Below, piece after piece: positions 1 to 64,000 of a DNA stretch of 64,000 nt. Within the stretch, counting starts at the first letter, position 1. Every line of letters begins with the position of its first letter. Source of the DNA: Micromonospora citrea (GTDB lineage: Bacteria > Actinomycetota > Actinomycetes > Mycobacteriales > Micromonosporaceae). The stretch spans positions 62,001-126,000 of the forward strand of contig NZ_FMHZ01000002.1 in assembly GCF_900090315.1 (NCBI RefSeq), read 5' to 3'. A program made the position numbers and the translations under genes. The notes beneath the pieces were generated by a model. The model was not told where the DNA came from and searched no databases. It saw only the letters and a program-made list of their open reading frames with translations.

Positions 1-104
1 CGGCGCCCCGACACGATGGCATCCGAGGCCCCGCTTCCGGTTGCGCCCCGGCGCACCCGCCACGAATGTGGGCAGAACGGCGATCTACCTGAGGGATGGA
101 GCTT

Positions 105-3100
105 ATGTCGCGAGCGACCGAAGGTGCCGGACGGGCGCTGCTGGCGGTGGGTGGTCTGGTCCGCCGCGCGGAGGTGTCCGCCGACGGCCGGACGCTGCAC
201 CAGATCGGCGGCCGGGAGGCGGACGCGTTCTACCGGGACCGCTGGTCCTACGACAAGGTGGTGCGCTCCACGCACGGCGTCAACTGCACCGGCTCGTGCT
301 CCTGGAAGGTGTACGTCAAGGACGGCATCATCACCTGGGAGCAGCAGCAGACCGACTACCCCAGCGTCGGGCCGGACCGGCCGGAGTACGAGCCGCGCGG
401 CTGTCCCCGGGGCGCCGCCTTCTCCTGGTACACCTACTCCCCCACCCGGGTGCGGTACCCGTACGCGCGGGGCGTGCTGGTGCAGATGTACCGGGAGGCC
501 AAGGGCCGCCTCGGTGACCCGGTCGCCGCGTGGGCGGAGATCCAGGCCGATCCCGAGCGCCGTCGCCGCTACCAGAAGGCGCGCGGCAAGGGCGGCCTGG
601 TGCGCATCGGCTGGGACGAGGCGCAGGAGATGATCGCCGCCGCGCACGTGCACACGATCGCCGAGTACGGACCGGACCGGGTCGCCGGCTTCTCTCCGAT
701 CCCGGCGATGTCGATGGTGTCGCACGCCGTCGGCGCCCGGTTCGTCTCCCTGCTCGGCGGGTCCATGCTCTCCTTCTACGACTGGTACGCGGACCTGCCG
801 GTGGCCTCCCCGCAGGTCTTCGGCGACCAGACCGACGTGCCCGAGTCCGGCGACTGGTGGGACGCCTCCTACTTCGTCATGTGGGGCTCCAACGTGCCGG
901 TGACCCGTACACCCGACGCGCACTGGATGGCCGAGGCGCGCTACCGGGGCCAGAAGGTCGTGGTGGTCAGCCCGGACTTCGCCGACAACGTGAAGTTCGC
1001 CGACGAGTGGATGCCCGCCCAGCCGGGCACCGACGGCGCCCTGGCGATGGCGATGGGGCACGTGGTCCTCAAGGAGTTCTTCGTCGACCGGCGCACCCCG
1101 CGCTTCGTCGACTACGTGCGCCGCTTCACCGACCTGCCGTTCCTGGTGACGCTGGAGCCCGGCGCGGACGGCGCGTACCGGCCGGGCAAGTTCCTCACCG
1201 CCGAGGACCTGGGCGAGAGTGGGAAGGAGGCGGCCTTCAAGACGGTGCTGTGGGACTCGGTCACCGACGCGCCCGCCGTGCCGCGCGGCAGCCTCGGGCA
1301 CCGCTGGGGCGAGCGGGACGGGCAGTGGAACCTCGACCTGGGCGAGGTGGAGCCGGCACTGACCTGCCTGGCCGCCGGCGACGCGGTCGAGGTGGAGCTG
1401 CCCCGCTTCGACACCGACACCCCGCAGGTGCTGCGCCGGGGCGTGCCGACCCGGCGCGTCCGGCGGGCGGGCGCGAGCGGCGAGATCGTCGTGACCAGCG
1501 TGTTCGACCTGCTGCTGGCCCAGTACGGGGTGGCCCGCGACGGGCTGCCCGGGCAGTGGCCGGCGGGCTACGACGACGTCGCGTCGCCGTACACGCCGGC
1601 GTGGCAGGAGCCCATCACCGGGGTGCCGGCGGCGCAGGTCGCCCGGGTGGCGCGCGAGTTCGCCGACAACGCGGAACGCTCCGGCGGCCGGTCGATGATC
1701 CTGCTGGGCGCCGGCACCAACCACTGGTTCCACTCCGACGCCACCTACCGGGCGATCCTGGCGCTGGTGACCCTCACCGGGTGCCAGGGCGTCAACGGCG
1801 GCGGCTGGGCGCACTACGTCGGGCAGGAGAAGTGCCGCCCGGCGACCGGCTGGGCGCAGCTCGCGTTCGGCCTGGACTGGGTGCGCCCGCCGCGGCAGAT
1901 GATCGGCACCGCCTTCTGGTACGTGCACACCGACCAGTGGCGCTACGACACGTACTCCGCCGACGTGGTGGCCTCGCCGACCGGCACGGGCGCCTTCGCC
2001 GGCAAGCACACCATGGACCTGCTGGCCCAGTCGGCGCGCTCGGGCTGGATGCCGTCGATGCCGACGTTCGACCGCAGCCCGCTCGACCTGGCCGACGAGG
2101 CCCTGGCCGCCCGCCCCGACGACCCGGGCGGCTGGGTGGCCGAGCAGCTCGGCGAAGGGCGGTTGCGCTTCGCCTGCACCGACCCGGACGCGCCGGAGAA
2201 CTGGCCGCGCGTGCTCACCGTGTGGCGGGCCAACCTGCTCGGCTCGTCGGCGAAGGGCAACGAGTACTTCCTGCGGCACCTGCTCGGCACGGACGCCAAC
2301 CTGCGCGCCGACGAGGCCCCGGAGGAGCTGCGGCCGAAGGACGTGACCTGGCGGGAGGAGGCGCCGGAGGGCAAGCTCGACCTGCTGCTGTCGCTGGACT
2401 TCCGGATGACCTCCACGACGCTCTTCTCCGACGTCGTGCTGCCGGCCGCCACCTGGTACGAGAAGCACGACCTGAGCAGCACCGACATGCATCCCTTCGT
2501 GCACGCGTTCACCCCGGCGATCAACCCGCCGTGGCAGACCCGCACCGACTTCGACGCCTTCCACGGCATCGCCCGCGCGTTCTCGACGCTGGCGGAGCGG
2601 CACCTCGGCGTACGCAGGGATCTCGTCGCGGCGCCGCTGCTGCACGACACCCCGGACGCGATGGCGACCCCGCACGGCCGGGTGCGCGACTGGGCGGCCG
2701 AGGGTGAGACGCCGGTGCCCGGCCGCACGATGCCGAAGCTGCTGGTGGTGGAGCGCGACTACGGCGCGGTCGCGGACAAGCTGGCCGCGCTGGGCCCGCT
2801 GATGGACACGCTCGGCACGTCCGGCAAGGGCGTGGCGGTCGACGTCACGCCGGAGGTCGCGTACCTGCGGCGCAAGAACGGCGAGGTGCGCGGCGGGGTG
2901 GCCGACGGGCGGCCGTCGCTGGCGACGGACGTGCACGCCTGCGAGGCGATCCTCGCCCTCTCCGGCACCACCAACGGCCGCGTCGCCACCGCCGGCTTCC
3001 GCGACGTGGAGAAGCGCACGGGCGTACGCCTGGCGGACCTGGCGGCCGAGCACGAGGGCAAGCAGATCACCTTCGCCGACACCCAGTCCCGCCCGGTGCC

Positions 3101-3788
3101 GGTGATCACGAGCCCGGAGTGGTCGGGCAGCGAGCACGGCGGTCGCCGCTACTCGCCGTTCACCATCAACACCGAGCGGCTCAAGCCGTGGCACACGCTC
3201 ACCGGGCGGCAGCACTTCTTCCTCGACCACGACTGGATGCACGAGGCGGGCGAGGCACTGCCGATCTTCCGCCCGCCGCTGGACATGCACCGCCTCTTCG
3301 GCGAGCCGAGACTCGGCCGTAACGGCGAGTTGGAGATCACCGTCCGGTACCTCACGCCGCACTCGAAGTGGTCGATCCACTCGGAGTACCAGGACAACCT
3401 GCTGATGCTGACGCTGTCGCGCGGCGGGCCGACGATGTGGATGAGCGAGGCCGACGCCGCGAAGATCGGCGTACGGGACAACGAGTGGATCGAGGCGGTC
3501 AACCGCAACGGCGTCGTGGTCTGCCGGGCCGTGGTCACCCACAAGATGCCCGAGGGGACGGTCTACATGTACCACGCCCAGGAACGGGTGATCGACGTGC
3601 CGAAGGCGGAGGTCAACGGCCGGCGCGGCGGCATCCACAACTCGCTGACCCGGCTGCTGGTCAAGCCCACGCACCTCATCGGCGGGTACGCCCAGTTGTC
3701 GTTCGCGTTCAACTATCTCGGGCCCACCGGCAACCAGCGCGACGAGGTCACCGTGATCCGCCGCCGTTCGCAGGAGGTGCAGTACTGA
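105..3788 (+). CDS. narG: Respiratory nitrate reductase, alpha subunit NarG
   Basis: Catalytic subunit (about 1227 aa) of the membrane-bound quinol:nitrate oxidoreductase; it reduces nitrate to nitrite at a molybdenum bis-MGD site on the cytoplasmic face. The N-terminal FS0 cluster motif HGVNCTGSCSWKV is at about residues 57-69, with a further Cys (RGCPRG) near residue 100. Full family length. The ATG at 105 is preferred over the one at 96 because GAGGG (91-95) lies 9 nt upstream of it. The stop overlaps the narH start (ATGA). First gene of narGHJI plus narK. The promoter is not in the window. Confidence 0.97.
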   Translation: MSRATEGAGRALLAVGGLVRRAEVSADGRTLHQIGGREADAFYRDRWSYDKVVRSTHGVNCTGSCSWKVYVKDGIITWEQQQTDYPSVGPDRPEYEPRGCPRGAAFSWYTYSPTRVRYPYARGVLVQMYREAKGRLGDPVAAWAEIQADPERRRRYQKARGKGGLVRIGWDEAQEMIAAAHVHTIAEYGPDRVAGFSPIPAMSMVSHAVGARFVSLLGGSMLSFYDWYADLPVASPQVFGDQTDVPESGDWWDASYFVMWGSNVPVTRTPDAHWMAEARYRGQKVVVVSPDFADNVKFADEWMPAQPGTDGALAMAMGHVVLKEFFVDRRTPRFVDYVRRFTDLPFLVTLEPGADGAYRPGKFLTAEDLGESGKEAAFKTVLWDSVTDAPAVPRGSLGHRWGERDGQWNLDLGEVEPALTCLAAGDAVEVELPRFDTDTPQVLRRGVPTRRVRRAGASGEIVVTSVFDLLLAQYGVARDGLPGQWPAGYDDVASPYTPAWQEPITGVPAAQVARVAREFADNAERSGGRSMILLGAGTNHWFHSDATYRAILALVTLTGCQGVNGGGWAHYVGQEKCRPATGWAQLAFGLDWVRPPRQMIGTAFWYVHTDQWRYDTYSADVVASPTGTGAFAGKHTMDLLAQSARSGWMPSMPTFDRSPLDLADEALAARPDDPGGWVAEQLGEGRLRFACTDPDAPENWPRVLTVWRANLLGSSAKGNEYFLRHLLGTDANLRADEAPEELRPKDVTWREEAPEGKLDLLLSLDFRMTSTTLFSDVVLPAATWYEKHDLSSTDMHPFVHAFTPAINPPWQTRTDFDAFHGIARAFSTLAERHLGVRRDLVAAPLLHDTPDAMATPHGRVRDWAAEGETPVPGRTMPKLLVVERDYGAVADKLAALGPLMDTLGTSGKGVAVDVTPEVAYLRRKNGEVRGGVADGRPSLATDVHACEAILALSGTTNGRVATAGFRDVEKRTGVRLADLAAEHEGKQITFADTQSRPVPVITSPEWSGSEHGGRRYSPFTINTERLKPWHTLTGRQHFFLDHDWMHEAGEALPIFRPPLDMHRLFGEPRLGRNGELEITVRYLTPHSKWSIHSEYQDNLLMLTLSRGGPTMWMSEADAAKIGVRDNEWIEAVNRNGVVVCRAVVTHKMPEGTVYMYHAQERVIDVPKAEVNGRRGGIHNSLTRLLVKPTHLIGGYAQLSFAFNYLGPTGNQRDEVTVIRRRSQEVQY

Positions 3789-5482
3789 TGCGCGTGATGG
3801 CCCAGATGGCGATGGTGATGAACCTCGACAAGTGCATCGGCTGCCACACCTGCTCGGTGACGTGCAAGCAGGCGTGGACCAACCGGTCCGGCGTCGAGTA
3901 CGTCTGGTTCAACAACGTGGAGACCCGGCCCGGCCAGGGCTACCCGCGCACGTACGAGGACCAGCAGCGGTGGCAGGGCGGCTGGGTGCGTACCCGCTCG
4001 GGGAAGCTCAAGCCCCGCTCGGGCGGCCGGTTGAAGAAGCTGTTCGGCATCTTCGCCAACCCGAAGCTGCCGTCCATGCGGGACTACTACGAGCCGTGGA
4101 CGTACGACTACGAGCACCTGCTCACCGCGCCGGCCGGTGACGACACGCCCGTCGCCCGGCCGAAGTCCCTGCTCACCGGCCAGGACACGAAGATCACCTG
4201 GAGCGCCAACTGGGACGACTCGCTCGCCGGCGGCAACGAGATCGCCGCCGGCGACCCCGTGCTGGCGAAGGTCTCCGACCAGGTGAAGCAGGAGTTCGAG
4301 AAGACCTTCATGTTCTTCCTGCCGCGCATCTGCGAGCACTGCCTCAACCCGTCCTGCGCGGCGTCCTGCCCGTCGGGGGCGATCTACAAGCGGGCCGAGG
4401 ACGGCATCGTGCTGGTCGACCAGGACCGCTGCCGGGGCTGGCGGATGTGCGTGACCGGCTGCCCGTACAAGAAGGTCTACTTCAACCACCGCACCGGCAA
4501 GGCCGAGAAGTGCACGTTCTGCTTCCCGCGCATCGAGATCGGCCAGCCGACCATCTGCTCCGAGACCTGCGTGGGACGCCTGCGCTACCTGGGGCTGATG
4601 CTCTACGACGTCGACCGGGTCGCCGAGGCCGCGGCCGTCAAGGACGAGGACGACCTCTACGCCGCGCAGCGTTCGGTCTTCCTCGATCCGCACGACCCGG
4701 CCGTGGTCGAGGCCGCGCGGGCCGCCGGCATCCCCGAGGACTGGATCGACGCCGCCCGACGCTCCCCGATCTGGGACCTGATCATGAAGTACGAGGTGGC
4801 GTTGCCGCTGCATCCGGAGTACCGGACCATGCCGATGGTCTGGTACATCCCGCCGCTGTCGCCGGTGGCCGACGTGCTGCGCGACACCGGCCACGACGCG
4901 GAGGACGCGGGCAACCTCTTCGGCGCGATCGACGCGCTGCGCATCCCGGTGGAGTACCTCGCCGAGCTGTTCAGCGCCGGCGACCCCGCCCCGGTGCGCG
5001 CCGTGCTCAACCGGCTCGCGGCGATGCGGTCGTACCAGCGCCGGATCAACCTGGGCGAGGCGCCCGACGAGTCGATCGCCGCCGCCGTCGGCATGACCGG
5101 CGAGCAGATGGACGAGATGTACCGGCTGCTGGCCATCGCCAAGTACGAGCAGCGCTACGTCATCCCGACCGCGCACGCCGAGGACGCGCACCGGCTGGAG
5201 AAGATCGCCACCGAGTGCAGCCTCGACTACGAGGGCGGCCCGGGCATGGGCGGCGGCGGCCCGTACGGGCAGGGTCCCTTCGGGGAGTCGTCGGGCACGC
5301 CGGTGCCGGTGCAGGTGGAGACCTTCCACATGCTGCGCGACCGGCAGACCGCCGACGCCTTCACCGACCCCGGCGACGGGCCACGCCGGGTCAACCTTCT
5401 CAACTGGGACGGCAAGGGCACCCCGAAGGGGCTCTTTCCGCCCCGCCCCCGCGATCCGGAGCAGGAGGAGGGCGCACGATGA
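3788..5482 (+). CDS. narH: Respiratory nitrate reductase, beta subunit NarH
   Basis: Iron-sulfur electron-transfer subunit (564 aa) passing electrons from NarI haems to NarG. Four cysteine groups are visible: CIGCHTCSVTCKQAW at the N terminus, CEHCLNPSCAASCPSG, CRGWRMCVTGCPYKK and a CTFCFPR/CSETC pair. The Trp in CRGWRMC replaces a Cys, as in other NarH, and marks the [3Fe-4S] cluster. Its ATG overlaps the narG stop and its own stop overlaps the narJ start, so translation is probably coupled. A Gly-rich stretch precedes the C-terminal region. Confidence 0.97.
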   Translation: MRVMAQMAMVMNLDKCIGCHTCSVTCKQAWTNRSGVEYVWFNNVETRPGQGYPRTYEDQQRWQGGWVRTRSGKLKPRSGGRLKKLFGIFANPKLPSMRDYYEPWTYDYEHLLTAPAGDDTPVARPKSLLTGQDTKITWSANWDDSLAGGNEIAAGDPVLAKVSDQVKQEFEKTFMFFLPRICEHCLNPSCAASCPSGAIYKRAEDGIVLVDQDRCRGWRMCVTGCPYKKVYFNHRTGKAEKCTFCFPRIEIGQPTICSETCVGRLRYLGLMLYDVDRVAEAAAVKDEDDLYAAQRSVFLDPHDPAVVEAARAAGIPEDWIDAARRSPIWDLIMKYEVALPLHPEYRTMPMVWYIPPLSPVADVLRDTGHDAEDAGNLFGAIDALRIPVEYLAELFSAGDPAPVRAVLNRLAAMRSYQRRINLGEAPDESIAAAVGMTGEQMDEMYRLLAIAKYEQRYVIPTAHAEDAHRLEKIATECSLDYEGGPGMGGGGPYGQGPFGESSGTPVPVQVETFHMLRDRQTADAFTDPGDGPRRVNLLNWDGKGTPKGLFPPRPRDPEQEEGAR

Positions 5483-6105
5483 GCGAGCCCACCTGGCGGG
5501 CGGTGGCGGCCCGGGCCGCCTCGCTGCTGCTGCGTTACCCCGACGACGAGGTCATGGCGGCGCTGCCGGTGCTGCGCGCCGCCCTCGACGAGCTGCCGGC
5601 GGCGGTCGCCGGGCCGCTGCGCGAGGTCGTCGCGCACCGCGAGCGCACCGAGCCCGGCCGGCTCCGGGCGGAGTACGTCGAGCTGTTCGACTTCCGCCGC
5701 CGCTGCTGCCTGCACCTGACCTACTACACCTGTGGCGACACCCGCAAGCGGGGCGAGGCCCTCGTCGGCTTCACCGCCGCCTACAAGCGGGCCGGCCTGG
5801 AGGTGGTCGACGGCGAGCTGCCCGACTTCCTGCCCGCGGTGCTCGACCTGTCCGCCGTGGACGACGGCGGGTGGCGGCTGCTGCGCGACAACCGGGTCGG
5901 CCTGGACCTGCTGGTGGCGGCGCTGGAGCGGGAGGAGTCCGGCTACCGGAACGCGGTGGCCGCCGTCCGGGAGACGCTGCCGCCCGCCGGGCCGGCCGAC
6001 CTCGCCGCGGCCGCCCGGCTGGCCCGGACCGGCCCGCCGGTCGAGCAGGTCGGGCTGGAGCCGTTCGGCCTCGTGGACACCGCCACCACGGGAGGCCGCC
6101 GGTGA
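5479..6105 (+). CDS. narJ: Nitrate reductase assembly chaperone NarJ
   Basis: System-specific chaperone (208 aa, TorD/DmsD-like helical fold). It binds apo-NarG and promotes molybdenum cofactor insertion and membrane docking; it is not part of the final enzyme. The family hallmark segment is present: a YVELFDFRRR stretch, then LTYYTCGDTRKRGEAL and GELPDFLPAVLD. It overlaps narH by 4 nt and is followed by narI after 40 nt. Confidence 0.94.
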   Translation: MSEPTWRAVAARAASLLLRYPDDEVMAALPVLRAALDELPAAVAGPLREVVAHRERTEPGRLRAEYVELFDFRRRCCLHLTYYTCGDTRKRGEALVGFTAAYKRAGLEVVDGELPDFLPAVLDLSAVDDGGWRLLRDNRVGLDLLVAALEREESGYRNAVAAVRETLPPAGPADLAAAARLARTGPPVEQVGLEPFGLVDTATTGGRR

Positions 6106-6145
6106 GCGCCCGGAGCACCGCCACCGCGAACGGAGGGCAAGACCG

Positions 6146-6907
6146 ATGAACACGCTGCTGTGGGTCGTGTACCCGTACCTGTCCCTGGTGGTCCTGGCCG
6201 GTGGGCTGATCTGGCGCCACCGGTACGACAAGTTCGGCTGGACCACCCGGTCGTCGCAGCTCCACGAGAGCGCCATCCTGCGCTGGGGCAGCCCGATGTT
6301 CCACTTCGGGGTGCTCATGGTCCTCGTCGGACACGTGGGCGGCCTGCTGGTCCCGAAGGCGTGGACCGAGGCGGTCGGCGTCACCGAGCACACGTACCAC
6401 CTGATGGCCGTGTTCATCGGCACGGTGGCCGGCTTCTGCACCCTGATCGGGCTGGGCATCCTCGTCGCCCGCCGGCGGCTCACCGGGCCGGTCTTCGCCG
6501 CCACCACCCGCAACGACAAGGCGATGTACGTGGTGCTCGCCGGCGTGATCGTGCTCGGCCTCTGGGCCACCGTGCGCGCCAACGTGTCGGGGCCCGGCTA
6601 CGACTACCGGGAGACGATCTCCCCGTGGTTCCGGTCGCTGTTCTACCTCAGCCCGGACCCGGAGATCATGGCCGCCGTGCCGGTGGCCTTCCAGATCCAC
6701 ATCCTGGCGGCGTTCGCCCTCTTCGCGTTCTGGCCGTTCACCCGCCTGGTGCACGCGTTCAGCGCCCCGGTCGGCTACGTCACCCGCCCGTACGTCGTCT
6801 ACCGCAGCCGCGACGACCGGCCCGGGCTGCGGCCGAGCCGGCCCGGCTGGGAGGGCCCGCCGACGCTGCCCACCCCGCGCGGCGACCGCAGCCGCTCGGG
6901 CCGGTGA
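6146..6907 (+). CDS. narI: Respiratory nitrate reductase, gamma subunit NarI
   Basis: Membrane cytochrome b subunit (253 aa) that oxidises quinol and anchors NarGH. About five hydrophobic segments are visible, beginning LLWVVYPYLSLVVLAGGLIW. Candidate haem b ligands are His residues in MFHFGVL, LVGHVGG, EHTYHLM and FQIHILA. The start follows CGGAGGG with good spacing. The hydrophilic tail after about residue 215 (Arg/Pro-rich) is longer than in the E. coli protein. Confidence 0.95.
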   Translation: MNTLLWVVYPYLSLVVLAGGLIWRHRYDKFGWTTRSSQLHESAILRWGSPMFHFGVLMVLVGHVGGLLVPKAWTEAVGVTEHTYHLMAVFIGTVAGFCTLIGLGILVARRRLTGPVFAATTRNDKAMYVVLAGVIVLGLWATVRANVSGPGYDYRETISPWFRSLFYLSPDPEIMAAVPVAFQIHILAAFALFAFWPFTRLVHAFSAPVGYVTRPYVVYRSRDDRPGLRPSRPGWEGPPTLPTPRGDRSRSGR

Positions 6908-6940
6908 GCGCCGTACCCGCACGATTCGACGGAGGCAGCC

Positions 6941-8200
6941 ATGAGCATCGCGCGTGACGGAGAGTCGACCCGGACCATCCCGGCGGCGGACGCGTCCTCC
7001 GCCGCCGCCGCTGGGGCGCCGACGACGGGCAGGTCCGGCGCCGCGACCCAGCTCGTCCTGGCCACCCTCGGCTTCCTGGTCAACTTCTGGGGCTGGGCGC
7101 TGCTGGGCCCGCTCGGCCCGGGCATCAAGGAGCGCCTCGACCTCAGCTTCACCGCGCAGTCCCTGCTGGTGGCCGTGCCGGTGGTGGTCGGGTCGCTGGG
7201 CCGCGTCCCGGTGGGCGCGCTCACCGACCGCTACGGCGCTCGGGTGGTCTTCCCGCTGGTCACACTCGCCACGATCGTGCCGGTGCTGACCCTGAGCGTG
7301 GTGTCGTCCTATCCGGCGCTGCTCGTGACCGGCTTCTTCCTCGGCATCGGCGGCACCGCCTTCGCCGTCGGCGTTCCGCTGGTCTCCGGCTGGTATCCGC
7401 CCGCGCGGCGCGGCTTCGCGATCGGCGTGTTCGGCATCGGCATGGGCGGCACCGCGATCGCCAACTTCACCACCGTCCGGCTCGCCGACGCCTACGGCGA
7501 CCGGGCCCCGTTCCTGCTCGTGGCCGCGATCCTCGCCGCCTACGCGGTCGTGTCGTTCCTGCTGCTGCGCGACGCCCCGGGCCGGGTCCGACCGACCGGC
7601 TCGGCCTGGCGACGCCTCGCCACGGTCGGCCGGCTGACCGTCACCTGGCAGCTCTGCTTCCTGTACGCGGTCGGCTTCGGCGGGTTCGTCGCCTTCAGCG
7701 TGTACCTGCCGGCCTACCTGCGCACCACCTACGACCTGAGCGCCGCGGACGGCGCGTTGCGTACGGCCGGCTTCGTGGTCCTCGCCGTCCTCGCCCGACC
7801 GGTGGGCGGCTGGCTCTCCGACCGGCTGCACCCGGTGCCGGTGCTGGTGTGGTGCTTCGGCGGGGTGGCCGCCTTCGCGGTGGTGCAGGCCTTCGAGCCC
7901 GTCCTGATGCCCGTGGCGACCGTCGCGCTGCTCGGCATGGCGGTGCTGCTCGGCGCGGCCAGCGGCGCCGTGTTCGCTCTCGTCGGCAAGGTCGCCCCCG
8001 CCGACCAGGTGGGCGCGGTCACCGGGCTGGTCGGTGCCGCCGGTGGCCTCGGCGGGTTCGTCCCGCCGCTGGTGATGGGCTGGGTGTACGGCGTGCAGGG
8101 CTCGTACGCCATCGGTCTGATGCTGCTCTCCGACGTCGCGCTGGCGGCGGCGGTGTTCACGGCGGTGAAGATGGGGGGCCTCGCCAGGCGCGACGTCTGA
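6941..8200 (+). CDS. narK: Nitrate/nitrite MFS transporter NarK
   Basis: Twelve-helix major facilitator transporter (419 aa) of the nitrate/nitrite porter family, supplying nitrate and/or exporting nitrite for the adjacent reductase. After an Ala-rich cytoplasmic N terminus of about 30 residues, the first helix reads LGFLVNFWGWALLGPLGPGI and the loop-2 motif is GRVPVGALTDRYGARVV. It sits 33 nt after narI with its own GGAGG site and is followed by a strong hairpin, so it probably ends the operon. Confidence 0.93.
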   Translation: MSIARDGESTRTIPAADASSAAAAGAPTTGRSGAATQLVLATLGFLVNFWGWALLGPLGPGIKERLDLSFTAQSLLVAVPVVVGSLGRVPVGALTDRYGARVVFPLVTLATIVPVLTLSVVSSYPALLVTGFFLGIGGTAFAVGVPLVSGWYPPARRGFAIGVFGIGMGGTAIANFTTVRLADAYGDRAPFLLVAAILAAYAVVSFLLLRDAPGRVRPTGSAWRRLATVGRLTVTWQLCFLYAVGFGGFVAFSVYLPAYLRTTYDLSAADGALRTAGFVVLAVLARPVGGWLSDRLHPVPVLVWCFGGVAAFAVVQAFEPVLMPVATVALLGMAVLLGAASGAVFALVGKVAPADQVGAVTGLVGAAGGLGGFVPPLVMGWVYGVQGSYAIGLMLLSDVALAAAVFTAVKMGGLARRDV

Positions 8201-8232
8201 CCGCACGACAGGCGCCGACCCGGTCGGCGTGC

Positions 8233-8260
8233 CCGGCCCGGCCGCTCGCGGCCGGGCCGG
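8233..8260 (+). terminator. Hairpin after narK
   Basis: Perfect 13-bp inverted repeat with 2 nt between the arms (CCGGCCCGGCCGC and its complement), 32 nt after the narK stop. There is no T tract, which is usual for actinomycete terminators. It is followed by two more copies of GGGCCGGCCTCGTCGT. Probable end of the nar operon. Confidence 0.6.
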
Positions 8261-10027
<1,767 letters not shown>

Positions 10028-10040
10028 CCAGCGAGCGGCC

Positions 10041-10076
10041 GGCCCCGGGGTGGCGGCGTCCCGTCGCCCCGGGGTC
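10041..10076 (+). terminator. Inverted repeat after xylanase gene
   Basis: Two copies of the self-complementary CCCCGGGG, about 17 nt apart, begin 14 nt after the xylanase stop. They can fold into a GC-rich stem and may end the xylanase transcript or separate it from the esterase gene. No T tract. Confidence 0.35.
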
Positions 10077-10190
10077 TCCGGCTCCCCGCCGTCCCGACGG
10101 CCCCGGTCGAGCGGTGGACCGCGGCGAGACCGGGCCGCTCCGCGAACCGCTGGCGCCGCCCTGTCCGCCGCCCTTCTGGAGGAACCAGCC

Positions 10191-11492
10191 ATGAGAACGA
10201 AGATCAGACTGCTCGGCGCCGCCCTGGCGACCGCCGCGCTGACGGCGCTGGCGGCCATGACCGTCACCGCGCCGGCGTCGGCCGCGGCGCTGACCGAGGT
10301 CACCAACTTCGGCCCCAACCCGAGCAACCTGCGCATGTACCTGTACGTGCCGGACACCGTCGCGCCGCGCCCGGGCCTGCTGGTCGCCGTGCACTACTGC
10401 ACCGGCACGGGCCCGGCCTTCCACTCGGGCACCCAGTTCGCGGCGTTGGCCGACCGGTACGGCTACATCGTGGTCTACCCGTCCGTGACCCGCAGCAGCC
10501 AGTGCTTCGACGTCTCGTCCCCGCAGGCGCTGCGCCGCGGCGGCGGCAGCGACCCGGTGGGCATCATGTCCATGGTCGACCACGTGCGGCAGCGGTATGC
10601 CGTCGACCCGGCCCGGATCTTCGCCACCGGCGTCTCGTCCGGAGCCATGATGACGAACGTCCTGCTGGGGCTCTATCCCGACGTGTTCAGTGCCGGCGCC
10701 GCCTTCGCCGGCGTGCCCTTCGGCTGCTTCGCCACCACGAACGGCTCGGAGTGGAACAGCGAGTGCGCCAACGGCCAGGTCACCAGGACCCCGCAGCAGT
10801 GGGGCGACCTGGTGCGCGGCGCGTACCCGGGCTACGTCGGCAGGCGACCACGGATGCAGCTCTGGCACGGCACGAACGACGAGGTCCTGCGCTATCCCAA
10901 CTTCACCGAGGAGATCAAGCAGTGGACCGACCTGCACGGGCTGACCCAGACCCCGACCCGCACCGACAGCCCGCAGGCCGGTCACACCCGCACCCGCTAC
11001 GGGGGCAGCGGCGGCACCGCGCCGGTCGAGGCGATCAGCATGCAGGGCGTCTCGCACAACCTGCCGGTCGACGCCGCCCAGGCGATCCGCTTCTTCGGCC
11101 TCGACGCGACCACGCCGCCGCCCAGCACGCCGCCGCCGAGCAGCCCGCCGCCCAGCGAGCCCCCGCCGCCCGCCGGTGCCTGCCGGGTGGCGTACGCGGT
11201 AAACGCCTGGAACACCGGCCTGACCGCGTCGGTGACCATCACGAACACCGGCGGCACCACGGTCGACGGCTGGCAGTTGGCCTTCACGCTGCCGGGGGGA
11301 CAGCGCATCACCGGCGGCTGGAACGCCACCTACTCCCCGACCGGCGGGGCGGTGACGGCGCGCAACGTCGCGTACAACGCGACCATCGCGCCGAACGCGT
11401 CGGTGAACATCGGCTTCCAGGCCACCCATGCCGGTGACACCGGCGGGCCGACCTCGTTCGCGCTGAACGGCTCGACCTGCGCCGTCACCTGA
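10191..11492 (+). CDS. Secreted CE1/PHB-depolymerase-family esterase with CBM2 (probable acetylxylan esterase)
   Basis: 433 aa with a signal peptide cut near PASAAA. The alpha/beta-hydrolase domain (about 35-300) matches polyhydroxybutyrate-depolymerase/carbohydrate esterase family 1: nucleophile Ser149 in GVSSGAMM, Asp in HGTNDEV and His in GVSHNLP. A Pro/Ser linker (TPPPSTPPPSSPPPSEPP) joins a CBM2 module of about 100 residues, with Cys near each end. Downstream of a CBM2 xylanase, the likely role is removing acetyl or feruloyl groups from xylan; the exact substrate is inference. GGAGG precedes the ATG. Confidence 0.88.
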   Translation: MRTKIRLLGAALATAALTALAAMTVTAPASAAALTEVTNFGPNPSNLRMYLYVPDTVAPRPGLLVAVHYCTGTGPAFHSGTQFAALADRYGYIVVYPSVTRSSQCFDVSSPQALRRGGGSDPVGIMSMVDHVRQRYAVDPARIFATGVSSGAMMTNVLLGLYPDVFSAGAAFAGVPFGCFATTNGSEWNSECANGQVTRTPQQWGDLVRGAYPGYVGRRPRMQLWHGTNDEVLRYPNFTEEIKQWTDLHGLTQTPTRTDSPQAGHTRTRYGGSGGTAPVEAISMQGVSHNLPVDAAQAIRFFGLDATTPPPSTPPPSSPPPSEPPPPAGACRVAYAVNAWNTGLTASVTITNTGGTTVDGWQLAFTLPGGQRITGGWNATYSPTGGAVTARNVAYNATIAPNASVNIGFQATHAGDTGGPTSFALNGSTCAVT

Positions 11493-11508
11493 CCCGCCCG
11501 GGCGGCGG

Positions 11509-11545
11509 CGGGTGGCGACCGCAGGGGCACGCCCGCCGCCACCCG
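11509..11545. terminator. Hairpin between convergent esterase and ltrA genes
   Basis: Inverted repeat CGGGTGGCG / CGCCACCCG (9 bp, 19-nt loop) 17 nt after the esterase stop. It lies between convergent genes and could serve both directions. Confidence 0.4.
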
Positions 11546-11660
11546 GCCCGACGGGGCGACCGCCGCCACGGCTCCGGCCCGACAGCCCGACATCCGCCCG
11601 GCTCCGGCCCGGCGGGCGACCGCCGCCACGGCCACGGCCCGCAGCCCGGTGCCCGACACG

Positions 11661-11712
11661 GCAGCGCGGTCGCCGCAGGGCAGCGCGGTCGCCGCAGGGC
11701 AGCGCGGTCGCC
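11661..11712. repeat. 19-bp tandem repeat, 2.7 copies
   Basis: The unit GCAGCGCGGTCGCCGCAGG occurs at 11661-11679 and 11680-11698, with 14 bases of a third copy at 11699-11712. It lies in the gap between the esterase and ltrA stops. Upstream at about 11550-11630 a longer imperfect repeat contains GCGACCGCCGCCACGGC twice. No coding role was seen. Confidence 0.7.
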
Positions 11713-11738
11713 CTGGCGCGGTCGCCGTGGCGCGGCGG

Positions 11739-14210
11739 TCAACGCCGGTGCGGCGGGGACGACTCCTCGACCAGCGGATCGTCCGCCACGTCGCGCAGTT
11801 CGCGGATGCCGACGGCCTCGGCCGCCGTGAACGCGGTCAGCACGGCGGCGAGGACGGCCAGCCCCGCCAGCCGGGACACCACGGTGGTGACGACCATCAG
11901 GGCCAGCAGCGTCGCGATCATGGCCAGCCGGCGGCGACGGAAGCGGTGCCGGATGCGCCACCAGAAGGCCTTGTCGCCGACCAGGAACACGATCACGCCC
12001 CCGTAGAGGGTGAGGTGCGACATGCTCCACCCGGCGGCCGTGTCGATCCGCTCGATCTCCGCCACCGTCTTGCGCAGCCCGAGCGCGACCAGCACCACCC
12101 CGATGATCATCGCTAGGTGCGTGTACACGTACGCCTCGAGCGCCAGCCGGCTGCGGTCACCGTCCTGCAGGCTCTGCAGCCTGCGCTGCCCCGCCGTGGC
12201 ATCGACGTCGAAGTACACCCACCACAGCATCGCGACCACCACCAGGCCGAGCACCGTGGCGCCGATCATGGGCGCGGAGACCGCCCGGTTGCTCACCGAC
12301 GCGCCGGTCGAGACGATGGCACCGCCGAGCGCGACGAGGATGATCAGCCCGAACCGGTCGGCCCAGTGCTCGGCCGAGCGGATCGGCCAGTGCCGGGCGT
12401 TCAACAGGTAGCCGCTGCCGAGGTCGACGACGACTGCGGCCACCCAGAGGCCGGCCCGCAGGGCCGCGAACCTCCCCGGATCCTCCGGCGGCAGCGGCAC
12501 GGAGGCGGCGTAGAGCAGCACCAGCGCCACCACCGCCGGAACCGCGAGCCGCACGACCTGGCCCCGGAACACCCGGTCCTTCCTGGCGAGCATCCAGAAC
12601 GCGGCGATGTTGAGCGCCCGCGCGATGCCGTAGCACGTCACGAAGACCACCGGTCCGGGCAGGCCGCCGGACATGTCGTCGAAGATCACGGGCACCGCGA
12701 CGGCGATCACGAGGATGCTCGCCGCGGCGCCGAGGAGCAGCAGTCGGACGAAGGCGCTCTCGGTGCGCAGCGCGCTGCCGAGCCAGGCGTAGCAGCACCA
12801 CGCCCACCACACCAGCACGAGCAGCGCGATCCCCTCGGCCAGAGCGCGCCAACCAGTCCGCACGGTCATCAGCTGAGTGACCTGGAGAAAGGCGAAGACG
12901 AAGACCAGGTCGAGGAAGAGTTCCTTGGGCGTGACCCCGCTGAGGCGCTCGGTCACCGGTTCGATCCTGCGGTGCAGCGCCCGGTGCCGCAGCCGGAAGA
13001 CCGTGCGGTCGAGCAGGACCAGGCTGACCACCGCGGCGGCCAGCAGCCCGAGTTCGACCACCACCGGCGTGTGCGCCGCCACCGGGGCGAGGGCCAGCAC
13101 CAGGACGAGACCGACGATCGGCCCCCGACCCCAGATGCCCATCGTCCGGCGTTCGAAGACGATCAGGGCGAGCAGGTACAGCGCGACGCCGCCGTAGAGG
13201 GCGAACACGCTGAGCGGGGGCTCGGACCGGATCAACTCGAACGCCAGGTCCTCGAACGTGTGCTTGAGCCCGAGGGAGAGCAGGGTCAGCCCGACGATCA
13301 TCGGCAGGTGCAGGTACGCGTACGCGTCCCGGGCGAGCCGCGCCCGGGCGGCACCGGACGTGTGCTCCAGCGCGTCCTCCGCCGCGAACCGGGCGATGTC
13401 GAAGTACGTCCACCACAGGACGCCCACGAGCAGCATGCTGAGCACGGCGCCGCCGACCACCCCCCAGGTGACCGGCGTGCCCGCCCCGACGCTCTGACCC
13501 CGACCGGCCGAGATGATGATCTCGCCGAACGCCACCAGGACGATCAGCTGGAATCGCTCGGTCCAGTGTTTGACGGAGCGGACGCGCCACCAGACGACGC
13601 CGACGATCCGCACGCCGACGTAGTCGACGACGATCGCGGCCAGCACCAACGCGAACCGGGTCCACTCGCGGGTCTGCTGCCCGTCGTCGCCGAACGCGTC
13701 GGTGGGCAGCAGGCCCGCGGCCAGCAGCAGCGGCGCGGAGGCGAGCGGGGGCCACCACGCCTGCAACCGCCGCCGGCGGACGGCGGGGTCCCGCCAGACG
13801 GCGACGGTCGCGACCAGGAGCGTGCCGCACCGGACGATCAGGTAACAGGACACGAGCAGCAGCGGCCCGTGCAGCCCGCCGGGCTTGTCGGCGAACGCCT
13901 CCTGCAGGGTCACGCCCACGATCAGCACCGCCGCCGCCAGGACGAAGACGACCACGGGCATGACGCCCCGGTCCACGCGCACGGCGTTGCCGAGCCAGGC
14001 GTACGACATCCAGCAGGACCAGAGCAGCGCCAGCAGGACCACGCCCTGCAGCAGGCTCTCGACGGTGAGGTCGGCCGCCACCAGGCTGGAGACGGTGATG
14101 AACCCGAAGACGAAGATCAGGTCGAGGAAGAGTTCGATCCGGCTGACCGCGCTGGACTCGCCGACCAGCTGGATGCGGCCGGCCGCCACCGTCGGCCCCT
14201 TCTCGGTCAC
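11739..14210 (-). CDS. ltrA: Low temperature requirement protein A (LtrA), tandem-duplicated
   Basis: Polytopic membrane protein (823 aa), about twice the usual LtrA length of about 400. Two homologous halves are visible. Each opens with an ELFLDLIFVFGF or ELFLDLVFVFAF motif, followed by a WSCWMSYAWLGN or WWAWCCYAWLGS helix and a HWTERFQLIVLVAFGE or HWADRFGLIILVALGG segment. The biochemical role of LtrA is unknown; the name comes from a Listeria cold-growth phenotype. The GTG at 14210 (VTEKGPT) is chosen because the upstream frame is low-complexity and non-homologous. Confidence 0.85.
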   Translation of the reverse strand: MTEKGPTVAAGRIQLVGESSAVSRIELFLDLIFVFGFITVSSLVAADLTVESLLQGVVLLALLWSCWMSYAWLGNAVRVDRGVMPVVVFVLAAAVLIVGVTLQEAFADKPGGLHGPLLLVSCYLIVRCGTLLVATVAVWRDPAVRRRRLQAWWPPLASAPLLLAAGLLPTDAFGDDGQQTREWTRFALVLAAIVVDYVGVRIVGVVWWRVRSVKHWTERFQLIVLVAFGEIIISAGRGQSVGAGTPVTWGVVGGAVLSMLLVGVLWWTYFDIARFAAEDALEHTSGAARARLARDAYAYLHLPMIVGLTLLSLGLKHTFEDLAFELIRSEPPLSVFALYGGVALYLLALIVFERRTMGIWGRGPIVGLVLVLALAPVAAHTPVVVELGLLAAAVVSLVLLDRTVFRLRHRALHRRIEPVTERLSGVTPKELFLDLVFVFAFLQVTQLMTVRTGWRALAEGIALLVLVWWAWCCYAWLGSALRTESAFVRLLLLGAAASILVIAVAVPVIFDDMSGGLPGPVVFVTCYGIARALNIAAFWMLARKDRVFRGQVVRLAVPAVVALVLLYAASVPLPPEDPGRFAALRAGLWVAAVVVDLGSGYLLNARHWPIRSAEHWADRFGLIILVALGGAIVSTGASVSNRAVSAPMIGATVLGLVVVAMLWWVYFDVDATAGQRRLQSLQDGDRSRLALEAYVYTHLAMIIGVVLVALGLRKTVAEIERIDTAAGWSMSHLTLYGGVIVFLVGDKAFWWRIRHRFRRRRLAMIATLLALMVVTTVVSRLAGLAVLAAVLTAFTAAEAVGIRELRDVADDPLVEESSPPHRR

Positions 14211-14718
14211 GCCCTCACTCTGCCAAGGGCGGACGGGCCGGACAGCGGATCCGCGAAGCGCACCCGGCGGTCGGCAGGCGCCGCCGGGTGGCGGTGCGCC
14301 CGGAAGGATCGAGGACGTCACGGTGGCGCGCGGCCCCGCTCCCGGGTAGAAACGCGCCAGGCGAGGCGGGAAAGCGCTCTCACGGCCCGCACCCCCACCC
14401 TTCGGGAGGCGGGTCGAGGCCGGCACGACCCGGGTCGGCGCGCCGGTCCACCTCGCGCGGCACCCGGCGCCCTGAGAGACGTCGGCGCGGGTCGAGGCCG
14501 TCGGGCCGGGGCCCGCGCCAGCGCCGCCGGCAAGCCGAGGCCCGCGTCAGCGCCGCCGTCGTGCGGGCGCGGCCGGGATCAGCCGCTGCCGAGCGGGTAC
14601 CGGTCGTCCCCGCCCGCCGGTGGGCGCCGGTCGTCCCCGCCGGCCGGCGCACGCCGGGCGGGGCGACCCACGCCGCCCCGCCCGGCGGCCCGGAGCCCGC
14701 CGGAGCTGTTGCGGTGGA
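14211..14718. other. Intergenic region between ltrA and small secreted protein gene
   Basis: About 500 bases with no convincing gene: frames here are Arg/Pro/Gly-rich and lack start signals. It holds a terminator-type hairpin near its right end, and CCGGTCGTCCCCGCC twice at about 14600-14640. The ltrA promoter should lie just right of 14210; no clear -10/-35 pair was picked out. Confidence 0.4.
14652..14687 (-). terminator. Hairpin downstream of small secreted protein gene
   Basis: Perfect 14-bp arms (CGCCGGGCGGGGCG and complement) with an 8-nt loop, about 30 nt past the stop of the minus-strand gene at 14719. Typical GC-rich actinomycete terminator. Confidence 0.6.
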
Positions 14719-15078
14719 TCAGGGGGCGCAGTTGTAGTTGCGCACCGGCTGGGTCAGCTTCTCCTGGGTGCCGAACTTGGCGTAGATCCGCATGTAGCAC
14801 GGGAACTCGAGGTCGCCGTAGTAGCTCTGGACCGCGTTGTCGTAGTGCGTCGTGCCGCTGTCGGCGACCTGCCAGGCTCCCCCTTCGCCCGACTGGATCT
14901 CCCAGTAGACGTCGCCGGAGCAGCCCTGCAGCCCCTGCGAGTAGGCGATCATGTTGGCGCCGTTGTAGATCTCGGACTGCACGAGGGTGCAGCTCGCCGC
15001 CTGGGCCGGGGCCGCCGTGGCGAACAGCCCCACGGCCAGCAGGGCTCCCGCTCCGACCGCTGACATCAGCTTGCGCAT
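14719..15078 (-). CDS. Small secreted protein of unknown function
   Basis: 119 aa with a clear Sec signal peptide (MRKLMSAVGAGALLAVGLFA, cut near APAQA). The mature part is about 90 residues and rich in Tyr, Gln and Gly, with four Cys (SCTLVQ, LQGCSG, FPCYMR, NYNCAP) that could form two disulfides. I do not recognise the family. GGAGGAGA lies just upstream of the ATG, and a good promoter is present. It looks like a short, stable extracellular protein; neighbours give no hint of function. Confidence 0.7.
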   Translation of the reverse strand: MRKLMSAVGAGALLAVGLFATAAPAQAASCTLVQSEIYNGANMIAYSQGLQGCSGDVYWEIQSGEGGAWQVADSGTTHYDNAVQSYYGDLEFPCYMRIYAKFGTQEKLTQPVRNYNCAP

Positions 15079-15118
15079 GACCAGTCTCCTCCATGATGGA
15101 CGGTAGGTGGTCCACAGG

Positions 15119-15147
15119 AGCGTAGTCGGTTTGGAGATTAGTTCCAA
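15119..15147 (-). promoter_or_regulatory. Promoter of small secreted protein gene
   Basis: On the minus strand, -35 TTGGAA (15147-15142), a 17-bp spacer and -10 TACGCT (15124-15119), giving a leader of about 34 nt before the ATG at 15078. The region just upstream (15150-15185) is unusually A/T-rich for this genome. Confidence 0.5.
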
Positions 15148-15252
15148 GGGGATCTTCGATGGGGTCGAAAACTTTTATCTATGCCCCGGAGCGGTCGGCG
15201 CGGCGGCGAGCCGCCGGCCCGACCGTTCGCGCGGCCACCCGCGTCGGGTGGG

Positions 15253-15843
15253 TCACCGGGCCTCCCCGCCGACCGCCGGCCGGAAGACGAGGTCGAGGTG
15301 GGCGTCAAGCGCGGCCAGCGCCTGCCCGGTCGTGTAGTGACCGCCGAGCAGGTGGACGCCCAGACCTTCCAGCAGCGCCAGCACCCCGGCCGCGTGCTCG
15401 TCGCGGCGAGGGCCCGGAACGAGGCCGGCGACGAAGGCGCGCAGCTGCTCGGTGTCCTCGCGCATGCCGGCGGCGACGTCGGGCCGCACCGCCGCGTACG
15501 CGAGGAACGCCAGGGCGACCCGCCCGTCGGCGATCGACTCCTCGGACAGCGGCAGCAGCGCGGCGATCATCGCCCGCAGCAGCAGCCGGGGTTCGGGGTC
15601 GGCGCCGAGACCGGCGATCGCGTCGGTGACCCGCGCCTGGCTGCGCTCCCGCACGACCGTCATGGCGAAGGCCATCATCTCGTCCTTGGTGCGGAAGTAG
15701 TGCTGGACCATGCCGGGCGAGACGCCGGCCTCGGTCGCCACGTGGCGCAGGCTCACGGCCTCCAGGCCCTGACGCGCGGCGACGCGCATCAGGGCGGACG
15801 CGATCAGCGTGCGCCGTTCGTGGCGGTCGACCCTCTTCGGCAT
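15253..15843 (-). CDS. TetR family transcriptional regulator
   Basis: 196 aa. The N-terminal helix-turn-helix fits the TetR pattern: RRTLIASALMRVAARQGLEA, then SLRHVATEAGVSPGMVQHYF with an RTKDEM turn. The C-terminal ligand-binding domain is helical. It starts 12 nt after the stop of the phosphotransferase-like gene, so the two form an operon. The regulator very likely controls the palindromes at 18319-18379 upstream of that operon. The ligand is unknown; a rifamycin-like drug is a guess from the neighbour. Confidence 0.88.
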   Translation of the reverse strand: MPKRVDRHERRTLIASALMRVAARQGLEAVSLRHVATEAGVSPGMVQHYFRTKDEMMAFAMTVVRERSQARVTDAIAGLGADPEPRLLLRAMIAALLPLSEESIADGRVALAFLAYAAVRPDVAAGMREDTEQLRAFVAGLVPGPRRDEHAAGVLALLEGLGVHLLGGHYTTGQALAALDAHLDLVFRPAVGGEAR

Positions 15844-15855
15844 GGGCCCATGCTG

Positions 15856-18309
15856 TCACGGGCTGGTCGCGCCGCCGACCAGCGGCGGTTCCGTGGCCCG
15901 CGCGGGTGCGGGGTGGAGGGTCACCGTCCCCACGGCGGCGTCCACGGTGACGAGCTGACCGGTCCGGATCCGGGCGGTGGCGTCCGGGACGCAGATGACG
16001 GCGGGAATGCCGTACTCCCGGGCGACGGTCGGGCCGTGCGCCATCACCGCTCCCGTCTCGGTGACCAGCGCGGCGGCGGTGAGGAACAGCGGCGTCCACC
16101 CGGGGTCGGTGGTGGGCGCGACCAGGACGTCGCCGGGTTCGACGTGGGCGGTGGCCGGGTCGTGGACGACCCGGGCCGGGCCGGTGGCCCGCCCGGCCGC
16201 CGCGCCCACGCCCCGCAGCGCCCCGTCGGGGGTCGGCGCGGGTGGGAGGACGGCCTCGACGTCGGTGCCGTCGGAGAGCAGGGCCACCGGGACGGCCGGG
16301 CGGCGCAGCTCCCGGCGGTGGGTCGCGCGGCGCGCGGCCACCGTCGACCGGTGGTCGGCGCCGTCGTGCACGGCCGTGTGTGCCTCGTCGAGGGTCAGGA
16401 ACATGATGTCGCCGGGGTCTGCCAGCAGGCCCCGCCCCGCCAGCTCGGCGCCGACGAGCAGCAGTTGCCGGCGCATCTCCCGCAGCCGGTAGAGTCCCGC
16501 GAACTTGCCGGCCTCCCGCAGGCCGGCAAGCATCCTGGCCCGGCGCAGGAGGAACCCGGCGATCCGGCCACGGACCGGCCGGCGCCGGCGGGCCCGGGCG
16601 ACGAGCTGCGCGCAGGTCGCCTCGGCGGTCGCCGCGGCGCGGGCGAAGCGCCGGTCCGGGGCCTGCTCCGGATCCGTGACGCGCAGGTAGTTGGCGATCA
16701 TGGCGAAGACCGGCGTGGGGTCCTCGTCCCAGCGCGGCACCCCGAGGTCGACCTCGGCGGCGGCGCGGTGCCCGTAGCGGTCCAGGAACGCGGCCAGGCC
16801 GACGTCGGGCAGCGTCCCCCGCGCGTACGCCGCCGCCAGCTCGCGCGGTGGGGTGGTCAGCAGCAGTTCCCGGTGCTCGCCGGCCTGCCTGCTCAGCCGC
16901 CACAGCGCCAGGTCCATCTCGATGGTGACGTTGTGCGGCATCCCGCCCAGCACCGTGTTGATCTCGTCGGGCTCGGCCACGCCCCGCAGCAGCGAGGCGG
17001 GCAGGGTGGCGGCGAGCATCCCGGCGACGATCGGCCAGACGATGTCGTCGGGGCCGGTCGACGGGTCCTCCTCCCGCACGTACCGCAGCCGGTCCGCCGC
17101 GGTGCGCAGGTCGGCCGGCGGCACCGAGTCGGCCCGGAGTCGTTCGACCTCGCGGAACAACCGGGCGCGGGCGGCCTCCGGGCGGGCCAGCGCCCGCACG
17201 ACGCCGGTCGCGGCCCGGGCGGCGGTCCGCAGGGCCGGCCCGGTGGCCGTACGGTCGGGGCGGGCGCCCGGTAGCGGCGCGAAGCGCGGGTCGGCGAGCA
17301 CGTGCTCCATCACCGCCTGGGCGCGCGGTCCGAAGTCCACCGCCATCAGCTTGACCAGGCGTTTGCGGGTCGAGGGATGGCGGGCGAGGTCGGTCAGGTC
17401 GCCGTAGAGGCGCCCGCCGATGTCGGTGATCTCCACCGTGAGGCCGAACGTCGCCAGCATGGCCGCCACCAGGGACTTGAGGCTGGACATGCCCATCGGG
17501 GTGGCGGGCTGCCGCATGCCCTGCACGTGGCCGAACTCCAGGTAGACCCGGGGCGCCGGCCGACCGGTCTCCGGTGGCGGCGGAAACAGCGTGGTGACCG
17601 GCCTCGACTGGAGCAGCCAGAGCCGGCCCTGCCGGTCGTACGCCCACTCGACGTCCTGCGGGCAGCCGAACCGTTCCTGGAGGCGGCGCCCGGCGTCCCG
17701 CAGTTCGTCGAGCCGGGCGGCGTCGAGCAGGCCGGTGGCGGTCGGCGGCGATCCGTCGAGGACGTACCGTTCGACGGCGGCACCGCCGTCCACGACGGCC
17801 GTGCCGGGCCCCGCGGCGGCCTCCACCAGCATCTCGGTGCGGCAGCCGGTGAGCGGGTTGGCGGTGAACAGCACGCCCGCGGCTGCCGGTTCGACCATGC
17901 GTTGCACGACGACGGCCATCCGCACCGACTCGTGGTCGATCCCGTGGGCTTCGCGGTAGGCGACGGCGCGGGCGCCGTGCAGCGAGCGCCAGCACTCCTC
18001 GATCGCCGATAGGACGCCGGCGGTCCCGGTGACGTCGAGGAAGGTGTCCTGCTGGCCGGCGAAGCTGGCGTCCGGAAGGTCCTCCGCGGTCGCGCTGGAC
18101 CGCACGGCCACCGGCCCGCCGCCCAGCCGCTCGTACGCCCGCTCGACCTCGGCCCGCGGCACGACGCCCAGTTCGTGCGCGGCGGTGGTGACACAGAAGC
18201 CGTCCGGCACGCGCTCCCCCGAGCGCGCCATCTCCCCCAGCCGGGCCGCCTTTCCGCCCACCAGGTCGACCATGCTCCCGGTCACCTCGGACAACGTGAT
18301 CACCTGCAT
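15856..18309 (-). CDS. PEP-synthase-type phosphotransferase, rifampin phosphotransferase (RPH)-like
   Basis: 817 aa with RPH/PEP-synthase architecture. The N-terminal ATP-binding domain has LVGGKAARLGEMARSGERVP, VRSSATAEDLPDASFAGQQ and DVEWAYDRQGRLWLLQSRPV; a variable middle domain (about 340-690) follows. The C-terminal swivelling phosphohistidine domain has TETGAVMAHGPTVAREYGIP, whose His is the catalytic carrier. RPH enzymes inactivate rifamycins by phosphorylation. A different PEP-utilising reaction cannot be excluded, since the middle domain is divergent and the usual SHG is AHG. The ATG at 18309 follows AAGGGG; the frame further upstream is non-homologous. Confidence 0.75.
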   Translation of the reverse strand: MQVITLSEVTGSMVDLVGGKAARLGEMARSGERVPDGFCVTTAAHELGVVPRAEVERAYERLGGGPVAVRSSATAEDLPDASFAGQQDTFLDVTGTAGVLSAIEECWRSLHGARAVAYREAHGIDHESVRMAVVVQRMVEPAAAGVLFTANPLTGCRTEMLVEAAAGPGTAVVDGGAAVERYVLDGSPPTATGLLDAARLDELRDAGRRLQERFGCPQDVEWAYDRQGRLWLLQSRPVTTLFPPPPETGRPAPRVYLEFGHVQGMRQPATPMGMSSLKSLVAAMLATFGLTVEITDIGGRLYGDLTDLARHPSTRKRLVKLMAVDFGPRAQAVMEHVLADPRFAPLPGARPDRTATGPALRTAARAATGVVRALARPEAARARLFREVERLRADSVPPADLRTAADRLRYVREEDPSTGPDDIVWPIVAGMLAATLPASLLRGVAEPDEINTVLGGMPHNVTIEMDLALWRLSRQAGEHRELLLTTPPRELAAAYARGTLPDVGLAAFLDRYGHRAAAEVDLGVPRWDEDPTPVFAMIANYLRVTDPEQAPDRRFARAAATAEATCAQLVARARRRRPVRGRIAGFLLRRARMLAGLREAGKFAGLYRLREMRRQLLLVGAELAGRGLLADPGDIMFLTLDEAHTAVHDGADHRSTVAARRATHRRELRRPAVPVALLSDGTDVEAVLPPAPTPDGALRGVGAAAGRATGPARVVHDPATAHVEPGDVLVAPTTDPGWTPLFLTAAALVTETGAVMAHGPTVAREYGIPAVICVPDATARIRTGQLVTVDAAVGTVTLHPAPARATEPPLVGGATSP

Positions 18310-18318
18310 GAACACCCC

Positions 18319-18379
18319 TTCGCAATACGACCGCATCGTGAACGACGGTACGCCGTTTGCAATGCGAGTGCAATGCAAA
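18319..18379 (-). promoter_or_regulatory. Promoter and two palindromic operators of the RPH-like/TetR operon
   Basis: Minus-strand promoter: -35 TTGCAC (18373-18368), 17-bp spacer, -10 TACCGT (18350-18345). A near-perfect palindrome with arms TTTGCAATGC and GCAATGCAAA around GAGT (18356-18379, one mismatch) covers the -35 and spacer. A weaker copy of the same 10-4-10 layout, TTCGCAATAC/GCATCGTGAA (18319-18342), covers the expected transcription start. Placement suits repression by the co-encoded TetR protein. Confidence 0.6.
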
Positions 18380-18471
18380 GACCGGCGAGATCGACACCGA
18401 CGACCGGACCCCGCGACGGACGTCGAGGCCGTCGACGTCCGGCCGGATGCAGAAAACCTTCCTGCGATCCA

Positions 18472-18500
18472 TTGACTTCGATGATTTACGCCACAACAAT
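18472..18500 (+). promoter_or_regulatory. Promoter of Cys-rich cassette
   Basis: -35 TTGACT (18472-18477), 17-bp spacer, -10 AACAAT (18495-18500). The predicted start near 18507 leaves a leader of about 47 nt before the GTG at 18554. One of the best consensus promoters in the window, in a locally A/T-rich patch. Confidence 0.55.
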
Positions 18501-18553
18501 CGGCCTCCATATCGATGGATATCGTTGTTGATCGGTTTCGGAGAGGAGGCATT

Positions 18554-18967
18554 GTGGTTGCTCTGCGAGGCGAGGTGTCGTGGTTCTGCTGCGGCAACGC
18601 CTGGGGTCCCTGCGGCACGGCCGGCGGCGGCGCCTGCGGCACCTGTTCGTCCGGCAACTACCAGCACGCCTGGCCCAACACCTCGGACGCCTGCCTGGCC
18701 ATCACCCGCCCGCACGCGTGCGGGATCAGCGGGATGAGCCGCCGCGGCTGCGGCTTCCGGCACTACACCACGAACCTCTGCAACGGCGCCCGGGTGGGCA
18801 CCGCCATCGCCGACTGCGGGCCGCAGACCGACCTGTTCTGCGGCGAGCGCACCTGCTGCGGCTCGGCCTGCGGCAGCAACCGGATCATCGACCTGACCCC
18901 GGCGGCGTACAGCGCGATCGCCAGTCTCTCCACCGGGCTCCGCCCCTGCTCGGTCGACTCCGTCTGA
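18554..18967 (+). CDS. Cys-rich double-psi-beta-barrel (RlpA-like) protein
   Basis: 137 aa with about 18 Cys. The C-terminal half resembles RlpA/expansin-type double-psi-beta-barrel domains: a TNLCNGARV strand, then ADCGP in place of the usual NDRGP, and RIIDLTPAAYSAI. The N-terminal half has paired Cys motifs (WFCCGNAWGPCG, GGGACGTC). GTG at 18554 is chosen because AGGAGG lies 4 nt before it. No signal peptide is visible from this start, odd for a disulfide-rich fold. It is 13 nt upstream of a Tat-exported protein gene; function unknown. Confidence 0.7.
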   Translation: MVALRGEVSWFCCGNAWGPCGTAGGGACGTCSSGNYQHAWPNTSDACLAITRPHACGISGMSRRGCGFRHYTTNLCNGARVGTAIADCGPQTDLFCGERTCCGSACGSNRIIDLTPAAYSAIASLSTGLRPCSVDSV

Positions 18968-18980
18968 ACGGGAGGACCCC

Positions 18981-19577
18981 ATGGACCAGACCCTGAGGCG
19001 CCGGCGACTGCTCGCCACCGCCGCGCTCGGCGGCGTGGTCGGCGCCACCGGGCTCGGCTCGCTCGCCCCCGAGGCGGCGTTCGCCGCCGAGGCCGCGGCC
19101 GTCGAGCCCGGCGCGCCCGACCCGAACTTCGCCGAGGGCCGGATCAGCGCGATCTCCGGCAACATGCTGCTGGTCACCGGCTCGGACACCGTGCTGCACT
19201 CGATCCGGATCACCGACGGCACGAGCATCTGGAAGCTGCACCCGACCACGTTCGACCGGGTCGCCGTCGGCGACGGGCTCTACGCCCGCGGCGTCCGCCT
19301 GCCCGACGGCACGCTCGCCGCGGACGCGGTCTGGGTCAACATCGTCAACCTGCACGGGCACCTCGCGGCGGTCGGCCGCAACGTGCTGCACCTCGACCAC
19401 AAGGGCCGCCGGATCGTCGCGCACGTGGTGCCGGACCGGTCCGCCGCGGTCTACAACGGCACCCCGGCCGTCAGCGACCTGTCGCTGCTGCGCGTCGGCC
19501 GGCACGTGCAGGTGCTCGGCGCCTGGCATCCGGACACCAACGAGATCGACATCGCGACCGTCTACGCCGCCGCCTGA
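18981..19577 (+). CDS. Tat-exported protein with DUF5666-like repeats
   Basis: 198 aa. The N-terminal twin-arginine signal (LRRRRLLATAALGGVVGATG, cut near AAFA) implies export in folded form. The mature part has two similar beta-rich segments of about 60 residues, each with an entry like GRISAISGNMLLVTG or GHLAAVGRNVLHLD and a VGDGLYARG or VGRHVQVLG turn, as in DUF5666 proteins. No catalytic motif was seen. Second gene of the three-gene cassette; GGGAGG precedes its ATG. Confidence 0.65.
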   Translation: MDQTLRRRRLLATAALGGVVGATGLGSLAPEAAFAAEAAAVEPGAPDPNFAEGRISAISGNMLLVTGSDTVLHSIRITDGTSIWKLHPTTFDRVAVGDGLYARGVRLPDGTLAADAVWVNIVNLHGHLAAVGRNVLHLDHKGRRIVAHVVPDRSAAVYNGTPAVSDLSLLRVGRHVQVLGAWHPDTNEIDIATVYAAA

Positions 19578-19585
19578 CGGCGCTG

Positions 19586-19617
19586 CCCGGGGCGGCACGC
19601 AGGCGAACCGCCCCGGG
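19586..19617 (+). terminator. Hairpin inside the Cys-rich cassette
   Basis: Arms CCCGGGGCGG/CCGCCCCGGG with a 12-nt loop, 8 nt after the stop of the Tat-exported protein gene. It may partly uncouple the MauE-like gene that begins at 19648. Confidence 0.4.
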
Positions 19618-19647
19618 GGCGCCTCCGGACCATCCGATGGAGAACCC

Positions 19648-20514
19648 ATGATCGACATGATCGCGGCGCTGCAACCGCTGGTGGTCGGCGCGGTGCTGAT
19701 CTGGTCCGCCCGCGTGAAGCTCTTCAGCCGGCACGCCGCCGCCGCGGCCGGCCGCACGGCGCTCGCCCGGCTGTTCGGGCAGCGCCGGGCGCTGCCCGCG
19801 TACCGGCTGCTCGGCGGCGCCGAGCTGGCCCTCGGCGCGCTGCTCGTGCTGCCGCCCGTCCGGCTGGCGGAGGCGGTCGCGGCGACGGCGCTGGCCGCCG
19901 GGTTCCTCGGCTATCTCGCGTACTCCCGCCGGGTCGCCCCCGCCTCCTCCTGCGGTTGCCTGAGCGCCCGGCCGACCCCCGTCTCCGGCCGCGGCCTGGC
20001 CCGGGCCGGGCTGCTGCTGGCGGCGGGCGGGCTGGCGGGGCTGGCCGACGGCGGCTGGGCGGGCGCGCTCGCCGGGCGGCCGGCGGCCGGCGCAGCCGTG
20101 CTGGCCGCCGAGCTGGCGGCGGTGGTGGCGCTCTCGCCGGAGCTGGACGCCGCCTGGCTGCTGCCGCTTCGCCGGCTGCGCGCCCGGCTGACCCGTCCGC
20201 TGCGCGGCGGCACCGGCGTGCCCCTGCTCGCCACCGTGCAGCAGCTCCAGCTCAGCGACGCCTACCGGCGGGTGGCCCCGCTGCTCCGCTCCGACGTGCG
20301 GGAGCACTGGGACGACGACGGCTGGCGCTTCGTGGGGCACGCCGCGCGCTTCCGGGGCCGGTCGGCCACCGTGGTGTTCGCCGTGCCGCTGGCCGACCGG
20401 CAGCCCGACACCGTACGGGTCGCCGTCGTCGACGACGCCACCGGGCAGACCCTGCTCGGCCTCGCCGCCCCGGCACCGCCCGCCGGCCCTCGGCTCACCG
20501 TCACCCCGGTGTGA
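19648..20514 (+). CDS. MauE/DoxX-family redox-associated membrane protein
   Basis: 288 aa. Four or more hydrophobic helices fill the first about 165 residues, starting LQPLVVGAVLIWSARVKLFS, with the MauE-type CxC pair in SSCGCLSARP on a loop near residue 110. A soluble C-terminal tail of about 120 residues follows. MauE/DoxX proteins are linked to thiol oxidation or disulfide formation in exported proteins. Lying downstream of an 18-Cys protein, a role in its maturation is attractive but inferred. Confidence 0.7.
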   Translation: MIDMIAALQPLVVGAVLIWSARVKLFSRHAAAAAGRTALARLFGQRRALPAYRLLGGAELALGALLVLPPVRLAEAVAATALAAGFLGYLAYSRRVAPASSCGCLSARPTPVSGRGLARAGLLLAAGGLAGLADGGWAGALAGRPAAGAAVLAAELAAVVALSPELDAAWLLPLRRLRARLTRPLRGGTGVPLLATVQQLQLSDAYRRVAPLLRSDVREHWDDDGWRFVGHAARFRGRSATVVFAVPLADRQPDTVRVAVVDDATGQTLLGLAAPAPPAGPRLTVTPV

Positions 20515-20553
20515 GCCCGGGCCGGCGGCGGACGCAGTCACGCGGCGCCGAGC

Positions 20554-20583
20554 CGGCCGGACCCGGGCGACCCGGTCCGGCCG
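20554..20583. terminator. Bidirectional hairpin between MauE-like and CoA-transferase genes
   Basis: CGGCCGGACC / GGTCCGGCCG, 10-bp arms with a 10-nt loop, between convergent stops at 20514 and 20616. Fits a shared terminator. Confidence 0.5.
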
Positions 20584-20615
20584 CCGCCCCGACGGCCCCC
20601 GCGCCCGGGTCCCGC

Positions 20616-21755
20616 TCAGTCGGCGCGCAGCCAGGCGCGGACATCCCCGCCGTGCTCGTCGAGCCCGGGCGGCGGCAGGTCGTACCGGGGCCGGGTGGCG
20701 GAGAGGCGGATCGGGTTGCGGATGCCGGGCACCCCGCCGACGGTGACCACCGGGTCGAGCCCGAGCTCGCGGGCCAGGGCGACGCCGTCGTCGACGGTGT
20801 TGATCGGGGCGCAGGGCACGCCCGCCGCCCGCAGGTCGCGGAACCACTCGTCCCGGGTCCGCCGGCGCAGCCGTTCGACCAGGATCGGGCGCAGCGCCTC
20901 CCGGTTGGCCGTGCGGTCCGGATTGTGCCGGAACCGGGGATCGTCGGGCAGCGCGGGCAGGTCCAGCACCTGGCACAGCCTGCGGAACTGGCCGTCGTTG
21001 CCGGCGATGACGACGAGTTCGCCGTCGGCGGCCGGCATCGGCTCGTACGGGAACAGGCTCGGGTGCGCGTTGCCCATCCGCCACGGCGACGCGCCGCCGG
21101 CGACGTGGCCGCTGGCGTGGTTGACCAGGCCGGACAGCGCCGAGGAGAGCAGGTCCACCTCGACGTGCTGGCCGGCACCGCCCTGGGCGCGGTGGTGCAG
21201 GGCGGCGAGGATGCCGAGCGCCGCGTGCAGCCCCGCCATCACGTCGATCACGGCGACGCCGGCCTTGTACGGCGGGCCGTCCGGCTCGCCGGTGAGGCTC
21301 ATCAGGCCCGACGCGGCCTGGACCATGAGGTCGTAGCCGGGCAGGTCCGCGCCGGCGGCGGTGCCGAAGCCGCTGATCGAGGCGTAGACGATCCGTTCGT
21401 TGACGGCGGCGACGCTGTCGTAGTCGAGGCCGAAGCGCCGCAGGCCGCCCGGGCGGAAGTTCTGGATCATGACGTCGGCCCGGCGGACGAGTCGCCGCGC
21501 GAGGTCGAGGTCGGCGGGGTCGGCGAGGTCCAGCACCACCGAGCGCTTGTTGCGGTTGACGCCGAGGTAGTAGGTGGACGTTCCCTCCCGGACCGGCGGC
21601 ATCCAGGTGCGGGTGTCGTCCCCGCCGGGCCCCTCCACCTTGATCACGTCGGCGCCGAGGTCGGCGAGCAGCATGGTCGCGTACGGCCCGGCCAGGATCC
21701 GCGAGAAGTCCGCGACGAGCACACCGCTCAGCGGCCCGGCTCCCTGCTCCCCCAT
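20616..21755 (-). CDS. CaiB/BaiF family CoA transferase
   Basis: 379 aa, full length for class III CoA transferases, which move CoA between carboxylic acids through an aspartyl-CoA thioester. Family motifs: [48 protein letters not shown], the catalytic Asp in [14 protein letters not shown], and [12 protein letters not shown]. The ATG at 21755 follows GGGGAGGG. The acyl substrate cannot be deduced. Divergent from the RraA-like gene. Confidence 0.92.
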
Positions 21756-22123
21756 CGTCCCTCCCCTGTCTCGCCGTTCCCGTCGGCTGCGGTGGCGCGC
21801 GCTCACGCGTCGCCGGGCGCGGCCCTCCCGTACCCGGTCGACCGCTCGCGGAACGACAACGATGGCACAGTCGGCGGAGCGGACGTCGGTCGCCCCGAGG
21901 TCCACTCCGGAGCGGAGCGCCTCGCCCGCCGAGCGGCGCAGGGGCAAGGCGGCGCGGCCGGGCGGCGCACCTGACCGACCGGGCTCGCGGCGCCTCCCGG
22001 CGGCCCGGGCCGGCTCAGGCGCGACGCCGGCGGGGCCAGCGGGTCGGGATTGGACCTCGCCCCCGGGCGGTCCGGCCTTCCTACGATGGCGTTCCACGCC
22101 CGCCACACCGCCGGGAGGACGTC
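21756..22123. promoter_or_regulatory. Divergent intergenic region, CoA transferase / RraA-like
   Basis: 368 bases between divergent starts, with no gene seen. On the plus strand TACGAT (22082-22087) is a plausible -10 for the RraA-like gene, without a clear -35. No strong palindrome was noted. Confidence 0.3.
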
Positions 22124-22816
22124 ATGCCGGAGCCTTTCGCCGACCTGTCCACGCCGCTGATCGCCGACGCCTGCGTGCGGCTCGGCGTGCCGCTGCGCGC
22201 GGCGCCGGCCGGGATCCGGCCGGTCGTCGCCGGTCACCGCCTCGCCGGGCGGGTGCTGCCGGTGCGCCACCACGGCAGCGTGGACGTGTTCCTGGAGGCG
22301 TACGCGGGCGCGGCCCCGGGCGACGTGCTGGTCATCGACAACGGCGGCCGGGTCGACGAGGCCTGCGTCGGCGACCTGGCGGTGCTGGAGGGCGTCGCGG
22401 CCGGCGTCGCCGGCCTGGTGGTCTGGGGTCTGCACCGCGACACCTCCGAACTGGTGGAGATCGGCCTGCCCGTGTTCAGCTACGGCAGCCTGCCGCTGGG
22501 GCCGACCCGGCTCGACGAGCGGGGGCCGCAGACGCTGGCCACCGCCCGGGTCGGGCCGCACGTGGTGGGCGCCGACGATCTCGTCGTCGCCGACGACGAC
22601 GGGGTGCTGTTCCTGCCCGCCGGGCGCGCCGACGAGGTGTTCGCGGCGGCGCGGCGGATCCGGGGCGTCGAGCGGCTCCAGGCGCAGCGCATCCGGGCCG
22701 GGGAGACGCTGCGCGAGCAGACCGACTTCGCCGGCTACCTGGCCCGCCGCGCCACCGACCCCGGCCACACCTTCCGCCAGCACCTGCGGCGCGTGGGCGG
22801 CGCGATCGAGGAGTGA
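22124..22816 (+). CDS. RraA-like / HMG aldolase-family protein
   Basis: 230 aa with the RraA fold signature: [14 protein letters not shown] at the N terminus, [39 protein letters not shown], then the [14 protein letters not shown] and PVFSYG region and [12 protein letters not shown]. In this superfamily some members inhibit RNase E and others are 4-hydroxy-4-methyl-2-oxoglutarate aldolases or oxaloacetate decarboxylases. The retained G-G-x(20)-R-D type site and the nearby CoA transferase favour a metabolic enzyme. GGGAGG precedes the ATG. Confidence 0.82.
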
Positions 22817-22870
22817 GGGTGGTCATAACGGCTGGACGCGCCACCACGGCCGGCTGCTAGCCTCGTCGGC

Positions 22871-23008
22871 AGGTCATGAGCGCCAGCGTCAAGCCCCGGC
22901 TCGCTGGCCGGCAACCCTCGTCCGCGCAGGGGTGCCCCGGGTGAAGACCAGGCGCCGGAGCAGCTCCGGTGCAAGCGTGGCCTGGTTCCCAGGTCAGCAA
23001 CGACCGAG
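22871..23008 (+). ncRNA. SAM riboswitch, SAM-IV type
   Basis: Leader matches the actinobacterial SAM-IV/SAM-I clan core: GCGTCAAGCCCCGGCTCGCT, GGCCGGCAACCCTC, then GGGGTGCCCCGGGTGAAGAC, with a following hairpin (GCCGGAGCAGCTCCGG-type) and GCAAGCGTGGCCTGG. It senses S-adenosylmethionine to switch off downstream expression. It lies 7 nt before a Cys-containing leader peptide gene and about 250 nt before an amino-acid ABC transporter, so sulfur-amino-acid status is the likely signal. Confidence 0.85.
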
Positions 23009-23015
23009 GAGAGCC

Positions 23016-23150
23016 ATGTCCTTCCGCATCTGCGCCCCGCCGACGGGCTTCGCCGTGGCCCCCACGCCGCCGCCGGCCCTGACCCGGCGCCGCCACGTCG
23101 ACATGATGCGGGTCTGCAGCGCCTCGTGTCGCCCCGGCGACCCGCGCTAG
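23016..23150 (+). CDS. Cys-containing leader peptide
   Basis: 44 codons starting right after the riboswitch, with GAGGAGAG just upstream. It ends RRRHVDMMRVCSASCRPGDP, matching the RRHVD...R.(A/C)SA.CR pattern of actinobacterial leader peptides placed before sulfur-assimilation genes. Two near-terminal Cys codons (CSASC), plus one near the start, make it a candidate cysteine-responsive attenuator. Mutually exclusive hairpins follow at 23201-23236. The peptide itself probably has no function. Confidence 0.7.
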   Translation: MSFRICAPPTGFAVAPTPPPALTRRRHVDMMRVCSASCRPGDPR

Positions 23151-23200
23151 CCGCGCACCGAACCCCTCTTCCAGGAACCACCCCCAGCGGTACGCCCACC

Positions 23201-23236
23201 GGGCGCACCGCCGGCGGCGCACGCCCGTGGCCGCCG
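23201..23236 (+). promoter_or_regulatory. Candidate attenuator hairpins before ABC transporter
   Basis: CGGCGGC (23212-23218) pairs with GCCGCCG (23230-23236), extended by CAC/GTG around a GCCC loop. GGGCG (23201-23205) can instead pair with CGCCC (23222-23226), disrupting the first stem. The structures sit between the leader-peptide stop and the ribosome site of the binding-protein gene. Confidence 0.4.
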
Positions 23237-23259
23237 ACGGAGACCTTTCGGAGACACCT

Positions 23260-24114
23260 GTGCGATTCCTTCCCGCCCTCACCCGTGCCGCCGCCCTCGG
23301 CGTCGCCGCCGTCGTCGCCGCCACCGCCCTGACCGGCTGCGGCGACGACGCGACCGGCGCGGCCGACAACCCGTACGGCCTGCTCCAGCCGGGCGTGCTG
23401 CGCGCCGGCACGCTCACCGACGCCCCGCCGAACGTCTACCTCAAGGACGGCAAGTTCACCGGCTTCGACAACGACCTGCTCACCGCCGTCGCCGAGAAGG
23501 TCGGCCTGAAGGTGGAGTTCGTCGGAACCGACTTCTCCGCCCTGCTCTCCCAGGTCAACAACCGCAAGTTCGACGTGGGCAGCTCGTCGATCACCATCAC
23601 CGAGGCGCGTAAGAAGACCGTCGACTTCGGCAACGGCTACGACTTCGGCCACTTCGGGCTCGACGTGCCGGCCGGCTCGTCGCTGACCAGCTTCGACCAG
23701 CTCGCCGGCAAGCGGGTCGTGGTCGTGCAGGGCACCGTCCAGGACGACTTCGCCACCGGCAAGGGGCTCGACCCGGTGCGGGTGCCCGACTACAACGGTG
23801 CGATCAACCAGCTCAAGGCCGGCACCGCCGACGCCTGGATCGCCCCCGCCGAGATCGGCGACAAGTCGGCCGCCGACAGCGGCGGCAAGATCAAGGTGGC
23901 GGCCAAGCTGCTCAGCCCCGCCCCGACGGCGTACGCGTTCGCCAAGGGCAACGACAAGCTGCGCGAGGCGCTGAACAAGGGCCTCGACGAGGTGATCGCC
24001 GACGGCACGTGGAGCCGCCTGCAGGCCCGGTACTACCCGGGCCGGCCGATCCCGGCCGACTTCAAGCCGGGCAGCGGCACGGTCGCGGTGCCGTCGGCGT
24101 CGGCTTCTTCCTGA
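23260..24114 (+). CDS. Amino-acid ABC transporter substrate-binding lipoprotein
   Basis: 284 aa, SBP family 3 (polar amino-acid uptake). A lipoprotein signal ends with TALTGCGDD, so Cys27 or so is lipidated. The binding domain has TDAPPNVYLKDGKFTGFDND, the DVGSSSITITEARKKTVDF signature and LAGKRVVVVQGTVQDDF. The GTG at 23260 is chosen because GGAG precedes it and a signal peptide follows at once. SAM riboswitch and Cys-leader control suggest cystine or methionine as substrate; this is inference. Confidence 0.9.
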   Translation: MRFLPALTRAAALGVAAVVAATALTGCGDDATGAADNPYGLLQPGVLRAGTLTDAPPNVYLKDGKFTGFDNDLLTAVAEKVGLKVEFVGTDFSALLSQVNNRKFDVGSSSITITEARKKTVDFGNGYDFGHFGLDVPAGSSLTSFDQLAGKRVVVVQGTVQDDFATGKGLDPVRVPDYNGAINQLKAGTADAWIAPAEIGDKSAADSGGKIKVAAKLLSPAPTAYAFAKGNDKLREALNKGLDEVIADGTWSRLQARYYPGRPIPADFKPGSGTVAVPSASASS

Positions 24115-24154
24115 CCAGGACGACGAGCGAGCGGGGCGGTAGGAGAGGCGACTG

Positions 24155-24934
24155 ATGGATCCGTTGAGCACCCTGTGGGAGACCTTCTTCGACTGGGACT
24201 CCATGCGCGAGGCGCTGCCCGAGATGCTGACCGTCGGGCTGCCCAACACGCTGATCCTGGCGGTCTCCGCCGCCCTGCTCGGCTCGGTGCTGGGCATGGG
24301 GCTGGCCGTCGCGGGCATCTCGCGTACGCGATGGTTGCGCTGGCCGGCGCGGGTCTACACCGACGTGTTCCGGGGCCTGCCGGCCGCGGCGACCATCCTG
24401 CTCATCGGCGTCGGCCTGGCGCCGCTGGGCATGCAGGTGTGGGGGCCCAACCCGTACCCCCTCGGGGTCCTGGCGCTGTCGCTGATCGCGGCGGCCTACA
24501 TCGGCGAGATCTTCCGCTCCGGCATCCAGTCGGTGGAGGCCGCCCAACTGGAGGGGGCGCGGGCGCTGGGCCTGTCCTGGGGCGAGGCGATGCGCCTGGT
24601 GATCGTGCCGCAGGGCATCCGCCGCGTGCTGCCGGCCTGGGTGAACCAGCTGATCGCGCTGATCAAGGACTCCAGCCTGGTCTACTTCCTGGGGCTGCTG
24701 GCCAGCCAGCGGGAGCTGTTCCGGATCGGGCAGGACTACGCGGCGAACACCGGCAACCAGTCGGCGCTGCTGCTGGCCGGGCTGTTCTACCTCGCGCTGA
24801 CCGTGCCGCTGACCCACGCGGTCAACTGGATCGACCGGCGACTGCGGCACGGCCGACAGGCCGCGGCGCCCACCGACGCCGACGACGACCTCGACCTGGC
24901 CCTGCCGGGCGCGGCGGGAGGGAACCAGCGATGA
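24155..24934 (+). CDS. Amino-acid ABC transporter permease (HisM/GlnP type)
   Basis: 259 aa with about five membrane helices. The N-terminal MLTVGLPNTLILAVSAALLG helix and the coupling-loop EAA motif (EAAQLEGARALGLSWGEAMR, then IVPQGIRRVLPAWVNQLI) are typical of polar amino-acid uptake permeases. The C-terminal tail is Asp-rich. It overlaps the ATPase gene by 4 nt and forms an operon with the upstream binding protein. Confidence 0.92.
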   Translation: MDPLSTLWETFFDWDSMREALPEMLTVGLPNTLILAVSAALLGSVLGMGLAVAGISRTRWLRWPARVYTDVFRGLPAAATILLIGVGLAPLGMQVWGPNPYPLGVLALSLIAAAYIGEIFRSGIQSVEAAQLEGARALGLSWGEAMRLVIVPQGIRRVLPAWVNQLIALIKDSSLVYFLGLLASQRELFRIGQDYAANTGNQSALLLAGLFYLALTVPLTHAVNWIDRRLRHGRQAAAPTDADDDLDLALPGAAGGNQR

Positions 24935-25674
24935 GCATCGACACGACGACCTCGGTGAGCCTGAGCGTCCGCGACGTCCACCTGGCATTCGGGTCGCACC
25001 GGGTGCTGCGCGGCGTGGACCTCGACGTCGCGCGCGGCGCCACGGCCTGCGTGATCGGCCCGTCCGGCTCGGGCAAGTCCACCCTGCTGCGCACCATCAA
25101 CCGGCTCATCGAGCCCGACCGGGGCGACGTGCTGCTCGACGGGCGCAGCGTGCTGGCCGACGACCCGGACGCCCTGCGGCAGCGGGTCGGCATGGTCTTC
25201 CAGCAGTTCAACCTCTTCCCGCACATGAGCGTGCTGCGCAACATCACCCTCGGGCTGCGCCGGATCCGGAAGCTTCCCGAGGACGAGGCGGTGGCGGTCG
25301 CCCGCGACCACCTGGAGCTGGTGGGGCTGGCGGCCAAGGCCGACGCCCGGCCGGCGCACCTGTCGGGCGGGCAGCAGCAGCGGGTCGCCATCGCCCGTGC
25401 GCTGGCGCTGCGTCCGCAGGTGATGCTCTTCGACGAGGCCACCTCGGCGCTGGACCCGGAGCTGGTCAAGGGCGTGCTGGGGCTGATGGCGGAGCTGTCC
25501 GCCGGCGGCATGACGATGGTGGTGGTCACCCACGAGATGGGCTTCGCGCGCGAGGTCGCCGACACGGTCGCGTTCATGGACCGCGGCGTGGTGCTGGAGG
25601 TCGGCGAGCCGGCGGCGGTCTTCGAGCGGGCGGAGCACCCGCGGCTGCGCCGCTTCCTGTCCCAGGTGCTCTGA
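24931..25674 (+). CDS. Amino-acid ABC transporter ATP-binding protein
   Basis: 247 aa ATPase of the GlnQ/HisP type. Walker A GPSGSGKST, Q-loop VFQQFNLFPHMSV, signature LSGGQQQRVAIARAL, Walker B VMLFDEATSALDPE and switch His in VVVTHEMGFA are all intact. Last gene of the riboswitch-controlled transporter operon; start and stop overlap with the permease gene (ATGA). Confidence 0.95.
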   Translation: MSIDTTTSVSLSVRDVHLAFGSHRVLRGVDLDVARGATACVIGPSGSGKSTLLRTINRLIEPDRGDVLLDGRSVLADDPDALRQRVGMVFQQFNLFPHMSVLRNITLGLRRIRKLPEDEAVAVARDHLELVGLAAKADARPAHLSGGQQQRVAIARALALRPQVMLFDEATSALDPELVKGVLGLMAELSAGGMTMVVVTHEMGFAREVADTVAFMDRGVVLEVGEPAAVFERAEHPRLRRFLSQVL

Positions 25675-25880
25675 CCCCGTCGCGCGGTCCCCGGCCGGGT
25701 GGCCACGCCCGCTTACGACGGTCGGCGCTTGCCGTGCCCGCCCGCGACGACGGCACGGCCCGGCGACGACGGTCGGCGCGACCCTCTGGCGTGTCGCCGG
25801 TAACGGCAATATTCTCCACTGCACACGCGGCCTCTGGAGTTCCTTTTCACTCCCCCGCCCGCCGCCGCAGAGGAGACGCC

Positions 25881-27011
25881 ATGCACCTCGACCACTCCGA
25901 ACTGGACCGCCGGACTTTGCTGCGGGCCGGACTCGGCGCCGCCACGGTGGCGGTCGTCGGAAGCGAGCTCGCCTTCCCGGCCGCCGCACAGGCGGATCCC
26001 GGCGCCGACCTCGACTGGATCTACGGCTGCGACGAGTGGGGCGCCCGGCCACCGTCGAGCCCACTGTCGGTCAGCGCCATCCCCACCAACAAGATCATCG
26101 TGCACCACATGGCGTTCCCGAACGTCACGGACCACTCCGAGGCGCAGGCGATCAAGCTGGCCCGCGACTGCCAGGACCTGCACATGGACGGCAACGGCTG
26201 GTCCGACACCGGCCAGCACTTCACCGTCAGCCGGGGCGGCTACGTCCTGGAGGGACGCCGGGGCAGCCTGGAGCGGCTGCGGGCCGGCGACCGGCAGATG
26301 ATCTCGGCACACTGCCCGGGCGAGAACGGCCGGGCGATCGGCATCGAGAACGAGGGCACCTACGTCACCGAGACGCCGCCGGAGGCGCTGCTCGACTCGC
26401 TGGTCAGACTCTGCACGACCATCTGCCGACAGTACGGGCTGCACGCCCACGACATCTTCGGCCACTGGGACTTCCGTACCACTCAGTGCCCCGGCGCCGC
26501 CTTCTACCGGCAGTTCCCCGACCTGCGCCGCCGGGTGTTCGAGGCGCTCGACACCGACCTCGCCGACGTGCCGGCCCGCCGCTGGCCGGACCTGTGGCGG
26601 TTCGTCGGCTCGCCGTCGGTGCGGGTGGCGCAGTACCTGCTGGCCCACCGCGGCTACGCCGTGCCCGTCAACAGCGTCTTCGACGCCGCCACCGTCGCCG
26701 CCGTGCAGGACTGGCAGTACCGCAACGGCATCCCGGTCGACGTCGACGCCACCCTCACCGCGCCGACCTGGGAGACGCTGGCGCCGGAGCTCGACTCCCA
26801 CGCCACCGGCATCCCGGTCAGTGCCGCCCAGTTCATGCTCAACTTCAAGGGCTGGACCGAGGTCGCCGTCACCGGCGCGTACGACCACGCCACCAAGAAG
26901 GCCGTCCAGGATCTCCAGGCGCTGCACGGCCTGCCGCGCAACGGGAAGCTGACCACCAACACGTGGTGCGTCCTCGTCGGCGGGGTCGTACGCCACTCCT
27001 TCCGGCACTGA
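25881..27011 (+). CDS. Tat-exported N-acetylmuramoyl-L-alanine amidase with two peptidoglycan-binding domains
   Basis: 376 aa. A twin-arginine signal (LDRRTLLRAGLGAATVAVVG, cut near AAQA) is followed by an Amidase_2 zinc domain (about 50-215): zinc His in IIVHHMAF, ENEGTY, and the GHWDFRTTQCPG motif carrying the second His and the Cys-site ligand. Two C-terminal PG_binding_1 repeats follow (VRVAQYLLAHRGYAVPVN and AAQFMLNFKGWTEVAVTG). It cleaves the lactyl-peptide amide of cell-wall peptidoglycan. AGAGGAGA precedes the ATG. Confidence 0.9.
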   Translation: MHLDHSELDRRTLLRAGLGAATVAVVGSELAFPAAAQADPGADLDWIYGCDEWGARPPSSPLSVSAIPTNKIIVHHMAFPNVTDHSEAQAIKLARDCQDLHMDGNGWSDTGQHFTVSRGGYVLEGRRGSLERLRAGDRQMISAHCPGENGRAIGIENEGTYVTETPPEALLDSLVRLCTTICRQYGLHAHDIFGHWDFRTTQCPGAAFYRQFPDLRRRVFEALDTDLADVPARRWPDLWRFVGSPSVRVAQYLLAHRGYAVPVNSVFDAATVAAVQDWQYRNGIPVDVDATLTAPTWETLAPELDSHATGIPVSAAQFMLNFKGWTEVAVTGAYDHATKKAVQDLQALHGLPRNGKLTTNTWCVLVGGVVRHSFRH

Positions 27012-27016
27012 CCGCC

Positions 27017-27052
27017 CGCGGCCCGTGGGCGCGTCCGCGCCCACGGGCCGCG
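27017..27052 (+). terminator. Hairpin after amidase gene
   Basis: Perfect 17-bp arms (CGCGGCCCGTGGGCGCG and complement) separated by 2 nt, beginning 5 nt after the amidase stop. Among the strongest stem-loops in the window. Confidence 0.7.
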
Positions 27053-27127
27053 AAACGCGGTCGCGCCTGTCGCTCGTCCCCCTGCCGGTCTGCGACGATG
27101 ACGTCGTCACGACCAGAGGAGGGTGCT

Positions 27128-27538
27128 GTGGCGTCTCGACTCAACCCGTATCTCAGCTTCCCGGGCACCGCGCGGGAGGCGATGGAGTTCTACCAGCGCG
27201 TGTTCGGCGGCTCGCTGTCGATGAACACCTTCGGCGAGTACGGCACCGACGATCCCACGCTGCGCGACAAGATCATGCACGCGACGTTGGAGACCGACCG
27301 GGGCTACACCCTGATGGCGTCGGACACCGCACCGGGAATGACGCACGAGCCGGGCAACACCGTCGCCGTCAGCCTCAGCGGCGACGACGCCGACCTCCGC
27401 GGGTACTGGGAACAGCTGTCCGACGGGGGCACGGTGCGGATACCACTGCAGAAGCAGATGTGGGGAGACGAGTTCGGCATGTGCGTCGACCGATTCGGCG
27501 TCGCCTGGATGGTGGACATCGGCCAGCCCCAGGGCTGA
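27128..27538 (+). CDS. VOC family protein (PhnB-like)
   Basis: 136 aa glyoxalase/dioxygenase-fold protein. It starts with the PhnB-type motif LNPYLSFPGTAREAMEFYQR and ends with DEFGMCVDRFGVAWMVDI. The usual metal-binding His are largely absent, so enzymatic activity is doubtful. The GTG start follows GAGGAGGG. Small single-gene unit. Confidence 0.85.
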   Translation: MASRLNPYLSFPGTAREAMEFYQRVFGGSLSMNTFGEYGTDDPTLRDKIMHATLETDRGYTLMASDTAPGMTHEPGNTVAVSLSGDDADLRGYWEQLSDGGTVRIPLQKQMWGDEFGMCVDRFGVAWMVDIGQPQG

Positions 27539-27701
27539 CGCGTAAGCGCTCCCGCGCGGCCAGGCGAGCGGGTCGGAGGTGTACCGGCGGCGCGACCGGG
27601 TACCGAGCCCTGTCCGTCGGGTCCGCGGCGCGCCACCGGCGTGCCCGGCCCCGCAGCCGTCGGTCAGGGGGTGCACCGATGCCGTCGACGCCGTCGGGCC
27701 G

Positions 27702-29852
27702 ATGAGCCGCGTCCGCAACCTGCGGGTCCGCCCGGACCTGCTCTACGTGGCGAGCGGCTGGAGCACGCTGGTCACCGACGTGCGCGGTCGGATCACCGGC
27801 GCCGACCCGCAGGGCTTCTTCGCCCGCAACACCCGGGTGCTCAGCGTCGAGCGCCTCACCGTGGACGGCCGCGAGCCGGTGCCGTTCAGCACGGCAAACG
27901 TGGCCGGCCACGCACAGCTCTCGTACGCGGCGCTGGGCGACGGCGAGACGCTGCCGTCCCGCGCGGCGTACCTGCTGGTGGAACGCTTCGTCGGCGAAGG
28001 GCTGCGGACCCGGCTGACCGTGGTCAGCTACGCCCCGACGCCGCGGGAACTGGAGCTGCGGATCCGCCTCGCCGCCGACTTCGCCGACACCAGCGAGGCC
28101 GAGACCGGCCGCCGGGTGCAGTCCGGCCGGGTCGAGACGAGCTGGGCCGCCGACGACGGCGAGCTGCGCCTGACCTACCGGTGCGGCGGCCTCGACCGCG
28201 CGGTGGCGATCGGCGTCCGCGCCGACGCGCCAGTCCGGTACCGGGACGGCACCGTGCTGGTCGACGTCGTGGTGCCCCCGCGCGGATCGGGCCGGGTGGA
28301 ACTCGTCGTCGAGCCGGTCTTCGACGGGCGGCGACTGGCCGCGCCGCCGGCGACGTTCGCCGAGCCCGGCGACGACGCCTCGCTCGCCCGCGCCCGCCTC
28401 GCCCGCGAGCTGACCCGGCTGAGCAGCAGCAACTTCGACGTCACGGCGGCCTGGCGCTGCGCCGTCGACGACCTCGCGGTGCTGCCGCTCGGTGAGCCGG
28501 CCGGGCCGACCGCGCCGATGGCCGGCCTGCCGATCTACCAGGAGATCTTCGGCCGCGACACCATGACCGCCTCGTGGCAGGCCCTGCTCGCCGGGCCCAC
28601 GATGCTGGCGGACAGCCTGCGGCTCAACGCCCGCCACCTGGGACGGCGCGTCGACGACTGGCGCGACGAGGAGCCGGGCAAGCCGTTGCACGAGGCCCGG
28701 CGGGGCCCGGTGTCCGCGCTCGGGCTCGACCCGTTCGACGGCTACTACGGCGACTGGTCGACCGCGCCCGACTTCCTGATCTTCCTCGGCCAGTTCTTCG
28801 CCTGGACCGGCGACCTCGACACCGTACGGGACCTGCTGCCGACCGCGCGCCGAGCCCTGGGGTGGATCGACCGGTACGGCGACCTCGACCGGGACGGCTT
28901 CCTCGAATACCACTGCCGGTCCCGGGCGGGGCTGAAGAACCAGGGGTGGAAGGACTCGGACACCGCCGTCGTCGACGAGCACGGCGAGGTGGTGCCCAAC
29001 CCGATCGCCACCAGCGAGCTGCAGGCCTACTGGTACGCGGCGCTGCGGCACGCCGCCGTGGTGTTCGCCGCGACCGGGCATCCCGCGCTCGGCGCCCGGC
29101 TGGTCCGCCGGGCCGCCGCGCTGCGTCGCCGGTTCCACCGCGCCTTCTGGATGCCGGAGCGGGGCTGTCACGCCATGGCGCTGGGGCCGGACAAGCGGCA
29201 GGTGCGCTCGGTCAACTCCAACGACGGCCACCTGCTCGCCACCGGGATCGTGCCGGCCAGGCTGGCGCCCCGGGTCGCCGACCGGCTGTTGGCCCCCGAC
29301 ATGTTCAGCGGCTGGGGGGTACGCACCCTGTCGTCGGCGCACCCGGCGTACGACCCGTTCAGCTACCACCGGGGCAGCGTCTGGCCGGTGGAGGCGGGCA
29401 CGATCGGCATCGGGCTGGCCCGGTACGGGTGCTGGGAGCACCTGCACCGGCTCGCCGAGGGGATGTTCGCCGCGGCGGCGCTCTTCGCCGAGCACCGGCT
29501 GCCGGAGGTGCTCAGCGGCCTGCCGCGCGACGACGCGCATCCGCATCCGGGCGTCTACCCGAACTCCTGCTCACCGCAGGCCTGGTCGGCCAGCGCGGTC
29601 GTGGCGCTGGTCCAGGCGCTGCTGGCGCTGCGCCCGGCCGCCCCGCTGCGGACCGTCTTCGTCGACCCGCACCTGCCCGAGTGGCTGGCCGAACTCGCCC
29701 TGGAGGGCGTGCAGGTCGGCGGGCGCACGGTCGACCTGTCCGTTCGGCGTGGACGCGGCGGGCGGACGTCGCTGCGCGCCCGCGGGGACCGGATCGCGGT
29801 GGTGCGCCGGCCCACGCTCCAGGCGGCGGCCGCCCGTCGCCACCGGAGCTGA
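27702..29852 (+). CDS. Glycogen-debranching / amylo-alpha-1,6-glucosidase family protein (paralogue 1)
   Basis: 716 aa. The N-terminal beta-sandwich (GDE_N-bis type, about 10-225) contains GFFARNTRVLSVERLTVDG. The (alpha/alpha)6 glucosidase domain follows, with PIYQEIFGRDTMTASWQALL, DEEPGKPLHEARRGP, NQGWKDSDTAV and GWGVRTLSSAHPAYDPFSYH. Likely cytoplasmic trimming of branched alpha-glucan or a related oligosaccharide. It resembles the protein at 38687 in architecture. ATG at 27702 is chosen from the start of homology; its ribosome site is weak. Confidence 0.82.
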   Translation: MSRVRNLRVRPDLLYVASGWSTLVTDVRGRITGADPQGFFARNTRVLSVERLTVDGREPVPFSTANVAGHAQLSYAALGDGETLPSRAAYLLVERFVGEGLRTRLTVVSYAPTPRELELRIRLAADFADTSEAETGRRVQSGRVETSWAADDGELRLTYRCGGLDRAVAIGVRADAPVRYRDGTVLVDVVVPPRGSGRVELVVEPVFDGRRLAAPPATFAEPGDDASLARARLARELTRLSSSNFDVTAAWRCAVDDLAVLPLGEPAGPTAPMAGLPIYQEIFGRDTMTASWQALLAGPTMLADSLRLNARHLGRRVDDWRDEEPGKPLHEARRGPVSALGLDPFDGYYGDWSTAPDFLIFLGQFFAWTGDLDTVRDLLPTARRALGWIDRYGDLDRDGFLEYHCRSRAGLKNQGWKDSDTAVVDEHGEVVPNPIATSELQAYWYAALRHAAVVFAATGHPALGARLVRRAAALRRRFHRAFWMPERGCHAMALGPDKRQVRSVNSNDGHLLATGIVPARLAPRVADRLLAPDMFSGWGVRTLSSAHPAYDPFSYHRGSVWPVEAGTIGIGLARYGCWEHLHRLAEGMFAAAALFAEHRLPEVLSGLPRDDAHPHPGVYPNSCSPQAWSASAVVALVQALLALRPAAPLRTVFVDPHLPEWLAELALEGVQVGGRTVDLSVRRGRGGRTSLRARGDRIAVVRRPTLQAAAARRHRS

Positions 29853-29920
29853 CCGCCCCCGGCCGGCCCAACGGCGTTCACCGGGGCGGACGGACCAGTT
29901 CACGGGGCTAGGATCCTGTC

Positions 29921-31141
29921 GTGGCCGACGCAGGGCTCATCCAGGACGACGAGCGGTTACGCCGCATCGAGGCGGTGACGGACGCGGCGCTGTCCCGCCT
30001 CGACGCGGCCGACCTGTTCGACGAGCTGCTCGACCGCGTCCGGGACCTGCTCGCGGTCGACACCGCGGCCATCCTCCTGCTCGACGCGCCCACCCAGCAG
30101 CTCGTGGCCACCGCGGCCAAGGGCCTCGAGGAGGAGGTCCGGCAGGGCTTCCGGCTCGCCGTCGGGCGCGGGTTCGCCGGTCGGGTCGCCCTGACCGGGC
30201 AGCCGGTGGTCATCGAGGACGTCACCCCGGACGCGGTGGCCAACCCCCTGCTCCTGACGATGGGCCTGCGCTCGCTGCTCGGCGTGCCGATGTTCGCCCA
30301 GGACCGGCTCATCGGCGTGCTGCACGTCGGCACGCTGCGTCCGCGCCACTTCACCCCCGACGACGTCCGCCTGCTGGAGCTGGTCGCCGACCGGGCCAGC
30401 CTCGCCAACGCCGCGCGGTCGAACAACCTGGACCACACCGCCGCCCTCGCCCTGCAACGCAGCCTGCTGCCGGCCCAACTGCCCGACGTGCCCGGACTCG
30501 ACCTCGCCGCCCGGTACGTGCCCGGTCACGTCACCGGAGTCGGCGGCGACTGGTACGACGTGTTCACCCTGCCGTCCGGCTGGCTGGGGCTGGTCATCGG
30601 CGACGTGTCGGGGCACGGCCTGCAGTCCGCCGTGGTGATGGGACGGGTCCGCAGCGCCCTGCGCGCCTACGCGCTGGTCTGCGACGAGCCGGCGGAGGCG
30701 TTGGCGATGCTGGACCGCAAGGTCTCGTACTTCGAGGCGGGCAGCCTGACCACGGCGCTCTACGCCATGATCTCCCCCGACCGGACCACCGTCCGGATCT
30801 CCACCGCCGGTCACCTGCCGCCCGTCCTCGCCGTCCCGGGCCACCGGGGCGCCCTGGTCCCGGTACCCGTCGACCCGCCGCTGGGCACGGGTCCCCCGCC
30901 GCCCGCCCGGCGCCAGAGCGTGGTGGACCTGCCCCCGGGGGCCGTCCTGGTCTGCTTCACCGACGGGCTCGTCGAGCGCCGCCGCGAGGTCATCGACGTC
31001 GGCGTCGAGCAGCTCGTCGGGGTGGTCCAGCCGGCGCCCGCCGAGCAGGTCTGCGCGACCGTCATGGCGGCTCTCGGCACCGACCAGCCGACCGACGACA
31101 TCGCCGTGCTGGTCGTCGGTCGCCGGCCGCCCCGGGGCTGA
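29921..31141 (+). CDS. GAF-domain PP2C/SpoIIE phosphatase (anti-anti-sigma type)
   Basis: 406 aa. A GAF sensor domain (about 15-165: LAVDTAAILLL, RGFAGRVALTGQPVVIEDV) is followed by a SpoIIE-type PP2C phosphatase (about 185-400). Metal-binding Asp lie in GGDWYDVF, GDVSGHG, LVCFTDGLVE and TDDIAVLVV. Such proteins dephosphorylate anti-sigma-factor antagonists to release stress sigma factors. The GAF ligand and partner proteins are unknown; no anti-sigma gene is adjacent. GTG start with weak upstream signal. Confidence 0.9.
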   Translation: MADAGLIQDDERLRRIEAVTDAALSRLDAADLFDELLDRVRDLLAVDTAAILLLDAPTQQLVATAAKGLEEEVRQGFRLAVGRGFAGRVALTGQPVVIEDVTPDAVANPLLLTMGLRSLLGVPMFAQDRLIGVLHVGTLRPRHFTPDDVRLLELVADRASLANAARSNNLDHTAALALQRSLLPAQLPDVPGLDLAARYVPGHVTGVGGDWYDVFTLPSGWLGLVIGDVSGHGLQSAVVMGRVRSALRAYALVCDEPAEALAMLDRKVSYFEAGSLTTALYAMISPDRTTVRISTAGHLPPVLAVPGHRGALVPVPVDPPLGTGPPPPARRQSVVDLPPGAVLVCFTDGLVERRREVIDVGVEQLVGVVQPAPAEQVCATVMAALGTDQPTDDIAVLVVGRRPPRG

Positions 31142-31154
31142 ACCGCCGGCGGCA

Positions 31155-31242
31155 CGGACGCGACGACACCGGCACCCCGGACGACGACGGCGCGAGCACC
31201 GCCGGAGCCGGCACCACCGGACGCGACGACACCGGCACCCCG
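31155..31242. repeat. 25-bp direct repeat, two copies 63 bp apart
   Basis: Identical 25-base copies, each beginning CGGACGCGACGACACCGGCA, at 31155-31179 and 31218-31242, with a partial third (CGCCGGACGCGACGGC) near 31272. Located between the phosphatase stop and the glutamate-synthase-like gene. The 63-bp period is a multiple of three, but no gene with a start signal reads through. Confidence 0.7.
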
Positions 31243-31403
31243 ACGCGGCGAGCCGGGCGGCCGGATGCGGCACCGCCGGACGCGACGGCTCCGGTCGCGG
31301 TGGCCGCGAACGGGGTGGCCTGGGAGCCGTCCCGGGCGCCCACCGCGACGCCGGAGCGCCCGAGCCCGTTTGGCGGGCGACGATCGCGGAAAGAGTGGCG
31401 GGC

Positions 31404-32978
31404 ATGAAGTGGGCCAGCCGAGCCGTACCCGCCGCCGTCGCCGCCGTCGCCGCCCTCGCCGCGCGCGACCTGATCCAGCGTGACCACGCGTTGCTGCGCA
31501 ACTTCCCGGTCCTCGGGCGGGCCCGCTACCTGCTCGAGTCGATCGGGCCGGAGCTGCGCCAGTACATCGTCGCGGGCAACAACGAGGAGCGACCTTTCAC
31601 CCGCGACCAGCGCCGCTGGGTGTACGCGTCGGCGAAGCAGCAGAACAACTACTTCGGCTTCGGCACCGACAACGACATCGAGTTCACGCCCGGGTATCCG
31701 ATCATCAAGCACCGCACCTTCGGGCGGACCGTCCCGCCGTCGACGCCCGGGGCCGGGCACGACGTGCGGCTGCCGTGCGCCAAGGTGCTGGGCGCCGCCC
31801 GGGGCCGCGCGCACGCGTTCCGGCCCGAGTCGGTGGTGAACATCTCCGGGATGAGCTTCGGTTCGTTGTCCGGCAACGCCGTCGAGGCGCTCAACCGGGG
31901 CGCCGCCCTGGCCGGCTGCCTTCAGAACACCGGCGAGGGCGGGCTGTCGCCGTACCACCGCAGGGGTGGTGAGCTGGTCTTCCAGATCGGCACCGCGTAC
32001 TTCGGTTGCCGCGACGAGCACGGCCGGTTCAGCCTCCAGCGGCTCAAGGACCTCGTCGCCGGCGCGCCGGTACGGGCGCTGGAGATCAAACTCAGCCAGG
32101 GCGCGAAGCCCAGCCTGGGGGGCCTGCTGCCGGCGGCCAAGGTCTCCGCCGAGATCGCCGCGACCCGGGGCGTCCCGCAGGGGCGCGACTGCGTCAGCCC
32201 GTCCCGGCACGCCGAGTTCTCCGACTGCGACAGCCTCCTCGACTGGGTGGAACTGCTCGCCGCCGAGACCGGCCTGCCGGTGGGCATCAAGTCGGCGGTG
32301 GGCGACCTCGGCTTCTGGGAGGAGCTGACCACCCTGATGCGCGACACGGGGCGCGGGGTCGACTTCGTCACCGTCGACGGCGGCGAGGGCGGCACCGGCG
32401 CCGCGCCGCTGATCTTCACGGACTCGGTGTCGCTGCCGTTCCAACAGGGCTTCGCCCGCGTCCACAAGGTCTTCGCCGAGCGCGACCTGCACGAGCGGGT
32501 GGTCTTCGTCGGCGCCGGCAAGCTCGGCCTGCCCGACAACGCCGTGGTGGCGTTCACGCTCGGCTGCGACATGGTCAACGTCGGCCGGGAGGCGATGCTC
32601 GCCATCGGCTGCATCCAGGCCCAGAAGTGCCACACCGACGCCTGCCCCACGGGCGTCGCCACCCAGAACCCGTGGCTCGCCCGGGGCGTGGACCCGGCCT
32701 CGAAGGCGGTCCGCGCGGCCAACTACATCAGGACCCTGCGCCGGGACCTGGTCAAGGTCGCCGAGGCGTGCGGCGTCGAGCACCCGGGCCTCATCGACAC
32801 CGACGCGATCGAGGTCCTCGACGGCCGGACCGCCTCCCGCCCCCTGCACGAGGTCTACGGCTACCGCCCCGGCTGGGGCCTGCCGTCCGTCGCCGACCGG
32901 GAGGAGATCGCCCGGCTGATGACGGCGGAGGCTCCGCAGGGCGGCAGCGCCCCGCCCTCCCCGACCGCGATGCCCTGA
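31404..32978 (+). CDS. FMN-binding glutamate synthase family protein
   Basis: About 524 aa, GltS_FMN-domain protein without the amidotransferase domain. An N-terminal hydrophobic segment (WASRAVPAAVAAVAALAARD) may anchor it. The barrel holds VNISGMSFGSLSGNAVEALN, NTGEGGLSPYH, the FMN phosphate loop VDGGEGGTGAAP, and the cluster-type Cys motif CIQAQKCHTDACPTGVATQN. Ammonia-dependent glutamate synthesis is the family's nominal activity, but many stand-alone members have unknown substrates. ATG at 31404 and GTG at 31395 are both possible. Confidence 0.88.
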   Translation: MKWASRAVPAAVAAVAALAARDLIQRDHALLRNFPVLGRARYLLESIGPELRQYIVAGNNEERPFTRDQRRWVYASAKQQNNYFGFGTDNDIEFTPGYPIIKHRTFGRTVPPSTPGAGHDVRLPCAKVLGAARGRAHAFRPESVVNISGMSFGSLSGNAVEALNRGAALAGCLQNTGEGGLSPYHRRGGELVFQIGTAYFGCRDEHGRFSLQRLKDLVAGAPVRALEIKLSQGAKPSLGGLLPAAKVSAEIAATRGVPQGRDCVSPSRHAEFSDCDSLLDWVELLAAETGLPVGIKSAVGDLGFWEELTTLMRDTGRGVDFVTVDGGEGGTGAAPLIFTDSVSLPFQQGFARVHKVFAERDLHERVVFVGAGKLGLPDNAVVAFTLGCDMVNVGREAMLAIGCIQAQKCHTDACPTGVATQNPWLARGVDPASKAVRAANYIRTLRRDLVKVAEACGVEHPGLIDTDAIEVLDGRTASRPLHEVYGYRPGWGLPSVADREEIARLMTAEAPQGGSAPPSPTAMP

Positions 32979-33033
32979 CCGTCCGGCCCGCCCACCCGCA
33001 GGACGGGGGCGCGCGGGCGGACAGGCGGACGAG

Positions 33034-33075
33034 CGGGCGGGCGGGCGGGCTGGCTGGCTGGCTGGCTGGCTGGTG
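33034..33075. repeat. Tetranucleotide microsatellite (GGGC)n-(TGGC)n
   Basis: About four GGGC units run directly into about six CTGG/TGGC units, between the glutamate-synthase-like gene and the acetyltransferase gene. A slippage-prone tract 44 nt before the next start codon. Confidence 0.7.
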
Positions 33076-33118
33076 ATATTCGCGCGCGCCTGCGGCCCGC
33101 CGCGCCTATGGTGGCGCG

Positions 33119-33643
33119 ATGCTGATCAGACGCGAGACCCCCGCCGACATCGACGCCGTCCGGGCCGTGCACCTCGCGGCCTTCGCCGACCCCGACAAGC
33201 CCGACGCCGTACCGGTCGAGGCCGGGCTGGTGGACGAGCTGCGGGCGGACGCCGGATGGCTGCCCGCCCTCTCCCTCGTCGCCGTCGACGACGACGGGCA
33301 GGTCGTCGGGCACGTGGTGTGCACCCGGGGCCGGGTGGACGGCGAACCGGTCGCGCTGGGGCTCGGCCCGCTCGCCGTGCTGCCGGCCTGGCAGCGGCGC
33401 GGCACCGGCTCCGCGCTGATGCACGCGGTGCTCGGCGCGGCCGACGCGCTCGACGAGCCCCTGGTGGTGCTGCTCGGTCACCCCGGGTACTACCCCCGCT
33501 TCGGGTTCCGCCCCGCCGTCGACCTCGGCGTCACCCCGCCGCAGCCGTGGGGGCCGCAGTACTTCATGGCGCGCCCGCTGAGCGCCTGGCGGCCGTCGAT
33601 CCGGGGCGGGTTCACCTACGCGAAGCCGTTCGACGACCTGTAG
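33119..33643 (+). CDS. GNAT family N-acetyltransferase
   Basis: 174 aa. Acetyl-CoA-binding motif A reads [20 protein letters not shown], followed by [16 protein letters not shown], the YjhR/predicted-N-acetyltransferase pattern. It transfers an acetyl group to an unknown amine. No good ribosome site; the ATG is close to a TATGGTGGCG stretch and may be read from a very short leader. Confidence 0.9.
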
Positions 33644-33694
33644 GTAACGCCGGCGTACCTTCCCCGCGCGTCGCCCGTCCGGCATCATCGGACG

Positions 33695-34060
33695 ATGGGA
33701 GAGGTACTGCCGATGCCGAGGCTCGGTGACCTGTTCACCGACACCCGCGGCGGCGGCGACCGGACGATGCGGGTCAGCTGGCACCCGGAGCGGGATGCCG
33801 TGGTGCTGTCCCTCTGGGCGGGCACGGTCTGCCGGGGATCCTTCCGGATGGCCGTCGACGACCTGCCGCGGCTGCTGTCGCTGCTCGCGGAGATCACCAC
33901 GGTCGCCGCGCCGCCGGCGTGCTCCGCCCCGGGCGGGCCGCCCGCGCCGGACGCCGCCGCCGGCCCGTCGGCGGCGTCACCGGGCGAGCAGACCGGCGAG
34001 ATCAGGGGGCCCGCCGGCCACCGGCTGCTGCCGATCGTCCCGGCTCCGCGCGTCGCCTGA
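33695..34060 (+). CDS. Hypothetical protein, conserved-looking
   Basis: 121 aa. The first about 70 residues look like a small folded domain (TMRVSWHPERDAVVLSLWAG, CRGSFRMAVDDLPRLLSLL). The rest is a low-complexity Ala/Pro/Gly tail. The pattern resembles short actinomycete proteins of unknown function. Start is ATG at 33695, or ATG at 33713 giving MPRLGDLFTD. Confidence 0.55.
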   Translation: MGEVLPMPRLGDLFTDTRGGGDRTMRVSWHPERDAVVLSLWAGTVCRGSFRMAVDDLPRLLSLLAEITTVAAPPACSAPGGPPAPDAAAGPSAASPGEQTGEIRGPAGHRLLPIVPAPRVA

Positions 34061-34170
34061 GACGTACGACCGGCGGCGGCACCGGTTTCCGTACGCCCGC
34101 CGGCCGGAGCCGCCACGCGCTCCGGATCCGACCTTCGGGCAGGTCAGTGCCGCTGACGCGAGGTTCCATG

Positions 34171-34184
34171 CGAACATGTGTTCG
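34171..34184. promoter_or_regulatory. LexA (SOS) box over the dinB start
   Basis: CGAACATGTGTTCG: perfect CGAAC/GTTCG arms with an ATGT core, fitting the actinobacterial SOS box CGAAC-RNRY-GTTYG. It overlaps the GTG start at 34178, so LexA binding would block transcription at or across the start codon. Confidence 0.75.
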
Positions 34185-35371
34185 TGTCGCGTGAGGCCCA
34201 CATCCTGCACGCCGACCTGGACGCGTTCTACGCGTCGGTCGAGCAGCGCGACGACGCGCGACTACGCGGCCGGCCGGTGATCGTCGGCGGCGGCGTGGTC
34301 CTGGCGTGCAGCTACGAGGCGAAGGCCCGGGGCGTACGCAGCGCGATGGGCGGTCGGCAGGCCCGCCGGCTCTGCCCGGAGGCGGTCGTCGTACCGCCGA
34401 GGATGGCGGCCTACACGGCGGCCAGCCGCGCGGTGTTCGAGATCTTCCGGCAGACGACCCCGGTCGTCGAGGGCCTCTCCATCGACGAGGCGTTCCTCGA
34501 CGTGGGCGGGCTGCGGCGGCTGGTCGGGCCGCCCGTCGGCATCGCCACGCGGCTGCGCCGGGAGGTGCGCGCGCGGGTCGGCCTGCCGATCACCGTGGGG
34601 GTGGCCCGCACGAAGTTCCTCGCCAAGGTGGCCAGCGGCGTCGCCAAGCCCGACGGCCTGCTGGTCGTCCCGCCCGACGAGGAGCTGGCCTTCCTGCACC
34701 CGTTGCCGGTCGAGCGGCTGTGGGGCGTCGGCCCGGTGACGGCGGCGAAGCTGCGGGAGCGGGGCGTGCGTACGGTCGGGCAGGTCGCCCGCCTCGGCGA
34801 GGCCACGCTGGTCTCGCTGCTCGGCGCGGGCGCCGGCCGGCACCTGCACGCCCTGGCGCACAACCGTGACCCCCGGCCGGTGCAGGTCGGCCGCCGACGC
34901 GGGTCGATGGGCGCGCAGCACGCCCTCGGCGGCGACCGGCACTCCCCCGCGGAGCTGGAGGCGATCCTCGCCGGCCTGGTGGACCGGGTGACCCGGCGGA
35001 TGCGCGCGGCGTCGAGGTCCGGGCGGACGGTGACGCTGCGGCTGCGGTTCGGCGACTACACCCGCGCCACCCGCGCCCGCACGTTGGCCAAGGCGACCGC
35101 GGACACCACCCCGCTGCTCGGCGCGGCCCGGGCGCTGCTGCGGGCGGCGCTGCCGGAGATCGAGCGGCGCGGCGTGACGCTGGTCGGCGTGTCGGTGGGC
35201 AACCTGGACGACTCCCCCGTGCAGCCGCCGCTGCCGTTCGACCGCGATCCGGGGGCGGACCTGGACGCCGCGGTGGACGCGGTCCGCGACCGGTTCGGGT
35301 CGACGGCGCTCACCCGGGCGGTGCTGCTGGGCCGCCAGCCGAGCCTGGAGATGCCGCTGCTGCCGGACTGA
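34178..35371 (+). CDS. dinB: DNA polymerase IV (Y family, DinB)
   Basis: 397 aa translesion polymerase. Catalytic motifs: ILHADLDAFYASVEQ (first Asp), the YEAKARGVRSAM finger region and SIDEAFLDVGG (Asp-Glu pair). The HhH thumb is GVGPVTAAKLRERGV, followed by a little-finger domain. The C-terminal segment QPPLPFDRDP resembles the beta-clamp-binding QxxLPF motif. Start GTG 34178; GTG 34184 is an alternative. The LexA box across the start implies DNA-damage induction. Confidence 0.93.
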   Translation: MFVSREAHILHADLDAFYASVEQRDDARLRGRPVIVGGGVVLACSYEAKARGVRSAMGGRQARRLCPEAVVVPPRMAAYTAASRAVFEIFRQTTPVVEGLSIDEAFLDVGGLRRLVGPPVGIATRLRREVRARVGLPITVGVARTKFLAKVASGVAKPDGLLVVPPDEELAFLHPLPVERLWGVGPVTAAKLRERGVRTVGQVARLGEATLVSLLGAGAGRHLHALAHNRDPRPVQVGRRRGSMGAQHALGGDRHSPAELEAILAGLVDRVTRRMRAASRSGRTVTLRLRFGDYTRATRARTLAKATADTTPLLGAARALLRAALPEIERRGVTLVGVSVGNLDDSPVQPPLPFDRDPGADLDAAVDAVRDRFGSTALTRAVLLGRQPSLEMPLLPD

Positions 35372-35388
35372 GCGCCGGCGCGGGGCGG

Positions 35389-35577
35389 TCACCGGACCAC
35401 CGGGCACACCCGACGAGGCCGGGCCTTGTCCCTGGCGAAGTCGCGGGCCACCCCCATCAGCTCGACCAGGCCGTTGGCGAACTCCATCGTCTCGTGGTGC
35501 GCCCTCGTCCACTCGGGTTGGAACGAGGTGCCGACCTCGGAGTTCCAGGCGTAGACGCCGTACCGGTACCAGCGCAT
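35389..35577 (-). CDS. Short hypothetical protein or gene remnant
   Basis: 62 codons reading MRWYRYGVYAWNSEVGTSFQ and on to RRVCPVVR, with more protein-like composition (aromatics, acidic residues) than the Arg-rich frames around it. The ribosome site is poor. It may be a real small gene or the broken end of an older one. Family not recognised. Confidence 0.35.
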   Translation of the reverse strand: MRWYRYGVYAWNSEVGTSFQPEWTRAHHETMEFANGLVELMGVARDFARDKARPRRVCPVVR

Positions 35578-35762
35578 CACCGGAGTTGCCGGCCGCCGAG
35601 CAGCGCACGTCGGAGATGAGGCCGGGCACCCCTCTGTCAATCCCCTCCGCGCTGCCGTGCCCCGGCACAGTCCCCCGGAGGGTCGGCCCGGCGCCGAGGT
35701 TTGACGGGTGCGGCGACTGGAGAATGGTGAGGGTCGCACCTGCGTACAAGGGGGGATCACTC

Positions 35763-36098
35763 GTGTCCGACGCCACCACCGACCGGTCCGATCGTCAGGA
35801 CGACCGTCCCGACGAGGTGACCGATCCGCTGCTGTGGAAGCTCGCCCTGGGCGTGGCCGACGCCCACGAGCCGGACGGGGACGGGGGCTGCCGCAACCTG
35901 CTCTGCGCGGGTCAGGCCTGGCCCTGTCCGGCGTGGAACAACGCGCAGCTCGCGCTGCGGATGGCCCGGACCGGCTCGACCCGGCCGTCCTCGGACGTCA
36001 CGGCCGGGCAGCCGGACGGCCACGGCGGGCGCACCGGCCTGCCCGAGGTGGCGGCCCGCCGCAACCGGCCGGTCCCGCCGCGGGCGTCGGCGGCGTAG
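35763..36098 (+). CDS. Hypothetical protein
   Basis: 111 aa, GTG start after a GGGGGGA ribosome site. The central part, DPLLWKLALGVADAHEPDGD followed by CRNLLCAGQAWPCPAWNNAQ, has three closely spaced Cys and looks conserved. The ends are polar and disordered. No known domain seen; a small metal- or disulfide-containing protein is possible. Confidence 0.6.
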   Translation: MSDATTDRSDRQDDRPDEVTDPLLWKLALGVADAHEPDGDGGCRNLLCAGQAWPCPAWNNAQLALRMARTGSTRPSSDVTAGQPDGHGGRTGLPEVAARRNRPVPPRASAA

Positions 36099-36104
36099 CC
36101 GACC

Positions 36105-36524
36105 TCAGGGCCGCCCGACCGGCCCGGTCAGCTGCGCCGCGAGCTTTTTCGGAGCGAGCAGGCAGTAGCTCTCGGTGAGCAGCTCGCCGACCTCGGCCCA
36201 GTCGACGCCCTCGTCGAGCACCAGGCTGAGCACGTCGGCGCCCCAGTCCGCCTTGAAGAAGGGGTGGCCCCCGGCCACGAGCGCGTGCACCTCGTCGAGC
36301 GGCGCCCGGAAGGTCACGACGCAGGTCGGCTCGTCGGTCCCGGCAGCCCGCGCACGCGCCATCCGGTGCCCGGCGTCGACGGTGAACACGTGCGCGAAGG
36401 TCCGCTTGCGGATCCGCCAGCGCACGCCCACCCAGGCCGGCTCCTCGTAGCTCTCGGGCAGCTCGCGACAGATCGCCCGCAGGCGGTCGAGCAACTCGGG
36501 CGGCACGTCTCCGGGGGCGGTCAT
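36105..36524 (-). CDS. MmcQ/YjbR family protein
   Basis: 139 aa of the MmcQ/YjbR fold. It has RAICRELPESYEEPAWVGVR, then RKRTFAHVFTVDAG, HPFFKADWGADVLSLVLD and WAEVGELLTESYCLLAPKKL. These proteins bind DNA in some species but are of unclear function. It converges on the hypothetical gene at 35763 with only 6 bases between stops. Confidence 0.85.
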   Translation of the reverse strand: MTAPGDVPPELLDRLRAICRELPESYEEPAWVGVRWRIRKRTFAHVFTVDAGHRMARARAAGTDEPTCVVTFRAPLDEVHALVAGGHPFFKADWGADVLSLVLDEGVDWAEVGELLTESYCLLAPKKLAAQLTGPVGRP

Positions 36525-36576
36525 GCCCGGACCGTAGCCGCCCCCTCCGACACTCTCGCCCCCGCGCGACGGGCCG

Positions 36577-37254
36577 TCAGGCGAGGGTGGCGTCGGCCTC
36601 GTCCAGCCACCGTCGGTACCAACGGGCGAAGCCCAGACGCGTGCCGTCGGAGTCGCGCAGCGGCCGGAAGCCGGTGCCCTCGGCGGTGTCGTCGGCCCAC
36701 ATCTGGCCGCGTGCCGGGCCGGTGACCACCAGCGCCTCGCGCAACGCGCAGCCGAGATGGCACAGGTAGAGCAGCCCGATCGAGTGATCGGGGACGCAGA
36801 CCACCCTGTCGTGCAGTTGCCAGTAGGCGTCCTCGGCCTCGTTGAACGCCTCGACGGTGTCGTAGTCGTCCTCGTCGGGCGGCTCGGGCAGCGCGCCGGC
36901 CGGGTTGAACGCCCTGGTGTGTGGGAACGGCTGGTGCAGCGTGTCCCGGTCGGTGAGCTCGGCGCCGTCGCCCTCCCACGCCCAGCGCTCGTCCACCCTG
37001 CGCAGCGGGAACAGGCCGTAGGCCGGCCCGGCGCCGCCCCGGCCGGCGGTGAGCAGGAAGGAGCGGTACTCCTCGGGCAGCTCGACCCGCAGCTCCCCCT
37101 CCAACTCGGCCAGCTCCCCGGCGGACAGTGCCGGCTCCAGCGTCCACCGGTGCGCCTTGGCGCCGAACACCCTGCCGGCGTCGGGATGGGCGGAAAGCCG
37201 GGCGAGCCGCTCGCGTACATCGGACCAGTCGGTGTGCGTCACGGCCGGGACCAT
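36577..37254 (-). CDS. SMI1/KNR4-like domain protein
   Basis: 225 aa. The N-terminal part has the SMI1/KNR4 (SUKH) pattern: LSAGELAELEGELRVELPEE followed by YRSFLLTAGRGGAGPAYGLF. The later part is acidic and ends with an amphipathic helix RWYRRWLDEADATLA. SUKH proteins often act as immunity proteins against contact-dependent or polymorphic toxins. No toxin gene is adjacent, so a general function is equally possible. ATG 37254 or GTG 37242. Confidence 0.75.
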   Translation of the reverse strand: MVPAVTHTDWSDVRERLARLSAHPDAGRVFGAKAHRWTLEPALSAGELAELEGELRVELPEEYRSFLLTAGRGGAGPAYGLFPLRRVDERWAWEGDGAELTDRDTLHQPFPHTRAFNPAGALPEPPDEDDYDTVEAFNEAEDAYWQLHDRVVCVPDHSIGLLYLCHLGCALREALVVTGPARGQMWADDTAEGTGFRPLRDSDGTRLGFARWYRRWLDEADATLA

Positions 37255-37283
37255 ACCGGCGGGCGCCGACAGCGGACCGCGAC

Positions 37284-38045
37284 CTACAGCAGGTTGCGCC
37301 ACAGCAGGACCAGGCCGAAGATCGTCCCGAACGTGACGACCACCCGCCTGAGCAGGCGGCCGGGGAGCCTGCGCAGCAGCCGCGCTCCGACGTAGCCGCC
37401 GAGGACGGTCGCCGGGACCAGGATCCCCGCGCCCCTCCAGTCGATGTCGCCGAAGACCACGTAGAGCACGACGGCCGTGAACGAGATGACCGCCGACAAC
37501 AGGTTCTTGAGGGCTACCGTCCGGGTGAGCGGCTCGTGCTGGACCAGGGCCAGGGTGGCCACCAGGACGATGCCGAATCCCGCGCCGATGTAGCCGCCGT
37601 AGACGCCGCCCAGGGCGACCAACGTCTGCAGCGTGGCGGGGTGGTCCCGTCGGCGGCGCAGGGCGGTGCGCCGCACGATCTCGCCGATGCGCTCCTGCAG
37701 GCCGAGGACGGCGGAGGCGGCGAGCACCAGGAACGGGACGATCACGTCGAAGACGCGGTTGGGTGTCACCAGCAACAGGACCGACCCGGCGACGCCGCCG
37801 AGCAGGGCGGCGGGCAGGACCCGCCGGACGTCGCCCCGCGGCGGCAGGTCCCGGTACCCCCCGACGACACTGGCCACGTTCCCCGGGAAGACGGCGACCG
37901 TGCTGGTCAGCTTCGCCGTCAGCGGCGGAATGCCGGCGGCCATCAGTGCCGAGAAGGCGATCAGGGAACCGCCGCCCGCCACCGCGTTGAAGGCGCCCGT
38001 GGCGACACCTGCGGCGAAGAGCAGCGCTGCCTGGATGGGATCCAT
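37284..38045 (-). CDS. Sulfite exporter TauE/SafE family protein
   Basis: 253 aa with about eight hydrophobic helices. The signature begins LFAAGVATGAFNAVAGGGSL and continues TSTVAVFPGNVASVVGGY, with a second half-repeat GVYGGYIGAGFGIVL. Probable anion transporter (sulfite, sulfoacetate or related). The Arg-rich loop between halves is cytoplasmic. Alone in its transcription unit, or read into the SMI1-like gene 29 nt downstream. Confidence 0.88.
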   Translation of the reverse strand: MDPIQAALLFAAGVATGAFNAVAGGGSLIAFSALMAAGIPPLTAKLTSTVAVFPGNVASVVGGYRDLPPRGDVRRVLPAALLGGVAGSVLLLVTPNRVFDVIVPFLVLAASAVLGLQERIGEIVRRTALRRRRDHPATLQTLVALGGVYGGYIGAGFGIVLVATLALVQHEPLTRTVALKNLLSAVISFTAVVLYVVFGDIDWRGAGILVPATVLGGYVGARLLRRLPGRLLRRVVVTFGTIFGLVLLWRNLL

Positions 38046-38170
38046 CGACTCCCAGGCTAGCGGCGGACCGCCTTCCGGTGGCGGGCCTTCCCGTCAGGCC
38101 GGGACGCGCGCGGAGCAGGGCGGGATCCAGGCGGAGCAGGGCGGGCCGGGACGCGCGGAGCGCGACGGGC

Positions 38171-38248
38171 CGGGAGCCGGGCGGAGCGCGGCGGGCCGGG
38201 AGCCGGGCGGAGCGCGGCGGGCCGGGAGCCGGGCGGAGCGCGGCGGGC
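38171..38248. repeat. 26-bp tandem repeat, three perfect copies
   Basis: A 26-base unit beginning CGGGAGCCGGGCGGAGCGCG is repeated at 38171-38196, 38197-38222 and 38223-38248. Degenerate forms (GGCGGAGCAGGGCGGG, GACGCGCGGAGCGCGAC) run upstream from about 38098. It fills the gap between the divergent TauE-like and SCP2-like genes. Confidence 0.85.
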
Positions 38249-38322
38249 CGGCGAAGTTCACCTCTTCCGGGTGAGGCGGAAACCGCGGTACGCGGGGATG
38301 GTGGTCCTGAGGAGGATCGCGA

Positions 38323-38694
38323 ATGACGGACGTCACCCAGGAGTTCTTCCACAGTCTCGCGCGGCGGGGGCACGACCGCCGCCTGACTGCGATCGACGAG
38401 GGCAGTGTCCGGTTCGACATAGCGCGGGACGGCCGGGTCGACCACTGGCTCGTCACCATCGCGAAGGGCGACGTCACGGTCACCGAACAGGCGACGGGCG
38501 GCGACGCGGTCGTGCGGGCTGACCGGGCGGTCTTCGACCGGATCGCCAGCGGGCGGGCGTACTTCCTGACCACCGTCCTGCGCGGCGAGGCGGCCGTGGA
38601 GGGCAGCCCCCGGCTGTTCGCCACCGTCCGGCGGCTGTTCCCCCCGCCGCCCGCGTCGGGGACGGCACGCAGCCGAGGGGGTGACGATGGTTGA
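38323..38694 (+). CDS. SCP2 sterol-binding domain protein
   Basis: 123 aa, SCP-2-like fold: VRFDIARDGRVDHWLVTIAK, a VRADRAVFDRIASGR helix, and the AYFLTTVLRGEAAVEGSPRL lipid-pocket segment. It binds a hydrophobic ligand of unknown identity. Its stop overlaps the start of the debranching-enzyme gene by 8 nt, so the two are translated together. GGAGGA precedes the ATG. Confidence 0.82.
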   Translation: MTDVTQEFFHSLARRGHDRRLTAIDEGSVRFDIARDGRVDHWLVTIAKGDVTVTEQATGGDAVVRADRAVFDRIASGRAYFLTTVLRGEAAVEGSPRLFATVRRLFPPPPASGTARSRGGDDG

Positions 38695-40771
38695 CAGCCA
38701 GGTGGGCATCCTGGACGGGACGACCTTCGTGGTCTGCGACCGCGCCGGCGACATCCTTCCGTCACCCGACACGCCGCTCGGTCTCTTCGCCCACGACACC
38801 CGTCTGCTGTCGAAGTGGGTGTTGACGATCAACGGGGAACGACTGAGCACCCTCGCGATCGACGACGTCCACTACTTCGAGAACCGGTTCTATCTGGTGC
38901 CGGGCGAGCAGGACGTGTACGTCAACAGCACCCTGTCGGTGCGCCGCACGCACACCCTGGACACCGGCCTGCACGAGGACCTCAGCATCATCAACCACGA
39001 CGGTCGACCGGTCGACCTGACCCTCAGGGTCGAGGCGGACGCCGACTTCGCGGACCTGTTCGAGGTCAAGGACGCGACAGCGCGGAAGAAGGGCCGGCAC
39101 TACCGGCGCATCGACGACGGGCGGCTCGTCCTCGGCTACGAGCGGGAACGGTTCCGGCGGGAGACCATCGTCTCCGCGTCGACCCCCGCCGAGCTGGACG
39201 AGAACGGGCTGACCCTGACGGTGCACCTCGAACCGCACGGCAAGTGGGCGACCAGACTGACCGCCGAGCCGGACCTCCCGATGCCCAGAGGGCTGGAACG
39301 GCTCGTCATCCCCCGGCGGGCAAGACACGCCAGCGACAAGGAGCGTCGGCTCGCCGAGTGGCTGGAGCAGGCGCCCCGGCTGGAGACCGACTGGGAGCCG
39401 CTGCGCGGCACGTACCGGCAGAGCCTCATCGACCTGGCCGCGCTGCGCTTCAGCCCCTTCCTCGCCGAGGACAGGAGCGTCCCCGCCGCCGGCCTGCCCT
39501 GGTTCATGTGCCTCTTCGGCCGGGACAGCATCCTCACCAGCCTCCAGACGTTGCCGTTCGCGCCGGAGCTGGCCGCCACCACCCTGCGGGTGCTCGCGCT
39601 GCGGCAGGGCAGCCGGGTCGACGACTTCCGGGAGGAGCAACCCGGCCGGATCCTGCACGAGATGCGGTACGGCGAGATGAGCGTCTTCGAGGAGACCCCG
39701 CACACGCCGTACTTCGGCAGCGCCGACGCCACTCCCCTGTTCCTCGTGCTGCTCGACGAGTACGAGCGGTGGACCGGCGACGTCGACCTCGTACGCTCGG
39801 TCGAGCACGAGGCCCGCGCCGCGATCGACTGGATCAACGAGTACGCCGACCTGACCGGCAGCGGCTACATCTCCTACCAGCGGCGCAACACCCGCAACGG
39901 CCTGGAGAACCAGTGCTGGAAGGACTCCTGGGACGGCATCTCGTACCGCGACGGCCGACTGCCGGGCTTCCCGCGGGCGACGTGCGAGCTCCAGGGGTAC
40001 GCGTACGACGCGAAGAGGCGCACGGCCCGGCTCGCCCGCGAGGTCTGGAACGACCCGGCGTACGCCGACCGGCTGGAGCGGGAGGCGGCCGACCTCAAGC
40101 AGCGCTTCAACCGCGACTTCTGGGTCGCCGACGGCGAGTACATGGCCCTCGCCCTCGACGGCGACGGCAGCCAGGTCGACGCGCTGTCGTCGAACATCGG
40201 CCATCTGCTGTGGAGCGGCATCGTCGACGAGGCGAAGGCGGGCGCCCTGGTGCGGCACCTGCTGTCCCCCGCGCTGTTCAGCGGCTGGGGCGTGCGCACG
40301 CTGGCCGAGGGCGCGGGCCGTTACAACCCGATCGGCTACCACGTGGGGACCATCTGGCCGTTCGACAACTCGTTCATCGCCTGGGGCCTGCGGCGCTACG
40401 GGTACGCCGACGAGGCGGCGCGGATCGCGGCCGGCATCCTCGACGCCGCGGTCTTCTACGACGGCCGGCTGCCCGAGGCGTTCGCCGGCTACCGCCGCTC
40501 CGAGACGAGGTACCCGGTCAACTATCCCACCGCGTGCAGCCCGCAGGCGTGGTCCGCCGGGGCCACCCTGCTGCTGTTGAGGACGATGCTGGGCCTGCGC
40601 CCGGTCGGCGAGGATCTCGTGATCAGGCCCGCGCTTCCCGCTAACCTCGACTCCGTGGCGTTGCTCGACATTCCCGGGCGGTGGGGGCGCCTCGACGCGT
40701 ACGGCCGGGGGCCGGCCGCGGCGGGCGGCCGGGGTCACCAGCCGGCGCCGCAGCAGATCTCCGCCCCCTGA
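38687..40771 (+). CDS. Glycogen-debranching / amylo-alpha-1,6-glucosidase family protein (paralogue 2)
   Basis: 694 aa. The N-terminal GDE_N-bis domain (LGLFAHDTRLLSKWVLTING) precedes an (alpha/alpha)6 glucosidase domain with LPWFMCLFGRDSILTSLQTL, EEQPGRILHEMRYGE, NQCWKDSWDGISYRDG and GWGVRTLAEGAGRYNPIGYH. Same architecture as the protein at 27702, with conserved WKD and GWGVRTL signatures but clearly diverged. Overlaps the SCP2-like gene. ATG 38687 is preferred to GTG 38681 because GAGGGG sits 6 nt before it. Confidence 0.85.
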   Translation: MVDSQVGILDGTTFVVCDRAGDILPSPDTPLGLFAHDTRLLSKWVLTINGERLSTLAIDDVHYFENRFYLVPGEQDVYVNSTLSVRRTHTLDTGLHEDLSIINHDGRPVDLTLRVEADADFADLFEVKDATARKKGRHYRRIDDGRLVLGYERERFRRETIVSASTPAELDENGLTLTVHLEPHGKWATRLTAEPDLPMPRGLERLVIPRRARHASDKERRLAEWLEQAPRLETDWEPLRGTYRQSLIDLAALRFSPFLAEDRSVPAAGLPWFMCLFGRDSILTSLQTLPFAPELAATTLRVLALRQGSRVDDFREEQPGRILHEMRYGEMSVFEETPHTPYFGSADATPLFLVLLDEYERWTGDVDLVRSVEHEARAAIDWINEYADLTGSGYISYQRRNTRNGLENQCWKDSWDGISYRDGRLPGFPRATCELQGYAYDAKRRTARLAREVWNDPAYADRLEREAADLKQRFNRDFWVADGEYMALALDGDGSQVDALSSNIGHLLWSGIVDEAKAGALVRHLLSPALFSGWGVRTLAEGAGRYNPIGYHVGTIWPFDNSFIAWGLRRYGYADEAARIAAGILDAAVFYDGRLPEAFAGYRRSETRYPVNYPTACSPQAWSAGATLLLLRTMLGLRPVGEDLVIRPALPANLDSVALLDIPGRWGRLDAYGRGPAAAGGRGHQPAPQQISAP

Positions 40772-40782
40772 CGGGAGGGACG

Positions 40783-41385
40783 ATGCGAGAAATCGACCCG
40801 GCGCGTACGGCCGTCGTCGGCGTCCACTGGCAGCACGAGGTCGTCAGCCCCGACGGGCTGTTCGGCCCCTTCTTCGCCGAGCAGGTCGCCCGGCACGACG
40901 TCGCCTCGCACGCGGCGCGGGTCAACGCGGCCGTGCGCGCCGCCGGTGGTCTCGTCGTGTACACGCGGGTGGCGCACCGGCCCGGCCATCCCGACCTCAT
41001 CCCCAACACGCCCAGCTTCGCCATGATCGCCGAGCGGCAGGCCTTCCTGGAGGGCGCGCCGAAGTCCCGCATCATCGACGAGCTCGCCCCGGAGGCCGGC
41101 GACGTCGTCATCACCCACGTGCGGCTCACCGGCTTCTTCGGCACCGAACTGGACACGGTGCTGCGCCGCAGGAAGATCGACACCGTCCTGTTCACCGGCG
41201 TGGCCACCAACCTGTCCGTCACCGGCACCGCCTTCGAGGCGGTCAACCACGGCTACCGACCCGTCATCGTCTCCGACGCGTGCACCGCCGCGACCGACGA
41301 GGCGCACCGGGCGAGCCTGGAGACGCTGGGCCGGCTCGGCGAGGTGGTGACCACCGCCGACGTCGTCGACCGCCTGGGTGGTTGA
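40783..41385 (+). CDS. Isochorismatase-family protein with altered catalytic triad
   Basis: 200 aa with the cysteine-hydrolase fold: AVVGVHWQHEVV, GFFGTELDTVLRRRKIDTVL, GVATNLSVTGTAFEA and HGYRPVIVSDA. The usual nucleophilic Cys (GVATNxCV) is Ser, the first Asp (VIDxQ) is His (GVHWQ), and the usual Lys before the FFGT segment is Arg or missing. It may be a pseudoenzyme, a ligand-binding protein or a divergent hydrolase. GGGAGGG precedes the ATG, 11 nt after paralogue 2. Confidence 0.8.
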   Translation: MREIDPARTAVVGVHWQHEVVSPDGLFGPFFAEQVARHDVASHAARVNAAVRAAGGLVVYTRVAHRPGHPDLIPNTPSFAMIAERQAFLEGAPKSRIIDELAPEAGDVVITHVRLTGFFGTELDTVLRRRKIDTVLFTGVATNLSVTGTAFEAVNHGYRPVIVSDACTAATDEAHRASLETLGRLGEVVTTADVVDRLGG

Positions 41386-41512
41386 GCCGCGACGGCGCAC
41401 GGCCCGCCCGCATTCGGGCGCCGTCGCGGGCGCGGGTCAGCACGGGTGGCGGCTCTCGGTTGGGCCGGTCGAGGCCGAGGGCCCGTCGCGGCGGTCCGGC
41501 CGGCGAATGTGG

Positions 41513-41541
41513 TTGGCGACGCGGGCGGCGTCCCCTACCGT
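41513..41541 (+). promoter_or_regulatory. Promoter of Y RNA copy A
   Basis: -35 TTGGCG (41513-41518), 17-bp spacer, -10 TACCGT (41536-41541). The expected start, 7-8 nt on, is the first base of the predicted closing stem of copy A (41549). Copy C has the same -10 at the same offset. Confidence 0.6.
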
Positions 41542-41548
41542 GGTGGGG

Positions 41549-41700
41549 CACCTCCCGGTGCGCAGGCAACGGCTACTTCCGCTTCCCACGGGGAGACGCG
41601 GGTTCGAATCCCGCCGCCGTGACACGGTGTCGACCAGTGGCCCAGGTCGCCTTGGCCCGCAAGGGCCGGTTTCCGTTGCCGCCCTTGGTCTCGGGAGGTG
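41549..41700 (+). ncRNA. Y RNA (YrlA-like), copy A, with tRNA-like module
   Basis: 152 nt. Closing stem CACCTCCCG/CGGGAGGTG (9 bp); internal loop GTGCGCA opposite GCCCTTGGTCT; inner helix GGCAACGG/CCGTTGCC (8 bp). The inner helix carries an A-T pair where the other copies have G at that position, opposite C in two of them, i.e. covariation. The apical part has a T arm (GCGGG-TTCGAAT-CCCGC, 41598-41614), a short closed acceptor-like stem (CGCCGT/ACGGTG), a D-like arm (GACC/GGTC, loop with GG) and a GCAA-capped hairpin. It lies upstream of the Ro60-like gene that would bind it. Confidence 0.85.
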
Positions 41701-41706
41701 GGCATG

Positions 41707-41813
41707 CCGCTCACCCGGTGCGAAGGCGACGGTTACTTCTGGTGGCGACCCCCGTGGGGCCGCGCGGTTCGAACCCGCACACGCCGCCGCCGACCTCGAC
41801 CTCGGGTGGGCGG
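41707..41813 (+). ncRNA. Y RNA-like, copy B, T arm only
   Basis: 107 nt, starting 6 nt after copy A. Closing stem CCGCTCACCCG/CGGGTGGGCGG (11 bp, one G-U); internal loop GTGCGAA opposite GACCTCGACCT; inner helix GGCGACGG/CCGCCGCC (one mismatch). Inside are a CCCC/GGGG hairpin and a T-arm-like GCGG-TTCGAAC-CCGC, but no acceptor or D-arm half. No separate promoter is apparent; it is probably processed from a transcript shared with copy A. Confidence 0.65.
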
Positions 41814-41883
41814 CGTGTCCGCAACGCCCTGCCGCGTCGGCGTTTGCGTGAGAAGCCGCATGCGACCGGCCGCCGAAACCGCC

Positions 41884-41913
41884 TTGCCCACCCGCCGGAG
41901 CCACCGTTACCGT
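41884..41913 (+). promoter_or_regulatory. Promoter of Y RNA copy C
   Basis: -35 TTGCCC (41884-41889), 18-bp spacer, -10 TACCGT (41908-41913). As for copy A, the -10 ends 8 nt before the first base of the predicted stem (41921). Confidence 0.5.
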
Positions 41914-41920
41914 CGTGCCC

Positions 41921-42014
41921 GCACTTCCCGGTGCGCAGGCGACGGTTACATCTGGAGGGGCTCACGCCCCGGCGAAGGGTTCCGTCCGTCGCCGGCTCTG
42001 ATCTCGGGAGGCGC
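41921..42014 (+). ncRNA. Y RNA-like, copy C, without tRNA-like module
   Basis: 94 nt, the shortest copy. Closing stem CTTCCCG/CGGGAGG (7 bp, one G-U) extended past one mismatch; internal loop GTGCGCA opposite GGCTCTGATCT; inner helix GGCGACGG/CCGTCGCC. The apex holds only a GGGGC-TCAC-GCCCC hairpin and a fragment GGGTTCC that may be a decayed T arm. It would keep the protein-binding part but lack the tRNA mimic. Confidence 0.65.
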
Positions 42015-42021
42015 GACCACA

Positions 42022-42162
42022 CGCACACCCGGTGCGCAGGCGACGGTTACTTCATGGATCCGCGGGTTGGGGGTTCGAATCCCTCCGGGGCCCACGGGCT
42101 CCGTAGCTCAATGGACAGAGCTGCGGACACAGTCCGTCGCCGACTCTGGTCTCGGGTGTGCG
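42022..42162 (+). ncRNA. Y RNA (YrlA-like), copy D, with circularly permuted tRNA
   Basis: 141 nt. Closing stem CGCACACCCG/CGGGTGTGCG (10 perfect bp); internal loop GTGCGCA opposite GACTCTGGTCT; inner helix GGCGACGG/CCGTCGCC. The insert reads, in order: anticodon-stem half (42059-42064), T arm GGGGG-TTCGAAT-CCCTC (42069-42085), acceptor 3' half GGGGCCC, two bases AC, acceptor 5' half GGGCTCC, TA, D arm GCTC-AATGGACA-GAGC (42106-42121), anticodon-stem half (42122-42127). It ends 38 nt before the Ro60-like start codon. Confidence 0.87.
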
Positions 42163-42200
42163 TGCGGTGGCGTCTCCCCGTAGGCGAACGTGGGGGCGTG

Positions 42201-43742
42201 ATGGCCAGGTTCAACCTCAGGCTGCGCCGGAACGGGCGGGGCGCGGGCGACGGGCTCGTCACCGCCGAGGACGCGCCCGGCTTCGCGCGCGAGCCGCGCA
42301 CGGAACTGTTCCTGCTCGGCGTGTCGAACATGGTCGGCGAGGAGACCTTCTACGAGGGTGCCGCCGACCGGGACGCCCGGTTCCGTGAGCTGGTCGCCGC
42401 CGTCGCCGTCGCCGATCCCGACTGGTTCGCCCGCTTCGTGCCGTGGCTGCGCACCGGGGCGATGCTGCGTTCGGCGGCCGTGGTGGCCGCACTGGAGGGT
42501 GCCCGCGCGCAGGTCGCGGCCGGCATCCCCGGTTCGCGGACGATCGTGGACTCGGCGTTGCAGCGCGCGGACGAGCCGGGCGAGGCGCTCGCGTACTGGC
42601 TGGGCCGCCACGGTCGTACCCTGCCGAAGCCGGTCAAGCGCGGCATCGCCGACGCGGCGGTGCGGCTCTACCACGAGCGGAGCCTGCTCAAGTACGACTC
42701 CGACCGCAACGCGGTCCGGTTCGCCGACGTGCTCGACCTGACGCACCCGGTGGCGAGGGACGAGCGGCAGGGTGACCTGTTCCGGCACGCGCTGGACCGC
42801 CGGCACCAGCGGGACAATCCGCTGCCGGCGTCGCTGACGATGCTGGCCGCGCGGGCCGCGCTCATGGCGTTGCCCGTCGAGCGGCGCCGGGAGGTCACCG
42901 ACCCGGCGGTGCTGGAAGCGGCCGGAATGACGTGGGAGGCGCTCGCGGGCTGGCGACAGACGACGATGGACGCCCCGGCCTGGGAGGCGATCATCCCGTC
43001 GATGGGCTACCTGGCGCTGCTGCGCAACCTGCGCAACTTCGACCAGGCCGGCGTCGGCGACGCCGTCGCCGAGACCGTGGCGGCGAAGCTGTCCGACCCG
43101 GGCGAGGTGGCCAGGTCGCGGGTGCTGCCGATGCGCTTCCTGTCGGCGTACAACGCCGCGCCGAGCCTGCGGTGGGCGTACCCGCTGGAGAGGGCGTTGC
43201 AGCACGCCCTGGCGGACGTGCCCGCCCTGGACGGGCGGACCCTGATCCTGATCGACACGTCGGGGTCGATGACCAACGCGTTCAGCAAGGACGGCACGTT
43301 GCGCTGCTGGGACGCGGCCACGGTGTTCGGCCTGGCGCTGGCGGCCCGCGCGCGGGAGGCGACGGTGGTGTCCTTCTCCCACACCAGCGCGGTGTTTCCG
43401 GCCGTCGCCGGCGAGTCGGTGCTGGCGGCGGTGCGCCGGTTCAAGCAGGACGGCTACTTCTACGGCCAGGGGACCGAGACGGAGAAGGCGGTACGCGAGC
43501 ACTACGCCGGGCACGACCGGGTGGTCATCCTCACCGACGAGCAGGCCCACTGGCACGGCTCGGCGGACGTGACCGCCGCGGTGCCGGCGCGGGTGCCGGT
43601 GTACACGTGGAACCTCGCCGGCTACCGGGCCGGGCACGCGCCGACGGCCGGGAACCGGCACACGTTCGGTGGCCTGTCCGACGCGGCGTTCGCCATGATC
43701 CCGCTCATCGAGGCGGGATCCCGCGAGCGGTGGCCCTTCTGA
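42201..43742 (+). CDS. rsr: Ro60/Rsr ortholog, TROVE-domain Y RNA-binding protein
   Basis: 513 aa. The N-terminal TROVE domain (about 1-340, HEAT-like ring) includes WFARFVPWLRTGAMLRSAAV, LKYDSDRNAVRFADVLDLTH and PSMGYLALLRNLRNFDQAGV. The C-terminal vWA domain has an intact MIDAS starting at Asp352 in LILIDTSGSM, plus VVILTDEQAHW. Ro60 proteins form rings that bind Y RNAs on the outside and misfolded RNA ends in the centre, acting in RNA quality control with nucleases. ATG 42201 follows GGGGG. Four Y-RNA-like genes lie upstream and a terminator follows. Confidence 0.95.
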   Translation: MARFNLRLRRNGRGAGDGLVTAEDAPGFAREPRTELFLLGVSNMVGEETFYEGAADRDARFRELVAAVAVADPDWFARFVPWLRTGAMLRSAAVVAALEGARAQVAAGIPGSRTIVDSALQRADEPGEALAYWLGRHGRTLPKPVKRGIADAAVRLYHERSLLKYDSDRNAVRFADVLDLTHPVARDERQGDLFRHALDRRHQRDNPLPASLTMLAARAALMALPVERRREVTDPAVLEAAGMTWEALAGWRQTTMDAPAWEAIIPSMGYLALLRNLRNFDQAGVGDAVAETVAAKLSDPGEVARSRVLPMRFLSAYNAAPSLRWAYPLERALQHALADVPALDGRTLILIDTSGSMTNAFSKDGTLRCWDAATVFGLALAARAREATVVSFSHTSAVFPAVAGESVLAAVRRFKQDGYFYGQGTETEKAVREHYAGHDRVVILTDEQAHWHGSADVTAAVPARVPVYTWNLAGYRAGHAPTAGNRHTFGGLSDAAFAMIPLIEAGSRERWPF

Positions 43743-43752
43743 TCCGCGCCGC

Positions 43753-43783
43753 GGCGTCGGCCTCCCACGCGGAGGCCGACGCC
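43753..43783 (+). terminator. Hairpin after Ro60-like gene
   Basis: Perfect 13-bp arms (GGCGTCGGCCTCC and complement) with a CACGC loop, 11 nt after the stop. Clear end of the Y RNA-rsr unit. Confidence 0.75.
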
Positions 43784-43994
43784 AGGCGGATCATCCGTCG
43801 GCGGTCTCCGGCCGGTAGGACGACTCGGGTGCGGCCGAACGCACGGCGCAGCGGCGCGACGTCGTCGCCGCCGAGGTCGGGGTGGAGCGGCGCGAGATTC
43901 GTGACCACCTCGTCGAGCGTCCCCCACACGAGCTGCGCACCGAACGCCGTTGCCGGTCCGGCCCCGGCCGGCGGTCCTGGCCTGTCGGACCACG
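43784..43994. other. Gap between rsr and lanthipeptide transporter gene
   Basis: About 210 bases between convergent genes. A minus-strand frame of 74 codons crosses the rsr terminator hairpin and the rsr 3' end; it is not accepted as a gene. Nothing else seen. Confidence 0.4.
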
Positions 43995-46184
43995 TCAGTG
44001 ACGTCCCTGCCGCAACAGCTGCCCCCCGGTTGCCGCACGCTCCGTCAACCCACCTGTCTGCCGCCGCGCCAGTTCGGCGTACCGGCCGCCCAACGCCATC
44101 AGCTCCTCGTGGTCGCCACGCTCGACGATCTCGCCGTGGTGCAGCACGACGATCTGGTCGGCGTCGCTGACCGTGCTGATCCGGTGTGCGATCACGATCC
44201 GCGTGCAGCCGAGCGCCGACAGTTCAGCGGCGATCGCCGCCTCGGTCAGGGTGTCGAGGTGGCTGGTCGCCTCGTCGAGCAGGAGCACGTTCGTCCTGGC
44301 CAGCAGCGCCCGGGCGATCGCCAGTCGCTGTCGCTGGCCCCCGGAGAGCGCGCCCCCGCCCTCACCGACGCCGGTACTCAGGCCCATCGGCATGCGCTCC
44401 AGGTCCGGCAGGAACTGCACCTTGCGCAACGCCTCGCGCAGTTCGTCGTCGCTGACGTCGAGCCGGCCGAGCGTCAGGTTGTCGCGGATGGAACCGCCGA
44501 AGATGTACGGGAACTGGGTGACGACGCCGAAGCGGCGGCGTAGCGGCTCCAGGTCGTAGTCGTCGAGCGGGCGCCCGTCCACCAGGACGCTCCCCGCGCT
44601 CGGCCGCAGGAGGCCGGTGAGCAGCCGTACCAGGGTGGTCTTGCCGGAGCCGGTGGATCCGACGACGGCCAGCTTCGACCCGGCCGCGACCCGCAGGTCG
44701 ATGTTCTTGAGCACGAGCGGTGTGCCGAGGTCGTACCGGAAGTCGACGCCACGCAGCTCGATCTCGCCGCGCAGCTCGGTCGGCTGGTGGGCCTGCGGGC
44801 GGGCCGGCTCCGGTTCCTCGTTCAGCACGTCGTAGATGCGTTCCAGGTGAGACCCGATCGTCTGGAGGTACCGCAACGCGCCCATCACCTGCCCGACGGG
44901 AGCCAGCAGCAGACCGGCGACGACGTTCAGGCCGAGCATCGTGCCGAGCGACATCCGGCCGGCGACCACCTGGACGACGCCGAACAGGAGGAGCACCAGC
45001 GGCGCGGCGACCTGGAACATCCCCATCGCCGACTCGTTGACCAGGTCCAGCCGCCGGCGCTCGAATCCCACCCGCACCGACACGGTGAACCGGTCAGCCC
45101 ACCGTCGCAACGCCCAGTTCGACAGCCCGGAACTTTTCAGGAACTCCGCCCCGGCCAGCGCGTCGATCGCGCTGCTCTGCGCCTTCGCGTCGGCGGCCAG
45201 CTCGCGCTGGGCACGCTCGTGGACCAGTCGGATGGTGCTCAGCACGATGCCGAACTGGGCGACCGCCAGGACCGCGACCACCGCGGCGTACGCCGGGCTC
45301 AGCGCCACCAGAAGGGCGGTGTAGACGAGGACGAAGACGGTGTCCAGCAGGAGCGTGGCCAACTGCGAGGTGAGCATGTCCCGCACGGCCATGTTGCTGC
45401 TCAACCGGCCCATCAGGTCGCCCGCGCCCCGGGTTTGGAAGTACGCGTACGGCAGTCGCATCAGGTGGCTCATGAAGCGCTCGCCCAACGTGCCGTCGAG
45501 CCGACGTTGCAGCACCAGCAGCGCCAGCCCTCGGCAGAGGGTGGCGAGGGTGTGTGTCGCGATGTACGCGCCCACGCCGACGGCGAAGAGGGACAGGGTG
45601 TCCGCCCGCTGCCCGACGAGGACGTCCACCCCGTACTTCGTCGCCCAGGCGGAGGCGAGCCCGAGCACCTGCACCACGGCCGAGAGCGCCACGGCCAGCA
45701 CCATGAGCAGCGGCGCCAGCCGGACCAGGTCACGGAGGAACCGCAGGGCGAGGTGGTCGCGGATCGAGCGGCGCCGACGGCGCAGCGACTCCTCCGGCGT
45801 GAACTCCAGCACGGTGCCGGAGAACTCCGCGAAGAACTCCTCGTGTGTCAGCCGCCGCCGGCCGTGTCCGGGATCCACCATCCGGATCCGGCGTGGCCCG
45901 ACCTTCTCCAGCACCGTGAAGTGGTCCTCGCCCCAGTGTGCGATGGCGGGCAGGCGGACGCTGGCCAGCCCGGCCTGGTTGACCCGCAGTCCCCGTGCGG
46001 CCAGCCCGTACTCGCGGGCCACCTCGAGGATGCGGCGGGCGCTGGTGCCGTCGCGTCCCACCCCGAAGTGGGCGCGCAGCTCCCGGACCTCGGTGGCGCG
46101 CCCCAGACCGCCGAGCACCATCGCCAGGCAGCTCGGCCCGCACTCGGTGCTGCTCATCTGCACGATCACCGGTACGCGGGTCAT
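43995..46184 (-). CDS. lanT: Bifunctional peptidase/ABC exporter for lanthipeptides (LanT)
   Basis: 729 aa. The N-terminal C39 peptidase (about 1-135) has catalytic Cys in SSTECGPSCLAMVL, His in HWGEDHFTVLE and Asp in VDPGHG; it cuts leaders after double-Gly-type sites. A six-helix membrane domain (about 160-440) is followed by an ATPase: Walker A GSTGSGKTT, signature LSGGQRQRLAIARAL, Walker B VLLLDEATSHLD, switch IVIAHRIST. It overlaps the lanM1 stop by 4 nt, so the two are co-translated. It is the only exporter in the cluster and probably serves all three precursors. Confidence 0.93.
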   Translation of the reverse strand: MTRVPVIVQMSSTECGPSCLAMVLGGLGRATEVRELRAHFGVGRDGTSARRILEVAREYGLAARGLRVNQAGLASVRLPAIAHWGEDHFTVLEKVGPRRIRMVDPGHGRRRLTHEEFFAEFSGTVLEFTPEESLRRRRRSIRDHLALRFLRDLVRLAPLLMVLAVALSAVVQVLGLASAWATKYGVDVLVGQRADTLSLFAVGVGAYIATHTLATLCRGLALLVLQRRLDGTLGERFMSHLMRLPYAYFQTRGAGDLMGRLSSNMAVRDMLTSQLATLLLDTVFVLVYTALLVALSPAYAAVVAVLAVAQFGIVLSTIRLVHERAQRELAADAKAQSSAIDALAGAEFLKSSGLSNWALRRWADRFTVSVRVGFERRRLDLVNESAMGMFQVAAPLVLLLFGVVQVVAGRMSLGTMLGLNVVAGLLLAPVGQVMGALRYLQTIGSHLERIYDVLNEEPEPARPQAHQPTELRGEIELRGVDFRYDLGTPLVLKNIDLRVAAGSKLAVVGSTGSGKTTLVRLLTGLLRPSAGSVLVDGRPLDDYDLEPLRRRFGVVTQFPYIFGGSIRDNLTLGRLDVSDDELREALRKVQFLPDLERMPMGLSTGVGEGGGALSGGQRQRLAIARALLARTNVLLLDEATSHLDTLTEAAIAAELSALGCTRIVIAHRISTVSDADQIVVLHHGEIVERGDHEELMALGGRYAELARRQTGGLTERAATGGQLLRQGRH

Positions 46185-49100
46185 GCTTCCTCCCCGGTGG
46201 CGACCGGGCCGGACGGTTGGCGGGCGCCGGGCGCCGCGCCGTCCGGCGGGGCCAGTAGGAGGACGTTGGGCGTGCGGTCAGGCCGAGCTGCCCGCAGCAG
46301 CCCGTAGCCGATGCCGGCGGCGCCCATCAGCAGTCCCGGCACGTGCAATCCGTGCGGTACGCCGCAGAGCTCCTCGCCGGCGAGCACCGTCTCGGCGACC
46401 GCGCGCGTCGCCCTGCGGGCCATCGCTACAAGGGCTCCGTCGCCGGTGGCCAGACCGGCGGTGAGCAGGGCTTCCGCCAGGCCGAGGTCGCCGTGGCACA
46501 GGCAGTCGTTGCCGGTGCCGGTGAGCAGTTCGCCCGAGGTGAGGGTCCGCCGCACCGCGGCGACCGCCGCGTCGAGGTCGGCGCGCACCTCGGGAACGCG
46601 CACGGTGCCGAGCATGGCCGCGCGGGCCAGCGCGACGCCGGCGGCGCCGTGACACCACGCGTTCATGAACGTGCCCGGCGGGGTGGCGTCCCGGTGGTCG
46701 GGCCAGTTGCCCGCGGCGGCGTCGTAGCGGAGGTGCTCGTAGCGCACGGCACGCTCGGCCGCGTCGAGGTAACGCTGCTCGCCCGTCACCCGGGCGATCT
46801 CGGCCAGCGCGTAGGCGATGCCGGATGCTCCGTGCGAGAAGCCGAGCAGCGGCGATCGCGCGGGGATCACGGACCGCCACGCCAGCCCCGGGTCCTGGGC
46901 CGTGGCGGTGGCTAGCAACCGGTCGCCCGCCGCGCGCAGCGCCTCCGCCGTCCACTCGTGCGGATCGACCGCGTGCAGGGCGCGCAGGGCGAGCGCCGCC
47001 CCGGCGGTGCCCGCGACCACGTCGAGGTGGTGGTCGTCGCTGAACCGCCGGACCAGTTCCGGTACGAGTCGACGTGCCTGGGTCAGCAGCGGTCGCGCCC
47101 GCCACAGCGCCCCGAGCTGGGTCAGCGCGTGGACGTAGCCGCCCAGTTCACTGAAGCCCCCGATGCCGAGCCGGTTCCGGTCGGTCTCCGGCCAGTCGAG
47201 CAGGGCGTCGACGTGTTCGCTGAGCATCGCCGTTATCGCCTCGGCGGCGGACCGGAACCTCGCCAGGCCGGTCCGCTCCCCGAGCTGGCCGAGGAACACC
47301 GCGATCCCGGACAGCCCGCTGTAGCTCTCGAACGCCGTGGGTACGACGCTCCAGTGCCGGTCGGTGACGAGCGCGAGGGTCAGCCACACCGGCCGCTCCG
47401 GGTCGCCGAGCGCGGTCTCGAGGAGGCGGTCGCCGACGCGGACGGCGGCGCGTTCGGCGAGCGCCTGGTCGATCTCCTCGGCCGGCGCGGCGCGGACCCG
47501 GGGCGCGTCGCCTCCCTGGCCGTCGCCGAGTTGCAGCGCGGCCAGCGAGGCCGACACGGCCCAGCTCTGTTGGCGCAGGTCGGCGTCGGACAGTCCGGCT
47601 ATCCGGTCCCGGACGAGGTCCAGTCCGCGGTGGGGGAAGAAGTCGCGTACGACGAGGTCGCGGTCGTCGTACAGGTCCCGGGAGTCGGGTCGGGTCCGGA
47701 AGAACGGGATGTCGCGCCGGGCGAGCTGCCGAATCTCGCTGGTGGCGACGGCCCGGTCGGCGACCAGGTCGGGATGGCGGGTCGCGAGGACCTCGAACAG
47801 GCACTCCCTGTCCAGGGCGTCGCCCAGCACCACCGGGTGCCAGGATTCGCCGAGGATGCGGCCGTACACCATGGTGGGCAGCACGATGAACCGGATCTCG
47901 TCCGCAGCGAACGCGGCGACCGGCCCGTCGGGTGCGGCCAGCTCGTCACGATGCGCGAGCAACAGCCGGTAACAGGCTTCGAAACCGGAGACCAGGTCTG
48001 CCTTGTATCGTGCGGGTTCCACCACGGTGCCGGCGACCGTGGGCAGGTTGTGCCCGCCCGGCATCTCCATCCGGGCCCGGGTCCGCCGCATCCGGTCGGT
48101 GCCGGTGTCCTGCCACCGCGGCACCTTCATCGGGCTCAGCTCCCCTCGCCCGCCGGCCATCCCGGACAGCTCGGTGGCCACCACCTCGTCACCGTCCTGC
48201 TGGATCAGCCGCTGCGGCAGCAGGCCGATCGACAGCACGGACTCCTCGATGCGGTGCATCGCCTCGGCGGGCAGCACCAGCGGCCGGGTGCCGGTGGTCG
48301 GCCGGGCCTGTTGGAAGATCGCCTCCAGATCGACGATCACCGGGTGCTCGCCGGCGGCTATGACGTTCTCCAGGTGGATGTCCGAGGCGCGCAGCAGGTA
48401 CAGCAGGCTCAGGTAGGCCCCCTGCCGCCAGTAGAAGCGGCGCAGTTCCTCCTCGTCGGCGCAGCTCTGCGGGTGGACGAACTCGACCCAGCCGTACCCG
48501 GCCCGCTCCACGATGGTCAGCCGCCGCAGTGGGCAGGCCGTCCCCTTGTCGTTGAGCCAGTCGACCAGGGCGTAGAAGTGCGACTCCACAGCGAGTGAGC
48601 GCGGCTTGTAGACCACCTTGCCGCCGTCGACGAACGTGAGGATCGCGACGCTGCGCCCGCCGCGGTGCGTGTCGCCGGCGCCGGTCCGCACCTCCACCAG
48701 GTCGTCGAGCGAGGTGGCGGTCAGGCCGAACTCCGCACGCAGCGCCGGCAGGTCGGCCAGCACGCGCCGGGTCAGCTCGCTCCGTACCGTCAGCCACGTC
48801 TCCATGTCGTCGACGAGCTCCCGGGTGAGCGTCGGATACTCGGCGAGGATCCGCAGGGCGTACGCCGGCTCGCGAAGCTGCCGGACGAAGTCACCGAACC
48901 GTGCTGACGGGGTGTCACCGGACAACGTTCCGGCGGTGCGTGCGCGCTGCAGGTGGACCGCGAGCACCGGACTGATCATCGCCAGGTGGACCTCGTGGTT
49001 CGGCCGCAGCAACGGATGGTGTGGCGGAATCTCGCCCTGGTGGCCGTGGTCGCCGGCGAGGCGGCTCACCTCCTCGTGCAGTCGCTGCTGGTACCAGTGC

Positions 49101-49528
49101 GACAGCGGGTGGACCAGCGTGAGCAGGTCGGCGGTCGGTCCCAGATCTGCCGTCGGACCGGCGTCGAACGGGGGCATCTCGGCTGAGTCGGTCGACCACG
49201 CCCGCGCCACGCTGGTCAGCCACGACGGTGGCTGCGGCACCCGGTCGCGCAGGCTGGCGGCGGACTCGCCGAGGAGCAGCCCCAACTCATCCTCGCTGAG
49301 GCCGGACTCGTGCCACCGGGCGAGGTTCGGCTCCAGCCCGCCGGTGGCGGCCCGGACGGTCCGCCAGGCGTCGAGCCGACGCGCGCCGCGGGTACGGGCC
49401 GCCTCGGTGTCGGGCACCGGCGCGCGCCGTCGTTCCTGCAGGGGCAGGGCAGCCCACCAGGCTGGTCGGTCGAACACGTCGCTGCCGAGGTCGGCGCGAT
49501 CGCTCGTTGCGATGTTGCGTGGGGCCAT
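46181..49528 (-). CDS. lanM: Class II lanthipeptide synthetase LanM1
   Basis: 1115 aa. The N-terminal dehydratase (DUF4135, kinase-like) has GAGDTHRGGRSVAILTF, VVYKPRSLAVESHF, DIHLENVIAAGEHPVIVDLE; it phosphorylates and eliminates Ser/Thr of the precursor. The C-terminal LanC-like cyclase (about 760-1100) has zinc ligands Cys959 (NAWCHGAAG) and Cys1011-His1012 (CLCHGDLG), forming thioether rings. ATG at 49528 follows GGAGAG. It lies 112 nt downstream of the precursor LanA1 on the same strand, so that peptide is its presumed substrate. Confidence 0.94.
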   Translation of the reverse strand: MAPRNIATSDRADLGSDVFDRPAWWAALPLQERRRAPVPDTEAARTRGARRLDAWRTVRAATGGLEPNLARWHESGLSEDELGLLLGESAASLRDRVPQPPSWLTSVARAWSTDSAEMPPFDAGPTADLGPTADLLTLVHPLSHWYQQRLHEEVSRLAGDHGHQGEIPPHHPLLRPNHEVHLAMISPVLAVHLQRARTAGTLSGDTPSARFGDFVRQLREPAYALRILAEYPTLTRELVDDMETWLTVRSELTRRVLADLPALRAEFGLTATSLDDLVEVRTGAGDTHRGGRSVAILTFVDGGKVVYKPRSLAVESHFYALVDWLNDKGTACPLRRLTIVERAGYGWVEFVHPQSCADEEELRRFYWRQGAYLSLLYLLRASDIHLENVIAAGEHPVIVDLEAIFQQARPTTGTRPLVLPAEAMHRIEESVLSIGLLPQRLIQQDGDEVVATELSGMAGGRGELSPMKVPRWQDTGTDRMRRTRARMEMPGGHNLPTVAGTVVEPARYKADLVSGFEACYRLLLAHRDELAAPDGPVAAFAADEIRFIVLPTMVYGRILGESWHPVVLGDALDRECLFEVLATRHPDLVADRAVATSEIRQLARRDIPFFRTRPDSRDLYDDRDLVVRDFFPHRGLDLVRDRIAGLSDADLRQQSWAVSASLAALQLGDGQGGDAPRVRAAPAEEIDQALAERAAVRVGDRLLETALGDPERPVWLTLALVTDRHWSVVPTAFESYSGLSGIAVFLGQLGERTGLARFRSAAEAITAMLSEHVDALLDWPETDRNRLGIGGFSELGGYVHALTQLGALWRARPLLTQARRLVPELVRRFSDDHHLDVVAGTAGAALALRALHAVDPHEWTAEALRAAGDRLLATATAQDPGLAWRSVIPARSPLLGFSHGASGIAYALAEIARVTGEQRYLDAAERAVRYEHLRYDAAAGNWPDHRDATPPGTFMNAWCHGAAGVALARAAMLGTVRVPEVRADLDAAVAAVRRTLTSGELLTGTGNDCLCHGDLGLAEALLTAGLATGDGALVAMARRATRAVAETVLAGEELCGVPHGLHVPGLLMGAAGIGYGLLRAARPDRTPNVLLLAPPDGAAPGARQPSGPVATGEEA

Positions 49529-49640
49529 CACGTCTCTCCGTTGCGGCTTGTCACGGTGGAACGGGTGCCGGGTGGGCGGTGGCGGCGGACGTCTCCGCCC
49601 ACCCGGTGACGCGACCGGAATGCCGATCGCCATCGCGGGA

Positions 49641-49817
49641 TCAGCAGCAGCCGACGCTGAAGATGCCGCAGGTGCCACAGATGCTGTGCTTGAAGGTGGA
49701 GATCGTGACCGTGATGGTGAAGCACACCGCGCTGCTACCACCGTTGATCTCCTGATCGAGGTCGGTCAGGTCGAGCTGACCGATCGGGTCCTCCACGAGT
49801 TCCGGTCGTTCCGTCAT
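49641..49817 (-). CDS. lanA1: Lanthipeptide precursor LanA1
   Basis: 58 aa. The leader, 27 residues, is acidic (MTERPELVEDPIGQLDLTDL, then DQEINGG) and ends in a double-Gly cleavage site. The 31-residue core starts SSAVCFTITVTISTF and ends HSICGTCGIFSVGCC, with 5 Cys and 10 Ser/Thr. The ATG at 49817 is preferred to the in-frame GTG at 49826 because of the spacing from GGGAGG. It lies just upstream of lanM1. The leader is unlike those of the two plus-strand precursors. Confidence 0.88.
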   Translation of the reverse strand: MTERPELVEDPIGQLDLTDLDQEINGGSSAVCFTITVTISTFKHSICGTCGIFSVGCC

Positions 49818-50151
49818 TTTTGTCACCTCCCCCCGTCAGATCGCGAACCGTCGCTGTTCTGGCCGAGCGGGCCGAGCGTCTCAGACGTCGGTTGTTTCCC
49901 GGTCGACGCTCGGTTCACTGCTGATTCGGCCGCGGTAGAGCCGCCCGACACCGGTATTGACCGGCGCGCCGGCGGTGTCCAGTGTGGTTTCCGCCGCCAC
50001 CCTGGCGGCGCCGGTTCCTGGCCGAGCCGAGTTTCCGATTCCGTCGCCTGTTCTGTCCGCGGGCTCATCGCCGCCCGCCGCGGTTGCCGTATTCGTCATC
50101 CGGGATGAAGCGGCAGGCGGGGCGACATTTCTTTCATCGATCGGAGAAATC
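49818..50151. promoter_or_regulatory. Divergent control region of the lanthipeptide cluster
   Basis: 334 bases between the divergent precursors lanA1 (minus) and lanA2 (plus). Both operons must start here. Ribosome sites are GGGGGGAGG (lanA1) and TCGGAGAAA (lanA2). No perfect palindrome was found. A long plus-strand frame runs through the region, but its translation is low-complexity before the lanA2 ATG. Confidence 0.4.
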
Positions 50152-50400
50152 ATGGAAACTGCCGCGAGGGCGTGGAAGGACCCGGTGTTCCGGGCCGCGC
50201 TCGACGACGCCGAACTCGCCCTGCTGCCGGCCCACCCGGTCGGCGCGGTCGAGCTGGACGAGATGGTCACGGACGGAACGCGGGGCGCCGGCACCGAGTC
50301 CACCGCGACGATGGGCTGCTGCAACGGGGAGCCCTACACCTTCCGCACCTGCCTCACCTGCTACCCGCTGTGGACCTGCCGCACGTGCTGGGGGTGCTGA
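50152..50400 (+). CDS. lanA2: Lanthipeptide precursor LanA2 (mersacidin-type leader)
   Basis: 82 aa. The leader has the mersacidin/lichenicidin-type motif ARAWKDPVFRAALDD, then AELALLPAHPVGAVELDEM. The presumed cut is after the GA of TDGTRGA, giving a 36-residue core (GTESTATMGCCNGEPYTF... ending TCRTCWGC) with 7 Cys and several Thr. There is no classical double-Gly. Its stop overlaps the lanA3 start by 1 nt. Presumed substrate of LanM2. Confidence 0.88.
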   Translation: METAARAWKDPVFRAALDDAELALLPAHPVGAVELDEMVTDGTRGAGTESTATMGCCNGEPYTFRTCLTCYPLWTCRTCWGC

Positions 50401-50648
50401 TGAACGACAAGACCCTGCGCGCGTGGAAGGATCCCGCCTTCCGCACCACACTCGACGACACCGACATCGCCCTGTTGCCCGAGAGTCCGGTGGGCGCCGT
50501 CGGTGGCCTCGACGCGGATTTCGCGGACATCTTCGGCGGGGACCGCGCATTCACCTTCCACACGTGCTTCACCTGCCAGTGGGGCAGTCTCGGCTGCACC
50601 AACACCTGCTGGATCATGACGGCCGGTTGCACATCGGGAAGCTGCTGA
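50400..50648 (+). CDS. lanA3: Lanthipeptide precursor LanA3 (mersacidin-type leader)
   Basis: 82 aa. The leader is homologous to LanA2 (LRAWKDPAFRTTLDD, then TDIALLPESPVGAVGG) and ends DIFGG, a standard double-Gly site. The 35-residue core begins DRAFTFHTCFTCQWGSLGC and ends MTAGCTSGSC, with 6 Cys and 8 Ser/Thr. LanA2 and LanA3 share leaders and the T-x-x-T-C-x-T-C start but differ strongly later, as expected after duplication and core divergence. Confidence 0.9.
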   Translation: MNDKTLRAWKDPAFRTTLDDTDIALLPESPVGAVGGLDADFADIFGGDRAFTFHTCFTCQWGSLGCTNTCWIMTAGCTSGSC

Positions 50649-50801
50649 CGGCGGGCGGCAACCCGCATTCCGGTACCGACGATTGAGCATTTTCCACGCA
50701 GGCCGGGGTGGACATCGTCGCGACGGTGTCCACCCCGGGCCGGAGCGCCGGGCCAGGACAGCCACGGCCCGCGCCGGACGCGCAGACATGAGGGCGGAGA
50801 A

Positions 50802-53800
50802 ATGTTCGACGAAATTCTTCAGACACCAAACTGGTGGCGTGGCCTGACCCGGTCAGAACGGGCCGGGGGCACGCCGGCCATCACGGAGGAGCAACACGAC
50901 TACGGTCGCCGCCGGCGGGACGCCTGGCGCGGCGGCCACATCCTGCGCGGCACCGACATCTCGCTCAACCGGTGGGAACGACTCGGGTTGCCCGAGGACG
51001 AGATCGTCAAGCTGCTGGCCGAGCCGGCCGAGTCGCTCGCCGCCAGGATCCCCGACCGGCCGGCCTGGCTGGACGTGATCGCCACCGCCTGGCGGCGGTT
51101 CGGGTCGGTGCGCCTCGACGACCTCGCCGGGGGCGGCCCGGCTACCGGTTGCGATCACGACGACCACGACCACCGGCACGACCAGTCCGGAAACGTGGTG
51201 TTCCTGAACCTGATCGCGCCGTTGCTGGCATGGGGCCGGGAGGAACTGGGCAACCGGGTGGCCCTGCTGGCGGCCCGGCACGGCCACGACGACCGTCTGC
51301 CCGCCGACCACACGCTGCTGCTACCCCCGCTCGACCGCCTCCTCCACATGATCATCTCCGTCATGATCCTGGAGGTGAACGTCGCACGGGTGGAGGGCCG
51401 GCTGCCCGGGGCGACGCCGGCCGAGCGGATGTCGTCGTTCATCGCGCAGATCCGTACGCCCCAGACGGCACTCGGGATCCTGGCCGAGTACCCGGTGCTC
51501 GCCCGGGAGCTGGTCACCTGCCTACGTACCACGGTCGACGTCCGGGCCCAGTTCGCCGAGCGTCTCCTCACCGACCTGCCCGAGCTGCGGCGCGCCTTCG
51601 GTGGGGCGTGGCACGGACTGGCCGATCTCGCCGAGGTCAGCTTCGGCGCCGGGGACACCCACCGCGGCGGGCAGACGGTCGCGATCCTCACCTTCACCGA
51701 CGGCCGCAAACTGGTGTACAAGCCGCGCAGCCTCAGCGTCGAGGTCCACTTCAACCAGGTCCTCGACTGGCTCAACGCCAACGGCCTCCGTCACCCGCTC
51801 CGGCCGCTGCTCGTGGTGGACCGGGGCGGGTACGGCTGGGTGGAGCACGTCGCCGTCGCCTCGTGCGAGAACGAGGAGCAGGTGGACCGCTTCTTCTGGC
51901 GGCAGGGTGCCTACCTGGCGCTCTTCCACGCGCTCTGCGGCTCCGACATGCACCTGGAGAACGTCATCGCGGCCGGGGAGCACCCCGTCCCCGTCGACCT
52001 GGAGGCGATCTTCCAGGTCCTGCCCCGGGTCACCGGCAGCCAGACGGCGCCGCTCACCTTCGGCGAGGCGCCGCGCGTGGTGCGGGATTCGGTGCTCCGG
52101 GTCGGTCTGTTGCCCGAACGCATCATCACCGCCGACGACGAGGGCATCTACGACGCCGAGGTGAGCGGCCTCGCCGGCTCCGGCGGCCAACTCTCCCCCG
52201 CCCGCCTGCCCACCTTCGTCGCGGGCGGCACCGACGAGATGCGGGTCGTGCGGGACCGGCGGGAGATGCCGGAGACGCACAACCGCGTGCGGCTGGACGA
52301 CCGGCCGGTGAACGCGCTGGCCCACACCGACACCCTCGCCGCCGGCTTCACCGACTGCTACCGCCTCATCGCGGCCCGCCGCGACGATCTGCTCGCCCCC
52401 GGCGGACCGATCGCCCGGTTCCGCCACGACGAGGTGCGGTTCATCCCCCGCCCCACCATGACGTACGGCAGGGTCCAGTCGGAGTCCTGGCACCCCGACC
52501 TGCTGCGGGACTCGCTGGACCGGGAGATCTTCCACGAGGTGCTCTCGACCGCGTTCGTCGACGTGCCGGACCGGGACGTGCTGTTCGGCAGCGAGTACCG
52601 GCAGCTGGCCGACCAGGACATCCCGTCCTTCCACACCACCCCGGGATCGACGGACCTCTACGACGGGCACGGCGTGGTGGCGCACGACTTCCTGGAGACG
52701 AGCGGGCTGGACGCCGTACGGACGCGGATCGGCGCCATGTCCGAGGACGACCTGCGGCGGCAGCTCTGGTGCATCCGCGCCTCCATGTCCGGCCTGACGG
52801 TGGGGACGCCCCGCGCCGGGAAGGTCGAGTCCCGGCCGCTCCCCGAGTCGCCGCTCGACACCGACCTGGCGGTCCGGGCCGGCCGGTCGATCGGCGACCT
52901 GCTGCTCGACGCCGCCCTGACCGCCGACGGCGAAGCGCCGTCGTGGCTCTCGGTGAACTTCATCGGCGACCGGTTCTGGAAGGTGGGCCACGCCGGCATC
53001 GACCTGTACAGCGGAATCGCCGGTGTGGCCCTGTTCCTCGGCCACCTCGGCGCGGCCACCGGCGACGCCCGGTTCCGCCGGCCCGCCGAACAGCTCGCCG
53101 ACCAACTCGCCGGGGTGACCCGACAGCTCGCCGCCAGCGCGGACCGGGGCGCCGGGCTGCCGATCGGCGGGTTCAGCGAGCTGGGCGGCCTCGTCTACGT
53201 CCTGGGCCAGCTCGCCGAGGTGTTGCGGGCGCCCGCGCTCGTCGACGCGGCCCGGCAGGCCGCGACGCTTTGTCAGGAGCGGTTCGCCGAGGACAAGGTG
53301 CTGGACGTGATCAGCGGCACCGCCGGGGCAGCGCTCGCGATCCTCGCCCTGCACGACGCCCATCCCGACGAGCAGACCCTCGACGCCCTCAAGGCGGCCG
53401 GTAGGACGATCGCCGACCGCGCGGTCGACGTGCCCGGCGGGACGGGATGGCAGGTCGAGTACGAGAACGCCCCGGCGCTGCTCGGGTTCTCCCACGGCGC
53501 CAGCGGCATCGGGTACGCGCTGGCCCGGATCGCCCAGCTCACCGGCGACGACCAGCTCGCCGAGGTGTGCGGGCGGGCGTTGCGCTTCGAGCGGCACCAC
53601 CTGTCGCCGGAACAGCGGAACTGGCCCGACCTGCGGGTGATCAGTGGCCCGGGCGCCTTCATGAACGCCTGGTGCCACGGCGCCGCCGGGATCGGCCTGG
53701 CACGCGCCGCGATGCTGCGGCTGCCCGTGCTCTCTCCCTGGCACGACCTGATCCGGGAGGACCTGCACATCGCGGCCGGCAAGGTCCGTGACGACCTGGT

Positions 53801-54170
53801 CGTCGACGGGCGGTACACGGGCATCGGCAACGACTCGATCTGCCACGGGGATCTCGGACTGGTCGAGACCCTGCTGGCGGCCAGCTCGGCACTCGACGAG
53901 CCGGACGACGCGGCCCTGGGTCTCCGGTGCGCGCGGGCGATCGCCGAGCAGGTCCTCGCCGGCACGCCCCGGGCCGGGGTCCCGGAGCAGGTCAGCACGC
54001 CCGGCCTGCTGATGGGGCTCGCCGGCATCGGCTACGGCCTGCTCCGCGTAGCGACGCCGCACCGGGTCGCGAACGTCCTGCTGCTGGACGCCCCGGGGCG
54101 CGGCGGCGATCCGGAGCGGCCGGCCGAGCGGGGGCGCGGCGCAGGGCGCCAGGAGGTAGTGGCCGCCTGA
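50802..54170 (+). CDS. lanM: Class II lanthipeptide synthetase LanM2
   Basis: 1122 aa, same architecture as LanM1. Dehydratase motifs: SFGAGDTHRGGQTVAILTF, LVYKPRSLSVEVHF, DMHLENVIAAGEHPVPVDLE. Cyclase zinc ligands: Cys958 (NAWCHGAAG) and Cys1014-His1015 (SICHGDLG). A His/Asp-rich insertion (CDHDDHDHRHDQ) near residues 118-129 is absent from LanM1. It follows lanA2-lanA3 by 153 nt on the same strand, with GGCGGAG before the ATG, so it most likely modifies those precursors. Confidence 0.94.
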   Translation: MFDEILQTPNWWRGLTRSERAGGTPAITEEQHDYGRRRRDAWRGGHILRGTDISLNRWERLGLPEDEIVKLLAEPAESLAARIPDRPAWLDVIATAWRRFGSVRLDDLAGGGPATGCDHDDHDHRHDQSGNVVFLNLIAPLLAWGREELGNRVALLAARHGHDDRLPADHTLLLPPLDRLLHMIISVMILEVNVARVEGRLPGATPAERMSSFIAQIRTPQTALGILAEYPVLARELVTCLRTTVDVRAQFAERLLTDLPELRRAFGGAWHGLADLAEVSFGAGDTHRGGQTVAILTFTDGRKLVYKPRSLSVEVHFNQVLDWLNANGLRHPLRPLLVVDRGGYGWVEHVAVASCENEEQVDRFFWRQGAYLALFHALCGSDMHLENVIAAGEHPVPVDLEAIFQVLPRVTGSQTAPLTFGEAPRVVRDSVLRVGLLPERIITADDEGIYDAEVSGLAGSGGQLSPARLPTFVAGGTDEMRVVRDRREMPETHNRVRLDDRPVNALAHTDTLAAGFTDCYRLIAARRDDLLAPGGPIARFRHDEVRFIPRPTMTYGRVQSESWHPDLLRDSLDREIFHEVLSTAFVDVPDRDVLFGSEYRQLADQDIPSFHTTPGSTDLYDGHGVVAHDFLETSGLDAVRTRIGAMSEDDLRRQLWCIRASMSGLTVGTPRAGKVESRPLPESPLDTDLAVRAGRSIGDLLLDAALTADGEAPSWLSVNFIGDRFWKVGHAGIDLYSGIAGVALFLGHLGAATGDARFRRPAEQLADQLAGVTRQLAASADRGAGLPIGGFSELGGLVYVLGQLAEVLRAPALVDAARQAATLCQERFAEDKVLDVISGTAGAALAILALHDAHPDEQTLDALKAAGRTIADRAVDVPGGTGWQVEYENAPALLGFSHGASGIGYALARIAQLTGDDQLAEVCGRALRFERHHLSPEQRNWPDLRVISGPGAFMNAWCHGAAGIGLARAAMLRLPVLSPWHDLIREDLHIAAGKVRDDLVVDGRYTGIGNDSICHGDLGLVETLLAASSALDEPDDAALGLRCARAIAEQVLAGTPRAGVPEQVSTPGLLMGLAGIGYGLLRVATPHRVANVLLLDAPGRGGDPERPAERGRGAGRQEVVAA

Positions 54171-54176
54171 GCGCCG

Positions 54177-54198
54177 CGCCCCCGTCAGGCCGGGGGCG
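54177..54198. terminator. Bidirectional hairpin between lanM2 and SARP gene
   Basis: CGCCCCCG/CGGGGGCG, 8-bp arms with a 6-nt loop, 6 nt after the lanM2 stop and about 50 nt from the SARP stop on the other strand. Confidence 0.5.
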
Positions 54199-54248
54199 GT
54201 CCGGGTATCGAAGGGGGCACCCGGATCGCCCCGTCCTGACCTGCCGGT

Positions 54249-55097
54249 TCAGAACTCGGTGGGCACGGCGAGTGGGCGTAGCAACGACAGGTCCACGTCC
54301 TCCCCGAGCAGGATCGTCCGTTCCAGCCGCTGGATCTCGGCCCCGGGGTCGATGCCCAGCTCCTCCCTCAGCAGGCGGCGCAGGTACCGGGCAACGCTCA
54401 GGGCATCGGCCCGCCGGCCGGTCTCGTAGAGCGCGGTCATGAGCAGCTCCCGCAGCCGTTCCCGCAGCGGATGCGCGACGACCAGGGACTCCAGCTCCGG
54501 AATCAGGATGTCGTGCCGGCCGCAGGCCAGACCCGCGCGCAGCCACAACTCGGTCGCGGTGAGCCGTCGCTCGTGCATCCGGATCCGCTCGGCGACGATC
54601 GCGGGGGCGTTCCCGACGTCCGCCATGGCAGCCCCCCGCCACAACGCCATCGCCTGGCCGAGGCGCTCCATCGCCTCCGCCGGGGCCGCCGCCGCGAGCG
54701 CCCGTCGGCCCTCCGCGCAGAACCTGTCGAACTGGTCGGCGTCCAGTTCCCCCGGGGACACCCGCAACTCGTACCCGGCGGGCCGCGTCCGCAGGACTTC
54801 ACCGGCGGGGTCGCCCAGGCTCCGGCGGAGTCGGTGGACGTACTGTTGTACGAGCTTGCGCTGGCTGCCCGGCGCCTCCTCCGGCCACAGCTGCCGCACC
54901 AACTCGTCGCAGGGCACGACGTGGTTCGACCGGACCAGCAGGACCGCGAGCAGCGTGCGCCACTTGCGCTGTCGAAAGTCCTGCCAGGTGCCGTCGGCCG
55001 ACTTCGTTTGTACGGGACCGAGTATCCGGTATCGGATCGGTTCGGGCAGGGCCACGCTTCCGCCTCCCACATCCAGTGCGACGTCCGTCTCGTTCAC
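54249..55097 (-). CDS. SARP/BTAD-domain transcriptional activator
   Basis: 282 aa. The N-terminal OmpR-like winged helix (about 20-105: RYRILGPVQTKSADGTWQDF, RKWRTLLAVLLVRSNHVVPC, VQQYVHRLRRSLGD) is followed by a bacterial transcriptional activator domain (about 110-260: SPGELDADQFDRFCAEGRRA, HPLRERLRELLMTALYETGR). SARPs are the typical pathway activators of antibiotic clusters and bind direct repeats near the -35. GTG at 55097 is assigned from family length. Its leader contains the 28-bp hairpin that includes its ribosome site. Confidence 0.9.
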   Translation of the reverse strand: MNETDVALDVGGGSVALPEPIRYRILGPVQTKSADGTWQDFRQRKWRTLLAVLLVRSNHVVPCDELVRQLWPEEAPGSQRKLVQQYVHRLRRSLGDPAGEVLRTRPAGYELRVSPGELDADQFDRFCAEGRRALAAAAPAEAMERLGQAMALWRGAAMADVGNAPAIVAERIRMHERRLTATELWLRAGLACGRHDILIPELESLVVAHPLRERLRELLMTALYETGRRADALSVARYLRRLLREELGIDPGAEIQRLERTILLGEDVDLSLLRPLAVPTEF

Positions 55098-55104
55098 CGG
55101 GTCA

Positions 55105-55167
55105 CCGCTCCCGGTCCGGCCGGTACGGGCGCACGAGCGGCGCCCGTACCGGCCGGACCGGGAGCGG
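55105..55167 (-). promoter_or_regulatory. 28-bp perfect hairpin in the SARP gene leader
   Basis: Inverted repeat at 55105-55132 and 55140-55167, 28 of 28 matched, with loop ACGAGCG. It ends 8 nt before the GTG of the SARP gene (minus strand) and includes the GGGAGCGG that would serve as its ribosome site. It can act as an RNA hairpin blocking translation or as a DNA-binding palindrome. Confidence 0.6.
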
Positions 55168-55239
55168 CCCGCCGGGTCCTCCGCCGCCGCGCGCTCCTGC
55201 CGCGACGGCGAGGTTTCTTCAGCCTCGGAGGGACCGGTG

Positions 55240-55321
55240 TGTCCGGCAAGGACAGTCGCCTGTCCCGGACACGGCGACGTGTCCGGGCTGGTCAGCGCGG
55301 TACCGCAGACCTGTCCGGACA
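55240..55321. promoter_or_regulatory. Array of four TGTCC operator-like elements
   Basis: TGTCC-n5-GGACA (55240-55254), TGTCC-n1-GGACA (55261-55271), TGTCC-n5-GGTCA (55280-55294) and TGTCCGGACA (55312-55321). Starts are 21, 19 and 32 bases apart, close to whole helical turns. They lie between the divergent SARP and HTH genes, so either product could bind here. Confidence 0.5.
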
Positions 55322-55377
55322 ACCCATCACCCGAACGCGGCCCCCACCGTTCGAGTCGAGGCGATAGCCTGTCGGCC

Positions 55378-56343
55378 ATGTCGGCCGGAGCTGCGGGGGA
55401 CGAACGACCGGATGAGGCTGCGACCGTCGCTGAGCTCGTCTCGCTCATGGCACGGCTCAAACAGCGGTCCGGATGCACGTATCGGCAGCTCGAACAACGG
55501 GCCATCGCGGGCGGCGAATCGCTGCCGCGCAGCACCATCGCCGACGTCCTGCGCCGTCCGGCGCTCCCGCGCGCCGAGGTCCTCGCCGCGTTCGTCCGCG
55601 CCTGCGGAGGCGACCAGGCGGAAGTGGACATCTGGCTGCGGGCACGGGACCGACTCGGTGCCGCGACCGAGCCCGCGGCACCGTCCCCGGACGCGCCTGA
55701 TCCGGGTGACGCCCCACGCGTCCGGCGGAGGTGGCCACGGCTGCGCCCTGCCTTCGCCCTGCTGGCCGCCGCCGGCCTGGTGGTCCTGCTCGCGGTGTGG
55801 GCGGCGGACCAGCCTGACCGACCAGAACGTGAGCCGGATCCGGTCGTCTTCTCCGGCGGCCTGGATCTGCCGGCAGCGGGGGCGCAGGCGCAGATCCGTC
55901 CGGTCGGCTCGCCCACGTTGTGCCTCACCGAAGGGCAGGAGCACACCGGCCGGCACCAGAGCGCGGTCGCGACCTTGCAGCCTTGCGACAAACCCGACCT
56001 TCCCCGTATCCGCCTCGAACCCGTGCGCGACAACCTCGTCCACATCCAGTGGGATCATCCGCAGTTCGGCATCGGCTGCCTCACTGTCCTGAAGTCACCA
56101 CCTGTCCAGGACATGCTCGAACCCTGGTCGGACTGCAGCGCCAGCAGGAAGGAACAACTGTTCGCCGCCGAGAAGGTCGACGCGCCGGTCCCGGGCGGTT
56201 ACCGGTTGCGGCCGGCGGCCAGCGGGTTGTGCGTCGGCATCCGGGACGACGCCCAGACGACCATCGGCGCGGAGGCGATGCAGGAACCGTGCACCGGCGA
56301 GGCCGACCAGGAGTTCGTCATCGAGCTGACCCCGGGTTCCTGA
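55378..56343 (+). CDS. HTH protein with membrane helix and ricin-like extracytoplasmic domain
   Basis: 321 aa. The N-terminal cytoplasmic XRE-like helix-turn-helix (about 20-95) includes LMARLKQRSGCTYRQLEQRA and STIADVLRRPALPRAEVLAA. One membrane helix follows near residues 125-147 (RPAFALLAAAGLVVLLAVWA). The C-terminal region of about 165 residues has paired Cys and ricin-lectin-like turns (SPTLCLTEGQ, GCLTVLKSP, GLCVGIRDD). It looks like a one-component sensor whose outer domain could bind a carbohydrate or peptide and signal to the HTH. Divergent from the SARP gene. Confidence 0.75.
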   Translation: MSAGAAGDERPDEAATVAELVSLMARLKQRSGCTYRQLEQRAIAGGESLPRSTIADVLRRPALPRAEVLAAFVRACGGDQAEVDIWLRARDRLGAATEPAAPSPDAPDPGDAPRVRRRWPRLRPAFALLAAAGLVVLLAVWAADQPDRPEREPDPVVFSGGLDLPAAGAQAQIRPVGSPTLCLTEGQEHTGRHQSAVATLQPCDKPDLPRIRLEPVRDNLVHIQWDHPQFGIGCLTVLKSPPVQDMLEPWSDCSASRKEQLFAAEKVDAPVPGGYRLRPAASGLCVGIRDDAQTTIGAEAMQEPCTGEADQEFVIELTPGS

Positions 56344-56574
56344 CCAGGGCGGGGCGTGGCACGTCCAGCGCATCTCGGCCCGTCTCCGACACGGTCCCGC
56401 CCCGCGCGGCCGTGGCACGCCGACAGGCCCTCGGCCGGACTGATCCGATCCGGTCTGACCACCTACCGTCGAGGCAGGTGCGTCGCCTCTCCCGCAGTAC
56501 GGTACCGTCCGTTACTACTACGACTTGTCGTGGCCGCCGGGGGTGCCCTTTGGCGGGCTGACGGGAGGTGCCGG

Positions 56575-57144
56575 ATGGCCGAGGACGACGCGGAGATCAC
56601 CGCGTGGGCGCTCGCCGCCGGCCGTGGCGACCGCGACGCCGCCGCCCGCTTCGTCCGGGCGACGCAGCATCAGGTCCGCCGCTTCCTCGCCGCGCTGGTC
56701 TCCCCCGCCGAGGCGGACGACCTGGCGCAGGAGACGTTCCTTCGGGCCGTGCGCTCGGTGCGGTCGTTCGCCGGGCGGTCCTCGGGGCGGACGTGGCTGC
56801 TGGCGATCGCCCGCCGGGTCGCCGCCGACCACATCCGCGCCGCCACGTCGCGTCCGCGGACCGTGCCGCTGACCGACGGCCACGACGCCGCCGACGCCGC
56901 GCGCAGCGCCTTCGACCGGCAGGTGGTGCTGGAGCAGTTGGTCGCGGCGCTGCCGGCGGACCGGCGCGAGGCGTTCGTGGCCACCCAGGTCCTCGGCCTG
57001 TCCTACGCCGAGGCGGCCGAGGTGTGCGGCTGCCCCGTCGGCACCATCCGCTCCCGCGTGGCCCGTGCCCGCGAGGATCTCGTGGCCGCGGCGGACGGCC
57101 GACCCGGGTCGGCTCCGCGGCGCGGCGGCAGCGCGGCCGGCTGA
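56575..57144 (+). CDS. ECF-family RNA polymerase sigma factor
   Basis: 189 aa. Sigma-2 region: HQVRRFLAALVSPAEADDLA, QETFLRAVRSVRSFAGRSSG, TWLLAIARRVAADHIRA. Sigma-4 region: LVAALPADRREAFVATQVLG, LSYAEAAEVCGCPVGTIRSR. Sigma-C/K-like group. The ATG at 56575 follows GGGAGG. A zinc anti-sigma gene follows on the same strand, then copper/haem-linked exported proteins that are its likely regulon (inference). Confidence 0.93.
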   Translation: MAEDDAEITAWALAAGRGDRDAAARFVRATQHQVRRFLAALVSPAEADDLAQETFLRAVRSVRSFAGRSSGRTWLLAIARRVAADHIRAATSRPRTVPLTDGHDAADAARSAFDRQVVLEQLVAALPADRREAFVATQVLGLSYAEAAEVCGCPVGTIRSRVARAREDLVAAADGRPGSAPRRGGSAAG

Positions 57145-57259
57145 CGTCCTGCCACACCGGGGCGAGCGGCTGCGCGCGCCGCGCGTCCCGAAAGGGCCGC
57201 GACGAGGGCCGGCGGAAATCGCCGGGAACCGGCGGCGACGTCGGACCGACTACCCGTAC

Positions 57260-58036
57260 ATGGGGTGTGAGCAGTGGCGTGAGGTGCTGTCGGCGCAGCT
57301 CGACGGGGAGGAGTCTCCCGCCGAGCGGGTGGCGGCCGAGACGCACCTCGCCGGATGCGAGGGCTGCCGGACGTGGTGGGACCGGGCTACGGCGGTGACC
57401 CGGCGGGCCCGGCTGTCGGTGCTGGTCCCCGGCGACGACCTCACCGACGCCGTGCTCGACGCGTTGGCCGAGGCGCCTCCGCCCCGCCGTCGGGCACGCG
57501 CCGTGCTCGGCCTGCGGGGGCGGGCGGCGCTGAGCCTGCGGGCGGCGCTGGGGCTGATCGGCGCGCTGCAGCTCGTGCTCGGTCTGACGCAGATCGGGCG
57601 GGGCGTCGCCGGCCCGCACGTGCACCCGGGCGGCGACGCCCTGGCGGCGGGGCACCTGTGGCACGAGTCGGCCGCCTGGAACGTCGCCGTCGGCGCGGGT
57701 TTCCTGTTCGTCGCCGCCCGGCGCACCCCCCCGACCGGGCTGGTGCCGATGTTGAGCGCGTTCGTCGGCACGTTGGTGCTGCTGTCGGTCAACGACCTGG
57801 CCACCGGCCGGGTGGACACCACCCGCCTGGTCAGCCACGGCTTCCTGCTCGCGGGCTACGCGATCGTCGTCGCGCTGTCGCGTCCCGGGCTGCGCCCCGA
57901 CGGCCCGGCACAGCGCGACCGCCCGGGCGAACCGCGCTGGCGCCTGCCGGCGGAGGAGCAGCCCGAGGGGCCGGGGCTGCGCGTCCTGCCGCCGTACCCC
58001 GGTTCCGCCCACGTGTCCGACCGCCGGGCCGCCTGA
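57260..58036 (+). CDS. Zinc-finger anti-sigma factor, membrane-bound
   Basis: 258 aa. The N-terminal zf-HC2/ZAS motif has Cys3 (MGCEQW), then ETHLAGCEGC (His-x3-Cys-x2-Cys), which binds zinc and the sigma factor. Four or so membrane helices follow (LGLIGALQLVLGL, WNVAVGAGFLFVAA, LVPMLSAFVGTLVLLSV, SHGFLLAGYAIVVAL), with several His between the first two. Starts 115 nt after the sigma gene without a ribosome site, so it may be leaderless. Family members release their sigma on redox or metal stress. Confidence 0.85.
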   Translation: MGCEQWREVLSAQLDGEESPAERVAAETHLAGCEGCRTWWDRATAVTRRARLSVLVPGDDLTDAVLDALAEAPPPRRRARAVLGLRGRAALSLRAALGLIGALQLVLGLTQIGRGVAGPHVHPGGDALAAGHLWHESAAWNVAVGAGFLFVAARRTPPTGLVPMLSAFVGTLVLLSVNDLATGRVDTTRLVSHGFLLAGYAIVVALSRPGLRPDGPAQRDRPGEPRWRLPAEEQPEGPGLRVLPPYPGSAHVSDRRAA

Positions 58037-58131
58037 TCATTTCCGGACAGGAATCGGCTGTCGGCGGGAACTTTCCCGGCCCGCCGACCGACCAACCGGA
58101 CGTCGCGTCACCGATCGAAGGGACCTGCCCG

Positions 58132-58737
58132 ATGCCCCGCACCTTGCCCGCCGGATCGCATCGGCGGACGGCCGCGCTCCTCGCCACCGCCGCCCTGCTG
58201 CTCGGCGCCGCCGGCTGCGGATCGTCGCAGGACCCACCGGCCGGTACGCCGGGCCCGGCGTCGTCGGTCTCGGCGGACGCCCCGGCGACGGGCGTGCTCG
58301 GCGTACGCGACGCGTGGGTCAAGGCCGCCGACAGGGGGATGACCGCGGCGTTCGGCGCCCTCGTCAACGACGGCGACGCCGACGTCACGGTCACCGGGGC
58401 GGCCACCGACGTCTCGCCCGTGGAGCTGCACGAGATGGCGGTGCGGGACGGCCAGCCGGTCATGCGGGCCAAACAGGGCGGCCTCGTGGTCCGGGCGAGG
58501 AGCACGTACGCGCTGGAGCCCGGCGGCGACCACCTGATGCTGATGGGCCTGACGCGACCGGTGCGCGCGGGTGACCAGGTGAGCGTCACGCTGACCTTCG
58601 CCGACGGGCGGACCCAGACGTTCACCGCGGTGGCCAAGCCGTTCACCGGCGCGCAGGAGAGCTACGCCCCCGGCCACGGCGCGCCCGCCCCGGGCACGAA
58701 CGGCACGCCTGGGGCCACCGCGAGCCCGGCGTCATGA
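58132..58737 (+). CDS. Copper chaperone PCu(A)C lipoprotein
   Basis: 201 aa. The lipoprotein signal ends LLLGAAGCGSS. The PCuAC domain (about 55-175) carries the Cu(I)-binding H(M)x10Mx21HxM pattern as HEMAVRDGQPVM and GGDHLMLMGL. It delivers copper to the Cu-A/Cu-B sites of cytochrome c oxidase at the outer membrane face. The C-terminal tail is Pro/Gly/Ala-rich. Overlaps the peroxidase gene by 4 nt; translation is coupled. Confidence 0.9.
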   Translation: MPRTLPAGSHRRTAALLATAALLLGAAGCGSSQDPPAGTPGPASSVSADAPATGVLGVRDAWVKAADRGMTAAFGALVNDGDADVTVTGAATDVSPVELHEMAVRDGQPVMRAKQGGLVVRARSTYALEPGGDHLMLMGLTRPVRAGDQVSVTLTFADGRTQTFTAVAKPFTGAQESYAPGHGAPAPGTNGTPGATASPAS

Positions 58738-59963
58738 CCGCGCCGCCCACCGCCGCCCGCCGCCCGGTGAGCCGGCGCGGCCTGCTCGCCGGCGGCGCCC
58801 TGGCCGCGGGCGGATCCCTGGCCGGTGCCACCGCCGTCACCGCCGCCCGTTCCGACGACCCGGGCGTACGCCCCGTCGCGCCGGTGGCCGGGATCGGCGG
58901 CGCGGTCGAGCCGTTCCACGGCCCCCGGCAGGCCGGTGTCGCCACCGAGCCGCAGGCGCACGCGTCGTTCGTGGCGTTCACGATGCGGGCCGGCACCGAC
59001 CGGGCGGCGCTGGGCCGGATGCTGCGGCTGCTCAGCGACGACGCCGCCCGCCTCACCCAGGGCCGGCCCGCGTTGGCCGACACCGAACCGGAACTCGGGC
59101 TGCTGCCGGCCCGGTTGACCGTCACGTTCGGCTTCGGTCCCGGCCTCTACGCCGCCGCCGGCGTCGACGACCGGCGCCCGGCGTCGGTGGCTCCCCTGCC
59201 GGCGTTCCGCGTCGACCGGCTCCAGCCCCGCTGGTCGGGCGGCGACCTGCTGCTGCAGATCTGCGCCGACGACCCGGTCACCGTCGCCCACGCCCAGCGG
59301 GTCCTGGTCAAGGACAGCCGGCCGTTCGCCACGGTGCGGTGGGTGCAGCAGGGCTTCCGGCGTGGCGCCGGCGTCGAGCCCGGGCACACCCAGCGCAACC
59401 TCTTCGGCCAACTCGACGGCACCGCCAACCCGAGGCCGGGCGGGCCGCTGGAGACCGCCGTGTGGGTGCCCGACGGGCCGGCGTGGCTGCGCGACGGCAC
59501 CACCCTGGTGCTCCGGCGCATCAGCATGAACCTGGAGAGCTGGGACCTGCTCGGCCACACCGACCGGGAACTCGCCGTCGGTCGCCGCCTCGACACGGGC
59601 GCCCCGCTGACCGGCGTCGCCGAGCACGACGAGCCCGACTTCGCCGCCACCGGCCCCGACGGGCTCGCCGCCATCCCGGACTTCTCCCACCTGACGCGCG
59701 CCCGCGTCGGCGAGGACCGGCTGAAGATCCTGCGCCGCCCCTACAACTACGACGGCGTACCCACCGCCGACGGCGCCGCCGACAGCGGGCTGATCTTCGC
59801 CTCCTACCAGGCCGACGTCGCCCGGCAGTTCCTGCCGATCCAGCGGCGCCTCGCCGAGCGGGACCTGCTCAACGAGTGGACCACGCCGATCGGCTCGGCC
59901 GTCTTCGCCATCCCGCCCGGCTGCCCCGACGGCGGCTGGATCGGCCAGCAACTGCTCGGCTGA
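58734..59963 (+). CDS. Tat-exported Dyp-type haem peroxidase (EfeB-like)
   Basis: 409 aa. The twin-arginine signal is VSRRGLLAGGALAAGGSLAG. The DyP domain has the GxxDG motif in FGQLDGTANPRPG, with its catalytic Asp, and a proximal haem His in the SHLTRAR region. It uses H2O2 on haem or other bulky substrates; EfeB homologues accompany iron or copper uptake genes. No EfeU/EfeO genes are present here, and it is linked instead to PCuAC and CopC/CopD. Confidence 0.93.
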   Translation: MTAPPTAARRPVSRRGLLAGGALAAGGSLAGATAVTAARSDDPGVRPVAPVAGIGGAVEPFHGPRQAGVATEPQAHASFVAFTMRAGTDRAALGRMLRLLSDDAARLTQGRPALADTEPELGLLPARLTVTFGFGPGLYAAAGVDDRRPASVAPLPAFRVDRLQPRWSGGDLLLQICADDPVTVAHAQRVLVKDSRPFATVRWVQQGFRRGAGVEPGHTQRNLFGQLDGTANPRPGGPLETAVWVPDGPAWLRDGTTLVLRRISMNLESWDLLGHTDRELAVGRRLDTGAPLTGVAEHDEPDFAATGPDGLAAIPDFSHLTRARVGEDRLKILRRPYNYDGVPTADGAADSGLIFASYQADVARQFLPIQRRLAERDLLNEWTTPIGSAVFAIPPGCPDGGWIGQQLLG

Positions 59964-59991
59964 GCGTCACCAACCAGGAGAGGCAACGACC

Positions 59992-60663
59992 ATGCACACC
60001 CGGTTCCGCCGCCCGACCGCCGCGGGCCTCGTGGCCGCCGCGCTGGCCGCCGTCGCGCTGCTGCTCGTGCCGGCCGCGCCCGCCGCCGCGCACAACACGC
60101 TGCGTTCCGCCAGCCCCGCCGCGGAGTCCCGGCTGACGGCGGCGCCGACGCAGGTCACGCTCACGTTCATGCAGAGGCTCGACCCGGCCTTCACCACCAT
60201 CGCGCTCACCGACGCCGCCCGGGAGCGAGTCCCCACCGGCGAGCCGGTCGTCACCGGCACGACGGGCACGGTGACGATCGACCGGCCGCTGGCCAACGGC
60301 GTCTACACCGTCGCCTACCGGGTCGTCTCCGCCGACGGCCATCCCGTGCAGGGCTCGTACCGGTTCACCGTCGCGGACCCCGCCGGGGACGCCGGCCCGG
60401 CCGTGGGCGCGCCGGGCAGCGCCCCGCCGTCGGTCGACCCGTCCCCCTCGTCGGCCGCTCCCGCCGCCGCGAGCGAGGACCGCGACGGCGGGCCGGGCGC
60501 CGCCGCGAGCGAGGACCGCGACGGCGGGCCGGGCGCCGCCGCGAGCGAGGACCGCGACGGCGGGCCGGGCGCCGCCGCGCTGGTGGCGGCCGCCGGGATC
60601 CTGGCCGTCGTCGGCGGCGGCGCGATCGCGATCCTGCTGCGTCGCCGCCGCACCGCCACCTGA
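59992..60663 (+). CDS. CopC-domain copper resistance protein with C-terminal membrane anchor
   Basis: 223 aa. The signal peptide is cut at PAAPAAA, leaving His as the mature N-terminal residue (AHNTLRSASPAAESRLTAAP), the usual Cu(II) ligand of CopC. A second His lies in SADGHPVQGSYRFTV. The CopC beta-barrel ends near residue 128; then a Ser/Pro linker, three perfect 12-residue repeats (ASEDRDGGPGAA) and a C-terminal membrane helix with Arg tail. GGAGAGG precedes the ATG. Followed by the CopD-like gene, its classic partner. Confidence 0.92.
   Translation: MHTRFRRPTAAGLVAAALAAVALLLVPAAPAAAHNTLRSASPAAESRLTAAPTQVTLTFMQRLDPAFTTIALTDAARERVPTGEPVVTGTTGTVTIDRPLANGVYTVAYRVVSADGHPVQGSYRFTVADPAGDAGPAVGAPGSAPPSVDPSPSSAAPAAASEDRDGGPGAAASEDRDGGPGAAASEDRDGGPGAAALVAAAGILAVVGGGAIAILLRRRRTAT
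60469..60576 (+). repeat. 36-bp tandem repeat within the copC-like gene
   Basis: Three identical 36-base units (60469-60504, 60505-60540, 60541-60576), each encoding the linker unit ASEDRDGGPGAA. Nucleotide identity is complete, so the expansion is recent or under active homogenisation. Confidence 0.95.
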
Positions 60664-60944
60664 CCCCCGCGCCCGACGGATCTGGCGGAGCCGGCCACCG
60701 ACCGGGAGACGCCCGCGGCGGCGCTGACCGCCGCGCTCGCCCGCGGTCGACCTCCCGCCCGCCGTCGCCCGATGCCCGCCCGGCCGCGCCGCCGAAGGCT
60801 CGACCGCCACCCGGCCGGGGCGCCGAGACCCCACCCGCCCCGGCGGACGCAGGGGCCGCCCGGTCACCGTGCGACCTGCCCGGCCACGCCCCGGCAGTGG
60901 CAGTCCGCTCGCCCCACGCCCAGCCACCTGATCGAGGAAACGAC

Positions 60945-63065
60945 GTGCCAGACACCATCCCCCACCCGGCTCGCCCCGCCCGCGTCCCGGACACCAGTCC
61001 TGGGGCGACGGCGACCGGCGGCGCGGCACGGCCGGCCCCCGGCGCCAGGCCCGGGGCGAGAGGCCCGGCCGGTTGGCTCGTACCGGTGGCGGCCGTGGCG
61101 TCGGCGGTGGCCGTGCTCCTGCTCGGCCTGCGCGCCGGCGAGGCGCTCACCGTCGCCATCCCCGGCCTGCCGGACCCCGGGCCCGTCACGATGTGGGCGC
61201 TGCCCCTGGTGCGGCTGCTCGCCGACGGCCTGGCCACCCTGGCGGTCGGGATGGTGGTGACGGCGGCGTTCCTGCTGCCCGGCGACGGTCGCAGCGTGTC
61301 CCCGTACGGCTGGCTGCTGCTGCGCCGCGCGGGCGCGGTGGCCGGGGCCTGGGCGGCGACGGCGGCGGCGCTGATCGTGCTGACGGTCTCGGACCTGCTC
61401 GGCGTGCCCATGGACGAGTTGACCCCGGCGACCGTGGTCAGCTTCGCCTCTTCGATCTCCCAGGGGCAGGCCCTGCTGCTGCAGGCGGGGCTGGCCCTGA
61501 CGGCGGGGGTGCTGGCCCGGGCCGGGGTGTCGCGGGGCCTCGCCGCCGCGGTGGCGCTGGTCGCGCTGGTGGCGCTGCTGCCGCCGGCGTTCACCGGGCA
61601 CGCCGCCGGGGCGGGCAACCACCAGATCGCGGTGACCAGTCTCGCCCTGCACGTGGCGGCCGCCGCGCTGTGGGTCGGCGGGCTGGCGGCGCTGCTGATG
61701 GTGCGCCGCAGCCGGCAACTCGCCGACGCCGCCGGCCGGTACAGCCGTCTCGCCCTGGGCTGCTTCGTGGCCGTCGCGGTGAGCGGGGCGGCGAACGCCG
61801 CCGTGCGCCTCGGCGCCCCGGCGGAGCTGTGGCAGTCCCGCTACGGCTGGCTGGTCCTCGGCAAGCTCGGCGCACTGGTGGTCCTCGGCGCCCTCGGCGC
61901 GGTGCACCGGTCCCGGACGCTGCCAGCCCTGCGCGCGGGCCGGCGCGGCGCCTTCGGGCGGCTGGCCGCCGGCGAGCTGGTCGTCTTCGCCGCCACCGTC
62001 GCGCTGGCGGTGGCGTTGTCCCGCAGCCCCACCCCGACGGCGGAGGACCCCCTCGACGCCGACCCGATCACCGAGTTGCTCGGCTTCCCGATGCCCGCCG
62101 CGCCGACCCCCGGGCTGCTGGTGGGGCAGCCGCTGCCGGACATGTTCTTCCTGACCCTGACCGTCGCGGGCGTCGGCGGCTACCTGACCGGTGTGTGGCG
62201 GCTGCGCCGGGCGGGGCACCGCTGGCCGGCCGCCCGTACGGCCAGTTGGCTGACCGGCATGCTGCTGCTGGCCGCGATCACCAACCTGGGGGTGGCCCGC
62301 TACGCCTACGTGCTGTTCAGCGTCCACATGGTGCAGCACATGGTGCTGTCGATGCTGGTGCCGATCCTGCTCGTCGGCGGCGCCCCGGCCACCCTCGCCC
62401 TGCGGGCGCTGCGTCGGCCCACCGACCCGCAGGTGCGCGGCGCCCGGGAGTGGCTGCTGGTGGCGCTGCACAGCCGACCCGCGCGGGTGCTCACCCATCC
62501 CGTGGCCGCGCTGGGCATCTACGCGGGCAGCCTCTTCGGCCTGTACTTCAGCGACCTGCTGGGCACGCTGATGCGCTCCCACGTCGGTCACCTGGCCATG
62601 CTGACCCACTACGTGCTCGCCGGCTACCTGCTGTTCTGGGTGCTCATCGGGGTCGATCCGGGCCGGCGCAGGCTCGCTCCGCCGCTGCTGGTGCTGCTGC
62701 ACCTGGCCTCGATGATGGCGCACGGCTTCTTCGGCCTCGTGCTGATGCAGACCACCACCCTCATCGCCCCGGACTGGTACGTCGCGGTCCACCCCGGCTG
62801 GGCGTCGTCGCTGCTCGACGACCAGCGGCTGGGCGCCGGCATCGCGTGGGCCTTCGGCGAGATACCCGCCGCCGTCGTCATGATCCTGCTGGTCCGGCAG
62901 TGGATCCGCGCCGACCAGCGGGAGCAGGGCCGCCTCGACCGGGCCGCCGACCGGGCCGAGGCCACCGGAGAGGAGGACGACCTCGCCCGGTACAACGCCT
63001 TCCTCGCCGCCGCCCGGCACGTCGGCCCGCGCGACGACGGCGCGGATTCCGGGCCGGCACGCTAG
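60945..63065 (+). CDS. CopD / cytochrome c oxidase assembly (CtaG-like) fusion protein
   Basis: 706 aa with about 14-16 membrane helices. The N-terminal half is CopD-like copper transport ([20 protein letters not shown], then [17 protein letters not shown]). The C-terminal half (about 400-690) is caa3_CtaG-like, with [59 protein letters not shown] and Met/His pairs suited to copper. It probably moves copper towards oxidase assembly or the cytoplasm. The GTG at 60945 follows GAGGAAA. Confidence 0.9.
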
Positions 63066-63172
63066 CCGGGGCCGCGGACGGGGATCGGGTCGCCCGGCAG
63101 GTGTCGGGCGGCGCCGTGGACGCCGGGAGGCGCCGGCCGCCGTCGGCCGGTCTCCCGCTACGGTCGGTGGGC

Positions 63173-63508
63173 ATGACGGTCGTCCGCTCGGTCCTGCTGT
63201 TCCTGCTCGCCGCGCTCGCCGAGATCGGCGGCGCCTGGCTGGTGTGGCAGGGCTGGCGGGAGCACCGGGGGCTGTGGTGGGTGGCCGCCGGGGTCATCGC
63301 GCTCGGGTGTTACGGCTTCGTCGCCACCTTCCAGCCCGACCCGAACTTCGGCCGCCTCCTCGCCGCCTACGGCGGGGTCTTCGTCGCCGGTTCCCTGTTG
63401 TGGGGCGTGGTCGTCGACGGTTTCCGCCCCGACCGCTACGACGTCGTCGGTGCGGCCATCTGCCTGGTCGGGGTCGCGGTCATCATGTACGCCCCGCGCG
63501 CCGGCTGA
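63173..63508 (+). CDS. YnfA/UPF0060-family membrane protein
   Basis: 111 aa with four membrane helices: [59 protein letters not shown] and [20 protein letters not shown]. The motif and length fit the UPF0060 group in the small multidrug resistance superfamily. Transport function is unproven. Single-gene unit with no good ribosome site. Confidence 0.88.
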
Positions 63509-63584
63509 TCCCCGCGCGACCTGCGTCGGCCGCGGCGGGCTCCGCCCTGCCCGGCCATTCATGGATACCGAACTGTAACCGTCC

Positions 63585-63613
63585 TTCACCCGAGCGAGAT
63601 GACACCCTACTAG
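63585..63613 (+). promoter_or_regulatory. Promoter of the last, partial gene
   Basis: -35 TTCACC (63585-63590), 17-bp spacer, -10 TACTAG (63608-63613) in an A/T-richer patch. Expected start near 63620 gives a leader of about 67 nt before the GTG at 63687. Confidence 0.45.
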
Positions 63614-63686
63614 AGTCACGGCGTCGATCGATCGTCATCGTGCGGTGACTGTCCCGGAACGGGCGGGGAGCCGGAAGGGGTGGGGC

Positions 63687-64000
63687 GTGAGGGGGATCCC
63701 GGCCGCGTCCTTGGTCATCGGAATCGCCTCCTCGCCGGCCGAACGCAGACAGCTCGCGCGGCTGCTCGGCGACAGCGAGGCTTTTCTGATCGTCTCCAGC
63801 GTCGAACAGGCGCGGGAGTTCCTCGACATGACCGACCGGACCCGCTCCCCCGCGCCGACGACACCGGCCGACCGGGCGGCGCCCGCCGGGGCCGTGGCCG
63901 CCGCGCCCGCCGGGGCCGTGGCCGCCGCGCCCGCCGGGGCCGTGAGCGTGGCACCCGCCGAGACCGTAGGCGTGGCACCCGCCGAAGCCCTCAGCGTGGC
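63687..64000 (+). CDS. Receiver-like regulatory protein with Ala/Pro-rich repeats (partial)
   Basis: Runs off the window's right edge, with at least 104 codons and no stop. The start, IPAASLVIGIASSPAERRQL then ARLLGDSEAFLIVSSVEQAR, has the strand-helix pattern of an atypical response-regulator receiver. It is followed at once by AAPAGAV-type repeats (GVAPAE, SVAPAE) that look like an expanding linker. A LuxR-type DNA-binding domain beyond the window would fit but cannot be seen. GTG start after GGAAGGGG. Confidence 0.55.
   Translation, partial: MRGIPAASLVIGIASSPAERRQLARLLGDSEAFLIVSSVEQAREFLDMTDRTRSPAPTTPADRAAPAGAVAAAPAGAVAAAPAGAVSVAPAETVGVAPAEALSV

Follow-up and report, generated by a model that had tools for sequence, protein, structure and literature searches.

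Four tandem Y RNAs, two with permuted tRNA-like heads, upstream of the Ro60 gene of Micromonospora citrea

Four Y RNA units lie in tandem directly 5' of rsr, which encodes the bacterial Ro60 orthologue of Micromonospora citrea, and their effector heads are, as judged from sequence, circularly permuted tRNAs, either whole or in part. That bacterial Y RNAs mimic tRNAs is known. The array had been recognised in a sequence-only reading of the window (the whole stretch analysed, 64,000 nucleotides of contig NZ_FMHZ01000002.1), and those tests of that reading that could be run here support it; the permuted nature of the heads and the anticodon arms had been missed. Comparative analysis establishes the array, its conservation and covariation, a tRNA tertiary core and, in relatives and phages, an anticodon-arm signature. 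As an explanation of the whole, we consider it fairly probable that a common Ro60 handle is combined with differing permuted-tRNA heads, which would recruit tRNA-recognising proteins to Rsr.

Organisation of the locus

All four units proposed earlier are present at their positions and conserved, and the start codon of rsr follows the end of unit D by 36 nt, which places the array beside a Ro60/Rsr gene as expected of bacterial Y RNAs. The features, in coordinates of the window, are as follows.

41513..41541, + strand: promoter-like site 5' of unit A, TTGGCG - 17 nt - TACCGT, by eye
41549..41700, + strand: Y RNA unit A, permuted tRNA-Glu-like mimic, structural scan score 18
41707..41813, + strand: Y RNA unit B, T-arm hairpin only, scan score 16
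41884..41913, + strand: promoter-like site 5' of unit C, TTGCCC - 18 nt - TACCGT, by eye
41921..42014, + strand: Y RNA unit C, compact, without T arm or D arm, scan score 17
42020..42164, + strand: Y RNA unit D, YrlA-like, tRNA open in the anticodon loop, scan score 18, matched by Rfam YrlA
42201..43742, + strand: rsr, bacterial Ro60 orthologue (TROVE + vWA), Pfam TROVE 1.4e-13

The rsr product is related to the PDB TROVE-domain proteins 9l5y/9kop (1.3e-31) and is the sole match in its own genome at E <= 0.001. It had been described as a TROVE-vWA protein with an intact MIDAS. The TROVE domain is clear, and DTSGS, a downstream T and TDE, which we take to form the MIDAS, are readable in the translation, but VWA_2 was detected under its cut-off.

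The promoter-like site of unit A has counterparts (TTGnnn ... TAnnnT) at a similar place in the 12 Micromonospora relatives shown, and a pattern comparable to that of unit C occurs in the nine relatives shown. Unit B starts 6 nt after unit A, and no promoter pattern was seen by eye before it. No terminator-like site lies between unit D and the rsr start codon. A sigma-70 consensus scan recovered neither promoter-like site, so both are called from conserved spacing judged by eye, and the candidate promoter 5' of unit A from conservation only. A layout with two promoters, overlooked in the earlier reading, is likely, and transcription would then proceed pairwise, A with B and C with D, and would continue from D into rsr.

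A common Y RNA fold

The four units share the structure first read from the sequence. A closing stem is followed by an internal loop with 7 nt on its 5' side (GTGCGCA in A, C and D, GTGCGAA in B) and 11 nt, ending in CT, on its 3' side (a gap of 11 in every unit), and this loop leads into an inner helix of 8 nt. The closing stems differ in sequence from unit to unit yet retain their pairing, and the fourth pair of the inner helix covaries, being A-T in unit A and G-C in the other three; the inner helix of B contains one A.C mismatch. As in bacterial Y RNAs, the two ends of a unit pair over a long stretch that is interrupted by a conserved internal loop and maintained by compensatory changes.

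A structural scan of 81 loci (the M. citrea locus and L002-L081) gave 204 units with scores of at least 13 upstream of Rsr, compared with 0 on the reverse strand and 0 in equal-length stretches that begin at Rsr, the maximum being 12 in both controls. In 175 of the 204 units, the inner helix is followed by a common ACTTC/ACATC stretch. By folding energy relative to dinucleotide shuffles, D alone stands out (z-score -5.0; A -2.1, B -2.3, C -2.2). The earlier view that one or two Y RNAs are usual and four unusual does not hold in actinomycetes: among 77 loci including M. citrea, the scan found one unit in 20, two in 21, three in 13, four in 18 and five in five.

Conservation and covariation in relatives

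Compensatory changes among relatives, whose absence would have spoken against the array, are plentiful. In an alignment of 59 units, chosen by a recognised D-arm sequence, T arm and closed anticodon arm and not by the acceptor, 94.8% of cells are paired and 26 of 37 pairs show double changes; double-change cells number 375, against 119 when shuffled and 35-80 when slid. The acceptor helix is paired in 95.9% and the D helix in 100%. The outer and inner helices are paired in 94.1% and 89.6%, with double changes in six of eight pairs of each, although the scan itself had demanded at least 6/8 pairs in both. An open reading frame (41280-43742) does run through the array in the rsr frame. However, the units of Micromonospora relatives differ in length (150-153 nt for A, 86-93 for C, 133-138 for D, and 100-103 for B apart from two longer ones), which shifts that frame, and the changes preserve pairing, so conservation as a protein-coding frame is an improbable explanation.

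Searches with the Rfam YrlA model (RF02553), suggested earlier as a check, bore out the array in part. Unit D aligns along the entire model at 45.6 bits (E 5.6e-8) and unit A scores 28.1 bits, but both remain below the gathering score of 69 bits, and B and C were unmatched. That gathering score was reached in none of 17 related loci. At the lax E-value used, the model also gave sub-cut-off matches in 13 of 14 control genomes, so a weak match such as that of A proves little alone. The model built here finds Y RNAs for which that of Rfam stays under threshold: among 296 genomes of the class, its matches of at least 70 bits fall in 34, all within the 37 that bear Rsr. In the M. citrea genome, model R1, which was built from the 59 rows with unit A among them, gives A 114.8, B 42.6 and C 49.2 bits.

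Heads as circularly permuted tRNAs

In the permuted order, the head runs from anticodon arm through variable loop, T arm and sealed acceptor stem to D arm. Over 154 heads, the mean tRNA score is 55.3 against a permuted target, 42.7 against an unpermuted one and 26.4 when shuffled, the permuted target being slightly longer (by a few bases) than the unpermuted one. The permuted score exceeds the best of five shuffles in 143 of these heads, and the unpermuted score is strictly below the permuted in 125. The tRNA tertiary pair 15-48 is present in 106/106 units of the set that holds A and D (56.2 expected) and in 62/65 of the other set tested (35.9 expected); these counts come from an explicit search, and an earlier regex had found 33 and 16 units with no exceptions. 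The parts assigned to units A and D, all on the + strand, are listed below.

41565-41572/41673-41680: inner helix of A
41577-41593: proposed closed anticodon arm of A, loop CTTCCCA at 41582-41588
41594-41597: variable loop of A, AGAC
41598-41614: T arm of A
41615-41629: sealed acceptor of A
41632-41648: D arm of A
41652-41669: extra hairpin of A
42059-42063/42123-42127: anticodon stem of D
42069-42085: T arm of D
42106-42121: D arm of D

Unit D matches a permuted tRNA-Arg best (78, against 51 unpermuted and a shuffle maximum of 28), and all five pairs of its open anticodon stem can form. In unit A, the permuted order is only narrowly ahead of the linear one (50, Glu, versus 47, Gly; shuffle maximum 35). 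Both have a permuted head of the YrlA kind, with T arm, acceptor, D arm and tertiary core. Unit B has a T arm only (class 'Tarm-only') and unit C no arm (class 'noT'). None of these is an ordinary tRNA, which would have free acceptor ends with CCA in unpermuted order, as the acceptor is sealed by a loop; ARAGORN reports no tRNA at 41500-42200. Being permuted and sealed at the acceptor, the RNAs should not be chargeable.

Anticodon arms

Many units of relatives appear to retain a complete anticodon arm, which is new as far as the literature found goes: no description of closed anticodon arms in Y RNAs was found in print, and Chen 2013, Chen 2014, Sim and Wolin 2018 and Wang 2018 may contain part of it. 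The anchored 5-bp/7-nt hairpin is found in 42 of 175 units, where 2.2 would be expected, and in 24 of 108 units from viral contigs, a second set without exact duplicates of the first (1.2 expected), and all 24 viral hairpins have T33 and A38. Loop length 9 is likewise above chance in the viral set (13 versus 1.1). In a slightly looser set of 84 loops, 50 are identical to anticodon loops of M. citrea tRNAs, compared with 20.2 by permutation and a maximum of 32 in 2000; for distinct loops, compared with these M. citrea tRNAs, the count is 14 of 42 versus 6.0, a value reached once in 2000 permutations. The matching loops span many isotypes. Among 11 A units of the Micromonospora group, two anticodon columns, 39 and 40, rank second and third in variability among 155 columns, and C32, U33 and A38 are invariant.

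For unit A itself, a closed anticodon arm is possible. A tRNA anticodon arm has a 5-bp stem and a 7-nt loop with Y32, U33, R37 and A38, and adjoins the variable loop. TTCCG CTTCCCA CGGGG stands at the right place, but with C at position 37, and the loop matches no tRNA anticodon loop of its own genome. The RNAfold MFE structure of unit A lacks the arm (mean pair probability 0.01), and the modelled fold lies 4.6 kcal/mol above that structure in energy. Across the 59 aligned units, the arm appears in 18 MFE folds, with a mean pair probability of 0.24. In 41 of 69 closed-arm units, A included, the region 3' of the D arm could also pair to give an open stem of 4-5 pairs, scored as the best of four placements. 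The closed arm may thus be one state of several, or not the real state. The isotypes of anticodon loop and tRNA body agree in part (mean rank 11.3 of 43, shuffled 16.5; Glu anticodons in 5/20 Glu-type bodies versus 4/60 others, p 0.039), and because this agreement is only partial, we do not claim that each unit copies one intact tRNA.

Two other counts were set aside. A broad test (variable loop 3-6, run of at least 4) was high at several loop lengths (69 at loop 7, 56 at loop 9, 21-24 at loops 4, 5 and 10) because frames can shift, and a preceding test, restricted to variable loops of 4-5, counted 67 at loop 7 and 26 at loop 9; the fixed-anchor test was used instead.

Phage copies

The Ro60 gene lies inside a tRNA array in three of nine phages examined (GiJojo, BRock and Atuin), and in phage Neville tRNA genes come after it. 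A listed tRNA falls within or overlaps a Y RNA unit in GiJojo, VanLee, Frankenweenie and CcrColossus, and ARAGORN labels three phage Y RNAs tRNA-Arg(tct), tRNA-Arg(cct) and tRNA-Pro(tgg). Certain phage 'tRNA' annotations adjoining Ro60 genes are Y RNAs. The viral contig L217 carries a partial RNA-ligase-like ORF about 3.5 kb from Rsr.

Proposed function and alternatives

The four RNAs most likely serve as adaptors or baits for tRNA-handling enzymes. One Ro60-binding handle, made of closing stem, internal loop and inner helix, would be common to all four, and each is expected to bind Rsr. The heads would range from complete in A, with its proposed closed anticodon arm, through opened at the anticodon in D and a T arm only in B, to none in C. 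Such unchargeable tRNA surfaces may draw modification enzymes, RtcB or PNPase (repair or decay) or anticodon nucleases to Rsr, with paralogues differing by the surface offered. Many Y RNAs of relatives and phages are rewired tRNA copies, some of which keep an anticodon loop, and this suggests that they offer false tRNAs to tRNA-handling enzymes.

A decoy role is an unlikely alternative. Here, the heads that bear an anticodon would act as sacrificial targets or as inhibitors, keeping tRNA-cutting toxins or phage-defence nucleases occupied, with the same purpose in phages. Genuine anticodon loops of many isotypes, a highly variable anticodon between fixed C32/U33 and A38, Ro60 genes within or, in Neville, ahead of phage tRNA genes, and the RNA-ligase-like ORF of L217 all agree with it. 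Phage tRNAs have been proposed as a counter to anticodon nucleases (PMC10264068), and Salmonella YrlA has been suggested to inhibit competitively an anticodon nuclease of which it is not a substrate (PMC7790460). However, the target nuclease is only hypothetical, the closed anticodon loop is missing in many units, including B, C and D, no PADLOC defence model is matched by Rsr, and the variable triplet is also compatible with a loosened constraint on a U-turn mimic whose role is structural only. As a tentative and unlikely proposal, actinomycetes and their phages would maintain collections of permuted tRNAs of several isotypes, bound to Ro60 and unchargeable, whose genuine and fast-changing anticodon loops would serve as baits that trap or inhibit anticodon-reading enzymes such as tRNA-cutting toxins and defence nucleases. 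If it is true, phage copies near or in tRNA arrays would form a second anti-nuclease layer, some of it annotated as ordinary tRNAs.

We also doubt that all four RNAs are plain scaffolds that tether Rsr to PNPase as in the Deinococcus RYPER, with mimicry for folding or stability only and the copies redundant. This tethering is the bacterial Y RNA role known from experiment (PMC8394870, PMC4726728), and the common handle and the ACTTC/ACATC stretch are in line with it, but loops identical to real anticodon loops, the 15-48 covariation and head classes that differ within loci and recur among them are left unexplained. Far less probable still is that C-D (and A-B) form a structured 5' leader that tunes rsr to free Rsr and has no other function. 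C and D do sit between a conserved promoter-like site and rsr, in the arrangement described above. However, in Catellatospora (L016, L019, L020 and L025) most of the array is 0.66-0.83 kb from the last unit just before rsr, strong units in three genomes (G101, G182 and G291) are distant from Rsr, and Y RNAs in other systems work as separate RNAs. That the repeats are no RNA genes, and are kept as coding sequence or by chance, can practically be dismissed despite the open frame, given the frame-shifting lengths, the covariation and the scan controls.

Complete anticodon arms in a large class of Y RNAs, loops identical to those of real tRNAs and mixed head types within one locus lead to a concrete question, namely which anticodon-arm-reading proteins bind the head.

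Comparison with known systems

YrlA (RF02553), from Salmonella and others, likewise combines a Y handle with a permuted tRNA-like head of T arm, sealed acceptor and D arm (PMC11472068, PMC8394870), and circular permutation has already been published for one Y RNA (PMC11472068). YrlA is reported to be a substrate of DusA and TruB and to tether Rsr to PNPase (PMC8394870). In contrast, the Rfam consensus has no hairpin at the position where many relatives, and probably unit A, have a closed arm with a 7-nt loop. Deinococcus radiodurans pairs a Y RNA with Rsr in the RYPER (PMC8394870, PMC4726728), and by analogy the M. citrea RNAs would be expected to tether Rsr, whereas their number and different heads set them apart and PNPase binding is hypothetical here. 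The Salmonella rsr-yrlBA-rtcBA RNA-repair operon also contains more than one Y RNA (PMC7790460), but in M. citrea the RtcB genes are off-locus, the nearest among the matches listed being about 98 kb away on C2. Phage tRNA arrays can enclose a Ro60 gene, as noted above, but the Y RNAs differ from tRNAs in their permuted order and sealed acceptor. Vertebrate Y RNAs share a Ro60-bound stem with an internal loop, and GGUGCGAAGG of unit B has a putative likeness to the vertebrate motif cited in the sequence-only reading; the two groups are, however, reported to be non-homologous (PMC4726728).

RtcB is present in 32 of the 37 genomes with Rsr and in 101 of the remaining 259; relatedness is uncontrolled in this comparison, so the co-occurrence is not used as evidence. 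The off-Rsr units of G291, G101 and G182 have as neighbours MFS transporter, amino-acid permease/collagen-like or PriA-like genes, with no evident theme, and in a further genome (G275) the unit adjoins a second Ro60 gene, a divergent one.

A Y RNA array upstream of rsr

The window corresponds to positions 62001-126000 of contig C2 in the 7.2-Mb M. citrea genome (G000). Its rsr gene, whose nearest named relatives are from Micromonospora, follows four units.

Y RNA units and rsr in the window, with structural scan scores
41549-41700, Y RNA unit A, score 18
41707-41813, Y RNA unit B, score 16
41921-42014, Y RNA unit C, score 17
42020-42164, Y RNA unit D, score 18
42201-43742, rsr, downstream of all four units

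The locus is almost certainly a Y RNA array, and the array is real, ordinary-sized and of a known kind. The structural scan tolerated up to four mismatches in the 5' motif and required at least 6/8 in both the inner helix and the outer stem. Across 81 loci (the window and L002-L081), 204 units scoring at least 13 were found upstream of Rsr, at least two of which resemble chance hits far upstream (L003 at -2947 and L013 at -2299, each scoring 13), and nothing scored above 12 in the reverse-strand and downstream controls. The four structured units that the sequence-only reading had placed before rsr are thereby upheld, with scores of 18, 16, 17 and 18 against a control maximum of 12. Its view that four units are unusual did not hold: among 77 bacterial loci, including the window and with the duplicate locus L018 dropped, one, two, three, four and five units within 2.2 kb of Rsr were found in 20, 21, 13, 18 and 5 loci, respectively, and because 18/77 loci have four, such arrays are common. 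L004 (truncated by a contig edge), L034 and L068 had zero units at score 13. In four Catellatospora loci (L016, L019, L020 and L025), a gap of 0.66-0.83 kb separates most of the array from a further, shorter unit directly before rsr.

In the search with YrlA models that had been proposed, the Rfam model matched D (45.6 bits, E 5.6e-8) and, weakly, A (28.1 bits, E 0.0064), both below its gathering score of 69, and B and C had no Rfam match. At a lax E-value, sub-cut-off YrlA matches also occurred in 13/14 control genomes. No YrlA match at the gathering score was found in 17 related loci (three of the intended 20 were omitted for size), where the Rfam tRNA model gave three weak matches (30.1-35.2 bits) to Y RNA units, located in L058, L041 and L073. 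A covariance model made here from 59 units, R1, with A among its training rows, detects more units than the scan, for instance one in L034 at 106.8 bits. In G000, R1 scored the training unit A at 114.8 bits, D at 98.5, C at 49.2 and B at 42.6, and no match outside the array exceeded 40.9 bits. Rsr (E <= 1e-10) is present in 37 of 296 genomes of the class, and all 34 genomes with R1 matches of at least 70 bits are among these; under stricter filters, the top score without Rsr was 59.2 bits (G031). Strong units remote from Rsr, on another contig or about 0.5 Mb and more away in the same genome, were seen at G101:C5:161564, G291:C4:23289 and G182:C1:7011382.

Heads resembling circularly permuted tRNAs

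We compared 154 heads of at least 45 nt with the G000 tRNAs (43 anticodon species). The mean score was 55.3 for the permuted order (anticodon arm, variable loop, T arm, sealed acceptor, D arm), the target of which is a few bases longer, against 42.7 for the normal order and 26.4 for shuffles. The permuted score exceeded the best of five shuffles in 143/154 heads and the normal order in 125/154. In the window, permuted versus normal scores were 78 and 51 for D, only 50 and 47 for A, and 32 and 34 for B.

In the 59-unit alignment, 94.8% of cells are paired across 37 pairs. The compensatory changes among relatives that the sequence-only reading had asked for are present: double-change cells number 375, compared with 119 after shuffling and 35-80 with partners slid. 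Selection of the rows required a recognised D-arm sequence, a T arm and a closed anticodon arm whose position 33 is T, so these elements are no evidence in this alignment. The acceptor helix was not a selection criterion, and its conservation counts as evidence: it is 95.9% paired, with double changes in 7/7 pairs. Units that have both a canonical D arm and a T arm were examined at positions 15 and 48, which were unconstrained in the search. These two positions are G-C or A-T in 106/106 bacterial units (66 + 40; 56.2 expected if independent, relatedness ignored), both kinds occurring within 17 loci, and in 62/65 viral-contig units with three exceptions (35.9 expected, relatedness again ignored). 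In tRNA these positions make up the Levitt pair.

Anticodon arms

The test was anchored on a conserved ACTTC/ACATC, present in 175/204 units. A 7-nt loop closed by five base pairs occurs in 42 of the anchored units against 2.2 expected, and every other loop length in 0-5 units. Because the idea arose from the bacterial set, the test was repeated on viral contigs, where 24/108 new anchored units carry the 7-nt hairpin (1.2 expected, exact duplicates removed), with Y32, T33 and A38 in 24/24, and position 37 is a purine in all but one of the 24; 9-nt loops are likewise above expectation there (13 versus 1.1). When just the inner four pairs were required, the two sets together gave 84 loops, of which 50 are identical in sequence to one of 45 anticodon loops from G000 tRNAs and tRNA-like genes (20.2 after column permutation, maximum 32 in 2000). 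Counting distinct loops, 14/42 match against 6.0 expected, and 14 was reached in 1/2000 permutations. The isotypes matched include Asn, Ser, Glu, Met, Pro, Gly and Arg, and agree only partially with those of the bodies. Of 26 anchored mini units (<85 nt), with L017 and its duplicate L018 both counted, 9 have an anticodon arm alone. Across 11 A units from the Micromonospora group, C32, U33 and A38 are invariant, and among the 155 columns anticodon columns 39-40 rank second and third in variability.

Thermodynamic folding of the RNAfold type places the arm in the minimum-energy structure of only 18/59 units. An alternative open stem (4-5/5 pairs, best of four placements) can form in 41/69 closed-arm units, including A, and in 73/101 units without a closed arm. 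These models leave room for an arm that is open or switching.

Unit A reads TTCCG-CTTCCCA-CGGGG, followed by the variable loop AGAC, a T arm, a sealed acceptor of six pairs and a D arm, GACC-AGTGGCCCA-GGTC, similar to that of G000 tRNA-Glu(CTC), GTCT-AGCGGCCCA-GGAC. Its loop has no identical anticodon loop among the G000 tRNAs, and its arm has a folding probability of 0.01 (modelled fold -75.5 versus -80.1 kcal/mol for the minimum-energy structure). A is probably a member of the complete permuted-tRNA class with an anticodon arm. D has the form of a tRNA opened within the anticodon loop, its stem TCCGC/GCGGA running into the body, and its best permuted match is tRNA-Arg.

By eye, TTGnnn, 17-18 nt and TAnnnT are kept before A (13 loci) and C (10) in Micromonospora, the window counted, and no such pattern was seen upstream of B or D; a promoter consensus scan detected none. 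The layout suggests two predicted transcripts, A-B and C-D-rsr.

Phages and viral contigs

Rsr relatives (E <= 1e-5) occur in 64 phage records, with hosts including Streptomyces (13), Rhizobium (10), Gordonia (8), Caulobacter and Arthrobacter (one). Among nine records read closely, the gene lies inside a tRNA array in GiJojo, BRock and Atuin and is followed by tRNA genes in Neville. R1 units were found in 8/9 (best 45.4-105.3 bits), and none in Thermus phage phiLo.

Annotated phage tRNAs and Y RNA units, with R1 scores
VanLee, tRNA-Arg(tct) within unit, 105.3 bits
GiJojo, tRNA-Arg(cct) within unit, 52.8 bits
CcrColossus, tRNA-Gln within unit, 78.1 bits
Frankenweenie, tRNA-Pro(tgg) overlapping unit, 45.4 bits

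ARAGORN reproduces both Arg calls and the Pro call; for the CcrColossus stretch it reports no tRNA. The phage tRNA annotations in or overlapping Y RNA units before Ro-like genes (L267:2626-2697, L264:2697-2771, L270:2673-2763 and L271:2068-2135) are likely mis-annotations. Viral contigs L214 and L180 carry terminase and endolysin, and L217 a partial RNA-ligase-like ORF. AAA-family ATPase genes lie near Y RNA/Rsr on two others (L190:1993-3510, 505 aa; L208:744-2300, 518 aa).

Relation to known Y RNAs

For YrlA, the literature describes D, T and acceptor arms, modification by DusA and TruB, and tethering of Rsr to PNPase (PMC8394870), and elsewhere a circularly permuted tRNA (PMC11472068); Y RNAs in mycobacteriophages are also on record (PMC12282133). 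Closed anticodon arms, several isotypes per array and anticodon-only minis go unmentioned in the literature searched, primary papers not covered. By sequence comparison, relatives of the array include a variant class with predicted complete permuted-tRNA heads, anticodon arms included. We moderately favour an adaptor or bait mechanism, in which the heads would recruit tRNA-handling enzymes to Rsr. An overlapping form, in which they would act as decoys soaking up anticodon nucleases, seems rather unlikely; anticodon nuclease interference is suggested for Salmonella YrlA (PMC7790460).

Other features of the genome

A lanthipeptide-like cluster lies downstream of rsr (43995-50400), where the - strand encodes a synthetase of the LanM type, with DUF4135 and LANC_like, and an ABC transporter of the C39-peptidase kind. 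The cluster closes with a small Cys/Thr-rich ORF on the + strand (49957-50400), which could be the lanthipeptide precursor. An ARAGORN call of tRNA-Val(cac) at 15886-15985 (100 bases) appears spurious, its arms pairing poorly. Among the matches listed, two equal-scoring RtcB matches near both ends of the chromosome contig (G000:C2:4569-5858 and 7128635-7129924) suggest terminal repeats or assembly overlap. An odd cluster of tRNA-like genes (L134, G000:C2:6285390-6287420), with R1 scores up to 40.9 bits, unusual D arms and one gene with a four-base 'gcaa' anticodon call, is possibly a mobile-element tRNA array.
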